Of a stretch of DNA of 64,000 nucleotides, positions 1 through 64,000 are shown piece by piece; position 1 is the stretch's first letter; every line of letters starts with the position of its first letter. The position numbers were made by a program, and so were the translations under genes. The DNA comes from Desulfovibrio sp. JY. Lineage in GTDB: Bacteria; Desulfobacterota; Desulfovibrionia; Desulfovibrionales; Desulfovibrionaceae. Location: NCBI GenBank assembly GCA_021730285.1, contig CP082962.1, positions 4,597,501 to 4,661,500 on the forward strand. The letters are read 5' to 3'. The notes beneath the pieces are model-generated. The model searched no databases, had not been told where the DNA came from, and saw only the letters and a list, made by a program, of their open reading frames with translations.

Positions 1-1556
1 GTCTTGGAGGCGGGGCTCATGTGGTGGCAGCCCTGGCACACGGTGGTGTCCGTGGCGTGGAAAGCGCCGGCGAGCTTGTCGCCCTTCATGCCCGCGACCA
101 GGGACAGCACGATCTTGCGGTGGGGCAGAACCGAAGGCTGGTAGTCCTTGGCCAGCGATCCGAGGGTCACGGTTTCGGGAATGTCCTCGACCGCGATGGT
201 GGCCGTCTCGGAACGCTTGCCGGCCAGGAGCTTCTCGGCCAGGCCCGGGGCCATGGCGGCGGCGTCCTTGTCGCGGCGTTCCATGAACTCGGCCACGGAC
301 TGTTCCAACGCGCCCTGGGGGGGCACGTGGCAGGAGCCGCACTGCGAGACGTCGCCCACGCCCTTTTTCATGGACGCGTGGCAGCCGGCGCACTCGGGCT
401 TTTTCTGCTGCGCGGCATGGCAGCCGGCGCAGCTTTGCAGGGCCTCGACCTTGTGCATGGCCGCTTCGAGGGGCACGTAGCCGCCCTTCTCGTCGCCGGC
501 CGGGGTGTGGCAGGCGGCGCAGGAGGTCAGCGCGGCATGGTGGCAGGAGACGCAGGTCTCGTTCTTGGATTCGTGATATTTGTGGTCAAAGGGCACCGGC
601 GGCATGCCGTAGTCCTTGATCGGCTTGCCGTCCGCGCCGACCAGCGGTTTTTCCGCCTTGACCGGGCGGACCAGGGCGAAATCGGGCTGGCCGCGCTTGA
701 TGCGCAGGTCGGCGTCGGCCGGGACCTTTTTGCGCGACGTCTCGGCAATGGCCTTCTGGTCCAGCGGACCGTGGCAGCCGGCGCAGGTGGTTGGTCCGGT
801 CGCCACGTCCTTGCCGCCGGCAGCGGCGATGGAACGGTGGCAGGTCACGCATTCGCCGTGGGTGGCCAGGCGCAGGGACCGGATCTTCTCGGGCTTGCGG
901 CCCTTGACGTCGGTGCCGGATTCGGTGTGGCAGTAGACGCAGGCTCCGGGCACCTTCTCGGGGGCCGGCGCGGCGATGGTCTTGCCGGCGGCCTCATCAT
1001 AGATGTGGTGGCAGGCGCCGCACTTGTTCTCGGATTCGGCCTGGGTGGCGGCGTGGCGGTAATGGAGCTTCTTGTCGACGACAAGGGGCTGCCAGTTGGA
1101 AGCCACGTCCGGGTTGCCGTTGTGGCAGCCCTTGCACTGCACGTCCGTGGGACCGGCCTTCATGCCGTCCTCGGCCATCTTCTTGTGGCAGCCGATGCAG
1201 TTGGCGTGAAAGGTTTCCTTGATCCTGTCGGCGTCCATGGGCTTGTCATCGCGCTGATAGGCCAGGAACATGGTGCCGTCCTTGTCGGACAGGTGGCAGG
1301 TGCCGCATTCCTTCTTGTAGAACTGTTTCTGTTTGCCCAAGGCGGCCGTGTGCTTGTCGTGCAGGAAGACGACCGGGGGCTGGGTGAGTGGGCCGAACTT
1401 TTTCAGTTCGTCGATGGAGAGGATGTCGGCTCGCAGCTTGTCGTCGCCCTGGGCCCTGGCCGCGCCCCCTCCAGCCATGAGTGAAAGCAGGCCGCCGGCC
1501 CCGAGCAGGGCCAGTGCGACAAGCAGCGAACCCGTGCGCTGTTTTGCGTTTTTCAT
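1..1556 (-). CDS. hmcA: High-molecular-weight cytochrome c HmcA (partial, C-terminus beyond window)
   Basis: Periplasmic multihaem cytochrome of the Hmc transmembrane complex, which in Desulfovibrio passes electrons between periplasmic hydrogenase/cytochrome c3 and the membrane. The visible 518 residues start with a signal peptide (KNAKQR, hydrophobic stretch to about residue 28, A-R-A end) and contain 13 CxxCH motifs, the first at C84-C87-H88. Known HmcA proteins are about 545 residues with 16 haems, so the last three motifs should lie just off the left edge. The motif order, including CQGCHH near the cut, fits HmcA rather than the nine-haem cytochrome. The ATG at 1556 follows AGAAGG/GAAGAAGG purine tracts. 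The gene is divergent from the TunR-like regulator; the rest of the hmc operon would lie outside the window. Confidence 0.93.
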   Translation of the reverse strand, partial: MKNAKQRTGSLLVALALLGAGGLLSLMAGGGAARAQGDDKLRADILSIDELKKFGPLTQPPVVFLHDKHTAALGKQKQFYKKECGTCHLSDKDGTMFLAYQRDDKPMDADRIKETFHANCIGCHKKMAEDGMKAGPTDVQCKGCHNGNPDVASNWQPLVVDKKLHYRHAATQAESENKCGACHHIYDEAAGKTIAAPAPEKVPGACVYCHTESGTDVKGRKPEKIRSLRLATHGECVTCHRSIAAAGGKDVATGPTTCAGCHGPLDQKAIAETSRKKVPADADLRIKRGQPDFALVRPVKAEKPLVGADGKPIKDYGMPPVPFDHKYHESKNETCVSCHHAALTSCAACHTPAGDEKGGYVPLEAAMHKVEALQSCAGCHAAQQKKPECAGCHASMKKGVGDVSQCGSCHVPPQGALEQSVAEFMERRDKDAAAMAPGLAEKLLAGKRSETATIAVEDIPETVTLGSLAKDYQPSVLPHRKIVLSLVAGMKGDKLAGAFHATDTTVCQGCHHMSPASK

Positions 1557-1709
1557 ACCTTCTTCGACCTTCTGCTTGACTTGTTCACGTGTCCCGTCTC
1601 CCTTGGCCTCGATCCCTTGGCGCGTGTCCGGGGTCCGTTTTTCCGGTCCGGCTCGTCGGCGTGGTCCGGGCGGAAAAAAATTAGCCTTGACAGCACCGCA
1701 AAAAATTAT

Positions 1710-1731
1710 CACGATTTGCATGCAATACGTG
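1710..1731. promoter_or_regulatory. 22-bp near-perfect palindrome between hmcA and the TunR-like gene
   Basis: CACG-N2-TTGCATGCAA-N2-CGTG is symmetric at 18 of 22 positions, with a perfect 10-bp centre. It sits about 155 bp upstream of hmcA and 120 bp upstream of the regulator, so it could serve either gene. The binding protein is unknown; autoregulation by the adjacent TunR-like protein is one possibility. Confidence 0.5.
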
Positions 1732-1753
1732 AGGTACGTCATTAGCGGCTTTC

Positions 1754-1767
1754 GTGAAATTTGTCAC
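1754..1767. promoter_or_regulatory. CRP/FNR-family type site GTGA-N6-TCAC
   Basis: GTGA-AATTTG-TCAC has the exact half-sites and 6-bp spacing of CRP/FNR-family operators; the Desulfovibrio HcpR consensus is TTGTGA-N6-TCACAA. The outer bases (C before GTGA, C after TCAC) do not match the longer consensus. It lies about 85 bp upstream of the TunR-like start and 200 bp upstream of hmcA. Confidence 0.4.
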
Positions 1768-1850
1768 CTGCTTTTTTGATTCCTGATACGAAACGTCGGG
1801 ATTTAGCCCCCCGACACAACGTCGGCCCCGGCCGCGGAGGCGCTCACAAG

Positions 1851-2924
1851 ATGGGAATAGTCCCAAAAAACAAGATAGATAGGAAAGGATTCACTGCCAA
1901 GACCGCGGACGGCGCGGCGGCGACGGTCCGATTCCTGAGCACCGAACAGCTCATCCTGCTTGATCAGGCCTTTGCGGCCTGGGTGGCCAAGGCGCGGGGG
2001 AAGCGTTCGAGTTTATCACGAAACCGTTGCAGACTCGTGTTCTTGCTCCTGCGCCATACCGGCGCCAAGCTCGGCGAGGTCCTGGCCGTGGACGATACCC
2101 AGGATTTCGACCTCGTGGCCCGCAAGGTCACCCTCGGCGGACGCGGCGAGGAGGACAGGCCCGCCCGCGAGGTCTATCTGCCCCACGAACTCCACGCCGA
2201 ACTGGCCGCCATCCTGCGCGACCCGGACTACGAGCCCTATCGCGGCACGCTGCTCGCCCTGGACCAGGGCTACGTGCGCCGCGTGCTCTACGAGCGGGCC
2301 GACGATTGCGGCCTGCCCAGGCAGCTGGCCAGCCCCAACACGCTGCGCCGCTCGCGCGGCATCGAACTCTTTCGCGGCGGCGTGCCGCTCGGGGCCATCC
2401 AGCGAAGCCTCGGGCACCTGACCGCCAACTCCACGGCCGCCTTTCTGGAAATTTCCGACGGGGACCCCGCCTCCCTCGACGTGGCCCTGCTCGACACGGA
2501 AAAGGCCGCCGCCGAGGACAACTGCAACACCTTTGCCGGACGGGTCACGGCCATCACCCCCGGCGACCTGCAATCCCTGCTCGAGGTGGAGACCCCCGGC
2601 GGGCACCGGCTGGTGTCCGTGCTCTCCAACGACCACGTGAAGGCCATGGAGCTGCACCGGGGAAGCCCGGTCACGGCCCGCATCCGCCCGCCCCGCCTGT
2701 CGCGCGACGCCGAAACGGCCGCGCCCGGGCCCAACCGCTTTCGCGGCGTGGTGGAACGCGTCATGACCGGCGCGGACACTGCCGAGGTGGTGGTGCTTCT
2801 GGAGGATGGGGCCCGGGTCAGCTCCGTGGTCACCCCGGAGACCCTGGCCAACCTGCGCCTGGAAGTGGGCGAAACGGTCTGGGCCATGACCGGGGCCTTT
2901 TCCATTACGGTCAGCGCGTCGTAA
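1851..2924 (+). CDS. tunR: TunR-like regulator: catalytically dead tyrosine-recombinase fold plus two TOBE domains
   Basis: Predicted tungstate/molybdate-responsive transcription factor of 357 residues. The first ~200 residues resemble a tyrosine-recombinase catalytic domain, but the usual TGxRxxE box reads TGAKLGE (Arg to Lys) and the nucleophile tyrosine after LGHLTANST is Phe (AAFLEI), so it should bind DNA without recombining it. Two TOBE domains follow, at about 226-280 (FAGRVTAITPGDLQ...) and 292-355 (FRGVVERVMTGADTAEVVV...), the fold that binds oxyanions. This architecture is that described for Desulfovibrio TunR, which represses tup/mod uptake genes. The ATG at 1851 has GGAGG 10 bases upstream; an in-frame extension to 1761 has no ribosome site. 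The sensor kinase begins 17 bp downstream, so co-transcription is possible. Confidence 0.75.
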   Translation: MGIVPKNKIDRKGFTAKTADGAAATVRFLSTEQLILLDQAFAAWVAKARGKRSSLSRNRCRLVFLLLRHTGAKLGEVLAVDDTQDFDLVARKVTLGGRGEEDRPAREVYLPHELHAELAAILRDPDYEPYRGTLLALDQGYVRRVLYERADDCGLPRQLASPNTLRRSRGIELFRGGVPLGAIQRSLGHLTANSTAAFLEISDGDPASLDVALLDTEKAAAEDNCNTFAGRVTAITPGDLQSLLEVETPGGHRLVSVLSNDHVKAMELHRGSPVTARIRPPRLSRDAETAAPGPNRFRGVVERVMTGADTAEVVVLLEDGARVSSVVTPETLANLRLEVGETVWAMTGAFSITVSAS

Positions 2925-2941
2925 GGCGGCGAAGGACAGAC

Positions 2942-5326
2942 ATGGACAGGGAACACGAAACCGGCGACGCCGGACAGGCCCGAAAGCGACAGCCCGGCAA
3001 GGGCGTCGGCGCGACGCTTCGGCGTTTCGCGGGCAGCGCCGCCCGGGTCTTCCTGCAGATCCGCTGCTCGCTTATCACCAAGCTGGCCATCATCTCCGGC
3101 GTGGCCCTCATGTTCTTTTTCTTTCTGTGGTCCCACCTCAACATCGGGGCCATGGAAAGGCTGTCCATGGAAAATACCGTCTCGGACATCAACCGCCTGG
3201 GCACCACCATCATCCTGGGGCTGCACGACTCCATGCTGACCTACGCCCCGGACGCCACCCAGGAGATCGTGCGCAACATCGGCTCCCAGACGGCGATCAA
3301 ATCCATCCGCATCTACAACAAGCGCGGGGAGATCAAGTATTCCAAGGACCCGGCGGAAATCGGCACCGACACCGACATCAAGCAGGAAGCCTGCTATGTC
3401 TGCCACCGCAAGGACCCGCCGCTTTTCGACGTCGGCATCAAGGCGCGCACCCGCTTTTTCACCGACGCCCAGGACCAGAAGTGCATCGGCATCATCTTTC
3501 CCATCGTCAACGACCCGTCCTGCTCGGGCGATCCCTGCCACGTCCATCCGCCGGGCAAAAAGATTCTCGGCCTGCTGGACATGGCGGTGTCGCTGGCCGG
3601 CTCGGAAATGACGCTTTCGCGCTTCACCCGCATCAACTTCCTCATGGCCCTGGCCATTGCGGCGGCGCTGTTCTTCATCCTCTTTTTGTGCATGCACCTG
3701 CTGGTCAACGCGCCGGTGCGCAAGATGATGCGGGCCACCCGGACCATTGCCGCGGGCGGCGATTTCACCGGCGTGGACCTGCGCCAGTGCGACGAGATGG
3801 GGGAACTCGGCCGGGCGATCACCACCATGGGCCGCGAGGTCCTGGCCAAGCAGGCCGAACTGGCCCGGCAGATGAAGCGCTACCAGGACCTTTTCGAGCA
3901 CGTACCCTGCGTCATCACCGTCCAGGACAAGGACCTGCGGCTGGTCAGCTACAACCAGTTTTTCGCCGGCGAGTTCCACGCCAGCCCCGGCCAGTACTGC
4001 TACAAGGCCTACAAGGGCCTCGACGCGCCCTGCCCGGGCTGCCCGGTCATGCGCACCTTCGAGGATGGGCTGCCCCACGCCACCGAGGAGATCACCCTGG
4101 ACAAGGACGGCAATCCCCGCTCCTTTTTCGTCAGCACCGCCCCCATGCCCGACGCCGCCGGCAACATCGACACGGTCATGGAAATGAGCCTCGACATCAC
4201 GGCCAGCAAGTACCTGGAGGCCGAACTCGAACGCTCGCGCAAGAAGTACCTGGCGATTTTCAGCTGCATTCCCACCGCCCTTTTCGTGCTGGACCGCGAG
4301 GACCTCACCATCCTCGAATGCAACGCCACGGCCGAAGAGGTCTACGGCTACACCCAGGCGGAACTTATCGGCCAGAATTTCCTGGACCTCTTTTACAACC
4401 GCGACCGCCGCGACCACGAGCGCAGCATCCGGGAACGCCACGCCATCGACCGGGCCCGCCACTGCAAAAAATCCGGGGCGATCATGTACGTCTCCATCCG
4501 CGTCTCCACCACAACCTTCCCGGACAGCCAGGTCTATCTGGTCTCGGCCACGGACATTACCCGGCGCCTCGAAACCGAGCAGCAGCTCATCCAGGCGAGC
4601 AAGATGGCGACCCTCGGCGAAATGGCCACCAGCGTGGCCCACGAGCTGAACCAGCCCATGACCGTCATCCAGACCATCGCCGAGTATCTCATGCGCAAGA
4701 CGCGACGCGGGGAAGCCGTTTCGCCAGAGCTTTTCCAGGAGATGGCCGAGGGCATCGGCAAGCACATCGCCCGGGCCACCCGGATCATCACCCACATGCG
4801 CGAGTTCGGCCGCAAATCCGACCTCACCGTCGGGCCGGTGGACCTCGGCGAGGTGCTCCTGCACACCATGGAGCTCTTCAACCAGCAGCTCAAGGTCCGC
4901 AACATCGAGGTGGCGACCGACGTCACCCCGGGCCTGCCCCCGGTCTCGGCCGATGCCGGCCGGCTGGAACAGGTGTTCATGAACCTGCTTTTAAATGCCC
5001 GCGACGCCATCGAGGAGCGGGGGCCGGCCGCTGGCGACAAGGCGGAAAAGCGCATCACCCTGCGCGTGTACCGGGACGGGGACCAGGTGGCCGCCGCCAT
5101 CGCCGACACCGGCCCCGGCATTGCCCCGGACATCCAGGACAAGATCTTCGAGCCCTTTTTCACCACCAAGCCCGTGGGCAAGGGGACGGGGCTCGGCCTT
5201 TCCATCAGTTACGGCATCATCAAGGATTACGGGGGCACCATCGAAATGGCCTCGGAACCGGGTCAGGGAGCCCGGTGCATCGTCCGGCTGCCGATCCGCA
5301 AGCCGGATACGCGACAGACGGCGTAA
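2942..5326 (+). CDS. Membrane sensor histidine kinase with CxxCH periplasmic domain, HAMP and two PAS domains
   Basis: 794-residue sensor kinase. A transmembrane segment near residues 43-64 and another near 231-254 enclose a periplasmic domain with a haem-type motif C151-Y-V-C154-H155 and a second Cys pair C194-x4-C199-H200. HAMP, then PAS 1 (cysteine-rich, CPGCP) and PAS 2, precede HisKA (H567 in VAHELNQP) and HATPase_c (N-box NLLLNARDAI, DTGPGIA, GTGLGLSI). The periplasmic motif suggests covalent haem and hence redox or gas sensing; the ligand is inferred, not shown. It lies 17 bp after the TunR-like gene and 158 bp before a single-domain response regulator, its likely partner. ATG 2942 begins just after the preceding stop. 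Confidence 0.85.
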   Translation: MDREHETGDAGQARKRQPGKGVGATLRRFAGSAARVFLQIRCSLITKLAIISGVALMFFFFLWSHLNIGAMERLSMENTVSDINRLGTTIILGLHDSMLTYAPDATQEIVRNIGSQTAIKSIRIYNKRGEIKYSKDPAEIGTDTDIKQEACYVCHRKDPPLFDVGIKARTRFFTDAQDQKCIGIIFPIVNDPSCSGDPCHVHPPGKKILGLLDMAVSLAGSEMTLSRFTRINFLMALAIAAALFFILFLCMHLLVNAPVRKMMRATRTIAAGGDFTGVDLRQCDEMGELGRAITTMGREVLAKQAELARQMKRYQDLFEHVPCVITVQDKDLRLVSYNQFFAGEFHASPGQYCYKAYKGLDAPCPGCPVMRTFEDGLPHATEEITLDKDGNPRSFFVSTAPMPDAAGNIDTVMEMSLDITASKYLEAELERSRKKYLAIFSCIPTALFVLDREDLTILECNATAEEVYGYTQAELIGQNFLDLFYNRDRRDHERSIRERHAIDRARHCKKSGAIMYVSIRVSTTTFPDSQVYLVSATDITRRLETEQQLIQASKMATLGEMATSVAHELNQPMTVIQTIAEYLMRKTRRGEAVSPELFQEMAEGIGKHIARATRIITHMREFGRKSDLTVGPVDLGEVLLHTMELFNQQLKVRNIEVATDVTPGLPPVSADAGRLEQVFMNLLLNARDAIEERGPAAGDKAEKRITLRVYRDGDQVAAAIADTGPGIAPDIQDKIFEPFFTTKPVGKGTGLGLSISYGIIKDYGGTIEMASEPGQGARCIVRLPIRKPDTRQTA

Positions 5327-5484
5327 CCGGGCGCAATGCGCCCGTCAGCGCCCGCCGGCCCCCCGGGACCGGCGGACAGGAACAGGCATCAACCGGGATT
5401 TTCCGGACGGCTAAGGCGCGTACGGCAGAAAACCGCGATCGGGACCGGCTCCACAAGGACAGCCGCCCCAGTGAGGAGACGAAA

Positions 5485-5841
5485 ATGGCCAAGAAAATCA
5501 TGGTAGTGGATGACGATCCGCAGATCGTCTCCTATCTCGTCACGTTGCTTGGAGACAACGGCTATGAAACCTGCAGCGCTTCGGACGGCGACGCCGCCAT
5601 GGACGTGCTGGAACGCGAGAAGCCCGACTGCCTCACCCTGGACCTGGAGATGCCCCACGAGTGGGGGCCCCGGTTCTACCGCAAGTTCTCCCAGAAAGAG
5701 GAATTCAAGAACCTGCCCGTGGTGGTGATAAGCGGGCTGACCGGCCATGACATGGCCATCCGCAAGGCCGTGGCCGCCATCCACAAGCCCTTCGAACCCG
5801 AAGCCGTGCTGACGGCCGTGAAAAAGGCCTGCGGCGACTGA
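5485..5841 (+). CDS. Single-domain response regulator (CheY-like receiver)
   Basis: 118-residue stand-alone receiver with no output domain. It shows the acidic pair D9-D10, the phospho-acceptor D53 (LTLDLEMP), the conserved Ser/Thr region (VVVISG) and the lysine in HKPF. GTGAGGAG lies about 7 bases ahead of ATG 5485. It follows the haem-motif kinase and is probably its phosphorylation partner; lacking an effector domain, it would act by protein contact or as a phosphate relay. The target is unknown. Confidence 0.88.
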   Translation: MAKKIMVVDDDPQIVSYLVTLLGDNGYETCSASDGDAAMDVLEREKPDCLTLDLEMPHEWGPRFYRKFSQKEEFKNLPVVVISGLTGHDMAIRKAVAAIHKPFEPEAVLTAVKKACGD

Positions 5842-6000
5842 TTCCCCTGGGGCCGGCGCGAAGGCGTCGGCCCCTTTTCTCGTCGGCGGCCAGACCTCCC
5901 CTGCTGACCTTTCGCCCGCGATCCTCTATGCTCGCCCGAAACGCGGCGCTTTTGTCTTTCCCGCCTTTCGCGCCGCGCTGCCACGGAAGAAGGAGGCCCC

Positions 6001-6888
6001 ATGCCGGCACGCGACATCGCCGGGCGCATTGCCGCCTGGATGGACGACCGCGCCCACAACGCCCTGTTTCCGGGCTCGGATATGCCCGCCTTCGACACCC
6101 CGCTGATCGGCTATGCCGACGGCGCGGATCCGCTTTTTACGCGCATCAAAGAGGACATCGGCCCGGGGTTCTACTGGACTCCCGGGCAGGCCTTCGCCCT
6201 GGCCTTTCCGGACGACGCCCCGCCCCCCGCTGACGCATTGACCGTCATCGCCTGGATACTCCCCCAGACCGCCGCCACCCGCGCCGCCCACCGGGCCTGC
6301 CGGGATCTGCCGGACATCGCCTGGAGCCGGGCCCGCCACTACGGCGAGATGGTCAACGAACGCCTGCGCGCCTTTGTGGTCGAGACCCTCTCCCGGGACG
6401 GCATCCCGGCCGTGGCCCCTACCCTGCTCCCGGCCTGGGGGCGGCAGCTGTCCCCGCGCTTCGGCTTCGCCTCCAACTGGTCGGAACGCCATGCGGCCCA
6501 TGTCTGCGGCCTGGGCACCTTCGGCCTGTCCGACGGGCTCATCACGGCGCGCGGCAAGGCGGTGCGGGTGGGGTCGGTGGTGGCGCGCATGAAAATCCCA
6601 CCCACGCCACGGCCCTACGCCACGCACAACGCATGGTGTCTGGCCGCCGCCGGACGCGTCTGCCGGGCCTGCGCCAAGCGCTGTCCGGCCGGGGCCATCA
6701 GTCCCGCCGGCCACGACAAGGCCAAATGCAAGGCCTACATCCGGGGCGTGACCGCGCCCTTTGTGGAGGAAAATCAGCTCGGCTTCCGGGTCAACAGCTG
6801 CGGCCTGTGCCAGGTCGGCGTGCCCTGCGAATCGCGGAATCCTACGGAAAGGAAGAAAAAAGAGGGTGCGAGAGGGGAAACCCTTTAA
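6001..6888 (+). CDS. 4Fe-4S protein related to epoxyqueuosine reductase QueG (COG1600-like)
   Basis: 295-residue cytoplasmic protein with two ferredoxin-like cysteine groups near the C-terminus: CRACAKRCPAG and CGLCQVGVPCESRNP. The middle section (HAAHVCGLGTFGLSDGLIT) matches the COG1600 region next to the iron-sulfur domain. Known relatives reduce epoxyqueuosine with cobalamin, but the N-terminus here is not clearly QueG, so the substrate is open. AAGAAGGAGG precedes ATG 6001. The last seven codons lie inside a 59-bp palindromic repeat that has a near-identical copy at 37644, so the C-terminal tail looks recruited from the repeat. Confidence 0.72.
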   Translation: MPARDIAGRIAAWMDDRAHNALFPGSDMPAFDTPLIGYADGADPLFTRIKEDIGPGFYWTPGQAFALAFPDDAPPPADALTVIAWILPQTAATRAAHRACRDLPDIAWSRARHYGEMVNERLRAFVVETLSRDGIPAVAPTLLPAWGRQLSPRFGFASNWSERHAAHVCGLGTFGLSDGLITARGKAVRVGSVVARMKIPPTPRPYATHNAWCLAAAGRVCRACAKRCPAGAISPAGHDKAKCKAYIRGVTAPFVEENQLGFRVNSCGLCQVGVPCESRNPTERKKKEGARGETL

Positions 6889-6925
6889 AAATGGTTCTCC
6901 CCTCTCGCGCTCTCCCCTTCCTAAA
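6867..6925 (-). repeat. 59-bp dispersed palindromic repeat, copy A (inverted relative to 37644)
   Basis: The reverse complement matches 37644-37702 at 58 of 59 positions. It contains a hairpin (GCGAGAGGGGAAACCC / GGTTCTCCCCTCTCGC) with an A/T-rich loop. It supplies the 3' end of the Fe-S gene and may also terminate its transcript. Confidence 0.85.
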
Positions 6926-7063
6926 TCTTTTATCTTTTAAATAGTTACACTATCTTTTTTTTGCGTAAGGAGGGGACGAGACGAGAAAAATGCGTACTCG
7001 AAACCTCCCTCCGAGATTCCCTACCGGCAGTACAGCTGCCGGTAATCACGCCCTTCCGTTGCC

Positions 7064-7097
7064 ACCAAAAGAAACGGGCGGTCCGAAAGGACCGCCC
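7064..7097 (-). terminator. Rho-independent terminator for the transporter/small-protein operon
   Basis: Perfect 9-bp stem GGGCGGTCC / GGACCGCCC with a GAAA loop; on the minus strand it is followed by GTTTCTTTT. It lies about 27 bp after the stop of the 57-residue gene. Confidence 0.85.
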
Positions 7098-7123
7098 GCC
7101 ATGAATCGGAGAGAACCTCGCGC

Positions 7124-7297
7124 CTAGCCGTGCGCGCCGGGAAAAAACTCGGCGCTCACGAAGTACAGCACGAAGAGCAGGACCACGCCCAGACTGATGC
7201 TCCAGGCGATCAGCTTCTTTTCGATGGGCAGAAGCGGTTCCCATTCCATCTGGGAAAGCTCTTCGGAAAAGCTCGCGTCTTTGACTTCAGGCTCCAT
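7124..7297 (-). CDS. 57-residue single-pass membrane protein, transporter partner
   Basis: Small protein beginning MEPEVKDASF, with an acidic N-terminal half (about residues 1-30), one hydrophobic segment (LIAWSISLGVVLLFVLYFV, about 30-48) and a short tail ending FFPGAHG. AAGGAGG lies 7 bases before ATG 7297, an excellent ribosome site. It starts 30 bp after the YeiH-family transporter stop and is followed by a strong terminator, so the two form an operon. Family unknown to me; by position it may be an accessory or stabilising subunit of the transporter. Confidence 0.8.
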   Translation of the reverse strand: MEPEVKDASFSEELSQMEWEPLLPIEKKLIAWSISLGVVLLFVLYFVSAEFFPGAHG

Positions 7298-7327
7298 GCA
7301 TGCCTCCTTGCTTGTGTCGGGTGTGGA

Positions 7328-8767
7328 TCAGGACGCCAGAGGCGGCTTGACTCCGTGGAAGAAGAGCCACGAGATGAAAAGGCCGATCCAGATGATGAAG
7401 CCGAAAAGGCTCACAATGTAGACCAGCGCCAGCCTGCCGATACCCTCGTCCCACAGCTTCTTGAAGTTGGACACCACACCGATGGTGAAAAACGTCAGTA
7501 CGAAGAAGATGGCCCGGAAAGGACCGGTGTCGCCGATGGCCGTCTTGCCCATCTTGAGCAGGTCGCCGCCCTTGGCGCACAAAAGCAACATGATGAGGAA
7601 GGTGATGACGTAACCGAGCACGAAGCGCGGGAAACGGTCGAGGATCGCGCCGAGCTTCATGCGCTCCCCGGGCTTGCATTCGATCATGGTGCACCAGATG
7701 GCGGCCAGGACGAAGGCCCACACGCCGATGAACACGTCGATGAAGATCTTGATGGTGGTGGCCGCCATGGTGATCCAGCCCGGCTGGTAGTTCACCCCGT
7801 TCACGGCCATGGCCTGGGCGCGAACGAGCGCGTCGGTGATGACGCCCGAGGCGATGGCGCCGCCGTCGGACTTGACGGCCAGGCCCATCCAGGCGCCGGC
7901 CACCATGGGCTCGTTGTACATCCAGTGCTGGGCCACGAAAGGCAGGATCAACATTTCCACGCAGGTGAATACCACGACCAGCGAGGAAACCATGATGGGG
8001 ACGATGGGCCGGGCGCGGATGGCGCCGCCGGTGGCGATGGCGGCGGACACGCCGCAGATCGAGATGCCGGAGGCGAGCGGCGCGGCCCACTCACGGCTGA
8101 ACTTGAAGTATTTCCGGGAGATGTAATAGACCAGGGCCCAGTAGATGAGGTAGGCCTCGACGATGGCGCAAAGGCCTCGGAAGATGACCGCCGAAGCCAG
8201 ACCCAGGGCGTCGACCGACTTGACGCCGAGCTCCGCGCCCAGGATGACGATGGCGATCTTGACGAACATCTCGGGCTTGAGGGCAGGCTTCAGCTTCTCG
8301 GCCAGCCCCGGCATGAAGTTGCCGATGAAGATGCCGACCAGAAGCGCCACGATAAAGCCCGCCTCGCCGGTCAGCCCCATGGCCCATTTGAGGTTGTACT
8401 TCGCCAGCTGGTTGGGCGTGGCCGCGACGACGGCATAGTGCCCGATGGCGAAGCAGAAAAAGCCGATGAAAAAGACCAGCGTGAAGCTGACCATGAAGCG
8501 TTTGGCGTCACCGCCGAGCGCCCGGATGCCGAAAGCCAGCATCACCGTGACGAAAATCCAGGTCAAAATCAGCGACAGCACCCCGGACATGCCCTTGTAG
8601 GCGCCCGTGGCCGCCGAGAACATCTGGCCCGGCTCCATCCACACGTTGGACTTGACGGCCCAGCCCAGCGGATCGACGCCGCCGAAGTTGAAAAGCGACA
8701 AGCCAAATAGGACAAGCCCCAGGATCAGGGCCAGCTTGTCTTCCGTAAGCCATTTTTTTTCCGCCAT
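7328..8767 (-). CDS. YeiH-family putative sulfate exporter / integral membrane transporter
   Basis: 479-residue inner-membrane protein with about 12 hydrophobic segments, of the family called putative sulfate exporter (PF03601, YeiH/Cons_hypoth698). Recognisable stretches are GIFIGNFMPGLAEKLKPALKPEMFVKIAIVILGAELG and GISICGVSAAIATGGAI, a conserved Gly-rich helix pair. The substrate is not established for this family. The longer reading frame upstream is ignored because AGGAGG lies 6 bases ahead of ATG 8767 (MAEKKWL). A sigma-54 promoter match lies about 270 bp upstream, and the divergent operon encodes a haem-motif kinase and a sigma-54 activator, which probably control it. Confidence 0.85.
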   Translation of the reverse strand: MAEKKWLTEDKLALILGLVLFGLSLFNFGGVDPLGWAVKSNVWMEPGQMFSAATGAYKGMSGVLSLILTWIFVTVMLAFGIRALGGDAKRFMVSFTLVFFIGFFCFAIGHYAVVAATPNQLAKYNLKWAMGLTGEAGFIVALLVGIFIGNFMPGLAEKLKPALKPEMFVKIAIVILGAELGVKSVDALGLASAVIFRGLCAIVEAYLIYWALVYYISRKYFKFSREWAAPLASGISICGVSAAIATGGAIRARPIVPIMVSSLVVVFTCVEMLILPFVAQHWMYNEPMVAGAWMGLAVKSDGGAIASGVITDALVRAQAMAVNGVNYQPGWITMAATTIKIFIDVFIGVWAFVLAAIWCTMIECKPGERMKLGAILDRFPRFVLGYVITFLIMLLLCAKGGDLLKMGKTAIGDTGPFRAIFFVLTFFTIGVVSNFKKLWDEGIGRLALVYIVSLFGFIIWIGLFISWLFFHGVKPPLAS

Positions 8768-9034
8768 AACTCCCTCCTCTTGCATTGACGATGACGCAAC
8801 GCGACGCGCAACCGACCGCGATAAGGCCATCCCGTGGCATCCCTCCCGGATACCGTCCGGGTGGCCGACCTCGCCGCGCCGATCGCTCCCGCAAGCCGGC
8901 GGACATCCGGCGGCCCGCGATTGCTTCGTCCTCCCCTGCCGTCCCCGGGCGAATCCGCCGCCGAAAGCGTCTCCCAAACGCCCTGTGGCAAACATCACGC
9001 CGGACCGGGTCCGAGAGACCCGTCAGTCGCCTTA

Positions 9035-9051
9035 AGCAAGTCCGGGACCAA
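9035..9051 (-). promoter_or_regulatory. Candidate sigma-54 promoter for the YeiH transporter
   Basis: On the minus strand, TGGTCC-CGGAC-TTGCTT matches the -24/-12 consensus TGGCAC-N5-TTGCW, with the invariant GG and GC 10 bases apart. Transcription would begin near 9024, leaving a leader of about 255 nt before the transporter. Confidence 0.55.
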
Positions 9052-9073
9052 TTCCTTTTCCATTGGCAACATT

Positions 9074-9085
9074 TTGTATTTACAA
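9074..9085. promoter_or_regulatory. 12-bp perfect palindrome TTGTATTTACAA
   Basis: An inverted repeat TTGTA-TT-TACAA in an A/T-rich patch, about 25 bp upstream of the sigma-54 promoter match. It could be part of an upstream activating site or bind a separate regulator. Confidence 0.3.
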
Positions 9086-9110
9086 GATTTTTAAAACCTG
9101 CTCCAATCAA

Positions 9111-9132
9111 GGTGCCAACTCCGGTTAGCACC
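9111..9132. promoter_or_regulatory. Candidate enhancer (UAS): 9-4-9 inverted repeat
   Basis: GGTGCCAAC-tccg-GTTAGCACC matches in 8 of 9 arm positions. It lies 60-80 bp upstream of the sigma-54 promoter match and 67 bp before the kinase start, where an NtrC-type dimer site would be expected. Confidence 0.5.
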
Positions 9133-9198
9133 CCGTAGCCGGGCGGTTGCATTGCCTTTTTCCCCCAGCCGCCCCAAAAGAGGATCAAGGGGGATCTC

Positions 9199-11667
9199 AT
9201 GGCCAAGCAGCACCCCAAAACCATTAAACATCGCTTCGTGGTCGGCCTTTCCGTCATCATGGCCGTGCTCGGCATGTTCTTTGCCGTGGTCATTTCCATG
9301 AACCTGCGCAACCAGCTCGTCACCGACACCGAGCACAAGGCCTCGCTGGTGCTCTCCCAGGCCGAGGCGGTCCAGACCTACATCCGCCACGTCCTGCGGC
9401 CGTCCATGTACGAGCTTTTGCCCCCGGACGGATTCCTGCTCGAGGCCATGTCCACCTCGTTCGTCACGCGCCGGGTGATGAGCGACCTAAACGCCCAGGG
9501 CGACCAGTTCCGCTACCGCCGGGTGGCGGTGCGGGCGCGAAACCCCGATTACGAGGCCGACGCCTTCGAGCGGGCGCTCATCGACCGGTTCGCCAAGGAC
9601 CCGGAGCTGACACGGGTGGAGGAAATCACCGAACGCGACGGGGAAGAGGTGTTCGTGGCCGCCCGGCCGGTGCGCCTGGAGGCCTCGTGCCTGCACTGCC
9701 ACGGCGACCCGGCCGTCGCGCCCAAGGCGCTCATCGACCGCTACGGGGACAAGCGGGGCTTCTGGCGACACGAGAACGAGCTTGTGGGTGTGGACGCCGT
9801 GACCATGCCCGTGGCCGGGGCGTTGGGGCAGATCAAGGGGGCGACCTTCAGCTTCGTGGCCCTTTTCGCCCTGGGGCTCGGCGTCTTTTACCTGACGGTG
9901 CAGCTTTTCTTCGACCGGCTGGTGGTGGTCAACCTGCGCCGGGTCACGGACGTGATGCGCCGCTATTTCCCCAAGGAAGTCGGCGAGGAGCCGAGCGAGC
10001 CTCCGGGCGAAGGCGAGATCGAGGAAATCTACGCCGGCATCGAGGCCTTTGCCTCGCGGCTCAAGGAGGCGCGCGGCAAGATCGAGGACCACGCCCAGGA
10101 CCTGGAGCGCACGGTCACGGCCAGAACGAAGGAACTCGCCCACGAGGCCGACGAGCGCCGCTCCGACGTGGCGCTTTTCGTGGAGCTTTTAAGCATCCTC
10201 AACATGTCCCAGACCAGGGCCGAGCTTTTGACCGGCGCCCTGGCCCGCATCGCCGAACGCTTCGGCGCCCGGGCCGTGGCCTACGAGTGCGAATTTTCCG
10301 GCGGCGGGTCGGTTTCCTGGCCGCCCGGGGAGACCCCGCCGCCGCCCCCTGCCGCGTGGCGCAAGCTGGTGGCCGAGGACCGCCTGCATCTGGCCGGCGA
10401 TGCGGCCTTTATCCCGGTGCGCACGACAGACGTCAGCCGGGGACTTTTGCGCCTCTACTTTCCGCCCGACGGTCCCGGCCCGGACAGCGAGGCCGCCGAA
10501 CTCTACCGGGCCATCGGCCAGCAACTCGGCATCGCCCTGGAAAACCTCGACGCCATCAATTCGCTTTTGGGCCAAAACGCCCTGCTCGGCTCCATCTTCG
10601 ACGGCATCTCCGATCCGCTGGCCCTGGTCGACAGTTCCTTCGGCATCATCCTGGCCAACGAACCGGCCCGGGAACTGGCCAGGGCGCTGCAACAGGAGCT
10701 TGCCGGCGCGGTCGCCCTGCCGCCCGTGGCCGTCCCCGGAGCCCCCCTGCGCCTGCCGCCGGAAGTCTTCGGCCCCACTCCGGGCGACGACGCGGTCGGC
10801 GCCGCCGCCATGGTGCGCATCGACCCGACCATTTCCACCATCGACCTGCCCGACGGCCGCTCGTTCGCCGTCACCCGCTATCCCCTGGCCTCCCCCAACG
10901 GCCAGGACGGGCGCATGGTGGTCTACGCCCGCGAAAACACGGCTGAACGGCGCATGCGCGAACAGATGCGCCAGACCGAAAAGCTCGTGGCCGTGGGCAA
11001 GCTGGCCGCCGGGCTGGCCCACGAGATCAACAACCCCCTTGGCGTCATCGCCTGCTATGCCGAGCTGTTGCGCCAAAACGAGACCGATCCCCAGGCCCTG
11101 GACGACCTGGCCGTCATCGAACGCCACGCCGTCATGGCCAAGAAAGTCCTGCGCGACCTGCTCGATTTCGCCCGGCCAAGACAGGCCTCCACCGGCCCCT
11201 GCGACATCGCCGCGCTCTTAAAAAGCCTCTCGCGCCTGTTCGAAGTCCAGGCCCAAGCCCGAAAAGTGCGCCTCGAAACCAGCATCGCCGCCAACCTGCC
11301 CGTGGCCAGGGCCGATGCCTCGGCCTTGGAACAGGTGCTGTCCAACCTGCTTTTAAACGCCCTGGACGCGGTCTCCCCGGAAACGGGCGAGGTCCGCATC
11401 GCCGCCCGTCCCGGCCCGGACGACGACAGCGTCAGCATCCTGGTCTCGGACAACGGCCCGGGCATCCCCCCGGAAGACCTGACGCGCATCTTCGACCCGT
11501 TTTTCACCACCAAGGAGGCCGGACGCGGCTCGGGCCTGGGATTGGCCGTGGTGTTCGGCCTGCTGCGCGACATGGGCGGCCGGGTGGAAGTGGAAAACGC
11601 CGACGGCGCGGTCTTCACCGTCATCCTGCCGGCCTGCGGGCCCGCCTGTCAGGAGGAAGCCTCATGA
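9199..11667 (+). CDS. Membrane sensor kinase with DUF3365-type haem domain, GAF/PAS and HisKA
   Basis: 822-residue sensor kinase. Transmembrane segments near residues 13-35 and 214-238 flank a periplasmic DUF3365 (Tll0287-like) domain that ends with C164-L-H-C167-H168. A HAMP/coiled-coil linker (about 245-325), a GAF-like region (about 330-450) and a PAS-like region follow, then HisKA (H608 in LAHEINNP) and HATPase_c (NLLLNALDAV, DNGPGIP, GSGLGLAV). DUF3365 domains bind c-type haem and are proposed redox or gas sensors. The stop overlaps the next gene's start (ATGA), so kinase and regulator are translationally coupled. It is divergent from the YeiH transporter operon. Confidence 0.88.
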   Translation: MAKQHPKTIKHRFVVGLSVIMAVLGMFFAVVISMNLRNQLVTDTEHKASLVLSQAEAVQTYIRHVLRPSMYELLPPDGFLLEAMSTSFVTRRVMSDLNAQGDQFRYRRVAVRARNPDYEADAFERALIDRFAKDPELTRVEEITERDGEEVFVAARPVRLEASCLHCHGDPAVAPKALIDRYGDKRGFWRHENELVGVDAVTMPVAGALGQIKGATFSFVALFALGLGVFYLTVQLFFDRLVVVNLRRVTDVMRRYFPKEVGEEPSEPPGEGEIEEIYAGIEAFASRLKEARGKIEDHAQDLERTVTARTKELAHEADERRSDVALFVELLSILNMSQTRAELLTGALARIAERFGARAVAYECEFSGGGSVSWPPGETPPPPPAAWRKLVAEDRLHLAGDAAFIPVRTTDVSRGLLRLYFPPDGPGPDSEAAELYRAIGQQLGIALENLDAINSLLGQNALLGSIFDGISDPLALVDSSFGIILANEPARELARALQQELAGAVALPPVAVPGAPLRLPPEVFGPTPGDDAVGAAAMVRIDPTISTIDLPDGRSFAVTRYPLASPNGQDGRMVVYARENTAERRMREQMRQTEKLVAVGKLAAGLAHEINNPLGVIACYAELLRQNETDPQALDDLAVIERHAVMAKKVLRDLLDFARPRQASTGPCDIAALLKSLSRLFEVQAQARKVRLETSIAANLPVARADASALEQVLSNLLLNALDAVSPETGEVRIAARPGPDDDSVSILVSDNGPGIPPEDLTRIFDPFFTTKEAGRGSGLGLAVVFGLLRDMGGRVEVENADGAVFTVILPACGPACQEEAS

Positions 11668-13067
11668 ACGGCACACCCCGTGTGCTCATCGTCGACGACC
11701 AGCCGGATTTCGCCAAGGGGCTCGTGCGGCTTCTGGCCAAGAAACTGCCGGGCGCATCCCTTGGCTGCGTGCTCTCGGGCGAGGAAGCCCTGGCCGACCT
11801 CGCCCGCGCCCCCTGCGCCGTGCTGGTGACCGACCTGCGCATGCCCGGCATCTCAGGCCTGGACCTGCTGGGGGCCGCCCTTGAGCGCGACGCCAACCTG
11901 GGCGTGGTCCTTCTCACCGCCCACGGCGACATCGACACCGCCGTGGCCGCGCTCAAGGCTGGCGCCTACGATTTCCTGACCAAACCCGTGGACTCCGAAC
12001 ACCTGGCCCGGGTCATCGCCAAGGGCCTGGAACGGGCGGAACTGCTGGCCGAAAACATTCGGCTGCGGGCGGTGGTCGCGGCCTGTGGCGGCGAGACCGG
12101 CCTGCTCGGCCAGTCGCCAGCCATGGAGCAGGTCAAGGAAGCCATCGCCGCCGTGGCCGGCTCGGACTACACCGTGCTCATCCGGGGCGAATCCGGCACC
12201 GGCAAGGAACTGGCCGCCCGGGCCGTGCACAGCCTGTCGCGGCGCGCCTCGGGACCGTTTCTCTCGGTCAACTGCCCGGCCATCCCGGACCAACTCCTCG
12301 AAAGCGAACTCTTCGGTCACGTGCGCGGCGCGTTCACCGGCGCCGAACGCGACCGGCGCGGGCTTTTCACCTCCGCCAACGGCGGCGTCATCGTGCTCGA
12401 CGAAATCGGCGACATCCCCATGAGCGTGCAGACCAAACTCCTGCGCGTGCTCCAGGAACGCGAGGTGCGCCCCGTCGGCTCCAACAAGTCCGTTCCCGTG
12501 GACGTGCGCATCCTGGCCTCCACCAACCAGGACCTGGAAAGCAAAATCGCCGACAAGACCTTCCGCGAAGACCTCTACTACCGCTTGAACGTTTTGACCG
12601 TGCGCCTGCCGCCCCTGCGCGAGCGCCGCGAGGACATCCCGCTTCTGGCCACCGCCTTTCTGGCCCGGGCCTGCCGTGAAACCGGCATAGGCGAAAAGGG
12701 ATTCTCCGCCGAAGGCCTTGCCGCCCTGTCCGGCCGGGAATGGCCCGGCAACGTGCGCGAACTGCTCAACTTCGTGCGCCGGCTCACCGTCTTCTGCCGG
12801 GGCGACGTCATCGGTCCCGCCGCCATCGCCGCCGCCGACCCTGGCCAGGGCGACCCGGCCGATGCCGATAACGACGACGACACCCCCACGCCCTACCTCG
12901 AAGCCAAGGCCCGGGTCGTCGACGCCTTCACCCGGCGCTATGTCGAACGGCTGCTGGGCCAGACCCACGGCAACGTCTCCGAAGCGGCAAGGGTTTCGGG
13001 ACTGGAACGCGTGTCATTGCAGAAGATATTGCGCCGGTTGGGCATCGCGGCCGACGGGTATCGGTAG
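11664..13067 (+). CDS. NtrC-family sigma-54-dependent response regulator
   Basis: 467 residues: receiver (about 1-120; acidic pair D11/D12, phospho-acceptor D57 in VTDLRMPG), AAA+ ATPase (Walker A G175-ESGTGKE, sigma-54 contact loop GAFTGA at 222-227, Walker B VIVLDEIGD) and a C-terminal Fis-type helix-turn-helix (SEAARVSGLERVSLQKILRRLGI). All elements of a functional enhancer-binding protein are present. It overlaps the haem-motif kinase by ATGA and so is its cognate regulator. The only sigma-54 promoter match seen nearby faces the YeiH transporter, the most likely target. Confidence 0.93.
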   Translation: MNGTPRVLIVDDQPDFAKGLVRLLAKKLPGASLGCVLSGEEALADLARAPCAVLVTDLRMPGISGLDLLGAALERDANLGVVLLTAHGDIDTAVAALKAGAYDFLTKPVDSEHLARVIAKGLERAELLAENIRLRAVVAACGGETGLLGQSPAMEQVKEAIAAVAGSDYTVLIRGESGTGKELAARAVHSLSRRASGPFLSVNCPAIPDQLLESELFGHVRGAFTGAERDRRGLFTSANGGVIVLDEIGDIPMSVQTKLLRVLQEREVRPVGSNKSVPVDVRILASTNQDLESKIADKTFREDLYYRLNVLTVRLPPLRERREDIPLLATAFLARACRETGIGEKGFSAEGLAALSGREWPGNVRELLNFVRRLTVFCRGDVIGPAAIAAADPGQGDPADADNDDDTPTPYLEAKARVVDAFTRRYVERLLGQTHGNVSEAARVSGLERVSLQKILRRLGIAADGYR

Positions 13068-13087
13068 GGGAGGAGAAGGAGGAGGCG

Positions 13088-13310
13088 AAGAACCGGGGCG
13101 CTGCCCCGGACCCCGCCGGGAGGCCACGGGCCCCCCGGTCCCCCCTTCCCGGCTCTGGTCGGGCGGGAGGTGGGTTGGCTGCCGGGAAGGCGGAGGTGGA
13201 GAAGATGGAGGCTGAATTTGTCGGGACGATGCCGCCGCTTACGCGGCAGGCTCGCCCCGAGCAAATTCAGCCTCCACCACGCCGGTCGCCCCTTTGGGGC
13301 GACATTCGGA
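13088..13310 (+). repeat. Dispersed intergenic repeat, copy 1, with nested hairpins
   Basis: About 220 bp resembling the reverse complement of 45470-45690. Shared blocks include CCCCGCCGGGAGGCC, CGGGCCCCCCGG, GAATTTGTCGGGAC and CCACCACGCCG followed by TCGCCCCTT. Inside are a CCGGGGC-GCT-GCCCCGG hairpin (13093-13109, possible terminator of the upstream regulator) and a perfect 15-bp inverted repeat TGGAGGCTGAATTTG/CAAATTCAGCCTCCA bracketing about 40 bp. No coding sequence is evident. Confidence 0.75.
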
Positions 13311-13355
13311 GAACAGCTCTTCTTTCTTAAATGCGGCGCTTCGCCGCTGGCGTGG

Positions 13356-13426
13356 TTGTCGCCGCAATCGCGTCCGGCGTCGAGGCGCGACAGCGCCTCG
13401 TGCCGCCGGGCCGATTGCGGCGACAA
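13356..13426. repeat. Large perfect inverted repeat (15-bp arms) with inner hairpin
   Basis: TTGTCGCCGCAATCG at 13356-13370 pairs exactly with 13412-13426; the loop contains GAGGCGC-gaca-GCGCCTC (13382-13399). It is a potential cruciform in non-coding DNA next to the dispersed repeat. Confidence 0.7.
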
Positions 13427-13476
13427 GACCTACTGACCGAACTTCCGCCTACCATCCCGACCCGGTAAAAGGGGGT

Positions 13477-13499
13477 CCGGGGGACATCAAGTCCCCCGG
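13477..13499 (-). terminator. GC-rich hairpin downstream of the LysE-type gene
   Basis: CCGGGGGAC-ATCAA-GTCCCCCGG, a perfect 9-bp stem; on the minus strand it is followed by ACCCCCTTTTA. It lies about 60 bp past the exporter stop. A smaller GAGGC-AGC-GCCTC hairpin is at 13515-13530. Confidence 0.5.
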
Positions 13500-13559
13500 C
13501 GGTGGGGTCCAGGGGAGGCAGCGCCTCCCTTGGCCGCCGGAGGCACCTCCCCCTGCCGC

Positions 13560-14174
13560 CTATCGCTTCACCGCCACGGCCGTCAGCACCCCCGCGCCGA
13601 TGAGCGACCCACCGCCGACGCGGCGCAGCGTGCCGACGAAGCGGGGATCGCGGATGCGGCCGCCGATGGTGCCGGCGAGCAGCGCGTAGGCGGTGGTGTT
13701 GACCGCGCCAAGCAGGACGAAGGTCGTGCCGAGAAACGCCAGTTGCGGCAGGGCCGGGGCCTGCGGGCTCACGAACTGGGGCAGGAAGGCCACGAAGAAG
13801 AGGATGGTCTTGGGATTGAGCACGGTGACCGTGAAGGCATGGACGAATTTGCGCCCGGCCGGGCATGGAGCCGGGGACATGGCGGCATCGTTGCCCGAGC
13901 GCAGCATACCGATGCCGAGCCAGACGAGATAGACCGCGCCGACGACCTTGACCACGGTGAAGGCGGCGGCCGAGGCGGAGAGCAGCGCGCCGAGTCCGGC
14001 CAGGGAGCCGGCGCAGGCCACGGCGTCGCCAAGGCACACGCCGGTCACCAGGGACCAGACGGATTTGCGGCCCTCGGCCAGACCGTAGCCGATGACCATG
14101 AGCACGGTGGGACCGGGAAAAACGAGCAGAACGGAGGCCGCCACGATAAACGCCAGATACAATGGTAATGTCAT
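13560..14174 (-). CDS. LysE/RhtB-family amino-acid exporter
   Basis: 204-residue inner-membrane protein with about six hydrophobic segments. The N-terminal signature VFPGPTVLMVIGYGLAEGRKSVWSLVTGVCLGDAV and the later LNPKTILFFVAFLPQFV are typical of LysE/RhtB translocators, which export amino acids or homoserine lactones; the substrate cannot be told. ATG 14174 (MTLPLYL) fits the family N-terminus, although the ribosome site (GTGAGGG) is close to the start. It appears monocistronic, with a hairpin downstream. Confidence 0.85.
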   Translation of the reverse strand: MTLPLYLAFIVAASVLLVFPGPTVLMVIGYGLAEGRKSVWSLVTGVCLGDAVACAGSLAGLGALLSASAAAFTVVKVVGAVYLVWLGIGMLRSGNDAAMSPAPCPAGRKFVHAFTVTVLNPKTILFFVAFLPQFVSPQAPALPQLAFLGTTFVLLGAVNTTAYALLAGTIGGRIRDPRFVGTLRRVGGGSLIGAGVLTAVAVKR

Positions 14175-14293
14175 ACCCTCACCACAATGCCTTGCCTGAA
14201 CATGTTGAGAAAACCAGCCGAAATGCGCCGGAAGAAATGGTTCTGCGGCGCGATCATTTCGAGTCCTTCCGGGAGTTCCGTAGCCGCGCCCGA

Positions 14294-15088
14294 TCAAGCC
14301 TGTCCCGGAGAGTCGTCTCCGGGTGCTCCTTCCAGCTCCGATTCCACGAATGCGGCCGGATCCGCGCAAAAGTCGCGAAGCAATTTGAAATGTTCGGTCT
14401 GCTCCACGCGCACGGGTTCGAGGCCGGACTTGGAGAGGAGCAGGAGTCGGGCGGAGGGATAGGCCATAAGCAACGGAGAATGTGTCGCCATGATCACCTG
14501 ACACCGCCCCATCCGCTCCATACGACGCAGCAACCTCAGAAACAGGACTTGCCGGGATGGAGAAAGCGCCGATTCCGGTTCGTCAAAAATGAAGATGCCT
14601 TGGCGGTCGCACCGTTCGTCAAAAAAACGGAGGAAACCTTCCCCATGCGAATGGGAGAGAAAATCCGGCGGCACCCCGAAGGCCTCGATCGCGGCCCGAT
14701 CAAGATAGCGGGCGACCGTAAAGAAGCTCTCGGCCTTAAAAAACCAACCCGTGGTGATCTTCGGCAGCCAGCTCGCCCGAAGCGCGTCGGCAAGGCGTCC
14801 GCCGCTCACTTCGAGCGCCCCGGAATGGTCCACCGGCATGTAGCCCTTGCCGCCGCCGGCATCGTCGTACCCCGCCAGGGCCGCGATACCCTCGAGGAGC
14901 GTTGATTTACCGGTGCCGTTCTCTCCCACGACGATCGTGATCGCCTTGTCGAAGGACAACTCGAATCCGGGCACAAAAAGCGGCAGACAAAATGGATACG
15001 CTTTCGGGTCGGGGACCGAAGACGTGTCCAGCCAGATCCGCTTGAGGTAGGGCGCCGGCAGGTTGATGGGACGGTATCTCCGACTCAT
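14294..15088 (-). CDS. Solitary AAA/ABC-type ATPase (COG3910-like)
   Basis: 264-residue cytoplasmic ATPase with Walker A GENGTGKST near residue 50, the segment LSHSHGEGFLRFF in the signature region, Walker B GIFIFDEPESALSPSRQ and a switch histidine (MATHSPLLM). There is no membrane domain, and no nuclease partner is adjacent. Related stand-alone ATPases occur widely with no settled role; some belong to OLD- or PARIS-like defence pairs, but nothing here shows that. The start at 15088 (MSRRYRPINLP) is chosen because it precedes the conserved core; an in-frame extension to 15307 runs through A/T-rich DNA without a clear ribosome site. Confidence 0.72.
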   Translation of the reverse strand: MSRRYRPINLPAPYLKRIWLDTSSVPDPKAYPFCLPLFVPGFELSFDKAITIVVGENGTGKSTLLEGIAALAGYDDAGGGKGYMPVDHSGALEVSGGRLADALRASWLPKITTGWFFKAESFFTVARYLDRAAIEAFGVPPDFLSHSHGEGFLRFFDERCDRQGIFIFDEPESALSPSRQVLFLRLLRRMERMGRCQVIMATHSPLLMAYPSARLLLLSKSGLEPVRVEQTEHFKLLRDFCADPAAFVESELEGAPGDDSPGQA

Positions 15089-15268
15089 TTCACACTTTTC
15101 CCTATACTTGATGCCGGCGGCCATCCTGCGCCGGTGCGCCGGGTGGCGGTCTCCCCGCCGGATCTTCTTAAAACAGAAAATCCAATATACTCGCAACCCC
15201 AAAAAAACATGCGCCCATCCGTAATTGGCAGGTGCTTCGCAAGGCAACCAACTTTTCTGTAATTTCGA

Positions 15269-15297
15269 TTGCATCGAATAGGAACTTATCTTATGCT
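15269..15297 (+). promoter_or_regulatory. Candidate sigma-70 promoter for the two-gene operon at 15451
   Basis: TTGCAT and TATGCT are separated by 17 bp in an A/T-rich 360-bp gap (15089-15450), about 150 bp before the first start codon. No other gene is visible in that gap. Confidence 0.35.
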
Positions 15298-15450
15298 TTA
15301 CTCCCAAGCTTCATAAGATATCGAATACATGCCAATGTAACATATTACTTTTAAAAATAAAACATCACGCACAGTGGACAACTCCGATACGGCAGAAAGA
15401 CGAGGCGCATACCGACATGTATTGACCTTTAAACTTTGAAGGAGGCCAAT

Positions 15451-15684
15451 ATGGAAGTGCCCAGCAAAAGCAACAAGACCTGGCATGACATTGTAACAGG
15501 CAAAAAAGTGTTTCAGTTGAAGTTTCTTGCCGCCAAAATCCTCCTCGGCAGGTTGACGCGATCAGCCAAGGATGACCCTTCACCAGGCAATATCGATACA
15601 TGCATCGATCAACTCTACAATATTTTTGTCAACAATAAAAGCATGCCAAGCGTGCAGGATGATCTGAAAACAATTTTCGGCTAG
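15451..15684 (+). CDS. Hypothetical 77-residue protein, first gene of a two-gene operon
   Basis: Small soluble protein starting MEVPSKSNKTWHDIVTGKK, lysine-rich with no membrane segment. ATG 15451 is favoured because AAGGAGG lies 5 bases before it; a TTG at 15436 overlaps that ribosome site. It ends 9 bp before the 333-residue gene, so the two are probably co-transcribed. It lies in locally A/T-rich DNA. I do not recognise the family. Confidence 0.7.
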   Translation: MEVPSKSNKTWHDIVTGKKVFQLKFLAAKILLGRLTRSAKDDPSPGNIDTCIDQLYNIFVNNKSMPSVQDDLKTIFG

Positions 15685-15693
15685 GAGGGCAAT

Positions 15694-16695
15694 ATGAGAC
15701 AGACTATTTCCACTGTAGCTGACGTCAAGGAAATGATCGAAAACAAACGCACGCTTCTCCTCGCCGGCGATGAAAATGCGTTACATCAACTCCCCAAGGG
15801 GAACTGGGTTGCGGGCACTATCCCCTATTTCATATCGAGCGACCAGGGCGGCATGGTCAGCCAGGAAATGATCAGCGTTACGGACATCACGGACATCGTC
15901 ACTTCGTTCAAAATAACCGCCTATGATCAAAACAGCCTAGCCAGGGTCTACTCAGAAGGCCCCAAACACGGATTTAGCTTCATCGTCATTCCGGCCTCCA
16001 GCAAGACCCATCTGGCGTTTGCCTTAAACGCTCCGAACTACAAGGACTTCGGCGTACGGCCGCTCATCGGTTGGATCGCCGGCGTCCACCTCTCGGAGCT
16101 GGGCAAGAAAACGCCCAAGGTCGTCAACGGCATCACGGGAGAGGTGCTGGAAGAAGGGGCCTTGGTGCTGCAGGCGGAACTACCGCAAGGCAAGGTGGCG
16201 GAGATCGGCATCGTCAATCTTTTCGAGCAGGGAGGCGGCGACGTCCTCACCTTCACCTCCGACGACTTTGCCGCCAAGGACGTCATCGTCAACGGGGAAA
16301 AGCAGAATTTCGCCGAGTACATCGTCAAGAACAAACTCGACACCAAGCTGCCGCTTGTGGCCGACTACTACGGGGCCCTGGTCAACATCAGTTTCCAGGG
16401 CGTCGACGAAGCGGAAGGGCTGGTAAAATTCTATGCGCCGGTGTTTTCCGGAATCCGGTACAAGCACGCCAAGCCCGTGCTCGATTACGTCAAACAGTTC
16501 AACGAACGCCTGCGCAATGAAGGCTCCATCGAGTCCCACCGCATAGCCTTCTCGTGCAACTGCATTCTCAATTATCTTTATTCCGAATTGGAAGGAAAGA
16601 AGACGGAGCCCTTCACCGGCCCCGTCACCTTCGGCGAAATCGCCTACCAGTTGCTCAACCAGACTCTTGTCTACCTCGAGGTCCTGGACGTTTAA
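15694..16695 (+). CDS. Conserved-looking hypothetical protein, 333 residues
   Basis: Soluble protein with no signal peptide or membrane segment (starts MRQTISTVADVKEMIENKRT). The N-terminal third has WVAGTIPYFISSDQGGMVSQ; the middle has GVRPLIGWIAGVHLSEL; the C-terminal half has a cysteine pair (SCNCILNYLYSELEG). The WxxGTIPYF-type opening recalls FIST-like sensory proteins, but I cannot assign the family. GGAGGGC precedes ATG 15694. It follows the 77-residue gene by 9 bp and ends at a 12-bp-stem terminator. The role is unknown. Confidence 0.8.
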   Translation: MRQTISTVADVKEMIENKRTLLLAGDENALHQLPKGNWVAGTIPYFISSDQGGMVSQEMISVTDITDIVTSFKITAYDQNSLARVYSEGPKHGFSFIVIPASSKTHLAFALNAPNYKDFGVRPLIGWIAGVHLSELGKKTPKVVNGITGEVLEEGALVLQAELPQGKVAEIGIVNLFEQGGGDVLTFTSDDFAAKDVIVNGEKQNFAEYIVKNKLDTKLPLVADYYGALVNISFQGVDEAEGLVKFYAPVFSGIRYKHAKPVLDYVKQFNERLRNEGSIESHRIAFSCNCILNYLYSELEGKKTEPFTGPVTFGEIAYQLLNQTLVYLEVLDV

Positions 16696-16702
16696 AGCAA
16701 AA

Positions 16703-16754
16703 CGCCGGCAAGCGAGGGAGCGGTCTCCGATCGCTCTGGCCCCGCTTGCCGGCG
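16703..16754 (+). terminator. Long hairpin after the two-gene operon
   Basis: Perfect 12-bp stem CGCCGGCAAGCG/CGCTTGCCGGCG with a 28-nt loop, 8 bp after the stop. It has no T-run, so it may act as an RNA 3'-end stabiliser. The 130 bp to the next gene holds nothing else obvious. Confidence 0.5.
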
Positions 16755-16883
16755 CCATGTGATCCGGGACCAGTGGCCGTCCCCGCTATCCGCTGGTTGC
16801 CGACAGACCGTCAGACCGCCTTCCACAGCAACCCCCGTCCCCGATATGTCCGAAGTCGTCGCCTGGGGCAGCGGCTCGGAAAG

Positions 16884-18527
16884 TTACCGACAGCGCTTGC
16901 AGGCCGCGCAGCCGTCCGGCGGGCATTTGGCTGTGGGGATGCCTTGTTGGTAGCGTTCCCATTCACGCCAGAGAAAGTCGCGGGAAACGCCGATATCGAC
17001 GATATCCCAGGGGAAGGCTTCATCCTTGTCGCGTTGGCGGTCCAAGTAGAAGGCCTCGTCCCCGTCCCAGGTCGCAAGCGCCCGGCGAAAGCTGCCGGAG
17101 ACGGCCGCCGCCTCGATGAGCGGGAAAAGGCGTTCGTCGCCCCGGGCCAGCAGTCCCTGCATGCGGGCCATGGAAGCGTTCTCCACTTCCACGCGGAACC
17201 CGGGCAGCGGCTTGGCGGCTTCACGGACCCGGGCGTAGGCCGCCTCGATGGTGGCGACCGAGGCCATGGGGGCCCACTGCATGGGCGTTGCCGGTTTGGG
17301 CACCAGCGGATTGACGGACAGGGTGGCGTGGGCCACGCCGCGCTTGCCCTTGCCGATGGAGGCGGCCTCGGCCACGCGCGCCAAAAGCGGGGCCAGGTCG
17401 TCGAAGTCTTCGGGAAGCTCCCCGGGCCAGCCAACGATCAAGTAGAACTTCAAGTGGTTGATGCCGTATTTCCCGGCCAGGGCGACGGCATTTAACAGCG
17501 CGTCCAGGCTCAGGTGCTTGTTGGCGGCGCGGCGCAATCGCTCGCTCGGCGCTTCCAGAGCCAGCGTCAGGGTGCGAAGGCCAGCCTGGCGCAGGATGGT
17601 CAACAGCTCGGGGGTGATGCCGTCGGCGCGCACCGAGGAAAGCGAGAACTTAGTGCCCCGCTCCCGCAGCCAGGCGAGAAACGGCAGCAGGTCGGGCCAG
17701 TCGGTCAACGCCGTGCCGACAAGGCCGACCTTGCGCGGCGAAACGTCCTCGATAAGCGCCTGCATCCGGTCCATACGGGCCTGCCTGGGCGGCCTGTAGA
17801 CGTAGCCGGCGGCGCAAAAGCGGCAGCCGTAGGGACAGCCGCGATTGACCTCGACCAGGAACATGTCGCGAAAGGCCGCGTGGCCCGAGACGAAGCAGGA
17901 ATGGGCCGGATCGGCCAGCAGCGTGGCCGCGTCGGATTCCACGGCGCAGGCCCGCACGACCGGGGTGCGGCTGAGCCCCGGGACGAGCACGCCCGGCATA
18001 TGGGCCACGGCGGCAAGGCAGGCGGCCTTGTCCGCGCCGGACAAAACGGCCCGGCGCAGCGCAGCCAGGACCTCGGCCAGTCCGGCCTCGGCCTCGCCCA
18101 CGAAAAGCAGGTCCAGGGCCGGCAGGATGGGCGCGGGATTGAGAAAGGCAAGCGGCCCGCCTCCCATGACGATGGGAAAATCGGGCCGCTTGTCGCGTCG
18201 AAGGGGGATATCCGCGGCGGTCAGGGCAGCCGCCACGGGCAGGTAGTCTTCCTCGTAGCACAGCGAAAAGGCGATGACCGGAAAGTCGGTCAGGGGTCGA
18301 CCGGAATCCTCGGCCACGGGGGCCTCGCCCGGGCGGCAGAAGACCCGTTCCACGGCCAGGGCCGGATCGTCCGTCAGCAGTCTCCAGACGGCCTGCCAGC
18401 CCAGGGCCGACAGGGCGAGGGCCTCCGCGCCGGGTACGGCCAGGGCCACGGGAAGTCGTCCGCCGAAATCCCGCACCTCGGGCCTGTCCAGGCCGAAATG
18501 GACCCTTGCCCGCCTCGTTTCGCTCAA
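16884..18527 (-). CDS. Radical-SAM protein with B12-binding-like N-terminus
   Basis: 547 residues. The N-terminal ~200 residues resemble the B12-binding fold of TIGR03960-type radical-SAM proteins (FPVIAFSLCYEEDYLPVAAAL, VMGGGPLAFLNPAPI, DLLFVGEAE). The radical-SAM cluster is CPYGCRFC (CxxxCxxC) near residue 235. The C-terminus carries a further cysteine group CPPDGCAACKRC. The start is TTG at 18527 with AAGGTGA a few bases upstream; no ATG fits the full N-terminus. It lies about 80 bp downstream of ftsZ on the same strand and may share its transcript. Reaction unknown. Confidence 0.85.
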   Translation of the reverse strand: MSETRRARVHFGLDRPEVRDFGGRLPVALAVPGAEALALSALGWQAVWRLLTDDPALAVERVFCRPGEAPVAEDSGRPLTDFPVIAFSLCYEEDYLPVAAALTAADIPLRRDKRPDFPIVMGGGPLAFLNPAPILPALDLLFVGEAEAGLAEVLAALRRAVLSGADKAACLAAVAHMPGVLVPGLSRTPVVRACAVESDAATLLADPAHSCFVSGHAAFRDMFLVEVNRGCPYGCRFCAAGYVYRPPRQARMDRMQALIEDVSPRKVGLVGTALTDWPDLLPFLAWLRERGTKFSLSSVRADGITPELLTILRQAGLRTLTLALEAPSERLRRAANKHLSLDALLNAVALAGKYGINHLKFYLIVGWPGELPEDFDDLAPLLARVAEAASIGKGKRGVAHATLSVNPLVPKPATPMQWAPMASVATIEAAYARVREAAKPLPGFRVEVENASMARMQGLLARGDERLFPLIEAAAVSGSFRRALATWDGDEAFYLDRQRDKDEAFPWDIVDIGVSRDFLWREWERYQQGIPTAKCPPDGCAACKRCR

Positions 18528-18609
18528 ACGTCACCTTTCCCCGTATCGGGGGCCGGGGTCAGTCCCCGGCAGGGAGGAAACCCGGGAGGGACGCTGTCCC
18601 TCCCGGCAC

Positions 18610-19911
<1,302 letters not shown>

Positions 19912-19970
19912 ATCGATCTCCCCCTATCGAACTCCCTGGTTATCCCCCAGCATTACTTGCGCGGACGCGA

Positions 19971-21197
19971 CTATTTCACGTCCACGAACCATTTCCGCAT
20001 CCTCCCCAGAATGCGGTTGAACACATTCTCGTCGCGGATGCGGAAGCGCTGTTCCACGCCCTCCTTTTCCGCGCCGTACATGAGGAGCCCCACCGCCGTG
20101 GCGTACATGGGGCTGTTGACCACGTCCTTGAGGCCCCCGACCTTGTCGGGATAGCCGATGCGCGTGGGCAGGTTGAAAATCTGTTCTCCAAGCTCCTGGA
20201 TGCCTTCGATCAGGGCCGTGCCGCCGGTCAGGACAACGCCCGCGCCGATCTGGCTCTTCATGCCCGAGCGGATGAGCTCCTGGTCCACCAGGGCCAGCAT
20301 CTCCTCCACGCGGGGCTCGCAGATTTCGGCCAACACCTGCCGCGAGAGTCGGCGGGGCTCCCTCCCCCCGACGCTCATGACCTCGATGACCTCGTCCTTG
20401 GGCACCATCTCGGCCAGGGCGCAGCCGTATTTGATCTTGATCTTCTCGGCCGAGGCCATGGGCGTGCGCAGGCCAAAGGCGATGTCGTTGGTCAGATTGG
20501 TGCCGCCAAGGGCCAGCACGGCGGTGTGCTTGATGGAATCGTTGGCGAAGATGGCCAGATCCGTTGTGCCGCCGCCAAGGTCGACCAGGGCCACGCCGAT
20601 TTCGCGCTCCTCGTTGGTGAGCACCGCCTTGGACGAGGCCAGGGACTCGAGCACGATGTCCGAGACGTCGAGCCCGGCCCGGTGGCACGAACGGATGATG
20701 TTCTGGGCGCTGGTGACGGCCCCGGTGACGATGTGCACCCGCACTTCCAGGCGCACGCCGGCCATGCCGAGCGGATCGGCGATGCCGCGCTGGTCGTCGA
20801 CGATAAATTCCTGCGGCAGGATGTGGATGACCTCCCGGTCCAGCGGGATGGCCACGGCCTTGGCCGCGTCTATGACCCGTTCAATGTCGCGGGGACCGAC
20901 TTCACCGCCCTTGACGGCAATGACCCCGTGACTGTTGAACCCCTTGATGTGACTGCCGGCGATGCCGGCATAAACCGAGCGGATTTCGCAACCCGCCATG
21001 AGTTCGGCCTCTTCCAGGGCCTTTTTGATGGACTGCACGGTCTGTTCGATATTGACGACCACACCCTTGCGCAGTCCGGTGGACGGACTTGTACCGATAC
21101 CCACCACATCCACGCCTTCGGGCGAGAGTTCGCCGACGACCACGCAAATCTTGGTGGTGCCGATATCGAGCCCGACGATTAGTTCCGACCTGGCCAT
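19971..21197 (-). CDS. ftsA: Cell-division actin-like ATPase FtsA
   Basis: 408-residue actin-fold protein that tethers FtsZ filaments to the membrane. Motifs: phosphate 1 LIVGLDIGTTKICVVVGE, the 1C subdomain following it, phosphate 2 VALVDLGGGTTDLAIF and the adenosine motif VVLTGGTALIEGI. The C-terminus ends RILGRMRKWFVDVK, a plausible amphipathic membrane-targeting helix. The start at 21197 (MARSEL) has GGGAG 6-7 bases upstream; an upstream ATG at 21242 adds 15 residues not expected in the family. The 213 bp between ftsQ and ftsA may hold an internal promoter, but I see no convincing boxes. Confidence 0.96.
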   Translation of the reverse strand: MARSELIVGLDIGTTKICVVVGELSPEGVDVVGIGTSPSTGLRKGVVVNIEQTVQSIKKALEEAELMAGCEIRSVYAGIAGSHIKGFNSHGVIAVKGGEVGPRDIERVIDAAKAVAIPLDREVIHILPQEFIVDDQRGIADPLGMAGVRLEVRVHIVTGAVTSAQNIIRSCHRAGLDVSDIVLESLASSKAVLTNEEREIGVALVDLGGGTTDLAIFANDSIKHTAVLALGGTNLTNDIAFGLRTPMASAEKIKIKYGCALAEMVPKDEVIEVMSVGGREPRRLSRQVLAEICEPRVEEMLALVDQELIRSGMKSQIGAGVVLTGGTALIEGIQELGEQIFNLPTRIGYPDKVGGLKDVVNSPMYATAVGLLMYGAEKEGVEQRFRIRDENVFNRILGRMRKWFVDVK

Positions 21198-21410
21198 AAA
21201 CCGCTCCCTGAACGTTTCCTTTCCTGACGTCGGCATGCCCAAGGGCTTTCTACGTCAAAAGCTCTTCAATTTCATGTCCAAAATCGCCTCTGACGCAATT
21301 TGGATTCCAACGCCGGCGTTGCCCGCTCCGCGCGCTCCCCATGTCGTGTCCTCGAAACGAGGCCGCATGATTTCCTTAATAAATACTTGCGTATTTTGAG
21401 GAACGCTCCC

Positions 21411-22352
21411 CTAGCCTTGCGGCGCATCCCCCGAATTGCCGCGTTTCTCCACCCAAACCTTGTCCCCCTCGGCCGTGATCTGCCCGACCGAGCCCAGCTC
21501 CCCCCGCCGGCGCAAGTCGGTCCAGACCAGATTCATCCGGGAAAGATTGCGATTCCATTGCTTGGAGCCCAGGCACAACAAAATCCCCGGGTCCATCAAA
21601 CGAATTTCCAGTCCCCTGCCCCAACTGAGGCGCAACCAGGCGATCTGCCCGAAATCGAACGGCACCTGATGTTCGGCCACGGCCCGCCGCAAATCGGCCA
21701 GAAGGGCCAGATGCTTCTCCATGCCGGCCTCGACCTCGATCTGGGGCAGCGAAACGAATTGCCCGGGCTCGACCTTGTCGATGATGCGTCCACCTTCGTC
21801 GGCGTAATAGAGTGTTCCTTGATACTGCACAAGATAGGAAGGGCTTTTTTCCTTCACATCCACCAGAATCGTCCCGGGCAGCACCCGCTTGACGGTCACC
21901 GCGTCGATCCAGGGTTCATGGGCCAGATCGGCCCGCATACGGTCCATGGACAGCGACAGCACGTTGACTCCCGGCGTCAGTCCGGCCACCTCGCGGATGT
22001 GCTCCTCGGACAGGCGCGAACAACCGGTGACGGACACCTGCTGCAAGGCGAAGTAGTTGACCGTGGTCAGCCAGCGGTATCCGGCAAGCAGGGCCACGCT
22101 CACGGCCAGGACCAGAGCCGACATCAGGGCCATGGAAAAAACCCGGGTGCAAAGCCGGCCCATGCCGCCAAGGCTCACCGTGGGCATGTGCAGCGAGCAC
22201 TCGCCGCGCACGTTGTTACGGTTGCGGTTACCCTTGGACTTCACCACACGGCTTTTGACCGTCACCCGTGGTGCAGCACCCGAATAGCCGTTGCGGCGAC
22301 GCTTTGACGAGCCTCCCCCAAGTCCCGACAGCGCTCCTACCCTGACGTTCAT
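21411..22352 (-). CDS. ftsQ: Cell-division protein FtsQ (POTRA domain)
   Basis: 313-residue bitopic membrane protein of the divisome. It has a long basic cytoplasmic N-terminus (SSKRRRNGYSG..., about 1-85), one transmembrane segment (about 90-115, SMALMSALVLAVSVALLAGY), then a POTRA domain (FALQQVSVTGCSRLSEEHIREVAGL) and an FtsQ domain (PWIDAVTVKRVLPGTILVDVKEKSP). ATG 22352 overlaps the murB stop by ATGA. The N-terminal extension is longer than in E. coli. Confidence 0.93.
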   Translation of the reverse strand: MNVRVGALSGLGGGSSKRRRNGYSGAAPRVTVKSRVVKSKGNRNRNNVRGECSLHMPTVSLGGMGRLCTRVFSMALMSALVLAVSVALLAGYRWLTTVNYFALQQVSVTGCSRLSEEHIREVAGLTPGVNVLSLSMDRMRADLAHEPWIDAVTVKRVLPGTILVDVKEKSPSYLVQYQGTLYYADEGGRIIDKVEPGQFVSLPQIEVEAGMEKHLALLADLRRAVAEHQVPFDFGQIAWLRLSWGRGLEIRLMDPGILLCLGSKQWNRNLSRMNLVWTDLRRRGELGSVGQITAEGDKVWVEKRGNSGDAPQG

Positions 22353-23236
22353 GGCACGATCCTCACTTCCGGTTCCAGTTCCTGACCGCTTCGCGCCAAA
22401 ACGGCCTTTCGGGCCGATTCGAGCAGCGAAAATGCCTCCCCCCCTGTTCCCCCACCACAATTTACCAAAAAATTGGCATGCTTATCCGAAAACGCCATAT
22501 TCCCGAGCCGCTTTCCCTTAAATCCCGCTTCCGTCAGGAGCTGCCAAGCCGACGCCCCGGGCGGATTCTTGAACACGCAGCCGGCCGTGGCCGCGGTGAT
22601 GGGCTGGCTGGCCTTTTTTTTGGTCAGGCAGGCCACCATGTCCCGGCGGATGTCGATCGGCTCGCGCGGCTCGCAGTCAATCTCCGCCGCCAGCACCAGG
22701 TAAAATCCGGCCACGCCCTTGGGCGAAAACCGGCGATACCCTGTGGAAAAGGCGTCCCGGTCAAGCCAGGCCACGCCCGTCTTCGGCGTCCACAGGCACA
22801 CCCGGGCCAGCACATCGCCCATGGCCTCGCCGTAGGACCCGGCATTGCCGGCCACGGCCCCGCCCACGGTGCCGGGCACGCCGATAAGCCCGCCAAGTCC
22901 CGACAGGCCCTGGGTGGCCAGCCAGGCAACCAGCCGCTGGAGCTTGACCCCGGCCAAAACCCGCACCCGGACCTTGCCCGCGGCGCGATCCCGCAAGGTC
23001 TCGGGCTCGCCGCGAAGGCTGGCCGAAACCACGACCAGCGGCAACTCCCCGTCAGCGGCCAAAATGTTGCTGCCGCCGCCAAGGATCAGCGGCGTCCCAC
23101 CGAGCCGGGCCAAGGCCTCGGCCAAGCCATGGGCGTCTTCCAAGTCGGTCAAAACGACCTCGGCCAGGGCACGGCCGCCCAGGCGCAACGTGGTGCGGGC
23201 CGCAAGAACCGGCCCGGGTTTCACCTCAAGCGCCAC
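22349..23236 (-). CDS. murB: UDP-N-acetylenolpyruvoylglucosamine reductase MurB
   Basis: 295-residue FAD enzyme reducing UDP-GlcNAc-enolpyruvate to UDP-MurNAc. It shows the FAD-binding [15 protein letters not shown], the substrate loop [27 protein letters not shown], and a [22 protein letters not shown] region typical of type II MurB proteins. No ATG fits; the GTG at 23236 has GGAGG 6 bases upstream and overlaps the end of murC by 11 bp. Other GTGs at 23239 and 23224 remain possible. It precedes ftsQ with an ATGA overlap. Confidence 0.93.
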
Positions 23237-24638
23237 CACCCGCCTCCAGATAATGCACGCCCACCTGCCACACGCTGCCGGCCCCAAGCGTCAGCAGCAG
23301 GTCGCCGGGGCGCACGATGCCGGGCAGGGCTTCTTCCATGGCTGGAAAATCGCGGTAATACGACACGTTGGTCTTGCTCACCTGCCGGATGCCCTGGGCC
23401 AGGCTTTCGCCGCTCACACCCGGAATGGGCGCTTCGGAGGCCGGATAGATTTCGGTCAACAGCAGCTCGTCGGCGGCCTCGAAGCAGGTGCAGAAATCAC
23501 CGAACAGCGCCTTGGTGCGCGAAAACCGGTGGGGTTGGAAGGCCACCACCAACCGGCGGTCCGGATAAACAGTCTTGGCCGTGGCCAGGGTGGCCCTGAT
23601 CTCGGCCGGATGGTGGCCGTAGTCGTCCACCACCACCACGCCGTCGCGTTCGCCCTTGCGTTCGAAGCGCCGCCCCACCCCGCCGAACTTGGCCAGGGCG
23701 GCGGCGATGACCGGCAGCTCGATGCCGGCTTCCAGGGACAGGCCGATGGCTCCCAAGGCATTGAGCACATTGTGGCGGCCGGGATGGGCCAACCGCATTT
23801 CGCCGAGCTCCTTGCCGTCCAGGGTCACGGTGAAACGGCTGGCCGCCCCGGTTTCGAGGATCTTCCCCCGCAGCCGGGCCGGCGAGGTGACGCCGTAGGT
23901 GAGGATGGGACGGTTGACCCGGGGCAGGAGCCGGGCCACGCCCGGATCGTCGAGGCAGACCACGTTGACCCCGTAGAAGGGAATGCCGTTTAGAAAATCC
24001 ACAAAGGCGTCGTCGATGGCGGCCAGGTTGGCGTAGTGGTCCAGGTGGTCGGCATCGACGTTGGTCACCACCGAGGCGATGGGCGACAGGCACAGAAACG
24101 AGCCGTCGGACTCGTCGGCCTCGGCGATGAGGTACTCGCCCTGGCCCAGGCGCGCCCCGGCCCCGTAGGCGTTTAGGCGACCGCCGATGATGACGGTCGG
24201 ATCGTAGCCGGCCTCGGTGAAAATGGTGGCCAGAAGCGAGGTGGTGGTGGTCTTGCCGTGGGTGCCGGCCACGGCGATGCCGTTTCGCAGCCGCATGAGC
24301 TCGGCCAGCATTTCGGCCCTGGGGATGACCGGAATGCCGCGTTCGCGGGCCACGACCACCTCGGGGTTGTCATTGGTCACGGCCGTGGATTTGACCACCA
24401 CGTCGGCGTCGCCGAGGTTTTCCCGGCCATGGCCGATGGCGATGTTGGCCCCGAGGCCGGCCAGGCGCTTGACGGTCGCGCCCATGGCCAGATCCGAGCC
24501 CGAGACCTCGTAGCCGAGGTTGATGAGCACTTCGGCGATGCCGCTCATGCCCGAACCGCCGATACCGATCATATGAATCTTGCGGACCTTGGTGCCCATG
24601 GCCCCGGCGCCGCAGTGGACGTGTTGCTGCATGGTCAT
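23226..24638 (-). CDS. murC: UDP-N-acetylmuramate-L-alanine ligase MurC
   Basis: 470-residue ATP-dependent ligase adding L-Ala to UDP-MurNAc. Motifs: N-terminal Rossmann [25 protein letters not shown] loop [16 protein letters not shown], central domain [16 protein letters not shown] and HLDHYANL, and the C-terminal RRFERKGE...[15 protein letters not shown] 24638 overlaps the murG stop by ATGA; a second in-frame ATG lies two codons on. Confidence 0.97.
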
Positions 24639-25744
24639 TTGGCGCCTCCCTTGCGCCCGGCCAGATCGAGGAGCACGGCGGCGATGCGCGAAGCCGCGTC
24701 CGGCATGGCGGCGGCGGATGCGGCCGCGCCCATGCGGGCCAGCCTGTCCGGATCGCCGAGCAGCCCGGTCACCTCCGCCGCCAGGTCGCGGTTCGGGAGA
24801 TCGGCCTGGGCAATGACCCCGGCCGCCCCGGCCCGGGCCAGAAACGCGGCGTTGACCGACTGATGGTCGTGGGTGGCAAAGGGAAAGGGAATGAGCAAGG
24901 AAGGCTTTCCCGCCGCCGTGACCTCGGCCAGTGTCGTGGCCCCGGCCCGGGCCAGGACCAGATCGGCCCAGGCGTAGGCCTCGGCCATGTCCTCGATGAA
25001 ATTTTCGATGACCACCCCGCCGCGCTCCTCCCCCTGGGGGCGGTTGGCCAGGATGGCGGCCACGCGCTCGCCGACGCGGTCGAAATCGACCCGGCCGGCT
25101 TGCAGGCGCACCGACACGCCGGCGGCCAGCAGGCGCGGCAGGATGTCGATGACGGCGTCGTTGACGGCCCTGGCCCCCTGGCTGCCGCCAAGGACCAGCA
25201 GATGCCGCTCCCCCCCTTCCCGACGGGCTGCCTCGCCTGCCGCGATGCCGCCCCGGATGGGGTTGCCAAGCAGTTTCGTCTTTTGCGGCGGAAACACCCG
25301 CGCCTCATCCGGATAGGTGATGCAGACCGCGTCCACGAAGCGGCCGAGAATCTTGTTGGTCACGCCCGGGACACTGTTTTGCTCGTGGATGACCGTGGGC
25401 AGGCCGAGCAGTTTGGCCGCCGCCACGGGCACGAATCCGGCGTAGCCGCCAAAGCCCGCCACCACGTCCGGCCGCCACTGGCGCAGCACCCGTATGGCCA
25501 TGCCAAAGGCCCTGGCCATCCACACCGGCGCGGCCAGGGCGCGAAGCCCCCGGCCGAAAACACCCTTGGCCGGCAGCCCGACAAAGGACAGCCCGGCCTG
25601 GGTGGCCAGCCGCCCTTCCGGGCCGGCCCCGCCGACAAAAAGGATGCCGACGTCCGGCCGTGCGGCCTGCAAGGCCTCGGCCACGGCCAGGGCCGGGAAA
25701 ATATGGCCCCCGGTGCCGCCGGTGGTCAGCACGATGCGCGTCAT
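24635..25744 (-). CDS. murG: Lipid II synthase MurG
   Basis: 369-residue peripheral-membrane GT28 glycosyltransferase adding GlcNAc to lipid I. It has the G-loop [19 protein letters not shown], the second G-rich loop [31 protein letters not shown], and the C-terminal nucleotide-sugar site [13 protein letters not shown]...[15 protein letters not shown] 25744 overlaps the ftsW stop by ATGA. Confidence 0.97.
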
Positions 25745-26868
25745 GTCCTGGAGCTCCGGGAAAGGTTGAGCAGGATGCCGACGCAAATGAAGCAGGACAG
25801 CAGGTTGCTGCCGCCGTAGCTCAAAAAGGGCATGGCCACGCCCTTGGGCGGCACGCAGCCAAGCACCACGGCCAGGTTGAGGACAAACCCGAGCGCCAGC
25901 ACCAGGGTCATGCCGTAGGCCGTAAAGCGGTCGCGCAGGTCGTCCTGGGCCAGGGCCACCCTGAAGGCGCGCCAGAGCAGGATGCCGATGCAGATAAACA
26001 CGATGGAGATGCCGATGAAGCCGAGCTCCTCGCCGAGCACGGCCATGATGAAGTCGTTGTGGGCTTCGGGCAGGTAGAAGAGCTTCTGTTTGCCGGCCCC
26101 GAAACCAACGCCCGTGATGCCGCCCGAACCGAAGGCGTAGAAGGACTGCACGAGCTGATAGCCCACGTTTTGCGGGTCCTTGAAGGGATCGAGAAAGGCG
26201 AACCAGCGTTTGAAGCGGTAGGGCGAGGAGGCGATGAGCAGCCCCATGGCCCCGACGCCGAAGAGCATGGACACGGCGAGGTAGGTCAGGCGCGTGCCGC
26301 CGACCAGGCTCATGAGGAAAAAGAGCATGCCCAGAAAGACCGCGCCGCCGAAATCGGGCTGGAGCAGCAGGATGAGCCCGAGAAAGCCGGTGACGATGAC
26401 CGGCGGGATGAACCCGACCGAAAACGAGCGCACCATCTGCTGCTTCTGGCTGAAAAAATAGGCCAGGTACATGACCAGCACCACCTTGGCCAGCTCCATG
26501 GGCTGCAAGGTGGCCGGCCCCAGATGCATCCAGCGGCGCGCGCCGCCGGCCCGGACCGAAAAAGGCGGCACCAGCGTCAGGATGAGCAGAAAGATGATGG
26601 CGAAAAGCCACAGATAGACCGGGCCGTGGAGCACCTTGCGCGGCATGTAGGCGCAGATGCACATGAGCCCGAAGCTGACCAGGGCGAAAAGCGCCTGACG
26701 CTGGAAAAAGAAGTAGCGGTTGCCGTTTAGGCGCTCGGCCATAACCCCGCTGGAGGAAAAGACCATGACCAGCCCAAGGCCCGCGAGCATGAGCGTCGCG
26801 CCCAGGAGCCACAAATCGAAGGCCCCGGTTTTGGCGTTTTCGGCCGTCGCCACGCGCAGTCTGCTCAT
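25741..26868 (-). CDS. ftsW: Septal peptidoglycan glycosyltransferase FtsW (SEDS)
   Basis: 375-residue SEDS-family polytopic membrane protein with about ten hydrophobic segments. Family marks are ARRWMHLGPATLQPMELAK, LLLQPDFGGAVFLG, the GFGAGKQKLFYLPEAHNDFIMAVLGEELGFIG segment and the C-terminal PFLSYGGSNLLS. It polymerises lipid II at the septum with its cognate class B PBP, here the FtsI encoded earlier in the cluster. ATGA overlaps link it to murD and murG. Confidence 0.97.
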   Translation of the reverse strand: MSRLRVATAENAKTGAFDLWLLGATLMLAGLGLVMVFSSSGVMAERLNGNRYFFFQRQALFALVSFGLMCICAYMPRKVLHGPVYLWLFAIIFLLILTLVPPFSVRAGGARRWMHLGPATLQPMELAKVVLVMYLAYFFSQKQQMVRSFSVGFIPPVIVTGFLGLILLLQPDFGGAVFLGMLFFLMSLVGGTRLTYLAVSMLFGVGAMGLLIASSPYRFKRWFAFLDPFKDPQNVGYQLVQSFYAFGSGGITGVGFGAGKQKLFYLPEAHNDFIMAVLGEELGFIGISIVFICIGILLWRAFRVALAQDDLRDRFTAYGMTLVLALGFVLNLAVVLGCVPPKGVAMPFLSYGGSNLLSCFICVGILLNLSRSSRT

Positions 26869-28190
26869 GGCTTCTCCTTCGCCGCAGCAGGCGTCATGGG
26901 CAGTCCGGCGAAAATGTCCTGGAAATCCCGGCCCCGGGCCTTGTAGCCGTCGTAGAGGTCGAAGCTCGCCGTGGCCGGAGACAGCAGCACCACGTCGCCG
27001 TCCCTGGCCTCGGCGTAAAGACGCCTGACGGCCGGCCCGAGGGTGGGCTCATGAAAAAGCGGCACCTGCCCGGCCCAGGCGGCCTCGAACACCTCGCGCC
27101 CGGCCCCGAAAAGCCCGACAGCCGCGACGCGTTCTTTCAGCAGCGGCAAAAGCGCCGCCAGATCGCCGCCCTTGAACACGCCGCCGCACAGCAGCCGCAC
27201 CGGCCGGTCGAAGCTTCTAAGCGCCGCCTCCATGGCCGCCACGGTGGTGGCCTTGGAGTCGTCCACGAAAAGCACCCCGCCCTTCTCGCCGATAATCTGC
27301 AACCGGTGCGGGGCCGGAGCGAAGCGCTCGAAAGCGACTTTCGCCGTCTCCTCGGTCACGCCGAAGGGCTGGGTCGCCAGAAAGGCGGCTTCCATGTTCT
27401 GCTGGTTGTGCGCGCCGGCAAGCCTTGGGCAGGCGAAGCGGCCGGTGGGTTCGAACCAGGTGACGTCGGCCCTGGTAAAGGAACGGCCGGCCAGGGTCTC
27501 GCGCATGTCCCGCGGCAGGATGGCCGTATCGCCCGGGCGCTGGGCGGCGAAAATATTGAGCTTGGCCGAGAGGTATTCTTCCAGGTCGGCGTGCCAGTCC
27601 AAGTGGTTGGGCGAGAAGTTGAGCAGCACCGCCACCTTGGGGCGGAAGGATTTGACGAGCTGGAGCTGGAAGCTCGAAACCTCGAGCACCACCACGTCGG
27701 CCGGATCGCCGGCCAGCACGTATTCGGACAGCGGCGTGCCGATGTTGCCGCCGGTAAAGACCTTGCGCCCGGCCGCCTCGAGCAGGTGGCTTACGAGCAT
27801 GACGGTGGTGGTCTTGCCGTTGGAGCCGGTGACGGCGACGATGGGCTCGGTCACGAACCAGGAGGCCAGCTCCAGTTCGGAGAGCACCTGGGCGCCCGGA
27901 CAGGCGGCCAGGCAGTCGGCCAGCCCCGCCGCCCGGATGCCGGGCGAGAGCACGACCATGTCCGCGCCGGCGAAATCGGCCGGCCCATGCTCCCCGACGC
28001 GCAGGTCGTAGCCGGCTTCCACGGCCTCGGCCCGGAAATCGTCGGCCACGGATTTGGAGTTTTTCTCCAGAAAACGCACGGTCGCGCCGAGGCGGGCAAG
28101 GAGCTTCGCCGCGGCGCGGCCCGAAGACCCGGCCCCGACGACGACGGCCGTGTGTCCGCGCAGTTGATCACTATGGAGCATGTCACGCAT
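26865..28190 (-). CDS. murD: UDP-N-acetylmuramoyl-L-alanine-D-glutamate ligase MurD
   Basis: 441-residue Mur ligase adding D-Glu. It has the N-terminal Rossmann VVVGAGSSGRAAAKLLARLGA, ATP loop VAVTGSNGKTTTVMLVSHLLEAAG, EVSSFQLQLV, NFSPNHLDWHADLEEY and the C-terminal FVDDSKATTVAAMEAALRSF. Starts at 28190 (MRDML) or 28181 (MLHSD) are both possible; neither has a strong ribosome site. It starts 10 bp after mraY and overlaps ftsW by ATGA. Confidence 0.96.
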   Translation of the reverse strand: MRDMLHSDQLRGHTAVVVGAGSSGRAAAKLLARLGATVRFLEKNSKSVADDFRAEAVEAGYDLRVGEHGPADFAGADMVVLSPGIRAAGLADCLAACPGAQVLSELELASWFVTEPIVAVTGSNGKTTTVMLVSHLLEAAGRKVFTGGNIGTPLSEYVLAGDPADVVVLEVSSFQLQLVKSFRPKVAVLLNFSPNHLDWHADLEEYLSAKLNIFAAQRPGDTAILPRDMRETLAGRSFTRADVTWFEPTGRFACPRLAGAHNQQNMEAAFLATQPFGVTEETAKVAFERFAPAPHRLQIIGEKGGVLFVDDSKATTVAAMEAALRSFDRPVRLLCGGVFKGGDLAALLPLLKERVAAVGLFGAGREVFEAAWAGQVPLFHEPTLGPAVRRLYAEARDGDVVLLSPATASFDLYDGYKARGRDFQDIFAGLPMTPAAAKEKP

Positions 28191-28200
28191 CGAAAATCGC

Positions 28201-29277
28201 CTACCGCAGTTTAAGGGTGGACAGCCCCACCAGGGCGAGCAGGATGGACAGTATCCAGAACCGGATGATGATCTTCGATTCCGGCACACCCATCAGCTCG
28301 AAGTGGTGATGCAGCGGAGCCATGCGGAAAATCCGCTTGCCGCCCGTCATCTTGAAGTAGCCCACCTGCAAAATGACCGAGACAGTCTCGGCCACGTACA
28401 ATCCGCCGACCACCATGAGCAGGAGTTCCTGTTTGCACAGCACGGCGAGAAACCCGAGCGCCCCGCCGAGCGACAGCGACCCCACGTCGCCCATGAAAAC
28501 CTGGGCCGGATAGGCGTTGAACCACAAAAAACCGAGCCCCGCCCCGACCATGGCCCCGCAAAAAACCGTGACCTCGCCCACACCGGAAACAGGCATGACT
28601 TGCAGGTAGCGCGCCATCTGGGCGTGGCCGGCCACGTAGACGAACAGCGCGAACATGGCGGCGTTGACGATCATGGGGCCGATGGCCAGGCCGTCCAGGC
28701 CGTCGGTCAGGTTGACGGCGTTGCTCGCCGCCACCATGACCAGCATGGCGAAGGGAAAATAGAAGAGCCCGAGGTCGGGGTTTACGTGCTTGAAAAAGGG
28801 CACGGCCAGCCGGGTGGAATATTCGGGATCGGACAGGAGCACGGCCGCGGCCAGTCCCGAAATAATCAGCTGCCCCAGGAGCTTGGCCTTGGGCGAAAGC
28901 CCCTTGTTGCGCTTTTTGACCACCTTGGCATGGTCGTCGATAAAGCCCAGGACGCCGAAGCCCAGGTACACGAAAATTGTCATCCAGACGTATTCGTTGG
29001 CCAGATCGCCCCAGAGCAGGACGCTGACCAGGATGCAAAAGGCGATGAGCAGTCCGCCCATGGTCGGGGTGCCGGCCTTGCGCTGGTGGGCGGCCACGTC
29101 CTCGTGGATGTACTGGCCGTACTTGAGGCGGGTCAGCCAGCGGATAAAGCGCGGTCCGAACACGATGGAAAGGACCAGGGAAGTGAGCAGCGCCGCGATC
29201 GACCGGAACGTGATGTAACGGAAGACGTTCAGGGCGCTTATATGCGCCGCCAGCGGCACCAGCAGGTAATAGATCAT
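28201..29277 (-). CDS. mraY: Phospho-N-acetylmuramoyl-pentapeptide transferase MraY
   Basis: 358-residue polytopic membrane enzyme transferring phospho-MurNAc-pentapeptide to undecaprenyl phosphate (lipid I). Marks: [17 protein letters not shown], the Asp pair in [46 protein letters not shown] and the [13 protein letters not shown] motif near the C-terminus. ATG 29277 overlaps the murF stop by ATGA, overruling longer in-frame extensions. Confidence 0.98.
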
Positions 29278-30686
29278 GCCTTGGGGTCCTTTTGGATGCT
29301 CTGGGTGAAGGCGGCCAGATACTCCTCCATACGCATGGACCGTGAACCTTTGAACAGGAATACACCGCCGCGCAGTTCCATGGTGGCCAGCATGTCGCAA
29401 AAGGCGCCCGGGGTGTCGGCCACGGCAAACCGGCCGGCATAACCGCCCCGAGTCAGCCCTTCGCCCACGGCGTCGGCATGGGCGCCGTGGTAAAATACGG
29501 CCTGGGCGCCGCTGGCCGCGGCGGCCTCGCCGAGCTTCGCGTGCTCGGCCTCGGCATGGACGCCCATCTCGCGCATCTCGCCAAGGACCAGCACCAGCGG
29601 CTTGCCCTGGGCGGCCTCCACGGCGGCGGCGATGGCCCGGCGCATGGACAGCGGATTGGCGTTATAGGTGTCGTCGATGATGGTGTAGCAGCCCTGCCGG
29701 CGGCAATAGAACCGCTGCTCGGGCATGACCGCCGTTTCGAGCCCGGCGGCGATCTGCTTTTCCCCGGCCCCGAGGATATGGGCGGCGGCGGCGGCGGCCA
29801 GGATGTTCTCGGCGAAATGGCCGCCGGTCAGCGGCGTTTCGACTTCCATCTCCAGCTCGCCGAGCTTGAGAAAAAACCGGCCCCGGCCCTCGGCCAGCGC
29901 GCCCAGATATTTGGCACGGTACGGCGCGGACTGCCCCTTGCCCTGCCCCTTGGTGGAAAGCCCCCGTACGCGCGGGAAAACGGCCAGGGCCGCCTCCCAC
30001 AGTTCGGGATAGTCCATGGAGGCCAGGGCCACGCCACCAGGGCGCAGGTATTTGAAAAGCTTCGTCTTCTCGGCCGCGACACCAGCCACGTCGCCAAGGG
30101 CCTCCAGATGGGCCGGCCCGACATTGTGGATCACGGCCACGTCGGGCTCGGCGATGGCGGCCAGGGGCTCCATCTCGCCGGGCCGCGAGATGCCAAGTTC
30201 CATGACCCAATACGCGTCCTTGTCGGAGGCTTCGAGCATGGACAGCGGCAGGCCGATACGGTTGTTGTAATTCTTGTAGTTTTTCGCCGTAGGGCCAAGC
30301 TTGCCCAAAATGGCGGCAGTGAGCTCCTTGACCGTGGTCTTGCCGGCCGAGCCGGTCACGCCCACAAGCCTGGCCCCGACCTGCTTGCGCCAGGCCTGGG
30401 CGAGCATGCCCAGGGCGGCCACGGTGTCGCGCACCAACAGCACCGGCGTGCCGTCGGGCAACCCGGTAAGGGGCCTGTCGGCCAAAACGGCGGCAGCGCC
30501 CTTGCCCACGGCCTCGGCGGCGAAATTGTGGCCGTCGAAGCGTTCGCCGGGCACGCACACGAACAGGCAGCCGGGAATGACGGCCCGGCTGTCGATACGC
30601 ACGGCCTCGATGATGGGATTGCCGCGTTCACCCACGTCGCCGACGGCCCTGGTGGCCGCGAGGATATCGGACAAGGTCATGCGCAT
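29274..30686 (-). CDS. murF: UDP-MurNAc-tripeptide-D-Ala-D-Ala ligase MurF
   Basis: 470-residue Mur ligase adding the D-Ala-D-Ala dipeptide. Marks: N-terminal [27 protein letters not shown] loop [41 protein letters not shown] and [15 protein letters not shown]. The start is 30686 (GGGAG 10 bases upstream) or 30680, where ATGA would overlap the murE stop as elsewhere in the cluster. No ddl gene is present in this dcw cluster, so the dipeptide synthase must be encoded elsewhere. Confidence 0.96.
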
Positions 30687-32140
30687 CCGGTAAGCTCCCT
30701 GACCACGGCGGCGTCGGAAAACGGGTGCTTCACGTCGCCGATCTGCTGATAGGTTTCGTGTCCCTTGCCGGCGATCACCAGCACGTCCTCGTGTCGCATG
30801 GCGTCAAGGGCCAGGACGATGGCCCGACGCCGGTCGGGTTCGATGATGGCCTTGCGCGCTCCGGACAGCCCGGGCTTGGCGTCCGCGATAATGGCCAGCG
30901 GGTCCTCGTGCCGGGGATTGTCCGAGGTGAGGACAGCCACGTCGGCCCAGCGGGATACGGCTTCGGCCATGCGCGGACGCTTGGTGCGGTCGCGGTCGCC
31001 GCCGCAGCCGAACACGGCGAAAAGCCGGCCGGCGGTGAATTCCCTGGCCGCGCCGAGCACGTTTTCCAGGGCGTCCGGCGTGTGGGCGTAATCGACGAAA
31101 ACGGTCAGCCCGGCGGGATTGGGAATGCGCTCGAGGCGTCCCGGCGCGCCGTGGCAATCGGCCAGGGCCCCGAAGGTCTCGTAGGGCAGGCCGAGGGTCA
31201 GGGCCGTGCCCATGGCGGCCAGAATGTTTGCGGCATTGTGCCGGCCGGGCATGGGCGAGACTACTTCGAAGGCCTCGTCGCCAAAGCAGGCGCCGAGATG
31301 CTGCCCATCACGGTCGTGGGAGCGGATGCCGCCGACGAGGAGCCGGGTGAAGCCAGCCGGGGCCTTGGTGAGGCCGTAGCCCAGGGCGGTCGGAAATTCC
31401 TTGAGCAGGCGCAGGCCGAAGGGATCGTCGTAGTTGAGCACCGCCGTGGCCGGGTCGGGCAGATACTCGCGAAAGAGCTTGGCCTTGGCCGCGAAATAGG
31501 TCTCCATGTCCTTGTGGTAGTCGAGGTGGTCCTGGGTCAGGTTGGTGAACACCCCGGCGGCGAAGGAAAGCCCGGCCAACCGATCCTGGTCCAGGGCATG
31601 GGAGGAAGCCTCCATGACGGCCAGATCGCAGCCGGCGGCGGCCATGGCGGCCAGATTCTCGTGGATGGTCAGGCAGTCCGGGGTGGTCAGCGAGGCGTTC
31701 CGGCTCACCCCCGGCCAGCGGTAGGCCACGGTGCCGAGCACGCCGACCTTCTTGCCGGCGGCCGTGGCCAGACGCTCGATCAGGTAGCTGACCGTGGTCT
31801 TGCCGTTGGTGCCGGTGACCGCCACCACGGGCATGGCCATGCGGTCGGTGCCAAAGCGGGCAGCGGCCAGGAGCCCCAGGGCCTTTCGCGGCTCGTCCAC
31901 GGTGACAAGCGTTGCCGCGCTGCCGCCCGGAAGCGTGGTCCCCGGGCCGGCCACGATCACCGCCGCGCCACGGGCCAGGGCGTCGGGAATGAACCGCGCG
32001 CCATCGGCGGCCGTACCCGAGGCGGCCACGAACACACCGCCGGACGCGACCTTGGCGGAATGCCCGGCCACGGGAAGAGCCTCTTCGCGGACTTTGTCCA
32101 GCAACGCGTCCAGGGACGGATTGCGCGTATCTGCCATCAT
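30677..32140 (-). CDS. murE: UDP-MurNAc-tripeptide synthetase MurE (meso-DAP adding)
   Basis: 487-residue Mur ligase. ATP loop VAVTGTNGKTTVSYLIERL, LTTPDCLTIHENL, MEASSHALDQDRL, FTNLTQDHLDYHKDM and FVDYAHTPDALENVL are all present. The C-terminal selectivity motif reads TSDNPRHEDP, the DNPR type that specifies meso-diaminopimelate rather than lysine, so the wall should be DAP-type. GAGG lies about 7 bases ahead of ATG 32140. It is 13 bp from ftsI. Confidence 0.97.
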   Translation of the reverse strand: MMADTRNPSLDALLDKVREEALPVAGHSAKVASGGVFVAASGTAADGARFIPDALARGAAVIVAGPGTTLPGGSAATLVTVDEPRKALGLLAAARFGTDRMAMPVVAVTGTNGKTTVSYLIERLATAAGKKVGVLGTVAYRWPGVSRNASLTTPDCLTIHENLAAMAAAGCDLAVMEASSHALDQDRLAGLSFAAGVFTNLTQDHLDYHKDMETYFAAKAKLFREYLPDPATAVLNYDDPFGLRLLKEFPTALGYGLTKAPAGFTRLLVGGIRSHDRDGQHLGACFGDEAFEVVSPMPGRHNAANILAAMGTALTLGLPYETFGALADCHGAPGRLERIPNPAGLTVFVDYAHTPDALENVLGAAREFTAGRLFAVFGCGGDRDRTKRPRMAEAVSRWADVAVLTSDNPRHEDPLAIIADAKPGLSGARKAIIEPDRRRAIVLALDAMRHEDVLVIAGKGHETYQQIGDVKHPFSDAAVVRELTGCA

Positions 32141-32153
32141 GCTCGCCTCACCA

Positions 32154-34250
32154 TCAGGAGGGCCTGGAAAGCCACAACACGACTTCGTTTTTTTCGCCGG
32201 AGGGCCAGGGCGCGCCCGGAGCCGGACTCTGTTTCAAGACCACGAGCCCCTGGCCTTCGAGCCGTGGCACGATGCCCTTGCCAACCAGGATTTCCACCGC
32301 CTGTCGCAACGGCATGCCGGCAAAATTCGGCACGGATTGGACCGAAACCTGCTTGACGTCGCCGGCGGCCCCGCCGGCGATGGCCAAAATATCCTTGTCC
32401 GCCTTGCTCGGCTCCTTCACGGCCGGCGCGGCCGCAGCCTGCTCCTTGGCCGGGGACTGGCCCGACGTCTGGCCCGACGTCTGGTCAGGCGTCTGTTCCG
32501 GTATCTGGTCCGGTATCTGGGCCTTGGCCATCTGCACGGTCTCGGGCATGCGGCCAAGGTAGGACAGCATGCGCAAGGTCACGTTGCGCACGGCCGGCGC
32601 GGCGACGACCCCGCCGTAGTGACTCGGCTCGGGTTCGTCAATCATCACGATGAGGATATACTCCGGATGCATGGCCGGCACGAAGGAAACGTAGGACCCC
32701 AGGTACTTGTTGCCATAGCCGCCATGGGGTCCGGCTTTTTGGGCGGTGCCGGTCTTGCCGCCGGTCTCCAGGCCCGGAATCCGGGCCGTTTTTCCGGTGC
32801 CGTGCTCTTCCTGGACCACCTCGCGCATCATGGACTGGACGGTGCGGGCCACATCGGCGTCGAAAACGCGGTAGGGCGTGCGCTCGGGCCTTTCGTCGGG
32901 CGGGTCGGCCACGAGCTTGATCTGTTTGTACACGCCGTCGTTGGCCAAAATGAGGTAAGCCTGAGCCAGCTGGACCGGGGACACGGCAACGCCCTGGCCG
33001 AAAGAGGCCGTGGCCACGTCGATGGGCGACCAGGCCTTCGCCGGCCGCACGAGCCCCTTGGCCTCGCCGGTGATGCGAAGTCCGGTCGGGCGGCCGAAAC
33101 CAAGCAGGTCGAAATAATGGTGCAGCCGCGTCGCGCCGAGCTGCAGGCCGATTTTGGCCGCGCCGATGTTGCTCGAGACGCGCACGATCATGTTGACCGG
33201 CAGCACACCGTAGGAGTGGGTATCCCGGATGGTCCTGTTGGCGAAGGAAAACCGGCCGTTTTCACAGTTGAAGGTGGAGGTGGGCTTGATCACGTGTTCC
33301 TGGAGGGCCGAGGCCACGAGCAGGGGCTTCATGGTGGAGCCGGGCTCGTAGACGTCCAGGGCGGCGTGGTCGCGGGCGATGCGCGGGCTGATGCCGCGCC
33401 CCACGTTGGGATTGAAAAAGGGATAGTTGGCCATGGCCAGGATTTCGCCCGTGGGCACGTGGACCACCAGACAGGTGCCGCCCTTGGCGTGGTTGTCGGT
33501 GACGGCCTTTTCCAGCTCCTCCTCGGCGAAGAACTGAATCTGCGAATCGATGGTCAGGCGCACGTCGTGGCCGTTGATGTCGGCCAGTTCCCGGCCCTGG
33601 GCATCGAAAAAGAAGCGCCGACCCGAGGCGTCGCGCTGGACCACGTATTTGGCCTGCCGGCCGGTCAGGCGGCTGTCGAAGGCCTTTTCCACGCCTTCGA
33701 GGCCCACATCGCCGACGCCCACAAACCCCATCACCTGGCTGGCCAGGTGCCCATTGGGGTAAAAACGCCCGTATTCCTTGGTGAAATAAACGCCGGCCAA
33801 CTTGGCCTCGCGGATGCGGGCGGCAGTGCGGTCCCCGACCCGCCAGGAGAGATAGACCATGTTGGAGGAGCTGCGCAGCTTTTTTGCGATGCGCTGTTCC
33901 TTCATATGAAGCACCTTGGCCAGAAAGTCGGCGGTCTTATCGGGCTCGGTCACTTCCTTGGGCCGCACGAACACGGCCTCGAACTCCACGCTTTTGGCCA
34001 AGAGCCGGCCGCCCCGGTCGTAAATTTCGCCCCGGGCCCCCTTGTCCACCTCAGAGGCCAGATGCTGGCGCAGGGCCTTTTCGGCCAGCTCCGGACCGAC
34101 CACGATCTGGAGGTAGCCGGCCCGGGACCACAAACCGAGCCAGGCCAACAGGAAAAAGACGCCCACGCAGGTGAGCTTGACCCGGCTCCAATCGCGCACG
34201 GTCTTCTGCTGGCGATCGACTTTCGGCTTGCGCATGCCCGGACCCGGCAT
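32154..34250 (-). CDS. ftsI: Division-specific penicillin-binding protein FtsI (class B PBP) with C-terminal PASTA
   Basis: 698-residue septal transpeptidase. A single N-terminal membrane anchor (about 26-45), a pedestal domain (RGEIYDRGGRLLAKS) and the catalytic domain with SxxK (YEPGSTMKPLL), SxN (VSSNIGAAKIG) and KTG (GGKTGTAQKAG). The C-terminus adds a low-complexity spacer with repeated Q-x-P-x-Q/T-S-G-Q units and a PASTA domain (SVPNFAGMPLRQAVEILVGKGI...), which E. coli FtsI lacks. It begins 2 bp after the ftsL stop; an alternative start at 34235 (MRKPKV) is also reasonable. Confidence 0.96.
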   Translation of the reverse strand: MPGPGMRKPKVDRQQKTVRDWSRVKLTCVGVFFLLAWLGLWSRAGYLQIVVGPELAEKALRQHLASEVDKGARGEIYDRGGRLLAKSVEFEAVFVRPKEVTEPDKTADFLAKVLHMKEQRIAKKLRSSSNMVYLSWRVGDRTAARIREAKLAGVYFTKEYGRFYPNGHLASQVMGFVGVGDVGLEGVEKAFDSRLTGRQAKYVVQRDASGRRFFFDAQGRELADINGHDVRLTIDSQIQFFAEEELEKAVTDNHAKGGTCLVVHVPTGEILAMANYPFFNPNVGRGISPRIARDHAALDVYEPGSTMKPLLVASALQEHVIKPTSTFNCENGRFSFANRTIRDTHSYGVLPVNMIVRVSSNIGAAKIGLQLGATRLHHYFDLLGFGRPTGLRITGEAKGLVRPAKAWSPIDVATASFGQGVAVSPVQLAQAYLILANDGVYKQIKLVADPPDERPERTPYRVFDADVARTVQSMMREVVQEEHGTGKTARIPGLETGGKTGTAQKAGPHGGYGNKYLGSYVSFVPAMHPEYILIVMIDEPEPSHYGGVVAAPAVRNVTLRMLSYLGRMPETVQMAKAQIPDQIPEQTPDQTSGQTSGQSPAKEQAAAAPAVKEPSKADKDILAIAGGAAGDVKQVSVQSVPNFAGMPLRQAVEILVGKGIVPRLEGQGLVVLKQSPAPGAPWPSGEKNEVVLWLSRPS

Positions 34251-34252
34251 CC

Positions 34253-34669
34253 CTAGGGTTTCCGCCCGGCCTTGCGGCCTTTGGTCTTGGACGGCGAGGT
34301 CTCGCCGCCGACTTTGGCCGGGGTCTTGGCCATGATCCGGCCGTCCTGATCCTCGGCCGTGGCCAAAAGCGGCGACGTCTCGACGGTCCCGGACGGGGAC
34401 ACGCGCCGAATCTGGCCGGGGCGGGCCGGGCCAAGTCCGTATTCCCGGGCGACCCCACGCAGCCGGGACGGCGTAATTAGCGTATTGCGCTCCACCTCGA
34501 GCTTGGCCGAAAGTGTTTCGACATCGTCGATTTGGCGCTGCATCTTGTTGAGTTCGTAGGCCAGGTCCACGCGCTCGATGTTGAGCCAGACCAGCCCCAG
34601 CCCGAAGACCAGGAGCAGGACGATGCTAAAGGCCATGGATATAGCCCATTCTTTCGATAATGCGCCCAT
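34253..34669 (-). CDS. ftsL: FtsL-like divisome protein
   Basis: 138-residue bitopic protein: short cytoplasmic N-terminus, transmembrane segment (about 11-30), coiled coil (about 31-60, ELNKMQRQIDDVETLSAKLE), then a lysine/serine-rich tail (SPSKTKGRKAGRKP). Size, topology and position between rsmH and ftsI match FtsL, which joins FtsQ/FtsB and activates FtsWI. GGAGGGGAG lies directly ahead of ATG 34669 (MGALSKEW). Sequence conservation in this family is weak, so the call rests largely on context. Confidence 0.85.
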   Translation of the reverse strand: MGALSKEWAISMAFSIVLLLVFGLGLVWLNIERVDLAYELNKMQRQIDDVETLSAKLEVERNTLITPSRLRGVAREYGLGPARPGQIRRVSPSGTVETSPLLATAEDQDGRIMAKTPAKVGGETSPSKTKGRKAGRKP

Positions 34670-34679
34670 CTCCCCTCCT

Positions 34680-35660
34680 TTATATCCCCGCTCCGGTCGC
34701 CTGTGCCGCATCGGGCAGCCGCACCGCCGCCCGCAGCTTGGCGCTTCTGGCCCGCGAATTGGCCGCGACCTCTTCCTCGCCGGCCATGACGGGCTTTTTG
34801 GTCAGGATGGCCAGACGCGCCTTGTGCCCGCACACGCAAACGACCTGTTCGCGCGGACACAGGCAGTCCGTGGCTTCCAGGCGAAAGGCCCGCTTGACCA
34901 GCCTATCCTCAAGGGAGTGGAAGGAAATCACGGCCACCCGCCCGCCCGTGGCGAGATACTCCGGAATGGCCTTGAGGAATGCCTCCAACTCCATAAGCTC
35001 GTCATTGACCGCCATGCGCAATGCCTGGAAGGTCCGAGTGGCCGGGTGCTGCCGGGCCATGGCCCGCCACTTGGCCGGATAGGCCGCCGCCACCACCTCG
35101 GCCAGTCGCCCGGTGGTGGTGATGGCCGTTTTTTCCCGTGCGGCCACGATGGCCCGGGCAATACGCCCGGCCTGGGGGTCTTCGCCGTAGTTGCGGATGA
35201 TCTCCCGAAGTCGTGCAAACGAGGCCAGATTCACCAGCCCCTCGGCGCTCTCCCCGCCGTCCTCGGCCCCCATGCGCATGTCCAGGGGGCCGTCCGTCAA
35301 AAACCCGAAGCCGCGCTCCGGGTCGTCGAGCTGCAAAGAGGACATCCCTGCGTCCACCAATGCCGCGTCGACCTTCTCCCACCCCGCCTCGGCCAGGGCC
35401 GCCGGGAACCGGCTGTAACGGGTGCGCGTTAGCCGCACCCGGTCGCCGTAGGCGGCAAGTCTGCGCCCGGCCTCTTCCAGGGCCTCCCTGTCCCTGTCGA
35501 GTCCGAGCACTTGCGCCTGTCCCCCGGCAGCTTCGAGCATCCCCTTGATATGCCCGCCAAGCCCCGCCGTGGCGTCCAAAATTTTCAGCCCCGGCCTGAT
35601 GCCAAGGTATTCGACCACTTCCTTGAGAAGCACCGGAATATGGGTCGCAGCGTGCTGCAC
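34680..35660 (-). CDS. rsmH: 16S rRNA m4C1402 methyltransferase RsmH (MraW)
   Basis: 326-residue SAM-dependent methyltransferase acting on C1402 of 16S rRNA. Marks: HIPVLLKEVVEYL at the start, SAM loop LDATAGLGGHIKGMLE, LGLDRDREAL, LVDAGMSSLQLDDPERGFGF, RTFQALRMAVNDELMELE and VISFHSLEDRLVKRAF. It has a cysteine-rich insert CLCPREQVVCVCGH near the C-terminus. Second gene of the dcw cluster, 9 bp after mraZ. Confidence 0.97.
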   Translation of the reverse strand: MQHAATHIPVLLKEVVEYLGIRPGLKILDATAGLGGHIKGMLEAAGGQAQVLGLDRDREALEEAGRRLAAYGDRVRLTRTRYSRFPAALAEAGWEKVDAALVDAGMSSLQLDDPERGFGFLTDGPLDMRMGAEDGGESAEGLVNLASFARLREIIRNYGEDPQAGRIARAIVAAREKTAITTTGRLAEVVAAAYPAKWRAMARQHPATRTFQALRMAVNDELMELEAFLKAIPEYLATGGRVAVISFHSLEDRLVKRAFRLEATDCLCPREQVVCVCGHKARLAILTKKPVMAGEEEVAANSRARSAKLRAAVRLPDAAQATGAGI

Positions 35661-35669
35661 AAGACCTCC

Positions 35670-36128
35670 CTAGAGCTTGAGCGTCACGCCCGAGGCGGCC
35701 AGATTGGCGAGGTCGGCGTCGAAACGCAGCCCCACCTGTCGCCGGCGGTCCTCGAAGGCGGCCTGATTCCAGATCTCGAACTTCTCTCCCACTCCGGCCA
35801 ACACCAATTCCTTGTCCAACTGGGCGAAGGTGCGCAGGTACGGCGGAATGAGAATGCGCCCCTGCTTGTCCAGGCTCACTTCCATGGCCCCGGAAATGTA
35901 GAACCGCTCCAGGTCCCGAATCCTCGGGTCCAGCTTGTTGCCGGCCTGAAAGCTCGCTTCGACCTCCTCCCAGGCGGGCATGGGATACCCCGTGACGGCG
36001 CCATCGAAGTTGTTGGTGAGCATGATCCGGCCCTCGGGCATAAGGCGCAAGACCTCCTCCCGATACTCGGGAGGCAGCATCAGCCGACCCTTGGGGTCCA
36101 GGCTGCGATAGGAATGCCCTCTGAACAC
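35670..36128 (-). CDS. mraZ: Transcriptional regulator MraZ
   Basis: 152-residue protein with two AbrB-like repeats: FRGHSYRSLDPKGRLMLPPEYRE at the N-terminus and ISGAMEVSLDKQGRILIPPYLR in the second half. MraZ binds GTGGG-type repeats upstream of its own gene and represses the dcw cluster. The GTG at 36128 is chosen because most MraZ proteins begin right before FRGHS and GAGG lies 6 bases upstream; an ATG at 36188 would overlap the MraZ boxes. Confidence 0.94.
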   Translation of the reverse strand: MFRGHSYRSLDPKGRLMLPPEYREEVLRLMPEGRIMLTNNFDGAVTGYPMPAWEEVEASFQAGNKLDPRIRDLERFYISGAMEVSLDKQGRILIPPYLRTFAQLDKELVLAGVGEKFEIWNQAAFEDRRRQVGLRFDADLANLAASGVTLKL

Positions 36129-36149
36129 GGCGCCTCGCAGTGGCGGTTC

Positions 36150-36205
36150 ACCACTTCTTACCACCTTTTCCCACATTTTCTGGCGCATTCACCCCGGAGT
36201 GTCAA
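36150..36205 (-). promoter_or_regulatory. dcw promoter with three MraZ boxes
   Basis: On the minus strand a perfect -35 TTGACA (36205-36200) is followed 17-18 bp later by a weak -10 (CAGAAA or AGAAAA). Just downstream are three direct repeats GTGGG, GTGGT, GTGGT at 36174, 36164 and 36154, exactly 10 bp apart, the expected spacing of MraZ operator boxes. They lie between promoter and start, fitting autorepression. Confidence 0.75.
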
Positions 36206-36520
36206 GAAGAAACCACCCGTTCCACAAAAACCTGCCCGCCCTTTGCACCTCGATTTCAGGGACAAAGTGGTAAATATGTGGGAGGAAAACCGCTTTTTTA
36301 CCGAAGAGAGTGGGATTTCAGGACATTAGGCGCCCAGCCGGCCAGGAAGGCCGACAGCCCGAAAATGCCGCCGGCGTGACCACCAGGATGCGGGCAAGTC
36401 TTGCCAGAAGGCCGGGCAGGCCGTAAGGGAACAAGAGCCTTGACGAAATCACCACCTGGCGGTTGTGGCAGGCCAGGGAAAACGGCCGACGACGGCACGA
36501 GCTATCTCTGGAAGGGCAGC

Positions 36521-37534
36521 ATGCGCAGCAGGCCGAATCTCGATGTACCGGCGGGTCTGGAGGAGGAGTACTACCAGATCAACCCTGACATTCTTCAAAG
36601 CTTCAACAAGTTTCGCCCTCCCCTTTCCATCTACCGCTTCATAGAGAACGTCGGCCGCATCGCATCCTATTATAAGGTGGGGGAGCGCCTCTCCAAAGAG
36701 CAAACGGAAGAACTGGCCGAGCTCGTAGCCGCGGGCGTCATCTTCGTCTCCCGCGACGACCATCCCATCTACGTCAAGCACATCAGTTACCAGCTCGATC
36801 TGGTGCTGCTCGACAAGCATCTGACGGAATCCGAGATCGCGGACATCTTTCAGATCGCCCTGACCCGGCGGATGGAAGCCTTTTTCGACCAGCCGGTGCA
36901 GCTCGTCTACGACAAGGTGCGCGAGGACGTCCTGGTGCTGACCGAATACGTCTGGGAGGATTTCCACCGGGCCAGGGCCCTGGCCAAACGCGTGCACGGC
37001 GTGCATTCCCTGCCCAACCACGCGGTCAACTGCGGGCTGATGGGACTTTACCTCTTTCTTTCCGGGCAGTCGGAAAACTTCAAGGAGGCCAAGAACGCCC
37101 GTACGATCCTGGATCGGACCATTCTCGGCCTTTTCCTCCACGACCTGGGCATGACCCGGGTGCCGGCGATGATCCGCGACAAGACCAAGCCGCTGCTCCC
37201 CGACGAGATGCAGAAGATTCGCGGCCATACCATGGCCGGCTACGAGATGCTGGCGCGTCTCGACATCAAGTTTCCCGAGATGGAGCGGTGCGTCTCCGAG
37301 CACCACGAGCGACTCGACGGCTCGGGCTACCCGCAAAAGCTCGGCATGGGGGCCATTTCCGAAACCGGACTTCTGGCCGGAGTGGTGGATTCGTACTGCG
37401 CCATGCGCACCAAGCGGATCTATGCCCCGGCCATGGAACCGCTGACGGCGGCCAAGAAGCTCCTGGACGACGGGCGGCGCTACCCGGCCGATGTCGTCAA
37501 ACGCCTGCTCGGCCTTTTGGCCGGCCCGAAATAG
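36521..37534 (+). CDS. HD-GYP domain phosphohydrolase
   Basis: 337 residues. The N-terminal ~150 residues form an uncharacterised helical region. The C-terminal half is HD-GYP: an HD pair in LGLFLHDLGMTRVP, a downstream RGHTMAGYEML and the diagnostic HHERLDGSGYP. HD-GYP proteins usually hydrolyse cyclic di-GMP. There is no receiver or membrane segment, so the input is unknown. GGAAGGG precedes ATG 36521; an in-frame extension to 36401 lacks a ribosome site. Divergent from mraZ; the 390 bp between starts hold the dcw promoter. Confidence 0.85.
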   Translation: MRSRPNLDVPAGLEEEYYQINPDILQSFNKFRPPLSIYRFIENVGRIASYYKVGERLSKEQTEELAELVAAGVIFVSRDDHPIYVKHISYQLDLVLLDKHLTESEIADIFQIALTRRMEAFFDQPVQLVYDKVREDVLVLTEYVWEDFHRARALAKRVHGVHSLPNHAVNCGLMGLYLFLSGQSENFKEAKNARTILDRTILGLFLHDLGMTRVPAMIRDKTKPLLPDEMQKIRGHTMAGYEMLARLDIKFPEMERCVSEHHERLDGSGYPQKLGMGAISETGLLAGVVDSYCAMRTKRIYAPAMEPLTAAKKLLDDGRRYPADVVKRLLGLLAGPK

Positions 37535-37540
37535 AGAAGA

Positions 37541-37580
37541 CTGGGGGAAAACCTTTCTTGCAGAAAGGTTCTTCCCCCAG
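37541..37580 (+). terminator. Hairpin terminator after the HD-GYP gene
   Basis: CTGGGGGAA..CTTTC-ttgca-GAAAG..TTCCCCCAG forms a long stem 7 bp past the stop and is followed by ACCCCCTTTCC. A similar hairpin-ACCCCC arrangement follows the gene ending at 45339. Confidence 0.6.
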
Positions 37581-37643
37581 ACCCCCTTTCCAAAGACTCT
37601 CAAAGGGGTGAATCGCCGACGTCACATCCTCACAAGTAAAAAC

Positions 37644-37702
37644 TTTAGGAAGGGGAGAGCGCGAGAGGGGAGAACCCTTTTTAAAGGGTTTCCCCTCTCG
37701 CA
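37644..37702 (+). repeat. 59-bp dispersed palindromic repeat, copy B
   Basis: Matches the reverse complement of 6867-6925 with one difference. It contains the hairpin GCGAGAGGGG-AGAACCC / GGGTTTCCCCTCTCGC. Here it is intergenic between convergent genes, unlike copy A, which overlaps a coding end. Confidence 0.85.
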
Positions 37703-37736
37703 TCGCTTTCTCTCATCTTCTTCCCTCCCCTCTTCC

Positions 37737-38213
37737 TCAAAGGGGAGCGCATTCGCGGCGCATTTCCCGAAATATCTCGGCCAGGGGCACGAGTCCGAGC
37801 AGGCGTTCGCCCTCGATGACCACGGCGAAGCGGCTGTCGGCCTTGATCATGGCGTCGAGCACCAGATGCAGCGGATCGGCCGGGGCCACGACGGGAATGT
37901 CGCGGCGGGCGGCATCGAAGGCCTTGCGGGCCATGCAGTGGCGGCAGGCGTCGCGGTAGGTCTGCTCGAAATCGTCGTCGCCGAGGCTCGTGCGCAGGCT
38001 CGCTTCCAGGGCGCAGTCGTTTAAGTCCGAAAGCAGGGTGCGCAGGCTGACGATGCCGAGAAACCGGCCCTGGCGCAGGACCACGACGGCATCGAGGTCG
38101 GGCCGCGTTTCCAGGTGCGCCTGCAGCTTGTCGGCCACGGCGTCCAGGGACTCCCCGGCGTCGACGACAAGGACGTCCGCGCGCAAGGCGTCAAAGGCGC
38201 GTTTGCGTATCAT
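37737..38213 (-). CDS. CBS-domain-pair protein
   Basis: 158 residues, almost wholly a CBS pair: first CBS LVVDAGESLDAVADKL...AVVVLRQGRFLGIVSLRTLLSDL, second VVAPADPLHLVLDAMIKADSRFAVVIEGERLLGLVPLAEIFREM. Such stand-alone modules bind adenine nucleotides and act on partner proteins; no partner is adjacent. A cysteine-containing segment (YRDACRHCMARKA) lies between the domains. ATG 38213. Confidence 0.82.
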   Translation of the reverse strand: MIRKRAFDALRADVLVVDAGESLDAVADKLQAHLETRPDLDAVVVLRQGRFLGIVSLRTLLSDLNDCALEASLRTSLGDDDFEQTYRDACRHCMARKAFDAARRDIPVVAPADPLHLVLDAMIKADSRFAVVIEGERLLGLVPLAEIFREMRRECAPL

Positions 38214-38364
38214 GGTGTTCTCCGGTTTGATTATCTGTCGTCAGAGTAGCCTTATTTACCCTGATTTGACAAATAGTGCAGCGGCCGATGATTTTCCGAA
38301 CCAATTCATTGACTTTCTCGATGGGGATATCATACACATGATACATCTTCACCACTAAAGCATT

Positions 38365-39402
38365 ATGGACATAAAAAACAATATGTTTAACTTCTTCAAT
38401 CTATTGTCGACAAAGTCCATTACAACAATAAATGAACGGCTTGCCTTGGCCTGTACAGGCTCCTCTTTGCAAGAAGGAAGCATCATAATAGAAGTTGGCA
38501 GCGCTTATGGTGGCTCAGCATATATATTTACTGAAACAGCCCCAACCAGTTCGCTCTATTGCATTGACATCGCCGATTCACTTGATGATTCGCTCATTGA
38601 CAGGTCAAAATTGTCTTTTTTTAAAGGGACAGCCCCTGATTTTTTAAGATATCATCCTGACATTAATATTGATTTACTCTATATTGATGGCGACCATCGT
38701 TTTGATGGCGTCTTTTTGGACTTTATGACCCTTGCTCCGCGCGTCAGGGAGGGGGGACTCATTTTATTCCATGATGTGGACTCATTCCACCCAGGAGTCT
38801 ATACCTTCGTTGAAACACTAAAACGAAATTGGCCAGCTTGCGCATTCCAGCAAATTGACAAACTTTGTATTTTTAAAAAAAGCGAGGATATCCCCCAAAT
38901 CCCCATGGACGAATATACAACGACATTGGAATTCATGTCGTTATCTTTCAACAAAGAGAGCATGGGCCCGGAAGATCTTCTCAGCTTTACAAGCGCAGTT
39001 TTTAACAAAAACAGCATTTACATTGGCAAAGGGAAACGAGGCTTGCTCGGAAGCAAACTCTTAGGATTAAATTTTGATAGCTTTATCGATTCAGACCAAG
39101 TTACGAAACGGGATGGGAAGTATTTTGTTTTTAGCACCTTCTATCAGACTATCCGTCATTTCTTGATATCCAAAAAATGCATATCTCCTGAAAATATATT
39201 TTTCTTTGATGACTCTATTTTATCTTATTATATTTATAATGACATGTTCAAGAATGGAGGAGGCGTTATCGATACGCTCTACCCTTCCGAAATGGGCAGC
39301 AAGATATGCAAACAGTTTCTTTTATCCCAAATGGAACGGTCTCCAATTCAGAGAAATTGTTCCAATTTTCTTACCCACCTCGTAAACCATGACTTCCTGT
39401 AA
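38365..39402 (+). CDS. SAM-dependent methyltransferase in an AT-rich island
   Basis: 345 residues. The N-terminal ~190 residues form a class I methyltransferase (SAM loop IIEVGSAYGGSA, acidic strand LYCIDIADS, LLYIDGDHRFDGVFLDF, GGLILFHDVDSFHPGV), as in transferases of surface glycans and natural products. The second half (IYIGKGKRGLLGSKLLG...) looks like another Rossmann-type unit. Base and codon use are far more A/T-rich than the neighbours, and the gene stands alone between convergent core genes, suggesting transfer. The 150-bp A/T-rich leader (38214-38364) holds a TTGACA at 38266, but no clear -10. Substrate unknown. Confidence 0.75.
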   Translation: MDIKNNMFNFFNLLSTKSITTINERLALACTGSSLQEGSIIIEVGSAYGGSAYIFTETAPTSSLYCIDIADSLDDSLIDRSKLSFFKGTAPDFLRYHPDINIDLLYIDGDHRFDGVFLDFMTLAPRVREGGLILFHDVDSFHPGVYTFVETLKRNWPACAFQQIDKLCIFKKSEDIPQIPMDEYTTTLEFMSLSFNKESMGPEDLLSFTSAVFNKNSIYIGKGKRGLLGSKLLGLNFDSFIDSDQVTKRDGKYFVFSTFYQTIRHFLISKKCISPENIFFFDDSILSYYIYNDMFKNGGGVIDTLYPSEMGSKICKQFLLSQMERSPIQRNCSNFLTHLVNHDFL

Positions 39403-39485
39403 TTTTCACTCCCAATCCATACCGAGTTGGCCCCGTTGACCGCAACCATGCGTGAACGCCCCATGGTCCGGCCTGCCCGGCGGAT

Positions 39486-40745
39486 CTAATCGAAATCGGC
39501 CAGAAGCGCCCCCACATGCACCCGGTTAAACAGCGTCGTGGCCGCGTACTTGTTGCGTAGCCGCCAGACCGCCTGCTGGAGCTGGTCGGAGGTGATGCCG
39601 TTTCGCAGCGCCGTATAGGCCTCGATGAAGGCGGCCAACGAATCGCAGACCTTGAGCAATTCCCCGTCCTTGGGATCGAAGGCGTCCAGGTTGCACGCGC
39701 CGCCGAGCTCCTCGGACGAGACACGCCGCGCCCTCCCCGCCTCGTCCCGCACGGACTCGTAGAACTCCGAACCCACCTCGATGCCGAGCAGATAGGCCAG
39801 CCGGTCGGCCAATCCGGCATAGCCGCCGCGCTTGAGCACCGAAAATACTCGGCGTTCCAGCTCCTCCCGCTCGTATTCCTTGATCATGCCGCCAAGCTGC
39901 ACCACCGACTGCTTGACCGGGGAAATGATGTCGCGCGTGAGCAGTTCGGGCATGTCGTGGACCAGGCCGGCGAAAAAGTTGTTGAGCCGCCGGGCCGGGC
40001 AGGCGTCAACAGCCAGGCTGAAGAAATAGCCGTAGGCCGCGACCAGAAACATATGGCCGAGCACCGAGGTTTCCGGGATGCGCGGCGTCTGGGACCAGCG
40101 CGTCTGGAAACGCAACTGGCCGAGCAGCCGGCCGAAATGCCCAAGCGGCGTCTTCTGGCCCTCGAAAAGCCCGGCCGCGAGCTCCCTGACCCCATGCAGG
40201 TCGGCAAACCGGGCCAGGCCGTCGGTAAACGACGATTCGATCTCGAGCAGCTCGTCGTCCCAGGGATTGTCGCGCTTTATGAGGGAATACTCCCAGCCGC
40301 TGGCATACAGATGGGCCGCGTCCAGGATGCGCCGGGCCGGCACGTCCGACTCGGGCACGGCGAAATAGGTCGTCAGCCGCGACCAGAAATCCTCGCCCAA
40401 TTCGCGCACGCGCGGTTCGAGCTGCTCCAGAACCCAGGCCGTGAGCTGTCGGTAATGCTCGGGTTTCGCCTTTATCTTATAGAAGACGGGGGGCTTGATG
40501 TCGGTGATGACGAGCCGGTAGAGGTATTCGAACAGGCCGCCCTCGACGATATCGAGCCCCAGGGTCAGCCGCTCGGGTTCGGACAGATGGGTGCTGTTGA
40601 GCTCGTAGAGCATCCAGGCCACCATCATCTTGTGGGCCTGCTTGTCGATCTCCACCAGTTCCATGCCACGGTGCTTGTCGTTCCACCGCTTCATGAACGA
40701 GCCGGCGAACAGCAGTTGGAGCAGACTTTTGCGGACGCTGACCAT
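39486..40745 (-). CDS. HD-domain hydrolase
   Basis: 419-residue cytoplasmic protein. A histidine in LGHMFLVAAYGYFFSLA and the HD pair in NNFFAGLVHDMPELLTRDIISPVKQS mark an HD (YfbR/HD_3-like) metal-phosphohydrolase core around residues 230-310; the flanks are unassigned. Substrate unknown; related proteins act on nucleotides. ATG 40745 has AAGGAG 7 bases upstream; an upstream in-frame ATG at 40853 has no ribosome site and lies under the rplM promoter. Confidence 0.78.
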   Translation of the reverse strand: MVSVRKSLLQLLFAGSFMKRWNDKHRGMELVEIDKQAHKMMVAWMLYELNSTHLSEPERLTLGLDIVEGGLFEYLYRLVITDIKPPVFYKIKAKPEHYRQLTAWVLEQLEPRVRELGEDFWSRLTTYFAVPESDVPARRILDAAHLYASGWEYSLIKRDNPWDDELLEIESSFTDGLARFADLHGVRELAAGLFEGQKTPLGHFGRLLGQLRFQTRWSQTPRIPETSVLGHMFLVAAYGYFFSLAVDACPARRLNNFFAGLVHDMPELLTRDIISPVKQSVVQLGGMIKEYEREELERRVFSVLKRGGYAGLADRLAYLLGIEVGSEFYESVRDEAGRARRVSSEELGGACNLDAFDPKDGELLKVCDSLAAFIEAYTALRNGITSDQLQQAVWRLRNKYAATTLFNRVHVGALLADFD

Positions 40746-40842
40746 GAAGACTCCTTGGGATTTCGATCGTCGCGGACAGCCTAGCCCGGGGCTGATCCCA
40801 GGGCAAGCCGGCGCGGCCGCCGGGGAATGCGAAAAAAGGGTG

Positions 40843-40871
40843 TTGACAAACACAACCCGGCCGCTTACACA
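40843..40871 (+). promoter_or_regulatory. rplM-rpsI promoter
   Basis: Perfect -35 TTGACA at 40843-40848 and TACACA 17 bp downstream as a weak -10, about 33 bp before the rplM start codon, a normal layout for a ribosomal-protein operon. Confidence 0.6.
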
Positions 40872-40903
40872 ATTCGTCTTTCGAGCAACTCAGAGGAGCC
40901 GTC

Positions 40904-41332
40904 ATGAAAACGTTTAGCCCGACGCCCAAAGATATCAACCGGAACTGGTTCGTGGTCGACGCCTCGGACAAGATTCTCGGCCGCTTGGCGTCCGCCGTGG
41001 CCGTGCGCCTGCGCGGTAAGCACAAGGCGGAATTTGCCCCCCATATGGACACCGGCGATTTTATTGTCGTGGTCAATGCCGCCAAGATCAAGACCACCGG
41101 CCGCAAGCTGGACAAGAAAATGTACTATCGCCATTCCGGCTGGATTGGCGGCCTCAAGGAAACCTCCCTGCGCGACATGCTGGCCAAAAAGCCCGAAGAG
41201 GTCATCCGCAAGGCCGTGCGGGGCATGCTGCCCAAGAATCGCCTTGGCCGGGCGATGCTGAAAAAACTCAAGGTTTACGCCGGCGAGGCCCATCCCCACG
41301 AGGCTCAGAAGCCCGAAACCCTCGACGTGTAA
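40904..41332 (+). CDS. rplM: 50S ribosomal protein L13
   Basis: 142 residues, the usual L13 length. Family marks: [61 protein letters not shown], and [40 protein letters not shown] precedes ATG 40904. First gene of the conserved rplM-rpsI pair. Confidence 0.98.
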
Positions 41333-41353
41333 AACCGCCTGCGGAGATCAAGC

Positions 41354-41746
41354 ATGAGTGACGAATTCTTTTACGGCACCGGCCGCCGCAAGTCCGCCGT
41401 GGCCCGGACCCGCCTCTACAAGGGCAACGGACGTATCCTGATCAACGACCGTCCCTTCGAGGAATATTTTCCCCGTCCCACCCTGGCCGCCATCGTGCGC
41501 CAGGCGCTGCTTCTGACCAAGCTCGACGGCCGCGTCGACGTGAAGGTCAATGTGGCCGGCGGCGGCATGACCGGCCAGGCCGAAGCCGTGCGCCACGGCA
41601 TCTCCCGGGCGCTGTGCACGCTTGATCCCGAACTGCGCGGCGTGCTGAAGAAAGCCGGCCTGCTCACCCGCGATTCCCGCGAAAAGGAACGTAAAAAGTA
41701 CGGCCAACGCGGCGCCCGCGCCAGGTTCCAGTACTCGAAGCGTTAA
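41354..41746 (+). CDS. rpsI: 30S ribosomal protein S9
   Basis: 130 residues, normal S9 length, with [36 protein letters not shown] and the canonical C-terminus [17 protein letters not shown] reaching the ribosomal P site. It starts 21 bp after rplM with GGAG upstream. Confidence 0.98.
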
Positions 41747-41772
41747 TCGCGCGGCGATTACGAGACAATCCA

Positions 41773-41803
41773 AGGCGGAACCGCGAAAGCGGCTCCGCCT
41801 TTT
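41773..41803 (+). terminator. Rho-independent terminator of rplM-rpsI
   Basis: AGGCGGA-A-CCGC / GCGG-C-TCCGCCT with a GAAA loop, followed by TTTTG, 26 bp after rpsI. Confidence 0.9.
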
Positions 41804-41928
41804 GTCGTTGCCGCAGGTCCCCTCTTCCGGGGCGCTCCCCTCTCCGGCCCGAACGGTCCACCGGCCTCGCACGGTGGGCCTTCCGGATGGGGGCCCCCCA
41901 CCCGCCCGCACCGGGCAAGGAGTAACGC

Positions 41929-42360
41929 ATGACACGGCAGGAAGTCGAACAGACCGCCTTTTCGGCCATGTCCACGGGCTACAACTGCGCCGAGACGATC
42001 CTCCATATGGCCATTTCCCATTTCGGCCTTGCCGACGCGGGCGTGTCCACGCGCATCGCCACGTGTTTCGGCGGCGGCATCGGCCGTTCCCATGACGGGA
42101 TGTGCGGCGCCCTTTCCGGCTCGATCATGGCGCTCGGGCTGGCCTACGGTCGCGATGCGGCCGATCAGCCGCCCCCTGTCGGACTGGATATGGCGGCGGA
42201 TTTCCGGAAGCGTTTCATCGCACGGTTTGGTTCAAGTTGTTGCCGGGAACTGCTCGACCGGTTCGGACCGCAGCAAGGCTGGACCGCCTGCAAGCGCCTC
42301 GTGGCAGGTACCGCCGGCATGCTGCACGAAACCCTCATGGAGCAACGCCGGTCGCGCTAG
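41929..42360 (+). CDS. C_GCAxxG_C_C family redox protein, paralogue 1
   Basis: 143 residues with the family cysteine pattern: YNCAETIL, CFGGGIGRSHDGMCGALSGSIMALGLAYGR, GSSCCRELL and ACKRLV. The family (TIGR01909/PF09719) is common in anaerobes and presumed to be redox or iron-sulfur proteins. Paralogous to the gene at 43470, both flanking a LysR regulator. AAGGAG lies about 6 bases before ATG 41929. The 180-bp upstream gap also carries the rpsI terminator. Confidence 0.85.
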   Translation: MTRQEVEQTAFSAMSTGYNCAETILHMAISHFGLADAGVSTRIATCFGGGIGRSHDGMCGALSGSIMALGLAYGRDAADQPPPVGLDMAADFRKRFIARFGSSCCRELLDRFGPQQGWTACKRLVAGTAGMLHETLMEQRRSR

Positions 42361-42370
42361 CAAGGACGTC

Positions 42371-42395
42371 GGCTCTCCCTACCCCGGGGAGAGCC
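42371..42395. terminator. Hairpin between convergent genes
   Basis: GGCTCTCCC-taccccg-GGGAGAGCC, a perfect 9-bp stem in the 59 bp between the C_GCAxxG gene and the convergent LysR gene. It could serve both. Confidence 0.5.
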
Positions 42396-42419
42396 GCCCC
42401 TTCCTTTGGCGTCGTTCCC

Positions 42420-43313
42420 TCACGCCTCCGCCATCAGCCATTGCCGGCAGCAATCCATGAACACGGCAAGGGGCTGACTGATCCACTTGTCCTTGTGCCA
42501 GACCATGAGCACACCGGTTTCAAGCGGCTCCTCCCAGTCCAGGGCGGCCAGCCGTCCGGCTGCCAGTTCCGCGCGCACGGCGATCTCCGGCATGACCGTG
42601 ATTCCCAGTCCCGCCATCACATAATGCCGTACGGCTTCCACGGAGCCGCATTCCACGACCGGCTGTTGCCGGCAGCCGGCCTCGGCCAGGAGACTCTCGA
42701 AAAGCCGCCGGTAGCTGCAATCCGAGGTGGCGAAAAGCAACGAGCCCTCCTCCAGAGCATCGGGGCCGACGCCTGAGCGTCCGGCGAGCGGGTCGTCCGT
42801 CGCGGCCACGACCACCAGCGACTCACTTCCCAGAAACGCGGCCTGCATATCCCGGTGCGGCATATCTGCGGCCATGACGAAAGCCACATCCGTCACGCCC
42901 CGCCGCAGGTCTTCGGTCAACCCGTCGAAAGCGCAGGGAATGAGCCGCAACCGCACGTCGGGGCAGCGAGCACGAAAATGGCCGAGCACGGTGGGCAATC
43001 GCCAAGTGCAAAGCGACTCCGGCATCCGCACCGTCAGCGCGCCGCAAGATGATTCGCCCGCGACCCAGGCCCGGGCCTCCTCTTCCAGATCCAGAAGCTT
43101 GCGGCCATATTCCAGGAGTCGCTTTCCGGCCTCGGTCAGCACGACCCGACGTCCGAGCCGATCGAAAAGCCGCACTCCAAGCTCGTTTTCCAAGGCCTGA
43201 ACCCGCATGGACACCGTGGATTGGGCGGCGTGCACCACTTTGCCGGCCTGGTTGAAGTTGAGCAGAGAAGCCACGGCCACGAACGTCTTGATATCCCGCA
43301 GTTCCATAAGCAT
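42420..43313 (-). CDS. LysR-family transcriptional regulator
   Basis: 297 residues. N-terminal winged helix-turn-helix (LRDIKTFVAVASLLNFNQAGKVVHAAQSTVSMRVQALENELGVRLFDRLGRRVVLTEAG) and a periplasmic-binding-like effector domain with several cysteines. Start 43313 (MLM) or 43307 (MELRDIK). Divergent from the second C_GCAxxG gene, with an 18-bp palindrome between them, so it probably controls that gene and itself. The effector is unknown. Confidence 0.9.
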   Translation of the reverse strand: MLMELRDIKTFVAVASLLNFNQAGKVVHAAQSTVSMRVQALENELGVRLFDRLGRRVVLTEAGKRLLEYGRKLLDLEEEARAWVAGESSCGALTVRMPESLCTWRLPTVLGHFRARCPDVRLRLIPCAFDGLTEDLRRGVTDVAFVMAADMPHRDMQAAFLGSESLVVVAATDDPLAGRSGVGPDALEEGSLLFATSDCSYRRLFESLLAEAGCRQQPVVECGSVEAVRHYVMAGLGITVMPEIAVRAELAAGRLAALDWEEPLETGVLMVWHKDKWISQPLAVFMDCCRQWLMAEA

Positions 43314-43339
43314 CCCTTCGGCTGGGCAGATCGTTTCGA

Positions 43340-43357
43340 TCCAATAGAATCATTGGA
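43340..43357. promoter_or_regulatory. LysR-type operator palindrome
   Basis: TCCAAT-AGAATC-ATTGGA is a perfect 6-6-6 inverted repeat containing a T-N11-A type core, 27-44 bp upstream of the LysR start and about 113 bp before the C_GCAxxG gene. Confidence 0.65.
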
Positions 43358-43469
43358 CGCGATTTCAAAAGAGATAAATAGAATAACCAGATCATAAATG
43401 ACGGTCAAACCCGCCCAGCCAAGGATTCCCCTGGCGCGCATGACGGGGTGCGACCGCAAGGAGAACGCG

Positions 43470-43955
43470 ATGACACGCAAGCAAACGCAACAGTACGCCT
43501 TTGACGCCATTTCCTCGGGATTCAACTGCGCCGAGACCTTGGTACGCACCGGCACCGCCAGCCTCGGCATCACCCCATCGGATTTACCGAGCCGTGTCGC
43601 CACCGGCTTTGGCGGAGGGCTCGCGCGTTCGAAAGCGGAACTTTGCGGCGCCCTGGCCGGGGGAACCATGGTGCTCGGGTTCGCCTATGGGCGCGACAAC
43701 GCGGAAGCCTCTTCCGAAGCGGCCTGCGTCGCGGCGGCGGTGTTTCGGGAACGATTCATCGCGCTTCATGGATCGAGTTGTTGTGGGACGCTGCTCGAAA
43801 CCTTCGGTGAGCAGGAAAACTGGTCGGCCTGCAAGCGCCTGGTTGCCGAAACCGCCGGTCTGCTCCATGATGTGATCACGGAGATGGCGGACGAAATTGA
43901 CCGTCCGACCTTCCAGGCGGGTTCCCCTTCCCTTGGGGAAAGACAGCCCGTATAA
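43470..43955 (+). CDS. C_GCAxxG_C_C family redox protein, paralogue 2
   Basis: 161 residues, paralogous to the protein at 41929 (FNCAETLV, GFGGGLARSKAELCGALAGGTMVLGFAYGRD, GSSCCGTLL, ACKRLVAETAGLLHD) with an extra C-terminal tail of about 20 residues. AAGGAG lies 6 bases before ATG 43470; the in-frame extension to 43398 is unlikely. It is divergent from the LysR gene and 82 bp ahead of a radical-SAM gene, so the two may form an operon. Confidence 0.85.
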   Translation: MTRKQTQQYAFDAISSGFNCAETLVRTGTASLGITPSDLPSRVATGFGGGLARSKAELCGALAGGTMVLGFAYGRDNAEASSEAACVAAAVFRERFIALHGSSCCGTLLETFGEQENWSACKRLVAETAGLLHDVITEMADEIDRPTFQAGSPSLGERQPV

Positions 43956-44037
43956 TACTGCTTTGCAACATCCTCCCGGGTGGTCCCCTGCCCCACAGGC
44001 GGCCACCCGGGTTTGCATTTCCTTCGGAGGAGCCGCA

Positions 44038-45339
44038 ATGGCCGAGCACAAACCACGCCCCATGCTTGTCTTTGCCGACGAGACCGGCAATATCTACGAT
44101 CATCCCGAACTGGAGATGCTGGTGCGACGGGGCGATCGGCTGGAGCCGCCGCGTCCGGACGAGCTGATCCCCCTGCCGCCGGAAAGCGAGCTTTTCCTGC
44201 TGCCCGGCCGGGACGCCCTGGGCTTCGATGCGGAGTCCGGGGAGATCGAGCGCCTGGACGAGCGGGCCGTGGCCGCGTTCGTCTGCCCGGGGCATACCCT
44301 TTCGGCCACGGCCGCCTATGCCGCCCAACCCAACGCGCCGGTGCTGCCGCTTTTCGCCTATGGCGCGGTGGGGTTTTCCGGGGATCGGTTCTTCGTGGCC
44401 GCGTCCAGGGTGGACAAAGACCAGCGGCAGGTCTTTTCCGGCATCCCCCAGGACCGCATCGTCAAGGGAGCCAAGGCGCTCCGGAAAAAATATCCCCAAA
44501 ACAGGCTGATCGAGCATTTGAGCGGTTGCGCCCTGACATCCTGCTGCCCGGCGGCGCGCAACCTGGCCCTGGGCCGCTTCGAAGCCCCCCTGCCCACGGC
44601 CCGGGTGTGCAATGCCCGCTGCATCGGCTGCCTGTCGCTCCAGCCCCCGGATTCGGGCTTCCCCTCCACCCAGAACCGCATCGCCTTCGGCCCCGATCCG
44701 GCCGAGATCGTGGAAATCATGGCCGAGCACAGCCGCCACGAGCGCCGGCCGATCTATTCCTTCGGCCAGGGCTGCGAAGGCGAACCACTGACGGAAATCG
44801 AAGCCATCCGCGAGGCCGTGGCCCGATTCCGGGCGGCCGGCGGCCGGGGCACGGTCAACATCAACACCAACGCCAGCCTGCCGGATGCCGTGGAACGCTT
44901 CGCCGCGGCCGGGGGCTCGTCGATACGGGTCAGCCTGTCGAGCGCCGACCCGGCACTCTACGCGGCCTACTACCGCCCCAAGGGCTACGCATTCGCCGAC
45001 GTGCGCGAGAGCATAGCCCGGGCCAAGGCCGGCGGGCTCTTCGTCTCGCTCAATTTCCTCTTCTTCCCCGGCGTCTCGGATACCGAAGCGGAACTGGCCC
45101 AGCTCGCGGAACTGATCACCACGTACAAGGTGGATTTCGTGCAGATGCGAAACCTCAACCTGGACCCGCAACTCTATATGAAGGTCGTGGCGGACAGCGG
45201 CGCGCTGACCAACCCGGCCAGACTCGCCTCCATGGGACTCAAAAACTTCCGCAAACGCCTGCGCAAAGCCTGCCCCTGGCTGGGGTTCGGCTATTTCAAT
45301 CCGTATCAGGAGGAGAGGGGGAAGGGAGAAGGCGAATGA
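44038..45339 (+). CDS. Radical-SAM protein
   Basis: 433 residues. The cluster motif is CNARCIGC (CxxxCxxC) near residue 198, preceded by a cysteine-rich stretch LSGCALTSCCPAARN. TIM-barrel strands are seen after it (IYSFGQGCEGEPLTEIEAIREAV, VNINTNASLPDAVERF, SIRVSLSSADPALYAAYYRPKGY, FVSLNFLFFPGVSDTEAE). The arrangement resembles COG2100-type radical-SAM proteins of unknown reaction. GGAGGAG precedes ATG 44038. A strong hairpin begins 5 bp after the stop. Confidence 0.85.
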   Translation: MAEHKPRPMLVFADETGNIYDHPELEMLVRRGDRLEPPRPDELIPLPPESELFLLPGRDALGFDAESGEIERLDERAVAAFVCPGHTLSATAAYAAQPNAPVLPLFAYGAVGFSGDRFFVAASRVDKDQRQVFSGIPQDRIVKGAKALRKKYPQNRLIEHLSGCALTSCCPAARNLALGRFEAPLPTARVCNARCIGCLSLQPPDSGFPSTQNRIAFGPDPAEIVEIMAEHSRHERRPIYSFGQGCEGEPLTEIEAIREAVARFRAAGGRGTVNINTNASLPDAVERFAAAGGSSIRVSLSSADPALYAAYYRPKGYAFADVRESIARAKAGGLFVSLNFLFFPGVSDTEAELAQLAELITTYKVDFVQMRNLNLDPQLYMKVVADSGALTNPARLASMGLKNFRKRLRKACPWLGFGYFNPYQEERGKGEGE

Positions 45340-45343
45340 GGAA

Positions 45344-45389
45344 CCGGGGGAGGGAACCCCTTTTTGAAAAAAGGGGTTCCCTCCCCCGG
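45344..45389 (+). terminator. Strong hairpin terminator after the radical-SAM gene
   Basis: Over 20 bp of stem: CCGGGGGAGGGAACCCCTTTTT against AAAAAGGGGTTCCC-TCCCCCGG, 5 bp past the stop, followed by ACCCCC. It resembles the hairpin at 37541. Confidence 0.75.
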
Positions 45390-45469
45390 ACCCCCACCCT
45401 CCCGAAAAACTTTAACGGGGGGCAAAGGAGGAAGAGTTTTTTTTAACGACTACGGGAAAATTTCTTCGT

Positions 45470-45690
45470 TCGCCCCGAAGGGGCGACGGCGTGGTGGCGG
45501 CGGAATTTGTCTGGGACGCGCTTGTCGCAAAGCGACATGCACCGTCCCGACAAATTCCGCCGCCATCTTCACTCTCCGACCTGCCGCCAGCCATCCCCGC
45601 CCCGTCCCGCCAAAGCACACCGGATGGGGGGTCCGGGGGGCCCGCGGCCTCCCGGCGGGGTGCAGGGGCAGAGCCCCTGCTGCGGGGCTA
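45470..45690 (-). repeat. Dispersed intergenic repeat, copy 2
   Basis: Inverted counterpart of 13088-13310. It keeps the block order: a GCAGGGGC/GCCCCTGC hairpin, CCCCGCCGGGAGGCC, the GAATTTGTC-GGGAC core in a large inverted repeat (GGCGGCGGAATTTGTC with GACAAATTCCGCCGCC), then CCACCACGCCG and TCGCCCCTT. It fills most of the 380-bp gap before purM; nothing coding is visible. Confidence 0.75.
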
Positions 45691-45718
45691 GGCAGCACCG
45701 TAGCAGGCCGGCCGGCCG

Positions 45719-46783
<1,065 letters not shown>

Positions 46784-46807
46784 GGGTTGCTCCTTGGAGG
46801 ACTGCGA

Positions 46808-47389
46808 ATGGAAACGATATTCCATAGTATCTTTGCGCCTCGAATTCAAGGGAAGCCTGGCCGGGTCCTTTGCCGGACGGGTGTCTTGGCCGCTGTTCTC
46901 ACGCTTCTCGCCGCTTCTCCCCTGCCCTGCGCCCTGGCCGACGGCGGTTCGTCGGAGTACTCCGCCCCGCCGTCCACCTATGGCCCGCCGCCCGAACTGC
47001 CCCCGGGCTCGAACGTGGACGACGATCCGCCCCGCCGCGACATCCACATGGGGACCGTGGACCACATGCGCATGGGGCGCGACGACGAGGGCAATATCAT
47101 TATGGAAGTGCGGCCGCGCCCGAAAGCGGCCCAACAACAGCCGCAGATGGGACCTATTTACGTGTACCCGCAGATCGGCGCGCCAGGTCCCTGGCGCGGA
47201 CAGCCGGGTGTGGGCGGCCAGCCCGGCATGGGGCAGATGGGCGCTCCCGGCAACGGCGGGAATATGATGCGGCAAGGCGGACAGCCCGGCCAGACGGGGC
47301 AGCCCGGCCAGACCGGTCGCTACGGAGGCCAGACGTCTTTCCCGCAAAGCGGGCAAACCGAGGATGGGCAGACGAAACGCGGGTTTTAA
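46808..47389 (+). CDS. Secreted Pro/Gly/Gln-rich protein of unknown function
   Basis: 193 residues. The N-terminus has a basic start and hydrophobic stretch ending near residue 45 (TGVLAAVLTLLAASPLPCALA), a probable Sec signal. The mature part is disordered: PPSTYGPPPELPPGSN, a short acidic stretch with MGTVDHMRMGRDDEGN, then GQPG-type repeats (GQPGVGGQPGMGQMG, GQPGQTGQPGQTG). No family recognised. GGAGG lies 8 bases before ATG 46808. Its start region overlaps the purM promoter zone; it is followed 23 bp later by amrS. Confidence 0.72.
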   Translation: METIFHSIFAPRIQGKPGRVLCRTGVLAAVLTLLAASPLPCALADGGSSEYSAPPSTYGPPPELPPGSNVDDDPPRRDIHMGTVDHMRMGRDDEGNIIMEVRPRPKAAQQQPQMGPIYVYPQIGAPGPWRGQPGVGGQPGMGQMGAPGNGGNMMRQGGQPGQTGQPGQTGRYGGQTSFPQSGQTEDGQTKRGF

Positions 47390-47412
47390 ACCTTCCGACC
47401 AAGGAGGGAATC

Positions 47413-48429
47413 ATGCATCCGGCGCAATTGTGGAAACCGCTGCCCGACGGGCGCGTGTCGTGCCGGCTGTGCGCGCATTTTTGCCGCATCGCCGACGGCG
47501 ACCGGGGCCTGTGCGGGGTGCGGGTCAACAAGGCGGGCGCGCTTTACACCCTGGCGTACGAACGGGTGGCGGCGGTGCATCTCGATCCGGTGGAGAAAAA
47601 ACCGCTCTACCACTTTCAGCCGGGCAGCCTCGCCTTTTCCATCGGGACCATGGGCTGCAACCTGTCGTGCGCCTTCTGCCAGAATTATTCCCTGTCCCAG
47701 CCGCCGCGCCAGGGTCGCCCGGTGACCGGCGAACGAACCACGCCGGAGGCTCTTGTGGCAGCGGCCAAGGCATCGGGCGCGTCCTCGATCGCCTACACCT
47801 ATTCCGAGCCCACGGTCTTTTTCGAGCTCATGCGCGACACGGCGGCCCTGGCCCACGAGGCGGGGCTTAAAAACATCATGGTGTCCAACGGGTTCCAGAG
47901 CGCCAAATGCCTCGAAGCCCTGGACGGGCTCATCGACGCGGCCAACATCGACCTCAAGGCCATGAACGCGGATTTCTACGAGCGCGTATGCGGGGCTAGG
48001 CTTCGCCCCGTGCTGCAAAACCTCGCGCACATGCGCAGCCTCGGCTGGTGGCTGGAGGTGACGACCCTGCTCATTCCCGGGGCCAACGACGCCGATGCGG
48101 AGCTTCGGGAACTGGCCGGGTTCCTGGTCAAGGAACTGGGGCCGGACACGCCGTGGCACATCTCGCGTTTCCATCCGGATTTCGGCATGCGCGACACGCC
48201 GCCGACGCCGCTTTCCCGGCTGGAGCGGGCCTTTGCCATCGGTCGCGAGGCCGGGTTGCGCTACGTCTATGTAGGCAATGTGGCCAATGAGGCGCATAGC
48301 GGCACGATCTGCCCGGCCTGCGGAACGGTCGTGCTGACGCGATCGGGCATGGGGCTGCGGGACACGCGCCTCACGCAGGGACACTGCGCGTCCTGCGGCG
48401 CGGCGATCGCCGGGGTCGGGCTGCCATAG
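47413..48429 (+). CDS. amrS: AmmeMemoRadiSam-type radical-SAM enzyme AmrS (PflA-like)
   Basis: 338 residues. An N-terminal cysteine set (CRLCAHFCRIADGDRGLCGVR) precedes the radical-SAM motif CNLSCAFC in SIGTMGCNLSCAFCQN. YTYSEPTVFFELM, DLKAMNADFYERVCG and EVTTLLIPGAND are typical of AmrS. The C-terminus holds two CxxC pairs (CPACG, CASCG), likely a zinc ribbon. The AmrA/AmrB partners are not seen in this window. AAGGAGGG precedes ATG 47413. Confidence 0.85.
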   Translation: MHPAQLWKPLPDGRVSCRLCAHFCRIADGDRGLCGVRVNKAGALYTLAYERVAAVHLDPVEKKPLYHFQPGSLAFSIGTMGCNLSCAFCQNYSLSQPPRQGRPVTGERTTPEALVAAAKASGASSIAYTYSEPTVFFELMRDTAALAHEAGLKNIMVSNGFQSAKCLEALDGLIDAANIDLKAMNADFYERVCGARLRPVLQNLAHMRSLGWWLEVTTLLIPGANDADAELRELAGFLVKELGPDTPWHISRFHPDFGMRDTPPTPLSRLERAFAIGREAGLRYVYVGNVANEAHSGTICPACGTVVLTRSGMGLRDTRLTQGHCASCGAAIAGVGLP

Positions 48430-48482
48430 GCCCCACCGGCTTGCCATGGGGTCGCAGTTGCAGTAAGCATTGCGCCTCCGTT

Positions 48483-48559
48483 CGGGGCGTGGCGCAGACT
48501 GGTAGCGCGCCTGCTTTGGGAGCAGGATGCCGGGTGTTCAAATCACCTCGCCCCGACCA
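48483..48559 (+). tRNA. tRNA-Pro (anticodon TGG), integration site
   Basis: The cloverleaf folds fully: acceptor CGGGGCG/CGCCCCG, D-arm GCGCAGACTGGTAGCGC, anticodon stem-loop CCTGC-TTTGGGA-GCAGG giving TGG, T-arm GGTGTTCAAATCACC, and an encoded CCA end. It borders the mobile region, so its 3' end is the probable attachment site. Confidence 0.95.
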
Positions 48560-48569
48560 TAGATTTCAA

Positions 48570-48601
48570 GGGCTTGCGATTATTTCGCAGGCCCTTTTTT
48601 C
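48570..48601 (+). terminator. Terminator after tRNA-Pro
   Basis: GGGCTTGCGA-ttatt-TCGCAGGCCC with one G-U pair, followed by TTTTTT, 11 bp past the tRNA. Confidence 0.85.
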
Positions 48602-48616
48602 GTGTAAAATTTTTCA

Positions 48617-48636
48617 GGGTACAATCTGGGGTACAA
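48617..48636. repeat. Paired GGGTACAA repeats, candidate integrase arm sites
   Basis: GGGTACAA at 48617 and again at 48629, 12 bp apart, about 60 bp from the tRNA end. Short direct repeats of this type flank the core of tRNA-borne att sites and could bind an integrase arm domain. Confidence 0.4.
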
Positions 48637-48833
48637 AAAGTGAGCCCGTTGGGCTTGTGCCCTTGAACGACTTTCACCCCTCCGCCCCCGCTTGCCCTGG
48701 AAGCCCAATTGTCTTCCCCATCCCTGAAGATTAGATTAAAAAAATAAGCGCAAAATAAAGCTTTTGACCTTTCAGCCACAGCTGTTCTGAGGTATCCCCG
48801 GAAATTGTTTTACTGGAACAAGGAGTGCAGACC

Positions 48834-49115
48834 ATGGCAACAACCCGAGACCATCAGAACACCGTCGTCCTATTGAAAAACAATGCCCGTGTTCAAGGAC
48901 ACCCAACACTGACTATAACATCTGTCGATGTTAATAATGAAACATGCACAAGACTAAATCAACCTCAACACCATTACCAAAGCGCGAACAATTCGAATCA
49001 ACATGAACTTCCAAAAGCTTGTAAGGCCATGGAAAATGAGATGCTTGATCCGCGAGATACTTTGTCAGGCCCTCCAAGCAAACAGGGAATAATTACAGTT
49101 ACGTATTACTTATAA
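48834..49115 (+). CDS. Hypothetical 93-residue protein
   Basis: Hydrophilic, Asn/Gln/Thr-rich protein (starts MATTRDHQNTVVLLKNNARVQ) with no membrane segment and no family I recognise. AAGGAG lies 8-9 bases before ATG 48834. It sits alone in A/T-rich accessory DNA just inside the element. Coding status rests on the ribosome site and length only. Confidence 0.45.
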   Translation: MATTRDHQNTVVLLKNNARVQGHPTLTITSVDVNNETCTRLNQPQHHYQSANNSNQHELPKACKAMENEMLDPRDTLSGPPSKQGIITVTYYL

Positions 49116-49361
49116 ACTATTTTACCTTCCTCACATCCAAAGCATAACGGATACGGAGCCCAGCCCCATGCCCACTACAGGAGCGATTAGTCTGGTTTCG
49201 CCTTGTACGCTCCCGCCAGGGATGCTGCCCGTCTACCATGCTCCGCGACCTGACGCGCGAACAGCCGGGGGCCAAACTTAAAGAGGATTCGTCGCAAAGT
49301 CCTAGCGGCTAGGCCGTTGAAAAATAGCGGAGTGGGACGAACGGGGTGGGAGGAGATTATC

Positions 49362-49463
49362 TTGGCCTTTCCTGATGACGTTGTCATTGGCATGCTTATC
49401 GTTCTAGTCTTCCATGGCATCCTTATTTACAAGACCAATCGCTTTCACGGTAGGGAGGCATGA
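49362..49463 (+). CDS. Possible 33-residue membrane peptide (TTG start)
   Basis: MAFPDDVVIGMLIVLVFHGILIYKT... has one hydrophobic span and a basic C-terminus. GGAGGAG lies 6 bases before TTG 49362, an unusually good ribosome site. It could be a small phage-type membrane protein or a remnant. The rest of the gap 49116-49598 shows no other convincing gene. Confidence 0.35.
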   Translation: MAFPDDVVIGMLIVLVFHGILIYKTNRFHGREA

Positions 49464-49598
49464 TCAACTTCGTATCGCCTAGTCCAGGGCTTAGGAGACC
49501 AAAACTTTATACTTCTTTTACATGGAAGAATATGAATTAATAAAGGACCGCGAGCGCCAGAGGATTGTGGGTCTTTATACTACTTATCAGGAGCAAAT

Positions 49599-49940
49599 AT
49601 GTTTAAAGTATTATTATGTACAACTACTTTCATCTTATTATTAAGCATTTCACCATATGCTGGAGAAAATATTTTCGTATATGACTCTGGAAATGATCTA
49701 TTTGAAAGCATGAAAGATGGATACGGAAGCCCGAAAAAGAATTACGCCATGGGCTATGTGATCGGAGTAACTGACACCCTACAAGGAATTGTTCTCAACA
49801 TAAATCCAGGGGTAACTAAAATTCAAATATTCGACGTAGTGTTCAATTACTTAAAAGAAAACCCCCAAGAAAGACACGAAAATGCCAGAACTATTGTACT
49901 GAAATCTCTTATAAAAGCCTTTGGGAAGAAGGGCTCCTAA
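49599..49940 (+). CDS. Rap1a/Tai-like exported protein
   Basis: 113 residues. Signal peptide (MFKVLLCTTTFILLLSISPYA, cleavage near residue 21), then a mature domain with YAMGYVIGVTDTLQG, a hydrophobic turn and VFNYLKENPQERHENARTIVLKSLIKAF. This matches the pattern of the Rap1a/Tai family of periplasmic type VI immunity proteins, although the usual C-terminal cysteine is replaced (FGKKGS). No T6SS effector is adjacent, so it may be an orphan immunity or cargo protein. CAGGAG precedes ATG 49599. A/T-rich. Confidence 0.65.
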   Translation: MFKVLLCTTTFILLLSISPYAGENIFVYDSGNDLFESMKDGYGSPKKNYAMGYVIGVTDTLQGIVLNINPGVTKIQIFDVVFNYLKENPQERHENARTIVLKSLIKAFGKKGS

Positions 49941-49945
49941 GCAGC

Positions 49946-50077
49946 ATGGGCTTCTACACTACCCAATGTAGCCACTGTGACCAATGCAACGCAAAATCTG
50001 GCATGCCGATTATTACGGTTCAAGCTTCGCGCCCTGACAACCGGGTAACAGAAAGAATCCTGCCCCTTGATCTCTAG
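49946..50077 (+). CDS. Possible 43-residue protein with CxxCxxC motif
   Basis: Starts MGFYTTQCSHCDQCNAKSGMP, a closely spaced cysteine set that could bind metal. It begins 5 bp after the Rap1a-like stop, but with no clear ribosome site, so it may be coupled to that gene or may be chance. Confidence 0.3.
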   Translation: MGFYTTQCSHCDQCNAKSGMPIITVQASRPDNRVTERILPLDL

Positions 50078-50170
50078 ATCGCCCTGTCAAATTTCCGTCG
50101 TTGCATGGCCAAATCAAAACGCGGCCCACCTCCGAAGAAGCAGGCCGCCCATAGTCCTGTTGCCTCAAAC

Positions 50171-50467
50171 TTACGTTTGGCCGTGGCCTCCCATCTGGTC
50201 CAGGTCGATGACTCGCTCTCCATCGCCGGCACCGAAGAACTTCCTCAGTTCATCAAAATCGGCGTCTGTCCCCTCCAGGTCTACGTTCAGGGTGTGGATG
50301 ATGTGGCCGAGGCCCTTGGCACTCGTCCCGTCCATGGTCATCCTGCGGCACGCCTTGAGGACGTCCCCGAGGAATGCCAGCCCGGCCTGGCAGTTCTCAA
50401 CATCGTTCTGAATGTCGCTTAGGTGGAGCGACAACGTGCGCATGCGGTTGATGGCGGGATTACTCAT
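50171..50467 (-). CDS. Hypothetical 98-residue element protein
   Basis: Small helical, acidic protein (starts MSNPAINRMRTLSLHLSDIQND). Its ATG overlaps the end of the HExxH gene by 8 bp, good evidence for translation in the same three-gene minus-strand operon. No family recognised; the C-terminus is Asp/Gly-rich. Confidence 0.6.
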   Translation of the reverse strand: MSNPAINRMRTLSLHLSDIQNDVENCQAGLAFLGDVLKACRRMTMDGTSAKGLGHIIHTLNVDLEGTDADFDELRKFFGAGDGERVIDLDQMGGHGQT

Positions 50468-51170
50468 GACACGCCTCCCGCACTGCCGGCACGATCCGCC
50501 CATCCCCGACCGTCCCCCACAGGCAAAACGGGTCCGCGCCCACCTCGTCAGCCCAAGGGATACCCTTTTCCGCGTGACAGACCGGCACATACTGGCACGG
50601 GTCCGTGGTCAACGGTTCAATAGGCTCGCGGCGCTTCTCCTTCTCCAGGATGGCTTTGCAGGCGATGGCGGTTTCCTCGATCTCGGCCAAGTGCCCCTCG
50701 GCTCCGGGCAACAGGGGCATTTCCTTGCCGGGATAAAGCACGTCCCAGGCGTGACAGTCGGCGCGGTGCTCGGCCAGTCGGTAGACCCGACGCTTGATAT
50801 CCGCAGGCGTGGCGTCCATGTCCATGCGGAAATAGGTCATGGCGTCCATCTGGATCACGTGCGCGATCTCGTGCCACGTCAGGAAGCGATACACATCTTC
50901 GGCAGGGACAGCGCCAAGGTCGAGGATGCCCGTCTTGTTCCCGGCGAAGGCGTCCAGGTCGATGACGTTGGACAGGGCGATGCACGACCGCTCATCGCAA
51001 GCTTTTCCCCCCAGGTGGATGACAAGGCCACGCGCCCACGGACTGACGTAGCCCCAATAGCCCTCCATTTTTTCCACTCGCTCCACGATGATCGGCTTGC
51101 CGGCGAAAGTCCGGGTCAGGGCATCCAGCTCTCGAAACAGTGTCGGGGTCAGGTAGGTGAAGCGGCTCAT
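50460..51170 (-). CDS. HExxH protein, possible zinc metallopeptidase of the element
   Basis: 236 residues. The core VYRFLTWHEIAHVIQMDAM holds HExxH at about residues 99-103, and EHRADCHAWDVLYPG (about 133-147) offers further ligands, as in ImmA- or M78-like peptidases. The flanks are unfamiliar. It overlaps the 67-residue gene upstream (ATGA) and the 98-residue gene downstream. ImmA-type proteases cleave XRE repressors, and an XRE-type gene lies about 350 bp away in the divergent direction, but the link is an inference. Confidence 0.65.
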   Translation of the reverse strand: MSRFTYLTPTLFRELDALTRTFAGKPIIVERVEKMEGYWGYVSPWARGLVIHLGGKACDERSCIALSNVIDLDAFAGNKTGILDLGAVPAEDVYRFLTWHEIAHVIQMDAMTYFRMDMDATPADIKRRVYRLAEHRADCHAWDVLYPGKEMPLLPGAEGHLAEIEETAIACKAILEKEKRREPIEPLTTDPCQYVPVCHAEKGIPWADEVGADPFCLWGTVGDGRIVPAVREACHE

Positions 51171-51370
51171 AACGCCACATCCACCATGCCCGGCAGGATG
51201 GGGAGAATCGGCGCACAGGGTTCCACGGGCAGCGAGGCAGGCCCGTCGCCGAAAAATGAACGGGAATGCCCGCAGAGGGCCTTCAGAAGCGCCCAGGCGT
51301 GGACCTCGGCCAGGGTGTAGGGTTGGGATTGAACGCGGGACAGGGACAAGGTAAGCGGATGCTCAGCCAT
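51167..51370 (-). CDS. Hypothetical 67-residue protein
   Basis: First gene of the three-gene minus operon. GGAGG lies 8 bases before ATG 51370, and the stop overlaps the HExxH start by ATGA. There are no recognised motifs (starts MAEHPLTLSLSRVQSQ). Confidence 0.55.
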   Translation of the reverse strand: MAEHPLTLSLSRVQSQPYTLAEVHAWALLKALCGHSRSFFGDGPASLPVEPCAPILPILPGMVDVAL

Positions 51371-51460
51371 GGTTCTACCTCCAGAGGGTAGGGTTGTGGT
51401 CAGGCCCCGGTAGGATGTTGGCGCATCCTGCCGGGCTGTTTTTTTGTTGCCGTCTCAATT

Positions 51461-51514
51461 GTGTTAATTCATCATCACTAACAAGGTCAACTGAATGTGT
51501 TAGCAAATCATCAC
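51461..51514. promoter_or_regulatory. Paired operator repeats upstream of the XRE-type regulator
   Basis: Two 18-bp direct repeats, GTGTTA-N4-ATCATCAC, begin at 51461 and 51497, 36 bp apart. The first overlaps a TGTTA...TAACA inverted repeat. They lie between divergent operons, where a phage-type switch would bind its repressor; the 36-bp spacing is about 3.4 helical turns. Confidence 0.6.
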
Positions 51515-51525
51515 AAGGAGGCCAT

Positions 51526-51723
51526 ATGCTCTCAAGTAACTTGGAAAAATTGATGTCTGAAAAAGAATGGACCGTTCGGGCTTTGGCCGAGGCCACGCGA
51601 CTTGCACCCCAGACCATCATGCGCGCCCGGGGGGATATGATCGGCCGGTGCACACTCGACACCCTGGCCACCATCGCCGTGGCGCTCGGGGTCAGGACGA
51701 AGGACTTGTACGAGGAGGAGTGA
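51526..51723 (+). CDS. XRE-family helix-turn-helix regulator
   Basis: 65-residue Cro/cI-type protein: LEKLMSEKEWTVRALAEATRLAPQTIMRARGDMIGRCTLDTLATIAVALGVRTKDLYEEE is one complete HTH_3 domain. AAGGAGG lies 7 bases before ATG 51526. Divergent from the HExxH operon with paired operators between them, so probably the element's repressor or switch protein. Confidence 0.85.
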   Translation: MLSSNLEKLMSEKEWTVRALAEATRLAPQTIMRARGDMIGRCTLDTLATIAVALGVRTKDLYEEE

Positions 51724-51743
51724 CCTGGCAGGGGATATGCTCC

Positions 51744-51971
51744 CTACGCTACCAGCTTCTTAGGGACACGTCGGCTTGCCAGGGGAGGTTTCTTAAATGC
51801 TTCAGGGTCAGCCATGAAAGCGTCAAGCACCGAGCGGGCGTAGCGATTGCGTTTCAGTCCAAACTTGGGGACCACATCCCCCCGGAGTAACTCAGCAAAA
51901 TGCTCGTGGCTTTTGTACCCACAGTATTCCGCCGCCTTGGCTAGGGTGAAGAATGGGCCTTGAACGTCCAT
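51744..51971 (-). CDS. Excisionase/AlpA-like small DNA-binding protein
   Basis: 75 residues: FFTLAKAAEYCGYKSHEHFAELLRGDVVPKFGLKRNRYARSVLDAFM fits a MerR/excisionase-type winged helix. AGGAAG precedes ATG 51971. It sits between the XRE-type gene and integrase 1, where a recombination directionality factor is expected. Confidence 0.6.
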   Translation of the reverse strand: MDVQGPFFTLAKAAEYCGYKSHEHFAELLRGDVVPKFGLKRNRYARSVLDAFMADPEAFKKPPLASRRVPKKLVA

Positions 51972-52055
51972 AGCGCTTCCTGTCTTTTCTACTGGTTCGC
52001 CAACAGGCAACAGCCGGGCTCTTGCTTCCCTATCCGAAGGGCGCTACCGGATGCC

Positions 52056-52478
52056 ATGGGCAAAGAAAAATTGCCGGCGAATGCCATGACTCTGGGGGAT
52101 CTTGTTGCCGAATTTGGCCGGCCAATCCAGGACACGGTCTTTGCTGAATATCTTGGGATAGATGTGCGGACCATTCGCAGGAATGCAGGCAAATGGGGAG
52201 GCATTAAGGTCGCACGCGGCCACTTCATGTTCTTTGAATTCCGAGTCAAGGAGGTGCTTAATGCCAAGCTTACTCCGCAGAAACGGGACGAAGCGATGGT
52301 GTGGTGCCGTGATGGTCAACGGCCAGCGCTCCAGTCATTGGCTCCCGGACGCCTCAAAGGACAGCGAAAGAGCCGCGGCAGCCTGGGAGGCGGCAGAGAA
52401 GGTCCGCCTAAAAAATCTACAGGCAGGCGTTCAGACGATCCCCTTGGTTTCCTGGACAGTCCTCCGTCTGGCGACTGA
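52056..52478 (+). CDS. Helix-turn-helix reading frame overlapping the integrase start
   Basis: The first ~70 residues (MTLGDLVAEFGRPIQDTVFAEYLGIDVRTIRRNAGKWGGIKVARGHFMFFE) read as a small DNA-binding module, probably excisionase-like. After 52261 the frame overlaps integrase 1 by 218 bp and becomes low-complexity Arg/Gly-rich, which looks like out-of-frame integrase sequence. So either the stop has been lost or the overlap is natural. The ribosome site is weak. Confidence 0.45.
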   Translation: MGKEKLPANAMTLGDLVAEFGRPIQDTVFAEYLGIDVRTIRRNAGKWGGIKVARGHFMFFEFRVKEVLNAKLTPQKRDEAMVWCRDGQRPALQSLAPGRLKGQRKSRGSLGGGREGPPKKSTGRRSDDPLGFLDSPPSGD

Positions 52479-53376
52479 AGCCGGATTGCATTCCAAAGTT
52501 AGGGATTCCGCGCGAACGTATGCCGAGAAATACAGAGTCCTTAAACGCTTCGTCCTAAGCATCGGACCAGATACACTGCTTGAGGCTGTTGATGTTGATG
52601 CCGCTGAAACCTTTTTGAACAAACAGGCAGAAACGCGAGGCGGGAATGCGGCAAATAAAGACCGTAAGAATCTGACCTGGGCCTGGAATTGGGCAAAGAA
52701 GCGGTTTCGGCGCCAAGGCTTTCCCGGTGGAGAAAACCCTTTCCAGGCGGTTCAACGATACGCAGAAAATCGGTGTGATCGCTATGTCCCTACCCCCGAG
52801 GACTTTGCCAAGGTTCTGGCCCGGCAGACCGGACAAGACCGGACCATGCTTTTGGCCGCTCTCCATCTGGCTGCCCGCAAAGGGGAGCTTTTCCGACTGA
52901 ACTGGGATGACGTTGACTTCTCCGGCTGCAAGGTGCGGCTGACATCCAGAAAGACCCGGTCAGGATCATGGAAGCAGGATTGGCTTCCCATGACCCCCGA
53001 ACTCAAAGCCTCCATGCAAGAGCTTCGCGACACAAGGGCCAATGCCGAAGGTCCTGTATTTCAAGCCCTTGGGGCCTTCGCCTTCGACCGCCAATATGCA
53101 GGGGAAGCGTTTAGCAAACGGAACCATTGGCTGAAACGTGAGTGCGCCCGGGCAGGAGTGAAGGAGTTCGGCCTTCATGCCGTCCGCCATCTCTCTGCCG
53201 TGATGCTGTATCATGCGGGAAAATCCGTGGCGACAATCCAGGCCATGTTACGCCACGAGAATGCCGGGACCACAGAAGTTTACCTCAAGCGTCTTGGCCT
53301 GGACCCGGGGAAGCTAAGAGAAGCCATTGAAGATGTATTCTCAAGAGGGAAAATCTCAACTCCGGGAGCATTATGA
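52261..53376 (+). CDS. Tyrosine recombinase/integrase 1
   Basis: 371-residue phage-type integrase. The short N-terminal arm domain is followed by a SAM-like core-binding region (about 90-180) and a catalytic domain with Arg in LHLAARKGELFRLNWDDV, HAVRH (HxxR) and the final H...Y pair in MLRHENAGTTEVYLKRL. All catalytic residues appear intact. AAGGAGG lies 6 bases before ATG 52261 (MPSLLRRNG); the longer frame to 52162 is disfavoured. It overlaps the next gene by 4 bp. Confidence 0.92.
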   Translation: MPSLLRRNGTKRWCGAVMVNGQRSSHWLPDASKDSERAAAAWEAAEKVRLKNLQAGVQTIPLVSWTVLRLATEAGLHSKVRDSARTYAEKYRVLKRFVLSIGPDTLLEAVDVDAAETFLNKQAETRGGNAANKDRKNLTWAWNWAKKRFRRQGFPGGENPFQAVQRYAENRCDRYVPTPEDFAKVLARQTGQDRTMLLAALHLAARKGELFRLNWDDVDFSGCKVRLTSRKTRSGSWKQDWLPMTPELKASMQELRDTRANAEGPVFQALGAFAFDRQYAGEAFSKRNHWLKRECARAGVKEFGLHAVRHLSAVMLYHAGKSVATIQAMLRHENAGTTEVYLKRLGLDPGKLREAIEDVFSRGKISTPGAL

Positions 53377-54164
53377 AGCGGATCACCCTGACCTTGGCGG
53401 TTCTGTCCCTGTCAGTATCGGCCTTCGCCCAAATCAACCATCCCATGACTGTGATCACTCCAACTAGCTTTGGAGGAGGCATACAAAACTATTGCCCTGT
53501 CGAAGCCAAAATGCTTACCATCCGATCTCTATCACAGAGCACGAAGACCGAACAACTATCAGGTGCAATAATGAGCATAAGTGACTACACAAATTTAGGC
53601 ATACTACTAGCCACACTGATTGCCGCAATTGTCGCCGGGCTATATACGTATTTTACATACAAAATGCTAGACACAATGAAAAAGCAATATATAGACACAA
53701 ATAAGCCAAAAATGCATGTTACCATAGAAACAGATACGAAATCTTCTATGTTTTACCTCGTGATTAGAAATATAGGCAATGGAATTGCAAGCGATGTTTT
53801 ATTTTCAATAGATAAAGATTTTTATGCATTTTCAAACAAGAGAGATGATCACAACATAAAAACATATCGTCCATTTTCAAATATGATGGCATACATGCCG
53901 CCAGGCGACGAGTATGTATACTATCTAGACCAAGCATGGAATATCGTCAGCGACGATAAACATTCTGCCGAAGGCAAAAAACCAATCAATCCCCATACTT
54001 TTAATGTTTCAGTTTCATATATATACAATGACATAAACTGCATAGAGTCATATACAATTGATCTTAGAAATTACATTAAAACTACAAAATCTCCAAGCCG
54101 ACTAATCAGAGAATTTGAAAAATTAAATGCGCAGATGGAAGAGTTGGTTAAAAAAATCAAGTGA
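53373..54164 (+). CDS. Chimeric-looking exported/membrane protein
   Basis: 263 residues. The N-terminus is a GC-rich signal peptide (MKRITLTLAVLSLSVSAFAQ) overlapping the integrase stop. From about residue 45 the DNA becomes strongly A/T-rich, and from residue 67 the protein restarts like a membrane protein (MSISDYTNLGILLATLIAAIVAGLYTYFTYKML) with a soluble C-terminal domain. The compositional break suggests a recombination junction; translation may also begin at ATG 53571. No family recognised for the C-terminal domain (VIRNIGNGIASDVLFSIDKDF...). Confidence 0.6.
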   Translation: MKRITLTLAVLSLSVSAFAQINHPMTVITPTSFGGGIQNYCPVEAKMLTIRSLSQSTKTEQLSGAIMSISDYTNLGILLATLIAAIVAGLYTYFTYKMLDTMKKQYIDTNKPKMHVTIETDTKSSMFYLVIRNIGNGIASDVLFSIDKDFYAFSNKRDDHNIKTYRPFSNMMAYMPPGDEYVYYLDQAWNIVSDDKHSAEGKKPINPHTFNVSVSYIYNDINCIESYTIDLRNYIKTTKSPSRLIREFEKLNAQMEELVKKIK

Positions 54165-54262
54165 GCTTCCCCGCAACACTCCTCTCAACAGAGTACTATG
54201 CAGTTATTATTTCTCATAGTTGACTTTTGTCACTCCCCTCCCCTAGGGACCATGCCCAATGA

Positions 54263-54292
54263 ACAAAAGAAAGGGCCGAGTCACCCCGGCCC
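54263..54292 (-). terminator. Terminator for the 88-residue minus-strand gene
   Basis: On the minus strand GGGCCG/CGGCCC closes a small loop and is followed by CTTTCTTTT. A near-identical hairpin is at 54807. The 290 bp between 54164 and 54454 hold nothing else obvious. Confidence 0.7.
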
Positions 54293-54453
54293 CGCGATCC
54301 TCATCCCGGCTTCACGTTGCTGGGCCTATTCGTCAGCGGCATTCCCCGCGCCGGCGGATGCCCTCAGCCCTGCCCCATAAAAGAGCATAGCGCCCCTCCC
54401 TTCCGAAGCCGTCCGCCAGGAAGACGGCTCATCTCCCCCGGGAACAAAAGGCG

Positions 54454-54720
54454 CTAAGAAAAATCGCGCCTGCCATGTCCCCAGCGCATGTCCTTCAGGG
54501 GGAGTGCCTCTGGCATGGCGAGGTGCCTCGCGACACCTTCAGGCGCGATACGAACTGACCTGTCGTGTCCCCAGCGCAGTTCCTGAGGGAAGGCCTCTGG
54601 CACGTCGGAATCTCTTTCGAGACTCTCAGGCGCGGTCCGCAATTTCGCAATAGCACGCCGCTCGGCAGGGTCAAGGGGGGTGCCGAAGGCCGAGCGCGAG
54701 AAGCCGTCCAGAAGGCCCAT
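54454..54720 (-). CDS. Hypothetical 88-residue protein with internal repeat
   Basis: Starts MGLLDGFSRSAFGTPLDPAE. The second half contains two related units (VPEAFPQELRWGHDRS and MPEALPLKDMRWGHGRR) encoded by an imperfect tandem DNA repeat of about 75 bp. Function unknown. It is followed by a terminator at 54263. Confidence 0.5.
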   Translation of the reverse strand: MGLLDGFSRSAFGTPLDPAERRAIAKLRTAPESLERDSDVPEAFPQELRWGHDRSVRIAPEGVARHLAMPEALPLKDMRWGHGRRDFS

Positions 54721-54806
54721 ACGGCCTTATCCCCCTTTTGTCGGACCGTTGGCCAAGTTGTCGTTTGCGTCGCTTCTGTGGGGCTCCTGAAGCGAAATTC
54801 CCAGGC

Positions 54807-54835
54807 AAAAAGAAAGGGCCGAGTTTCCCCGGCCC
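54807..54835 (-). terminator. Terminator of the Rha-type gene
   Basis: Minus-strand hairpin GGGCCG-GGGAAACT-CGGCCC followed by TTTCTTTTT, 36 bp after the stop. It shares the motif AAAGGGCCGAG-N3-CCCCGGCCC with the terminator at 54263. Confidence 0.8.
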
Positions 54836-54870
54836 GTCGTTTTTAACTTCTGCCCTTGCTTTGCCCGCCA

Positions 54871-55686
54871 TCATGCATTCCCCACCCGGCGTTCGATCAG
54901 CGGGAGCCATACCATCCTGGAAGGCCGAGGCCTGGGGGTGCTGGCCACCAACGGTGAAGCCATCCCCAGCGGCACGACAGGCGACGGCTTGAACATCCGG
55001 GCCAGGGCCTCAACGAACTTCCGCGCCTGCTCGAATATGACCTTGTACGGCACGCCCCTGTCCATCTGGTCGTCCATCTCCAGGGCAAGGCGTTCCTCCA
55101 CGGTGGCAAGGTCACGAAGTTGGCGGGCGTCCAAGTGGTCACGGATGGTATGGCGAAGCTGGCGCTCGACTACCGGGGGCAGGCTGAAAAAGACGCGGTA
55201 GACCATGCGCGTGATGTTCATGAAGTAGCGGTCGGCATGGGCGCTTCCCTGGGCCCGGGCGTAGACCACGAAGTCGGCCAGGACGGTGGCCAGTTCGCGA
55301 CGAGCTGTCTTTCCCTCCTGCCGGGCTGTTTGCCATTCCAGCAGGGTTCGGCGTTCAGCATGTCGCAGGGCGCAACGGGCAGCATCCCGATACCGCTTAA
55401 AGGCCTTTGTCAGGTCCAGCTTGAGGGCCACAACCTCGGGCGTATTCCTGGTCAGCGTCAGCAAGAAAACGGCTTGGTCCTCGTTGAGGTAGGCATACTT
55501 TTGGGGCATCCCTTTGCGGCCGGTTTGTGCGATTTCAAATCGCACTATTCCGAGCTCTTCCAGCTTGTCTTGGAACTTCGTCACAAGCCGGAAGGTGGAC
55601 CTGTGATCCACTCCCATGCGCTTGGCGATCAGGCGCGAGTCCACCCGGGGCTCTTGGTCGATCAGGTTGATTTCGATTTTGCCCAT
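54871..55686 (-). CDS. Rha-family phage regulatory protein
   Basis: 271 residues. The N-terminal ~100 residues match the Rha (pRha) domain: VDSRLIAKRMGVDHRSTFRLVTKFQDKLEELG, TGRKGMPQKYAYLNEDQAVFLLTLTRNTPEVVALKLDLTKAFKRYRD. The C-terminal region is helical and unassigned. Rha proteins act as phage-encoded regulators/antirepressors. AAGGAG lies 6 bases before ATG 55686. Own terminator downstream; 84 bp after the triplicated mini-protein genes. Confidence 0.82.
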   Translation of the reverse strand: MGKIEINLIDQEPRVDSRLIAKRMGVDHRSTFRLVTKFQDKLEELGIVRFEIAQTGRKGMPQKYAYLNEDQAVFLLTLTRNTPEVVALKLDLTKAFKRYRDAARCALRHAERRTLLEWQTARQEGKTARRELATVLADFVVYARAQGSAHADRYFMNITRMVYRVFFSLPPVVERQLRHTIRDHLDARQLRDLATVEERLALEMDDQMDRGVPYKVIFEQARKFVEALARMFKPSPVVPLGMASPLVASTPRPRPSRMVWLPLIERRVGNA

Positions 55687-55770
55687 GGTTTCTCCTTACC
55701 CACGGCAGGGGATCGAGTCTAGCCCGGCCCCTGGCGCCCATTCCTCTCCCGCCAACATCGGGATTGTCGC

Positions 55771-55971
55771 TCACAGATCAGCCGGCAATGGGTCCGGCTC
55801 GGGCACGCCTGATATGAAGCAGTTGATTTTGCTGGGATGCTCCCCGGGATGGGCCATAAGCCACTCGGCCCTCGCTTCTTCCGGGGTTGCCCCCATGGGG
55901 ACGAACACCAACGGGATTTCGCCAGTCGCCATGTGTTCGAGCTTGGCAACGCGCTTTTGCAACTCACGCAT
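55771..55971 (-). CDS. Mini-protein paralogue 3 of a tandem triplet
   Basis: 66 residues. Opening MRELQKRVAKLE (short coiled coil), then P-x-G-A-T-PEEARAEWLMAHPGEHPSK. It shares the pattern RxLxxRVxxLE ... [PM]G-x-[TS]-x-E-E-A ... HP with the two genes upstream. The ATG overlaps the previous stop by 8 bp. Function unknown. Confidence 0.6.
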   Translation of the reverse strand: MRELQKRVAKLEHMATGEIPLVFVPMGATPEEARAEWLMAHPGEHPSKINCFISGVPEPDPLPADL

Positions 55972-56164
55972 TCTCTTTCTCCCTGAACATTTTCACAAAC
56001 AGAAAAGGTGACAACCCGGAATAGTTGCGCATGTCGGGATGCTCGGTGAAATACTCCTCCCTCGCTTCTTCCTTGCTTTGGCCCGGGTATACCGGAACGA
56101 TCATGCATGTTTCTTCTATGCTGTCGGCCTCGAGCCGCTTCACACGTGATTCAAGGTTTCGCAT
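55964..56164 (-). CDS. Mini-protein paralogue 2 of a tandem triplet
   Basis: 66 residues: MRNLESRVKRLEADS, a PVYPGQSKEEAREEYFTEHPDMRN core, and a hydrophobic SPFLFVKMF tail shared with paralogue 1 (LPFLFS). It starts 8 bp after paralogue 1 and overlaps paralogue 3. ATG 56164 marks the unit common to all three copies. Confidence 0.6.
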   Translation of the reverse strand: MRNLESRVKRLEADSIEETCMIVPVYPGQSKEEAREEYFTEHPDMRNYSGLSPFLFVKMFREKENA

Positions 56165-56172
56165 GACGTAAC

Positions 56173-56352
56173 CTATGAGAACAGGAACGGAAGACCGCTC
56201 TTCTCGCTCCGTGCTTCTGGATGTTTTGCGTAAAACTCGGCAACACACTCGTCGTCTGTTTGTCCTGGCCGTGGTTCGAGGCACAGGCAGTAAGTACATG
56301 GTGCATTGTCTTCCAAATTCTTGACCCTTGTTTTCAGATTTCTTGCGATCAT
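56173..56352 (-). CDS. Mini-protein paralogue 1 of a tandem triplet
   Basis: 59 residues: MIARNLKTRVKNLEDN, a cysteine-bearing insert (CTYCLCLE), PRPGQTDDECVAEFYAKHPEAR and a terminal LPFLFS. Its ATG overlaps the DUF5681 gene's stop by ATGA, which strongly supports translation. Together with the next two genes it is a tandem triplication of a short coiled-coil protein. Confidence 0.6.
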   Translation of the reverse strand: MIARNLKTRVKNLEDNAPCTYCLCLEPRPGQTDDECVAEFYAKHPEARSEKSGLPFLFS

Positions 56353-56816
56353 TTACCCTTGAACTCCTCAAGTTTTGAAATTCGTTCCTCAAGCTCTGAT
56401 GTCTCAAGCGCACGACGATGCATTTCCACCAGCCCGGCCACTGCCTGGGCTTCTGCAGGCGTCAACTTTCCCTTGCCCACAGCTTCCAGCAGGGCGCTTG
56501 TCACGGTTGGGATGTCAGCAGCACTCTCGATGGCCGGCAGCGTCACCTTGATGGGACCGTCCTTGCGCGGCGGGCACAGCCGGTCGAGGATCGCCCGCAG
56601 AACCGGACCATCGCCAGACAGGGCCAATTCAAGGGCCTTGTTGACGACTTCCTCCGCCTTGCCGTCGATAAGGGCTTGTGCGGCCATGGTGGCACGGGAG
56701 CGGCAACCTTTGGGCTTGCCTGCCGGATTCCCCGACTGGCCGGGCTCGAAGCGTTTCCCTGCTCCTCGCTGCTTTGGCTGCTTTTTCAGAGGACTTTCAG
56801 CCATAATATCCTTCAT
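56349..56816 (-). CDS. DUF5681-type element protein
   Basis: 155 residues. GKRFEPGQSGNPAGKPKGCRSR near the N-terminus is the DUF5681 signature found in phage and plasmid proteins, often near DNA-packaging or replication genes. The C-terminus is a predicted coiled coil (TSELEERISKLEEFKGK). ATG 56816 overlaps the ERCC4 gene stop by ATGA. Function unknown. Confidence 0.7.
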   Translation of the reverse strand: MKDIMAESPLKKQPKQRGAGKRFEPGQSGNPAGKPKGCRSRATMAAQALIDGKAEEVVNKALELALSGDGPVLRAILDRLCPPRKDGPIKVTLPAIESAADIPTVTSALLEAVGKGKLTPAEAQAVAGLVEMHRRALETSELEERISKLEEFKGK

Positions 56817-57289
56817 GCCGCTTTCCCCTTTGCCGGGGCCTGGGATTTCGCGACAGACGCATAACGTCGTGCAATCGTTCGTTGAAAATGGCGCAGGAAC
56901 GAGAAAGTGAATCGCTCGGCACCACGCCGATCCTGAGCGAAGTAGAACGTCAGCTTGTATCTGCACATGAAAGCCACCACGGATTCATAGGCGGCCTTCG
57001 GATTGAGGGCGGATCGGTATTCACCGAGGGCCAGGGCGGACATGGGCGATTCGACCACCACGGCAGCGGACTCGAAGCCGCGCAGCCGCTCAAGCTCGCG
57101 CTCAAACCTCGGACGTTCCCTTCCGAGACATTGCACAAGGTCGGGCAGGCTTTTACGCTCCACGGCTACCAGAGGTTCCAGCCCGACAAGAGAGTAGTCC
57201 CCGGCCGTCAACGTCCCCTGCATGACCTCCGCGCCGTAGCCCTCGAATGGGAAAGGGGCCTGCTCCCGACTATCCACGACGATCTTCAT
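56813..57289 (-). CDS. ERCC4-domain nuclease
   Basis: 158 residues, one ERCC4/XPF-type nuclease domain: IVVDSREQAPFPF, GDYSLVG and VAVERKSLPDLVQ (the V-E-R-K core with upstream Asp residues), plus a basic C-terminus (AKSQAPAKGKAA). Such stand-alone nucleases occur in phages and plasmids and probably process branched or flap DNA. It lies in the replication operon between the primase and the DUF5681 gene. Confidence 0.85.
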   Translation of the reverse strand: MKIVVDSREQAPFPFEGYGAEVMQGTLTAGDYSLVGLEPLVAVERKSLPDLVQCLGRERPRFERELERLRGFESAAVVVESPMSALALGEYRSALNPKAAYESVVAFMCRYKLTFYFAQDRRGAERFTFSFLRHFQRTIARRYASVAKSQAPAKGKAA

Positions 57290-57449
57290 ACCGCCCCCAG
57301 CGCTTGGGCCCGTTGTTCGACTTCTTGGCGTTCAGTGCGCGTTCCATGTGCTCAAGTTCCCGGATGGCCTCGGCCTCAAGCTCGGCTTCAGTCTTGGGCG
57401 GCATGTGGACCTGGCGGCCCTGCTGCATGGTGGAATTACGCGACGTCAT
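57270..57449 (-). CDS. Hypothetical 59-residue protein
   Basis: MTSRNSTMQQGRQVH, then an acidic/alanine helix (KTEAELEAEAIRELEHMERALN) and a basic end (KKSNNGPKRWGRYEDRR). It overlaps the upstream 77-residue gene by 14 bp and the ERCC4 start by 20 bp, consistent with the packed operon. No family recognised. Confidence 0.5.
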   Translation of the reverse strand: MTSRNSTMQQGRQVHMPPKTEAELEAEAIRELEHMERALNAKKSNNGPKRWGRYEDRRG

Positions 57450-57669
57450 CTTCGAACCTCCCGCACAGAGCTTTGATGGTGGCCATGCCGTTGCGGCAGG
57501 CGCTTTGAACCCGCTGAGACTCCTCAGTGCTCAAAGGCCGTCCGGTCAGGCTGGCGTGCCAAACGGTCGTCATGGCCTCGGCCAGGGCGAAGTAGGCTTC
57601 TTGGCCCATTTCCAGGTTGGCCATGGTGGACAGGAAGAGCTTGCGAGCGGTCAGGGTGTCGCTATCCAT
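57436..57669 (-). CDS. Hypothetical 77-residue protein
   Basis: Starts MDSDTLTARKLFLSTMANLE; helical, with GGAGGCG upstream inside the primase gene and an 8-bp overlap with its stop. No motif recognised. Part of the replication operon. Confidence 0.6.
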   Translation of the reverse strand: MDSDTLTARKLFLSTMANLEMGQEAYFALAEAMTTVWHASLTGRPLSTEESQRVQSACRNGMATIKALCGRFEDDVA

Positions 57670-58942
57670 GCTGCGCCTCCTGGGTGGGCAATTCGCCCAT
57701 GTGTTGTTCGAGAAAAGGGAGAGCATCCGCGAAAAGGCTTTTCGCGTAGCCAACAAGATCGGGATGGGGATTGGCCGGGTAGACAAGACGCAGCCGGCCG
57801 CCAGCCATGACCACGCGCAGGGCATGGTGTTGAGCAAGGTCGCACAGGTCGAATGCCGCCCACCAGCCGTCAAAGTCCGGGTGGTCGATGTCAGGAGCGC
57901 CCGGCAGCCAAGAAAGGCCAGTGGCATCGACCTGAGGAAGCCCGGCCTCGATCCAGGCTCTGACCATGCCCGGCTCGGCCATCAGGTCGCCCGGGTCTTT
58001 CCCATGTGGCGTCGGCCACCTGACGGCCCGGGGGTAATGCTCTCGCCACCACGGCCAAGCGGTCGCACCTGCTTCGTCGGCGTCGGTCGCCACCAGAATC
58101 AACGACGCGGCGGTCAACAGCGCATGGGCCTCGGCATCGGGTTTGGCCTTGGCCGTCCTCAAGGCGATGGCGGTCACAAAGTCGCGGGCCGCCTGAGCAC
58201 ACAAAACGGCGTCCAGTTCGCCTTCAAGAAGAATGCAGGGCTTACCCTTGCCCGGAGCCAGGACCATGGGCAGCTTCCCACCACCTGAGACTGCGCAGTA
58301 TTTCGGCAACTCGTCTTCGGGCGCCCACGCAGCCCGGCGGATTTTGACGGCGGCCACCTGGCCGGCGCGCAAGGTCGGAATGACCAGACCAGACGGAAGC
58401 CAGACACGTCTGGGCTTTCCCGTTTTGGGGTTGATCTCTTCGGGCAACCCCCAAGCGGCGCGGTCCTCATAGCGGTCGCGGTCGTTCCAGCCGATCCGTA
58501 GCGCGGCGCACGTCTTGGCGGTCAGGCCTCGGCCTCGAGCGTAATCGAGCCCAGGACCACCAGCGGCCAGAGCGGCGGCGCAACGGTCAATGAACTGACC
58601 GGCGCGAGCGATCCAGGTTGCACCAGGCAGAACGGAGGCCTTCGGCTCCCAGATGGTAGCCTTACGAGCGTGGCTCGCCTCGGTGGATTTTGGTTCTGTG
58701 CCCAGAAGCCGGCATGCCTCGACGTAACCCACACCGCCGTGCTCCATGATGAACGCTATGGCATCGCCCGACTTGCCGCAGCCACGGCACATAAACTTCC
58801 CGCCGGTCGCACCGCTTGGGTGATCGGGCCAGACGCGGAAACGATCCTCGCCGCCGCACCAAGGGCAAGGGCCGGCGTACTCGCCGCCGCTTGTCGCGGA
58901 GACGTATTTCAACCCGGCAGGAATGAGGTCCAGGAGGTTCAT
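57662..58942 (-). CDS. Primase-like protein: zinc finger plus Toprim
   Basis: 426 residues. The N-terminal zinc finger reads CPWCGGEDRFRVWPDH...FMCRGCGKSGDAIAFIMEHGG (CHC2-like). A central region (KYCAVSGGGKLPMVLAPGKGKP) leads to a Toprim fold: PCILLEGELDAVLCAQAA and ILVATDADEAGATAWPWW hold the Glu and the DxD. This is the DnaG/phage-primase layout, probably priming replication of the element. ATG 58942 overlaps the RepA-like stop by ATGA. Confidence 0.87.
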   Translation of the reverse strand: MNLLDLIPAGLKYVSATSGGEYAGPCPWCGGEDRFRVWPDHPSGATGGKFMCRGCGKSGDAIAFIMEHGGVGYVEACRLLGTEPKSTEASHARKATIWEPKASVLPGATWIARAGQFIDRCAAALAAGGPGLDYARGRGLTAKTCAALRIGWNDRDRYEDRAAWGLPEEINPKTGKPRRVWLPSGLVIPTLRAGQVAAVKIRRAAWAPEDELPKYCAVSGGGKLPMVLAPGKGKPCILLEGELDAVLCAQAARDFVTAIALRTAKAKPDAEAHALLTAASLILVATDADEAGATAWPWWREHYPRAVRWPTPHGKDPGDLMAEPGMVRAWIEAGLPQVDATGLSWLPGAPDIDHPDFDGWWAAFDLCDLAQHHALRVVMAGGRLRLVYPANPHPDLVGYAKSLFADALPFLEQHMGELPTQEAQHG

Positions 58943-60546
58943 GACCGGGCCTCCTCTTTCTGGGTTTCGGCATCCAATGAGGCTATGAGGGGAAATGCCG
59001 GACAGGCATTTTCCCCCTCTTTAGAGGGAGAGGCTGTCCGGCTGTCCGGCACTGTGATTTCAATAGGTTGCGTGCCGGACGGGCCTTCTGTCCGGCATTT
59101 ACGCTGTCCGGCATTTTTTTCTTTAGATGACAGTGTGTTAATGCCGGACGGCGTTTTTTGTCCGGTGCTGTCCGCCATTTCCTGTCCGGCATTCTGTCCG
59201 GCATTCTCGACCGTTCTCAATTGGCTAGAATCAATTTGACCTGCATGCAGAGTCGTGCACAAGAAGTTGTGAAGGCTCCCATTCCCACTACGCCGCCGAA
59301 CCTCAAACAGCTCCCCGTCCAGAATCGCGGCGGCGGCCGCAGCCCTGACAGCCGTCTTTGTCGCCCCGGAAATGTCCTCCTTCCATCTTGCCGGGAAAAC
59401 GTCGCCCAGGGCTTTGACGGTCAAGGCCGGCTCACCCTCAACCTCTCGTCGCCGAACCTCGGCCGTGATCCTTTCCACAAGCTGGGCCTCCAGGGCCTTG
59501 TCCTCTTCGGATCGTTCGGGCTCGATATGGCGTAGCGTTCCGTCGTGGTCGCGGCGCAGGTAGAAGACTTCGCCCAAAGGGGCGTCATTGGCCTTGCAGA
59601 CCTTCCCGGCGAGGTACTGGCCATCGGCTGCCTTGCTGTCCACGCCCTCGACCCTGGCCGTCTTGCCGGGCAAAGAAACCAGGTTCAGTTGCCACCGCGC
59701 CGCAGCGGAAAAACCGGACGCGCCGCGCATGGCGTCCTGGTGAAGGGCGGCTTGAAGATCCATGGAGCCGTCCTTTTTCTTGGCACCACCCTTCGTGGTA
59801 TGGGCGCAGCACAGGACCGCCGCGCCCGTCTCCTGGGCGAGACGTTCAAGCAGGGAGCAAAAAGTGGTGGCGGCCGAGTTGTCGTTTTCGTTTTGTCCGA
59901 AAAGACGGGATTGCGGGTCCAGGATGACCAGGGCCAAGCTAGGGATGGACTTCGCCAAGGTCAGGAGCTCGAAGAAGTTCCGAGAGGGTTGGGCATCGCC
60001 GCCGGCAACCTCGATAAGTCGCAGGTCCTGGCCGGCGGCCGGGATGGTAATGAAGTTGGCCCGGAAATCGGCTTCTGCAGGATGAGGGAGAACGGTGACG
60101 CGTCGGCCATCAGACTCGGCGTGTCTGGGACAGAAGGCCCGGAACATGCGGCGGACCCGACGCCAGAGGACGCGGCGGTCTTCCTCACAGAAGACAGCGA
60201 GCACTTTGCCTTTCCTGGCCGGCCGCAGTGCTTCCCCTAAAAAGCCCGTATGGCCCGTGGCTACAGCCGCACCTATCTGGAGCAGAAAACGGCTTTTTCC
60301 GGTTCCCTGGGCCCCTGCGACATAGCCGACAACCCCGGCAAGAAGAGAATCAGCCAAAACCCAATCCAGGGGTGGCGGCTCTTCGTCCAGGAACCGGCCG
60401 GTGTCGAACTGGGACAGGTCCAGGCGCGCGAAGAAACCATGATACTTCTCGTCGTCCTGGCCTGTGCCTTGCCGGGCGGACTCTTCTTGGGCGACACGGC
60501 TTTCGACCTGGCGTCGGATTTCCTCGCGGTCGGGAGGGGCGCTCAT
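58939..60546 (-). CDS. RepA-like replicative ATPase (AAA_25 type) with iteron-bearing 3' end
   Basis: 535 residues. RecA-like ATPase core: Walker A GAQGTGKSRFLL near residue 78, CEEDRRVLWRRVRRM, Walker B LALVILDPQSRLFG, sensor AVLCCAHTTKGGAKKKDGS. A helical middle (AEVRRREVEG...) leads to a winged-helix-like stretch (about 370-430), then a low-complexity tail of about 80 residues with NAGQ repeats. This is the RepA/hexameric-helicase family of plasmids and integrated elements. DNA encoding the tail carries 11 short repeats. It lies between a 53-residue gene (ATGA) and the primase (ATGA). Confidence 0.87.
   Translation of the reverse strand: MSAPPDREEIRRQVESRVAQEESARQGTGQDDEKYHGFFARLDLSQFDTGRFLDEEPPPLDWVLADSLLAGVVGYVAGAQGTGKSRFLLQIGAAVATGHTGFLGEALRPARKGKVLAVFCEEDRRVLWRRVRRMFRAFCPRHAESDGRRVTVLPHPAEADFRANFITIPAAGQDLRLIEVAGGDAQPSRNFFELLTLAKSIPSLALVILDPQSRLFGQNENDNSAATTFCSLLERLAQETGAAVLCCAHTTKGGAKKKDGSMDLQAALHQDAMRGASGFSAAARWQLNLVSLPGKTARVEGVDSKAADGQYLAGKVCKANDAPLGEVFYLRRDHDGTLRHIEPERSEEDKALEAQLVERITAEVRRREVEGEPALTVKALGDVFPARWKEDISGATKTAVRAAAAAAILDGELFEVRRRSGNGSLHNFLCTTLHAGQIDSSQLRTVENAGQNAGQEMADSTGQKTPSGINTLSSKEKNAGQRKCRTEGPSGTQPIEITVPDSRTASPSKEGENACPAFPLIASLDAETQKEEARS
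58995..59204. repeat. Eleven iteron-like repeats (TGTCCGGCAT), candidate replication origin
   Basis: Copies in both orientations begin near 58995, 59035, 59043, 59073, 59089, 59105, 59141, 59159, 59169, 59183 and 59195; five are exact TGTCCGGCAT or its complement and the rest differ at one or two positions. They fall within the 3' end of the RepA-like gene. Lambda O and several plasmid systems likewise place origins inside the initiator gene. Confidence 0.65.
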
Positions 60547-60704
60547 GCCCGAGTTCCTGCCCTTTCGCGCAAGGACTCCGCTTGGGCCTCAAGCCGATCC
60601 ACCACCCTTGACGCCCACCGCCAGCGGGGCCAACCCAGGAAGGCGACAAACCCAATGAGGAGGTCACGGACCCAAAGGATTACGGCCAAGCGTAGGGCGC
60701 TCAT
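60543..60704 (-). CDS. Hypothetical 53-residue membrane-associated protein
   Basis: MSALRLAVILWVRDLLIGFVAFLGWPRWRW... has one hydrophobic segment, then a basic amphipathic helix (RVVDRLEAQAESLRERAG). Linked by ATGA overlaps to the genes on both sides, strong evidence for translation. No family recognised. Confidence 0.65.
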   Translation of the reverse strand: MSALRLAVILWVRDLLIGFVAFLGWPRWRWASRVVDRLEAQAESLRERAGTRA

Positions 60705-60946
60705 GACGCAACCCTCTGCAGTCGCCGCATCTCCTCCAGGAGGATCGCGTTTTTCTCGCGAAGCCGGATGATCTTTTTGAGGTTCCGGTCAAATTGCCGC
60801 AGGGCGCGCCACAGTTTGGGCGAACTTGTATTGACGACCGGGGCCGGTACGGACATGGAGAAGACGTCATCATTTTCCACGCTCTTTTTGCAGGACCCGC
60901 CCTGGCCGGCGGGTCTTTGCATTTCAACAGGGGGATTACTGAACAT
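60701..60946 (-). CDS. Hypothetical 81-residue protein with coiled coil
   Basis: Starts MFSNPPVEMQRPAGQ; the C-terminal half (LWRALRQFDRNLKKIIRLREKNAILLEEMRRLQRV) is a strong coiled coil. The ATG overlaps the AlpA-like stop by 11 bp and the stop overlaps the 53-residue gene. It could be an operon-specific replication accessory. Confidence 0.6.
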   Translation of the reverse strand: MFSNPPVEMQRPAGQGGSCKKSVENDDVFSMSVPAPVVNTSSPKLWRALRQFDRNLKKIIRLREKNAILLEEMRRLQRVAS

Positions 60947-61136
60947 ACCCCACCCCCTCGGCCTTCCGGGACTCCACCCACGCCAAGACTTCGGCCTCAA
61001 TCCAGCCAACAGCGGACTTGGACAACTTGATTCGCTTCGGAAATTGTCCGGCCATCTCAAGGCGACGGTAGGTCGAGGGCGAAAGGCCGGTGACCTCAGT
61101 GACCCAGGGTTTTCTGCGGATTCGCACTTGCTGCAT
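60936..61136 (-). CDS. AlpA-family helix-turn-helix regulator
   Basis: 66 residues: MQQVRIRRKPWVTEVTGLSPSTYRRLEMAGQFPKRIKLSKSAVGWIEAEVLAWVESRKAEG is the AlpA (COG3311) pattern. AlpA-like proteins act as phage transcriptional activators or excisionases. GAGGAG lies 7 bases before ATG 61136. It heads the replication operon, directly downstream of a cluster of TTGGGC repeats. Confidence 0.88.
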   Translation of the reverse strand: MQQVRIRRKPWVTEVTGLSPSTYRRLEMAGQFPKRIKLSKSAVGWIEAEVLAWVESRKAEGVGYVQ

Positions 61137-61188
61137 GATTTTGCTCCTCGACGCGCACTCGTGGCACGTCATGGACAAAACATGCTCT

Positions 61189-61261
61189 GCCCAAGTACTT
61201 GGGCAGCAAGGCCCAAACCTTGGGCAAAACCTTGGGCAAGTGGGGGGGTGACCTTGGGCAA
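61189..61261. repeat. Cluster of TTGGGC sites including a perfect 16-bp palindrome
   Basis: GCCCAAGTACTTGGGC (61189-61204) is a perfect palindrome; GCCCAA-acc-TTGGGC (61211-61225) is a second, and further CTTGGGCAA copies occur near 61231 and 61252. They lie 53-125 bp upstream of the AlpA-like gene and are a candidate operator for the replication operon. Confidence 0.6.
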
Positions 61262-61284
61262 AAGAAAGCCCGCGTGACGCGGGC
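61261..61284 (-). terminator. Terminator of the 318-residue gene
   Basis: Minus strand GCCCGCG-TCA-CGCGGGC followed by TTTCTTTT, about 26 bp past the stop. Confidence 0.85.
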
Positions 61285-61309
61285 GCTGATTTGAGGCGGG
61301 GAGTCGAGA

Positions 61310-62266
61310 CTATTTCTTCCCCCGGAGTCTCCTTCCTTGTGAGTTTTTAGCCTTCCACGACACACTTGTGCCGGGCCGAGCGGGAAGAAGTTCACCTAAG
61401 GCAGCATCAGATAAACCAGGGAAGTCTTTATCTACTCGGGCGGCAAGTTCGCGAAGTTCTTGCACTCCTTCCTCCCGCAACCGGGCGATTAAAACTTCTG
61501 GAGCACCCCCGCCAGCCGTTGCCGGGAGCGTTGCTTTCTCATTCATTGCAGCCTCGCCCACAAGCGTGTTCTGGGCCACTTCCTGGACTTTGCCCCCGCA
61601 CTGTTCAGACTTCCGTCGTAATTCTTTAAGTTCTAATACTTCTTTCTCCCTCTTCCGCATCTCGCGAAGAGTTTTCACCTCTTGTTCAATTCTATCTAGA
61701 GTGAATGATGTATTCTGAGGGTCATTTGGGAATATAGCCGCAGGAACCGGCAGCTTGTGGCTGCTGAGAAAACGGCGAAGGCTCGCGACTTTTATGCAAG
61801 ATGATTTAAAATCATTGCAGTCGTGTTGATATGAATAATCCCATCTTGGGGGAGGGGTCCACGGGCACCCTTCAAGGGAAGCCAACCCCTTGGCGATCCA
61901 TCGGTCAATCAATGCTCGATGTGCCAGTATCGTTGAAAAAGTACCATCATCGAGAAATGCCTCATGGACAAATTCTTTATGCGAATAATACCGATCATTG
62001 CGTATAATTCGTTCAACTTCTTGACATGTTAAATATTCTTCTAAATCGTATATCCTGTCACCCCTCATCCATGTATCAATCTGTGTAATCAAAGAGTTTA
62101 TCTTAAATTTTTCAGACATCTCTTTTATAGAAACAATTTCTGCCATCACATCTTCTTTGTTTCCCTCTAAATTGTCTTCAAACGATCTCTTTAGCGCATT
62201 GAATCTTGACCCCCACCTATCTTCAAGGAGTATTTTCTTGTGCTCTAAATCAAGGCTATCTTCCAT
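61310..62266 (-). CDS. Hypothetical 318-residue element protein
   Basis: Soluble and charged. The N-terminal ~180 residues (starts MEDSLDLEHKKILLEDRWGSRFN) are A/T-rich in codon use; the middle forms a coiled coil (about 195-230, EVKTLREMRKREKEVLELKELRRKSEQ); the C-terminal third is GC-rich (ARLREEGVQELRELAARVDKDFPGLSDAALGELL) and ends in a basic tail. The split composition suggests a domain joined by recombination. GGAGGG lies 7-8 bases before ATG 62266. Function unknown. Confidence 0.65.
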   Translation of the reverse strand: MEDSLDLEHKKILLEDRWGSRFNALKRSFEDNLEGNKEDVMAEIVSIKEMSEKFKINSLITQIDTWMRGDRIYDLEEYLTCQEVERIIRNDRYYSHKEFVHEAFLDDGTFSTILAHRALIDRWIAKGLASLEGCPWTPPPRWDYSYQHDCNDFKSSCIKVASLRRFLSSHKLPVPAAIFPNDPQNTSFTLDRIEQEVKTLREMRKREKEVLELKELRRKSEQCGGKVQEVAQNTLVGEAAMNEKATLPATAGGGAPEVLIARLREEGVQELRELAARVDKDFPGLSDAALGELLPARPGTSVSWKAKNSQGRRLRGKK

Positions 62267-62294
62267 TTCAAGCCCTCCACGACTTGTCCTCCAT

Positions 62295-62322
62295 AAAAAC
62301 CCCGGCCAGGACTAGGCCGAGG
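62295..62322 (-). terminator. Terminator of hicAB
   Basis: Minus strand CCTCGGCC-TAGTCCT-GGCCGGGG (one G-U) followed by TTTTT, 22 bp after the HicB stop. Confidence 0.8.
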
Positions 62323-62343
62323 AAATGCATAGCCCTGCCCGGG

Positions 62344-62820
62344 TTATCCCCAGACGCGCTCTTTGCCTCGATTCCCGAAGAACCCTGGATAGATCGGTGA
62401 AGGCTCCACTCGCACCTGGACGCGGTAGCCGAGGCATTCAAGGGCCATTTCCAGGTGATCCCACTTGCTCCGGTGGTAGAGGTCCAGCAACCGGCGGACG
62501 GACTTCGGATCGGTATGCAACCGGGCTGCCATCTTCAATTGGCTGACGCCCTGATCCTTCATGGCCTGATAGATGGCCAGCTTGACCACGGCCATGGGCG
62601 GCAGTTCGATGACTGGTTGCCCTGCCGCGGGCTCGCTCGGGCTGGGAATATCCTCGCCGTCGTCCATAATGGCGCACAGCATGGTCATGGCGGCGTCAAG
62701 CGCCATATCCAGTGCCTCGGCTTCGTCCTGGCCGAAAGTGACGGTCCCGGGGATGTCGGGCACCTCGGCAAGAATGGTCGCGTTGTCATCCGGGGTCAGC
62801 ACGACAGGATAGCGCAGCAT
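62344..62820 (-). CDS. hicB: HicB-family antitoxin with C-terminal helix-turn-helix
   Basis: 158 residues: HicB partial RNase-H fold (MLRYPVVLTPDDNATILAEVPDIPGTVTFGQDEAEALDMALDAAMTMLCAIMDDGEDIPSPS), then an HTH (AIYQAMKDQGVSQLKMAARLHTDPKSVRRLLDL) for autoregulation. It is immediately downstream of hicA. ATG 62820 lies 1 bp past the hicA stop; AAGGAG is within the end of hicA. Confidence 0.9.
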   Translation of the reverse strand: MLRYPVVLTPDDNATILAEVPDIPGTVTFGQDEAEALDMALDAAMTMLCAIMDDGEDIPSPSEPAAGQPVIELPPMAVVKLAIYQAMKDQGVSQLKMAARLHTDPKSVRRLLDLYHRSKWDHLEMALECLGYRVQVRVEPSPIYPGFFGNRGKERVWG

Positions 62821-62821
62821 T

Positions 62822-63019
62822 TTAAAGCTCCTTGGGATCAATGCCCAACTGCTTGCACAGCATTTTGATGAAGACCGGGCCGAGGTCCGCGTCTCCGTGG
62901 ACAGGGAGTGGGGCTTTCTTGCCGCCATGGCGAAGCAGGCAATGGCCGCCTTTACCCCGGGCCGGCTCGACCACCACGCCGAGGGCGACTAGTCGTCGCA
63001 ACAGTTCGCGCCCCTTCAT
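62822..63019 (-). CDS. hicA: HicA-family mRNA interferase toxin
   Basis: 65 residues, double-stranded-RNA-binding-like HicA fold: MKGRELLRRLVALGVVVEPARGKGGHCLLRHGGKKAPLPVH, with the catalytic histidine in KGGHCLL (more often GSH). It cleaves mRNA when freed from HicB. The pair sits next to integrase 2 and may stabilise the element. Confidence 0.88.
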   Translation of the reverse strand: MKGRELLRRLVALGVVVEPARGKGGHCLLRHGGKKAPLPVHGDADLGPVFIKMLCKQLGIDPKEL

Positions 63020-63064
63020 GGCAAACAGGTAGGGCAGAAATGCCCGATAGTCAATGTCATGGGG

Positions 63065-64000
63065 CTACTCTCCTTCGGCTTTTCTTCCGGGAAAGGAGAC
63101 CACCTTGCCCGGCACCCTGGCCTCAATCCCAAGGATGCGGCAAAGCCGGCGCTCCCAGGCCAGTAGCGCGGCCCGCTTCTCCTGATTGTAGTGATGCCGG
63201 TTGTAGATTTTGAGCACGCCTTGGAGTTGGTGGCCGAGGACCTTTTCGGCCGTCACGTCGTCTATGCCAATCTCGGCAAGCTTGGTACGCACCGTGCGGC
63301 GCAGGTCGTGGGGCGTGAACGGGTCCTTGATGCCCAATTCGGGAAGATGGCGCTGCAACCCGCTCGAAAGCGTCATCGGAACGATATGGCCCTTCGTGTT
63401 CTTGCCAGACGCCGAAGTGAACACGAAGCCCGACCCATCGTCGTACTGGCGGGCCTCCTCCAGGATTTCCAGGGCAAGGGGCGTCAGGGGGACACGGTGT
63501 GCCCTCCCCTCCTTCATGCGCTCGGGCGGTAGGCCCCACCAATCCTCCTCGATTTCATTCCACGGCAGGCCGGTGACTTCCCCGGACCGCTGCCCGGTCA
63601 CGAGGATGAACTTCAAGGCCAGCTTCGTTGTCGGGTAGCTGTCCAGCTTGTCCAGGCCGTGCCAGAAAAGGCGTATCTCCTCATCGGTCAGGACGCGCTC
63701 ACGGGGCTTCTCGCTCGGCCGCCTGATCCGCGTTGCCGGGCTGTCTTCGATAATGCCGCGCTCGGCAGCAAAGGCGAACATGCGGACCAAGACGCCAAGC
63801 AAGCGATTGGCAGTGATAGGCGCACGCTCCCGCACATCATCGAGAAGCACCACGATGTCCCGGCGCTTGAGGTCTACCACCTTGCGATGCCCCCAGGCAG
63901 GAATAGCGTCCTTCTCCACAAGACGGCGACGCTCAGCGGCGGTTTTGCATTGCTTCAACTCCCGGTCCCAGAATTCTTCAAGAAGGTCGGCAAAGGTCGG
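63065..64000 (-). CDS. Tyrosine recombinase/integrase 2 (partial; N-terminus beyond window)
   Basis: The frame is open to the right edge; about 312 residues are visible. Catalytic residues: Arg in LVTGQRSGEVTGLPW, HDLRRTVRTKL (HxxR) and H...Y in LGHQLQGVLKIYNRHHY. The architecture is that of P4-type integrases of genomic islands, unlike integrase 1. The visible N-terminal part is the core-binding domain (ADLLEEFWDRELKQ, IVVLLDDVRERAPITANRLL). Its att site is not visible. Confidence 0.9.
   Translation of the reverse strand, partial: PTFADLLEEFWDRELKQCKTAAERRRLVEKDAIPAWGHRKVVDLKRRDIVVLLDDVRERAPITANRLLGVLVRMFAFAAERGIIEDSPATRIRRPSEKPRERVLTDEEIRLFWHGLDKLDSYPTTKLALKFILVTGQRSGEVTGLPWNEIEEDWWGLPPERMKEGRAHRVPLTPLALEILEEARQYDDGSGFVFTSASGKNTKGHIVPMTLSSGLQRHLPELGIKDPFTPHDLRRTVRTKLAEIGIDDVTAEKVLGHQLQGVLKIYNRHHYNQEKRAALLAWERRLCRILGIEARVPGKVVSFPGRKAEGE

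Follow-up and report, generated by a model that had tools for sequence, protein, structure and literature searches.

A probable haem-sensing two-component switch for a YeiH-family transporter in Desulfovibrio sp. JY

A histidine kinase and a sigma-54-dependent regulator encoded side by side in Desulfovibrio sp. JY very probably switch on the exporter gene that lies next to them. The genes were found in a stretch of 64,000 nucleotides, referred to here as the window, and we interpret them as a dedicated two-component haem-sensing switch for one exporter, the most likely cargo being sulfite or a related sulfur oxyanion (probability about 0.62). The wiring, comprising kinase, sigma-54 activator, palindrome, promoter and the transporter with its small protein, is well supported; phosphotransfer, the sign of control, the signal and the substrate are what we infer. 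In the mechanism proposed, a c-haem Cache domain in the periplasm would sense a small haem ligand or the redox state of the haem, and this signal would alter the kinase or phosphatase activity of the protein and thereby control how far the NtrC-type regulator is phosphorylated. In its turn, the regulator would bind a palindrome at 9111–9132, about 60 bp upstream of the promoter, and open sigma-54 polymerase at 9036–9051, with expression of the transporter and its 57-aa partner as the outcome. The presumed cargo, sulfite or a related sulfur oxyanion, would leave the cell whenever it accumulates in this sulfate reducer.

The locus consists of two transcription units diverging from a 431-bp gap, with the transporter unit on the minus strand and the kinase-regulator unit on the plus strand. 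Every part listed by the sequence-only reading of the window was found in its place: a DUF3365 CxxCH kinase and an intact NtrC-type activator with GAFTGA, whose ORFs overlap by 4 bp, diverge from a YeiH-family transporter and a 57-residue membrane protein as had been described, and the sigma-54 match facing the transporter and the 9-4-9 palindrome upstream of it are both present and kept in relatives. The genome is a single 4.69-Mb contig, to which the window belongs. It contains one PF03601 gene, one PF11845 gene and one match to the sigma-54 domain PF04552, and the exact degenerate core of the palindrome occurs in it once, in the transporter-kinase gap. As there is one gene of each of the families PF03601 and PF11845 and one exact core, the circuit looks private. 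A multi-operon regulon in this genome was considered and rejected on the basis of the single exact site; five sites with two mismatches were viewed as ORF layouts only.

The transporter (7328–8767, minus strand, 479 aa) was identified by its Pfam match and by full-length relatives, the closest named one coming from Solidesulfovibrio alcoholivorans (95% identity), from which the host was judged to be a sulfate reducer of the Solidesulfovibrio type. It scores 79.1 bits against PF03601 (gathering cut-off 24.5), which places it in the family. Its match to the YeiH subfamily model TIGR00698 is a distant one, at 39.2 bits and below the cut-off of 232.6; judged by these scores, it is a PF03601 family member and not YeiH proper. 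Structural models of PSE transporters comprise 9- and 11-helix forms (PMC8396727). The gene for the small protein (7124–7297, minus strand), called from its ORF, a hydrophobic segment and a profile, starts 30 bp downstream of the transporter. Its 57-aa product is a single-helix membrane protein, with one hydrophobic segment, and a conserved partner of this transporter type; scanned against Pfam and NCBIfam at E 0.001, it matched no family. Within the loci fetched for transporter, kinase or site, a profile of the small protein matched 63 ORFs, each adjoining a YeiH gene, and the conserved positions before the helix are E-P-L/W and K-L. In loci L086–L094, which carry transporter families other than that of the window, the small protein precedes the transporter, and these calls are weaker because they score only 25–41 bits. 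A pattern scan, the only evidence used here, places a terminator-like hairpin (7073–7100, minus strand; 12 pairs, 9 of them G-C) after the 57-aa gene.

The histidine kinase (9199–11667, plus strand), identified by Pfam, motifs and a structural model, combines PF11845 (127.9 bits) with HisKA and HATPase_c domains and carries CLHCH at residue 164 and AHEINN at residue 607. Its Tll0287/DUF3365 (c-haem Cache) sensor, predicted to be periplasmic, sits between two hydrophobic segments. An AF2 model of the sensor (mean pLDDT 89.8) matches Tll0287 in the PDB (5b82, E 4.7e-9), this being the only match with E up to 0.001, and the domain is predicted to have a Tll0287-like fold. The family to which it belongs carries haem c, with an invariant CxxCH (PMC12889525). 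Among the 105 sensors that we compared, CxxCH is present in all, which together with PF11845 is the sequence signature of sCache_heme sensors; L66, R67, P68, M84 and S85 hardly ever vary, and no second Cys is conserved in at least 85% of them. The kinase resembles the sCache_heme sensors of PMC12889525 in its Cache-type fold, its invariant CxxCH and its fused signalling module. The regulator (11664–13067, plus strand), assigned by Pfam and a motif check, has a receiver domain, a Sigma54_activat domain (236 bits) with GAFTGA at residue 222, and a Walker A motif. Its Fis-type HTH scores 20.4, just below the Pfam cut-off of 22, and the protein was counted as an NtrC-type sigma-54 activator with its receiver, its AAA+ domain with GAFTGA and this slightly subthreshold HTH.

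The haem sensor also admits a reading in which the wiring is identical and the signal is nitric oxide, or NO derived from nitrite: NO-type stress would impair sulfite reduction, and the switch would export the sulfite that piles up. In PMC12889525, an axial Cys is present in the stand-alone protein that was tested, whose behaviour looks redox-like; the signalling-type member tested lacks the axial Cys and binds NO tightly. The sensors compared here have no second conserved Cys, and by sequence only the kinase therefore groups with the NO-binding signalling member. Against this stand that a single signalling member was tested in that work, that the locus showed no nitrosative-stress gene and that the step from NO to sulfite build-up would itself have to be assumed. 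We regard NO as a possible signal, if on the unlikely side.

The kind of circuit is already known, and its layout has a precedent in D. vulgaris Hildenborough. There, DVU0946 and DVU0539, two paralogous regulators, recognise a common binding motif; their targets, mapped in vitro, are DVU0943-0946, DVU0542-0545 and DVU2133-2132, and in E. coli they switch on the DVU0542 promoter (PMC3333781). Since in vitro mapping already ties these two regulators to operons with a PSE transporter, we do not consider the kind of circuit to be new. The same paper reports that orthologues of both regulators and the palindromic motif are conserved in all environmental Desulfovibrio, and that the pair is autoregulated; a sigma-54 regulome also lists PSE transporters (PMC4641369). 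As in the window, DVU0943-0946 and DVU0540-0539/DVU0542-0545 have a sigma-54 regulator and a kinase beside a PSE operon, DVU0540-0539 is divergent from the operon of DVU0543, and both have a small or single-helix protein; this likeness is drawn from the layout and the regulators. DVU0943 is probably of the window's transporter type, judging from the four-gene order in genus g9. DVU0543 is named a PSE transporter, and its cluster shows molybdate phenotypes in which loss of the transporter is beneficial and loss of the kinase harmful (PMC10102598), a pattern that would be compatible with the loss of an intermediate through an exporter. It speaks against the proposed switch that the DVU0540 kinase seemed to act in opposition to its own regulator (PMC3333781, PMC10102598). 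In the open-licence papers searched, no report of a pairing of a haem kinase with YeiH was found.

The sequence-only reading had left the substrate of the transporter as unknown; the literature on the family narrows it to sulfite, without settling it. Salmonella owes its sulfite resistance mainly to YeiH (PMC12880088), and the Hyphomicrobium YeiH transcript rises 526-fold with thiosulfate (PMC11582611); it is because of these two results that sulfite is preferred as cargo. The window's transporter is only remotely similar to the YeiH model proper, so the assignment is carried over from distant relatives. As in the YeiE-YeiH systems of Salmonella and Hyphomicrobium (PMC12880088, PMC12423496, PMC11582611), a dedicated regulator adjoins a PF03601-type transporter, which in those systems is induced by sulfur oxyanion conditions. 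Sensing differs: YeiE is a cytoplasmic LysR-type regulator that senses sulfite, whereas the window has a membrane c-haem kinase with a sigma-54 activator. Alternatively, the same wiring could serve another cargo, such as an organic acid or other anion tied to lactate or energy metabolism. The distant relation to YeiH favours this, and so does the binding of DVU0539 to the lactate operon DVU3025-3033, from which its authors suggested a link to lactate (PMC3333781); the D. vulgaris regulators have been interpreted as part of a lactate network (PMC3333781, PMC10102598). Unlike DVU0539 with its further targets, the window's circuit has one exact site in its genome, which means that no lactate operon shares the site, and for those PF03601 members with data the link is to sulfite or sulfonate sulfur (PMC12880088, PMC11582611). 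A cargo of this other kind is, in our judgement, unlikely.

The wiring itself was traced from the gap between the two units. The palindrome at 9111–9132, the likely UAS of the regulator, reads GGTGCCAAC-TCCG-GTTAGCACC, with 8 of 9 positions pairing, and contains the core TGCYAACN4GTTRGCA at 9113–9130. A general repeat search of the gap reported no inverted repeat, and the palindrome was verified by script instead. By the same script, it is the only 9-4-9 repeat in the gap to reach 8 pairs or more, but the 64 kb contain 18 of this quality, so the palindrome alone would prove little. A predicted sigma-54 -24/-12 promoter, TTGGTCCCGGACTTGC (9036–9051, minus strand), supported by its motif match and by conservation, faces the transporter at 62 bp from the palindrome, and transcription of the transporter would be expected to start at about 9020–9030. 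As the palindrome also precedes the kinase start, by about 70 bp, autoregulation of the kinase-regulator pair is plausible. A second palindrome in the gap, TTGTAAATACAA (9074–9085), was rejected as a binding site, being present only in the window and its closest relative, L038.

When five gaps from the same genus were aligned, TGGTCCCGGACTTGCTT was unchanged and the palindrome, TGCTAAC...AGTTGGCA, had small changes; versions of the palindrome and the sigma-54 site were both kept in further relatives beyond this alignment. Across 297 genomes of the order the exact core occurs 44 times, in 38 genomes, against 2 occurrences of a reversed control pattern. By hand count, 36 of these 44 sites have a kinase or YeiH gene nearby, one (in G212) is beside a sensor-like ORF and 7 are elsewhere; for the 30 exact sites within fetched loci, a script found a YeiH or sensor match at 1.5 kb or less in 24. 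The combination of a core (at most 3 mismatches) and, after it, a sigma-54 site (at most 1) is present in 57 of 131 upstream regions of YeiH-family genes and in 3 of 2620 shuffles, which preserve base composition and not dinucleotides; on this comparison, palindrome and promoter occur together above chance. Removal of near-identical upstream regions changed the number of site pairs from 58 to 55. Among these 57 regions, 38 have a spacing of 60–66 bp and most others one of 51–52, 82–85, 107 or 154–157 bp. A phasing of roughly 10.5 bp is suggestive only, because the spacing classes were named post hoc and are carried by related genomes.

Both sites track with the kinase. Taking as linked those YeiH genes with a kinase within 6 kb, a core with up to 2 mismatches is found upstream of 51 of 97 linked genes, 3 of 34 unlinked genes and 3 of 485 shuffles of the same composition-preserving kind; for a sigma-54 site with up to 1 mismatch the corresponding counts are 69 of 97, 5 of 34 and 15 of 485. 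In a block of 21 unlinked loci (L065–L085), the core has at least 4 mismatches in all, and the sigma-54 site with up to 1 mismatch is absent from 20. Twelve of these loci belong to genus g3, which has no genome among the 136 with a kinase match, and three others, from G116, G084 and G005, have a kinase elsewhere in the same genome. In L059, L061 and L062, from the same genus and with the kinase elsewhere, a weak core (3 mismatches) is followed about 62 bp on by a sigma-54-like site. G106 has only two exact sites, one upstream of the kinase and the other upstream of a YeiH gene 1.2 Mb away; in G124, kinase and transporter are more than 1 kb apart, with an identical site at each.

The kinase search gave matches in 136 of the 297 genomes of the order. 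We hand-picked 70 regions around them, mainly those in which no YeiH neighbour was yet known, and counted 69, one (L226) having no sensor; some genomes are present twice in the samples (e.g., L006 and L042). A YeiH-profile gene lies within 3 kb of the kinase in 60 of these 69 Desulfovibrionales loci and in none of the other 9, where a Pfam scan of some neighbours revealed no common alternative target. A core with up to 1 mismatch is present somewhere in 30 of the 60 regions with a YeiH gene. Outside the order, where a flank of only 1.5 kb was available, a strong YeiH match was found at 11 of 28 kinase loci, and the seven of these 11 that were checked are PF03601. The profile behind these counts had gone through three rounds of iteration on the fetched loci, and PF03601 was confirmed by Pfam in 10 of 10 genes near kinases and in 7 of 10 in the sample from outside the order, the three unconfirmed being the weakest, cut-off fragments. 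Four YeiH subfamilies fill the slot beside the kinase. On a tree of 103 kinases (9 labelled 'none'), the partner label changes 18 times, compared with a mean of 59 in shuffles, and on the window's branch three kinds of partner occur: the window's own, a short one and a longer one. In L152–L156, from the same genus as the window, the kinase adjoins the short YeiH type, and the window-type transporter is elsewhere or was not found; set beside L059, L061 and L062, it looks as if the partner transporter had been exchanged.

Three counts speak against the proposed switch, namely the 46 of 97 linked genes without a core of up to 2 mismatches, the 9 of 69 kinases without YeiH and the 7 of 44 exact sites near neither gene. 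That the two-component pair merely adjoins the transporter, with no regulatory link, is nonetheless very improbable: 18 palindromes of similar quality in 64 kb and a non-conserved one in the same gap would favour it, but the pairing extends across the order and beyond, the palindrome and promoter keep a near-fixed spacing, the palindrome is missing from the 21 unlinked copies and sites are shared in trans. The pairing and the palindrome, whose loss in relatives had been set as a test of the sequence-only reading, are both kept, and the test did not refute that reading. Its complete switch is well supported as to the wiring, by comparative genomics and by the published in vitro mapping in D. 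vulgaris; the redox or gas signal is a part that we only infer.

Sulfite is a toxic intermediate of sulfate respiration. Bacterial sulfite resistance has been called poorly understood (PMC12880088). We tentatively suggest that in Desulfobacterota the periplasmic c-haem Cache kinase may be a standing sensor of sulfite stress, through direct ligation of sulfite to the haem or via NO, that controls YeiH-family sulfite efflux. The system would be a two-component equivalent of YeiE-YeiH in which the kinase stays put as one exporter subfamily gives way to another, and the small membrane protein would serve as the exporter's partner. The locus looks like a one-target circuit, with one sensor, one exact site and one exporter, so that signal and substrate could each be tested with one or two mutants. 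The sCache_heme family would also gain a concrete and widely conserved target: a term search of the available text of the preprint (PMC12889525) found no target named and no mention of YeiH or a transporter, and the window's sensor is tied to one transporter family.

Several further features were observed at related loci and around the circuit. L212 (G186:C30, 4200–11000) has three consecutive YeiH-family ORFs, together with four exact cores and an intervening Usp gene, and this triple adjoins a kinase-regulator pair. Usp genes appear near some loci in a clustering of flanking ORFs that is crowded with antisense ORFs. In L218 (G212:C30, 5600–9400), an exact core lies directly upstream of an ORF with a weaker, 174-bit match to the sensor profile, at a distance from any YeiH gene of that stretch. 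Just upstream of the circuit in the window, another membrane kinase (2999–5326, plus strand; HAMP, PAS, HisKA and HATPase_c domains, and CYVCH within the N-terminal part) is followed by a stand-alone receiver protein (5485–5841, plus strand). An ATPase ORF (14297–15307, minus strand) with AAA_21/AAA_15 matches neighbours a LysE-type translocator (13560–14099), and the ORF at 15694–16695 (plus strand) matches DUF6976, a family of unknown function, over its full length with 457 bits.
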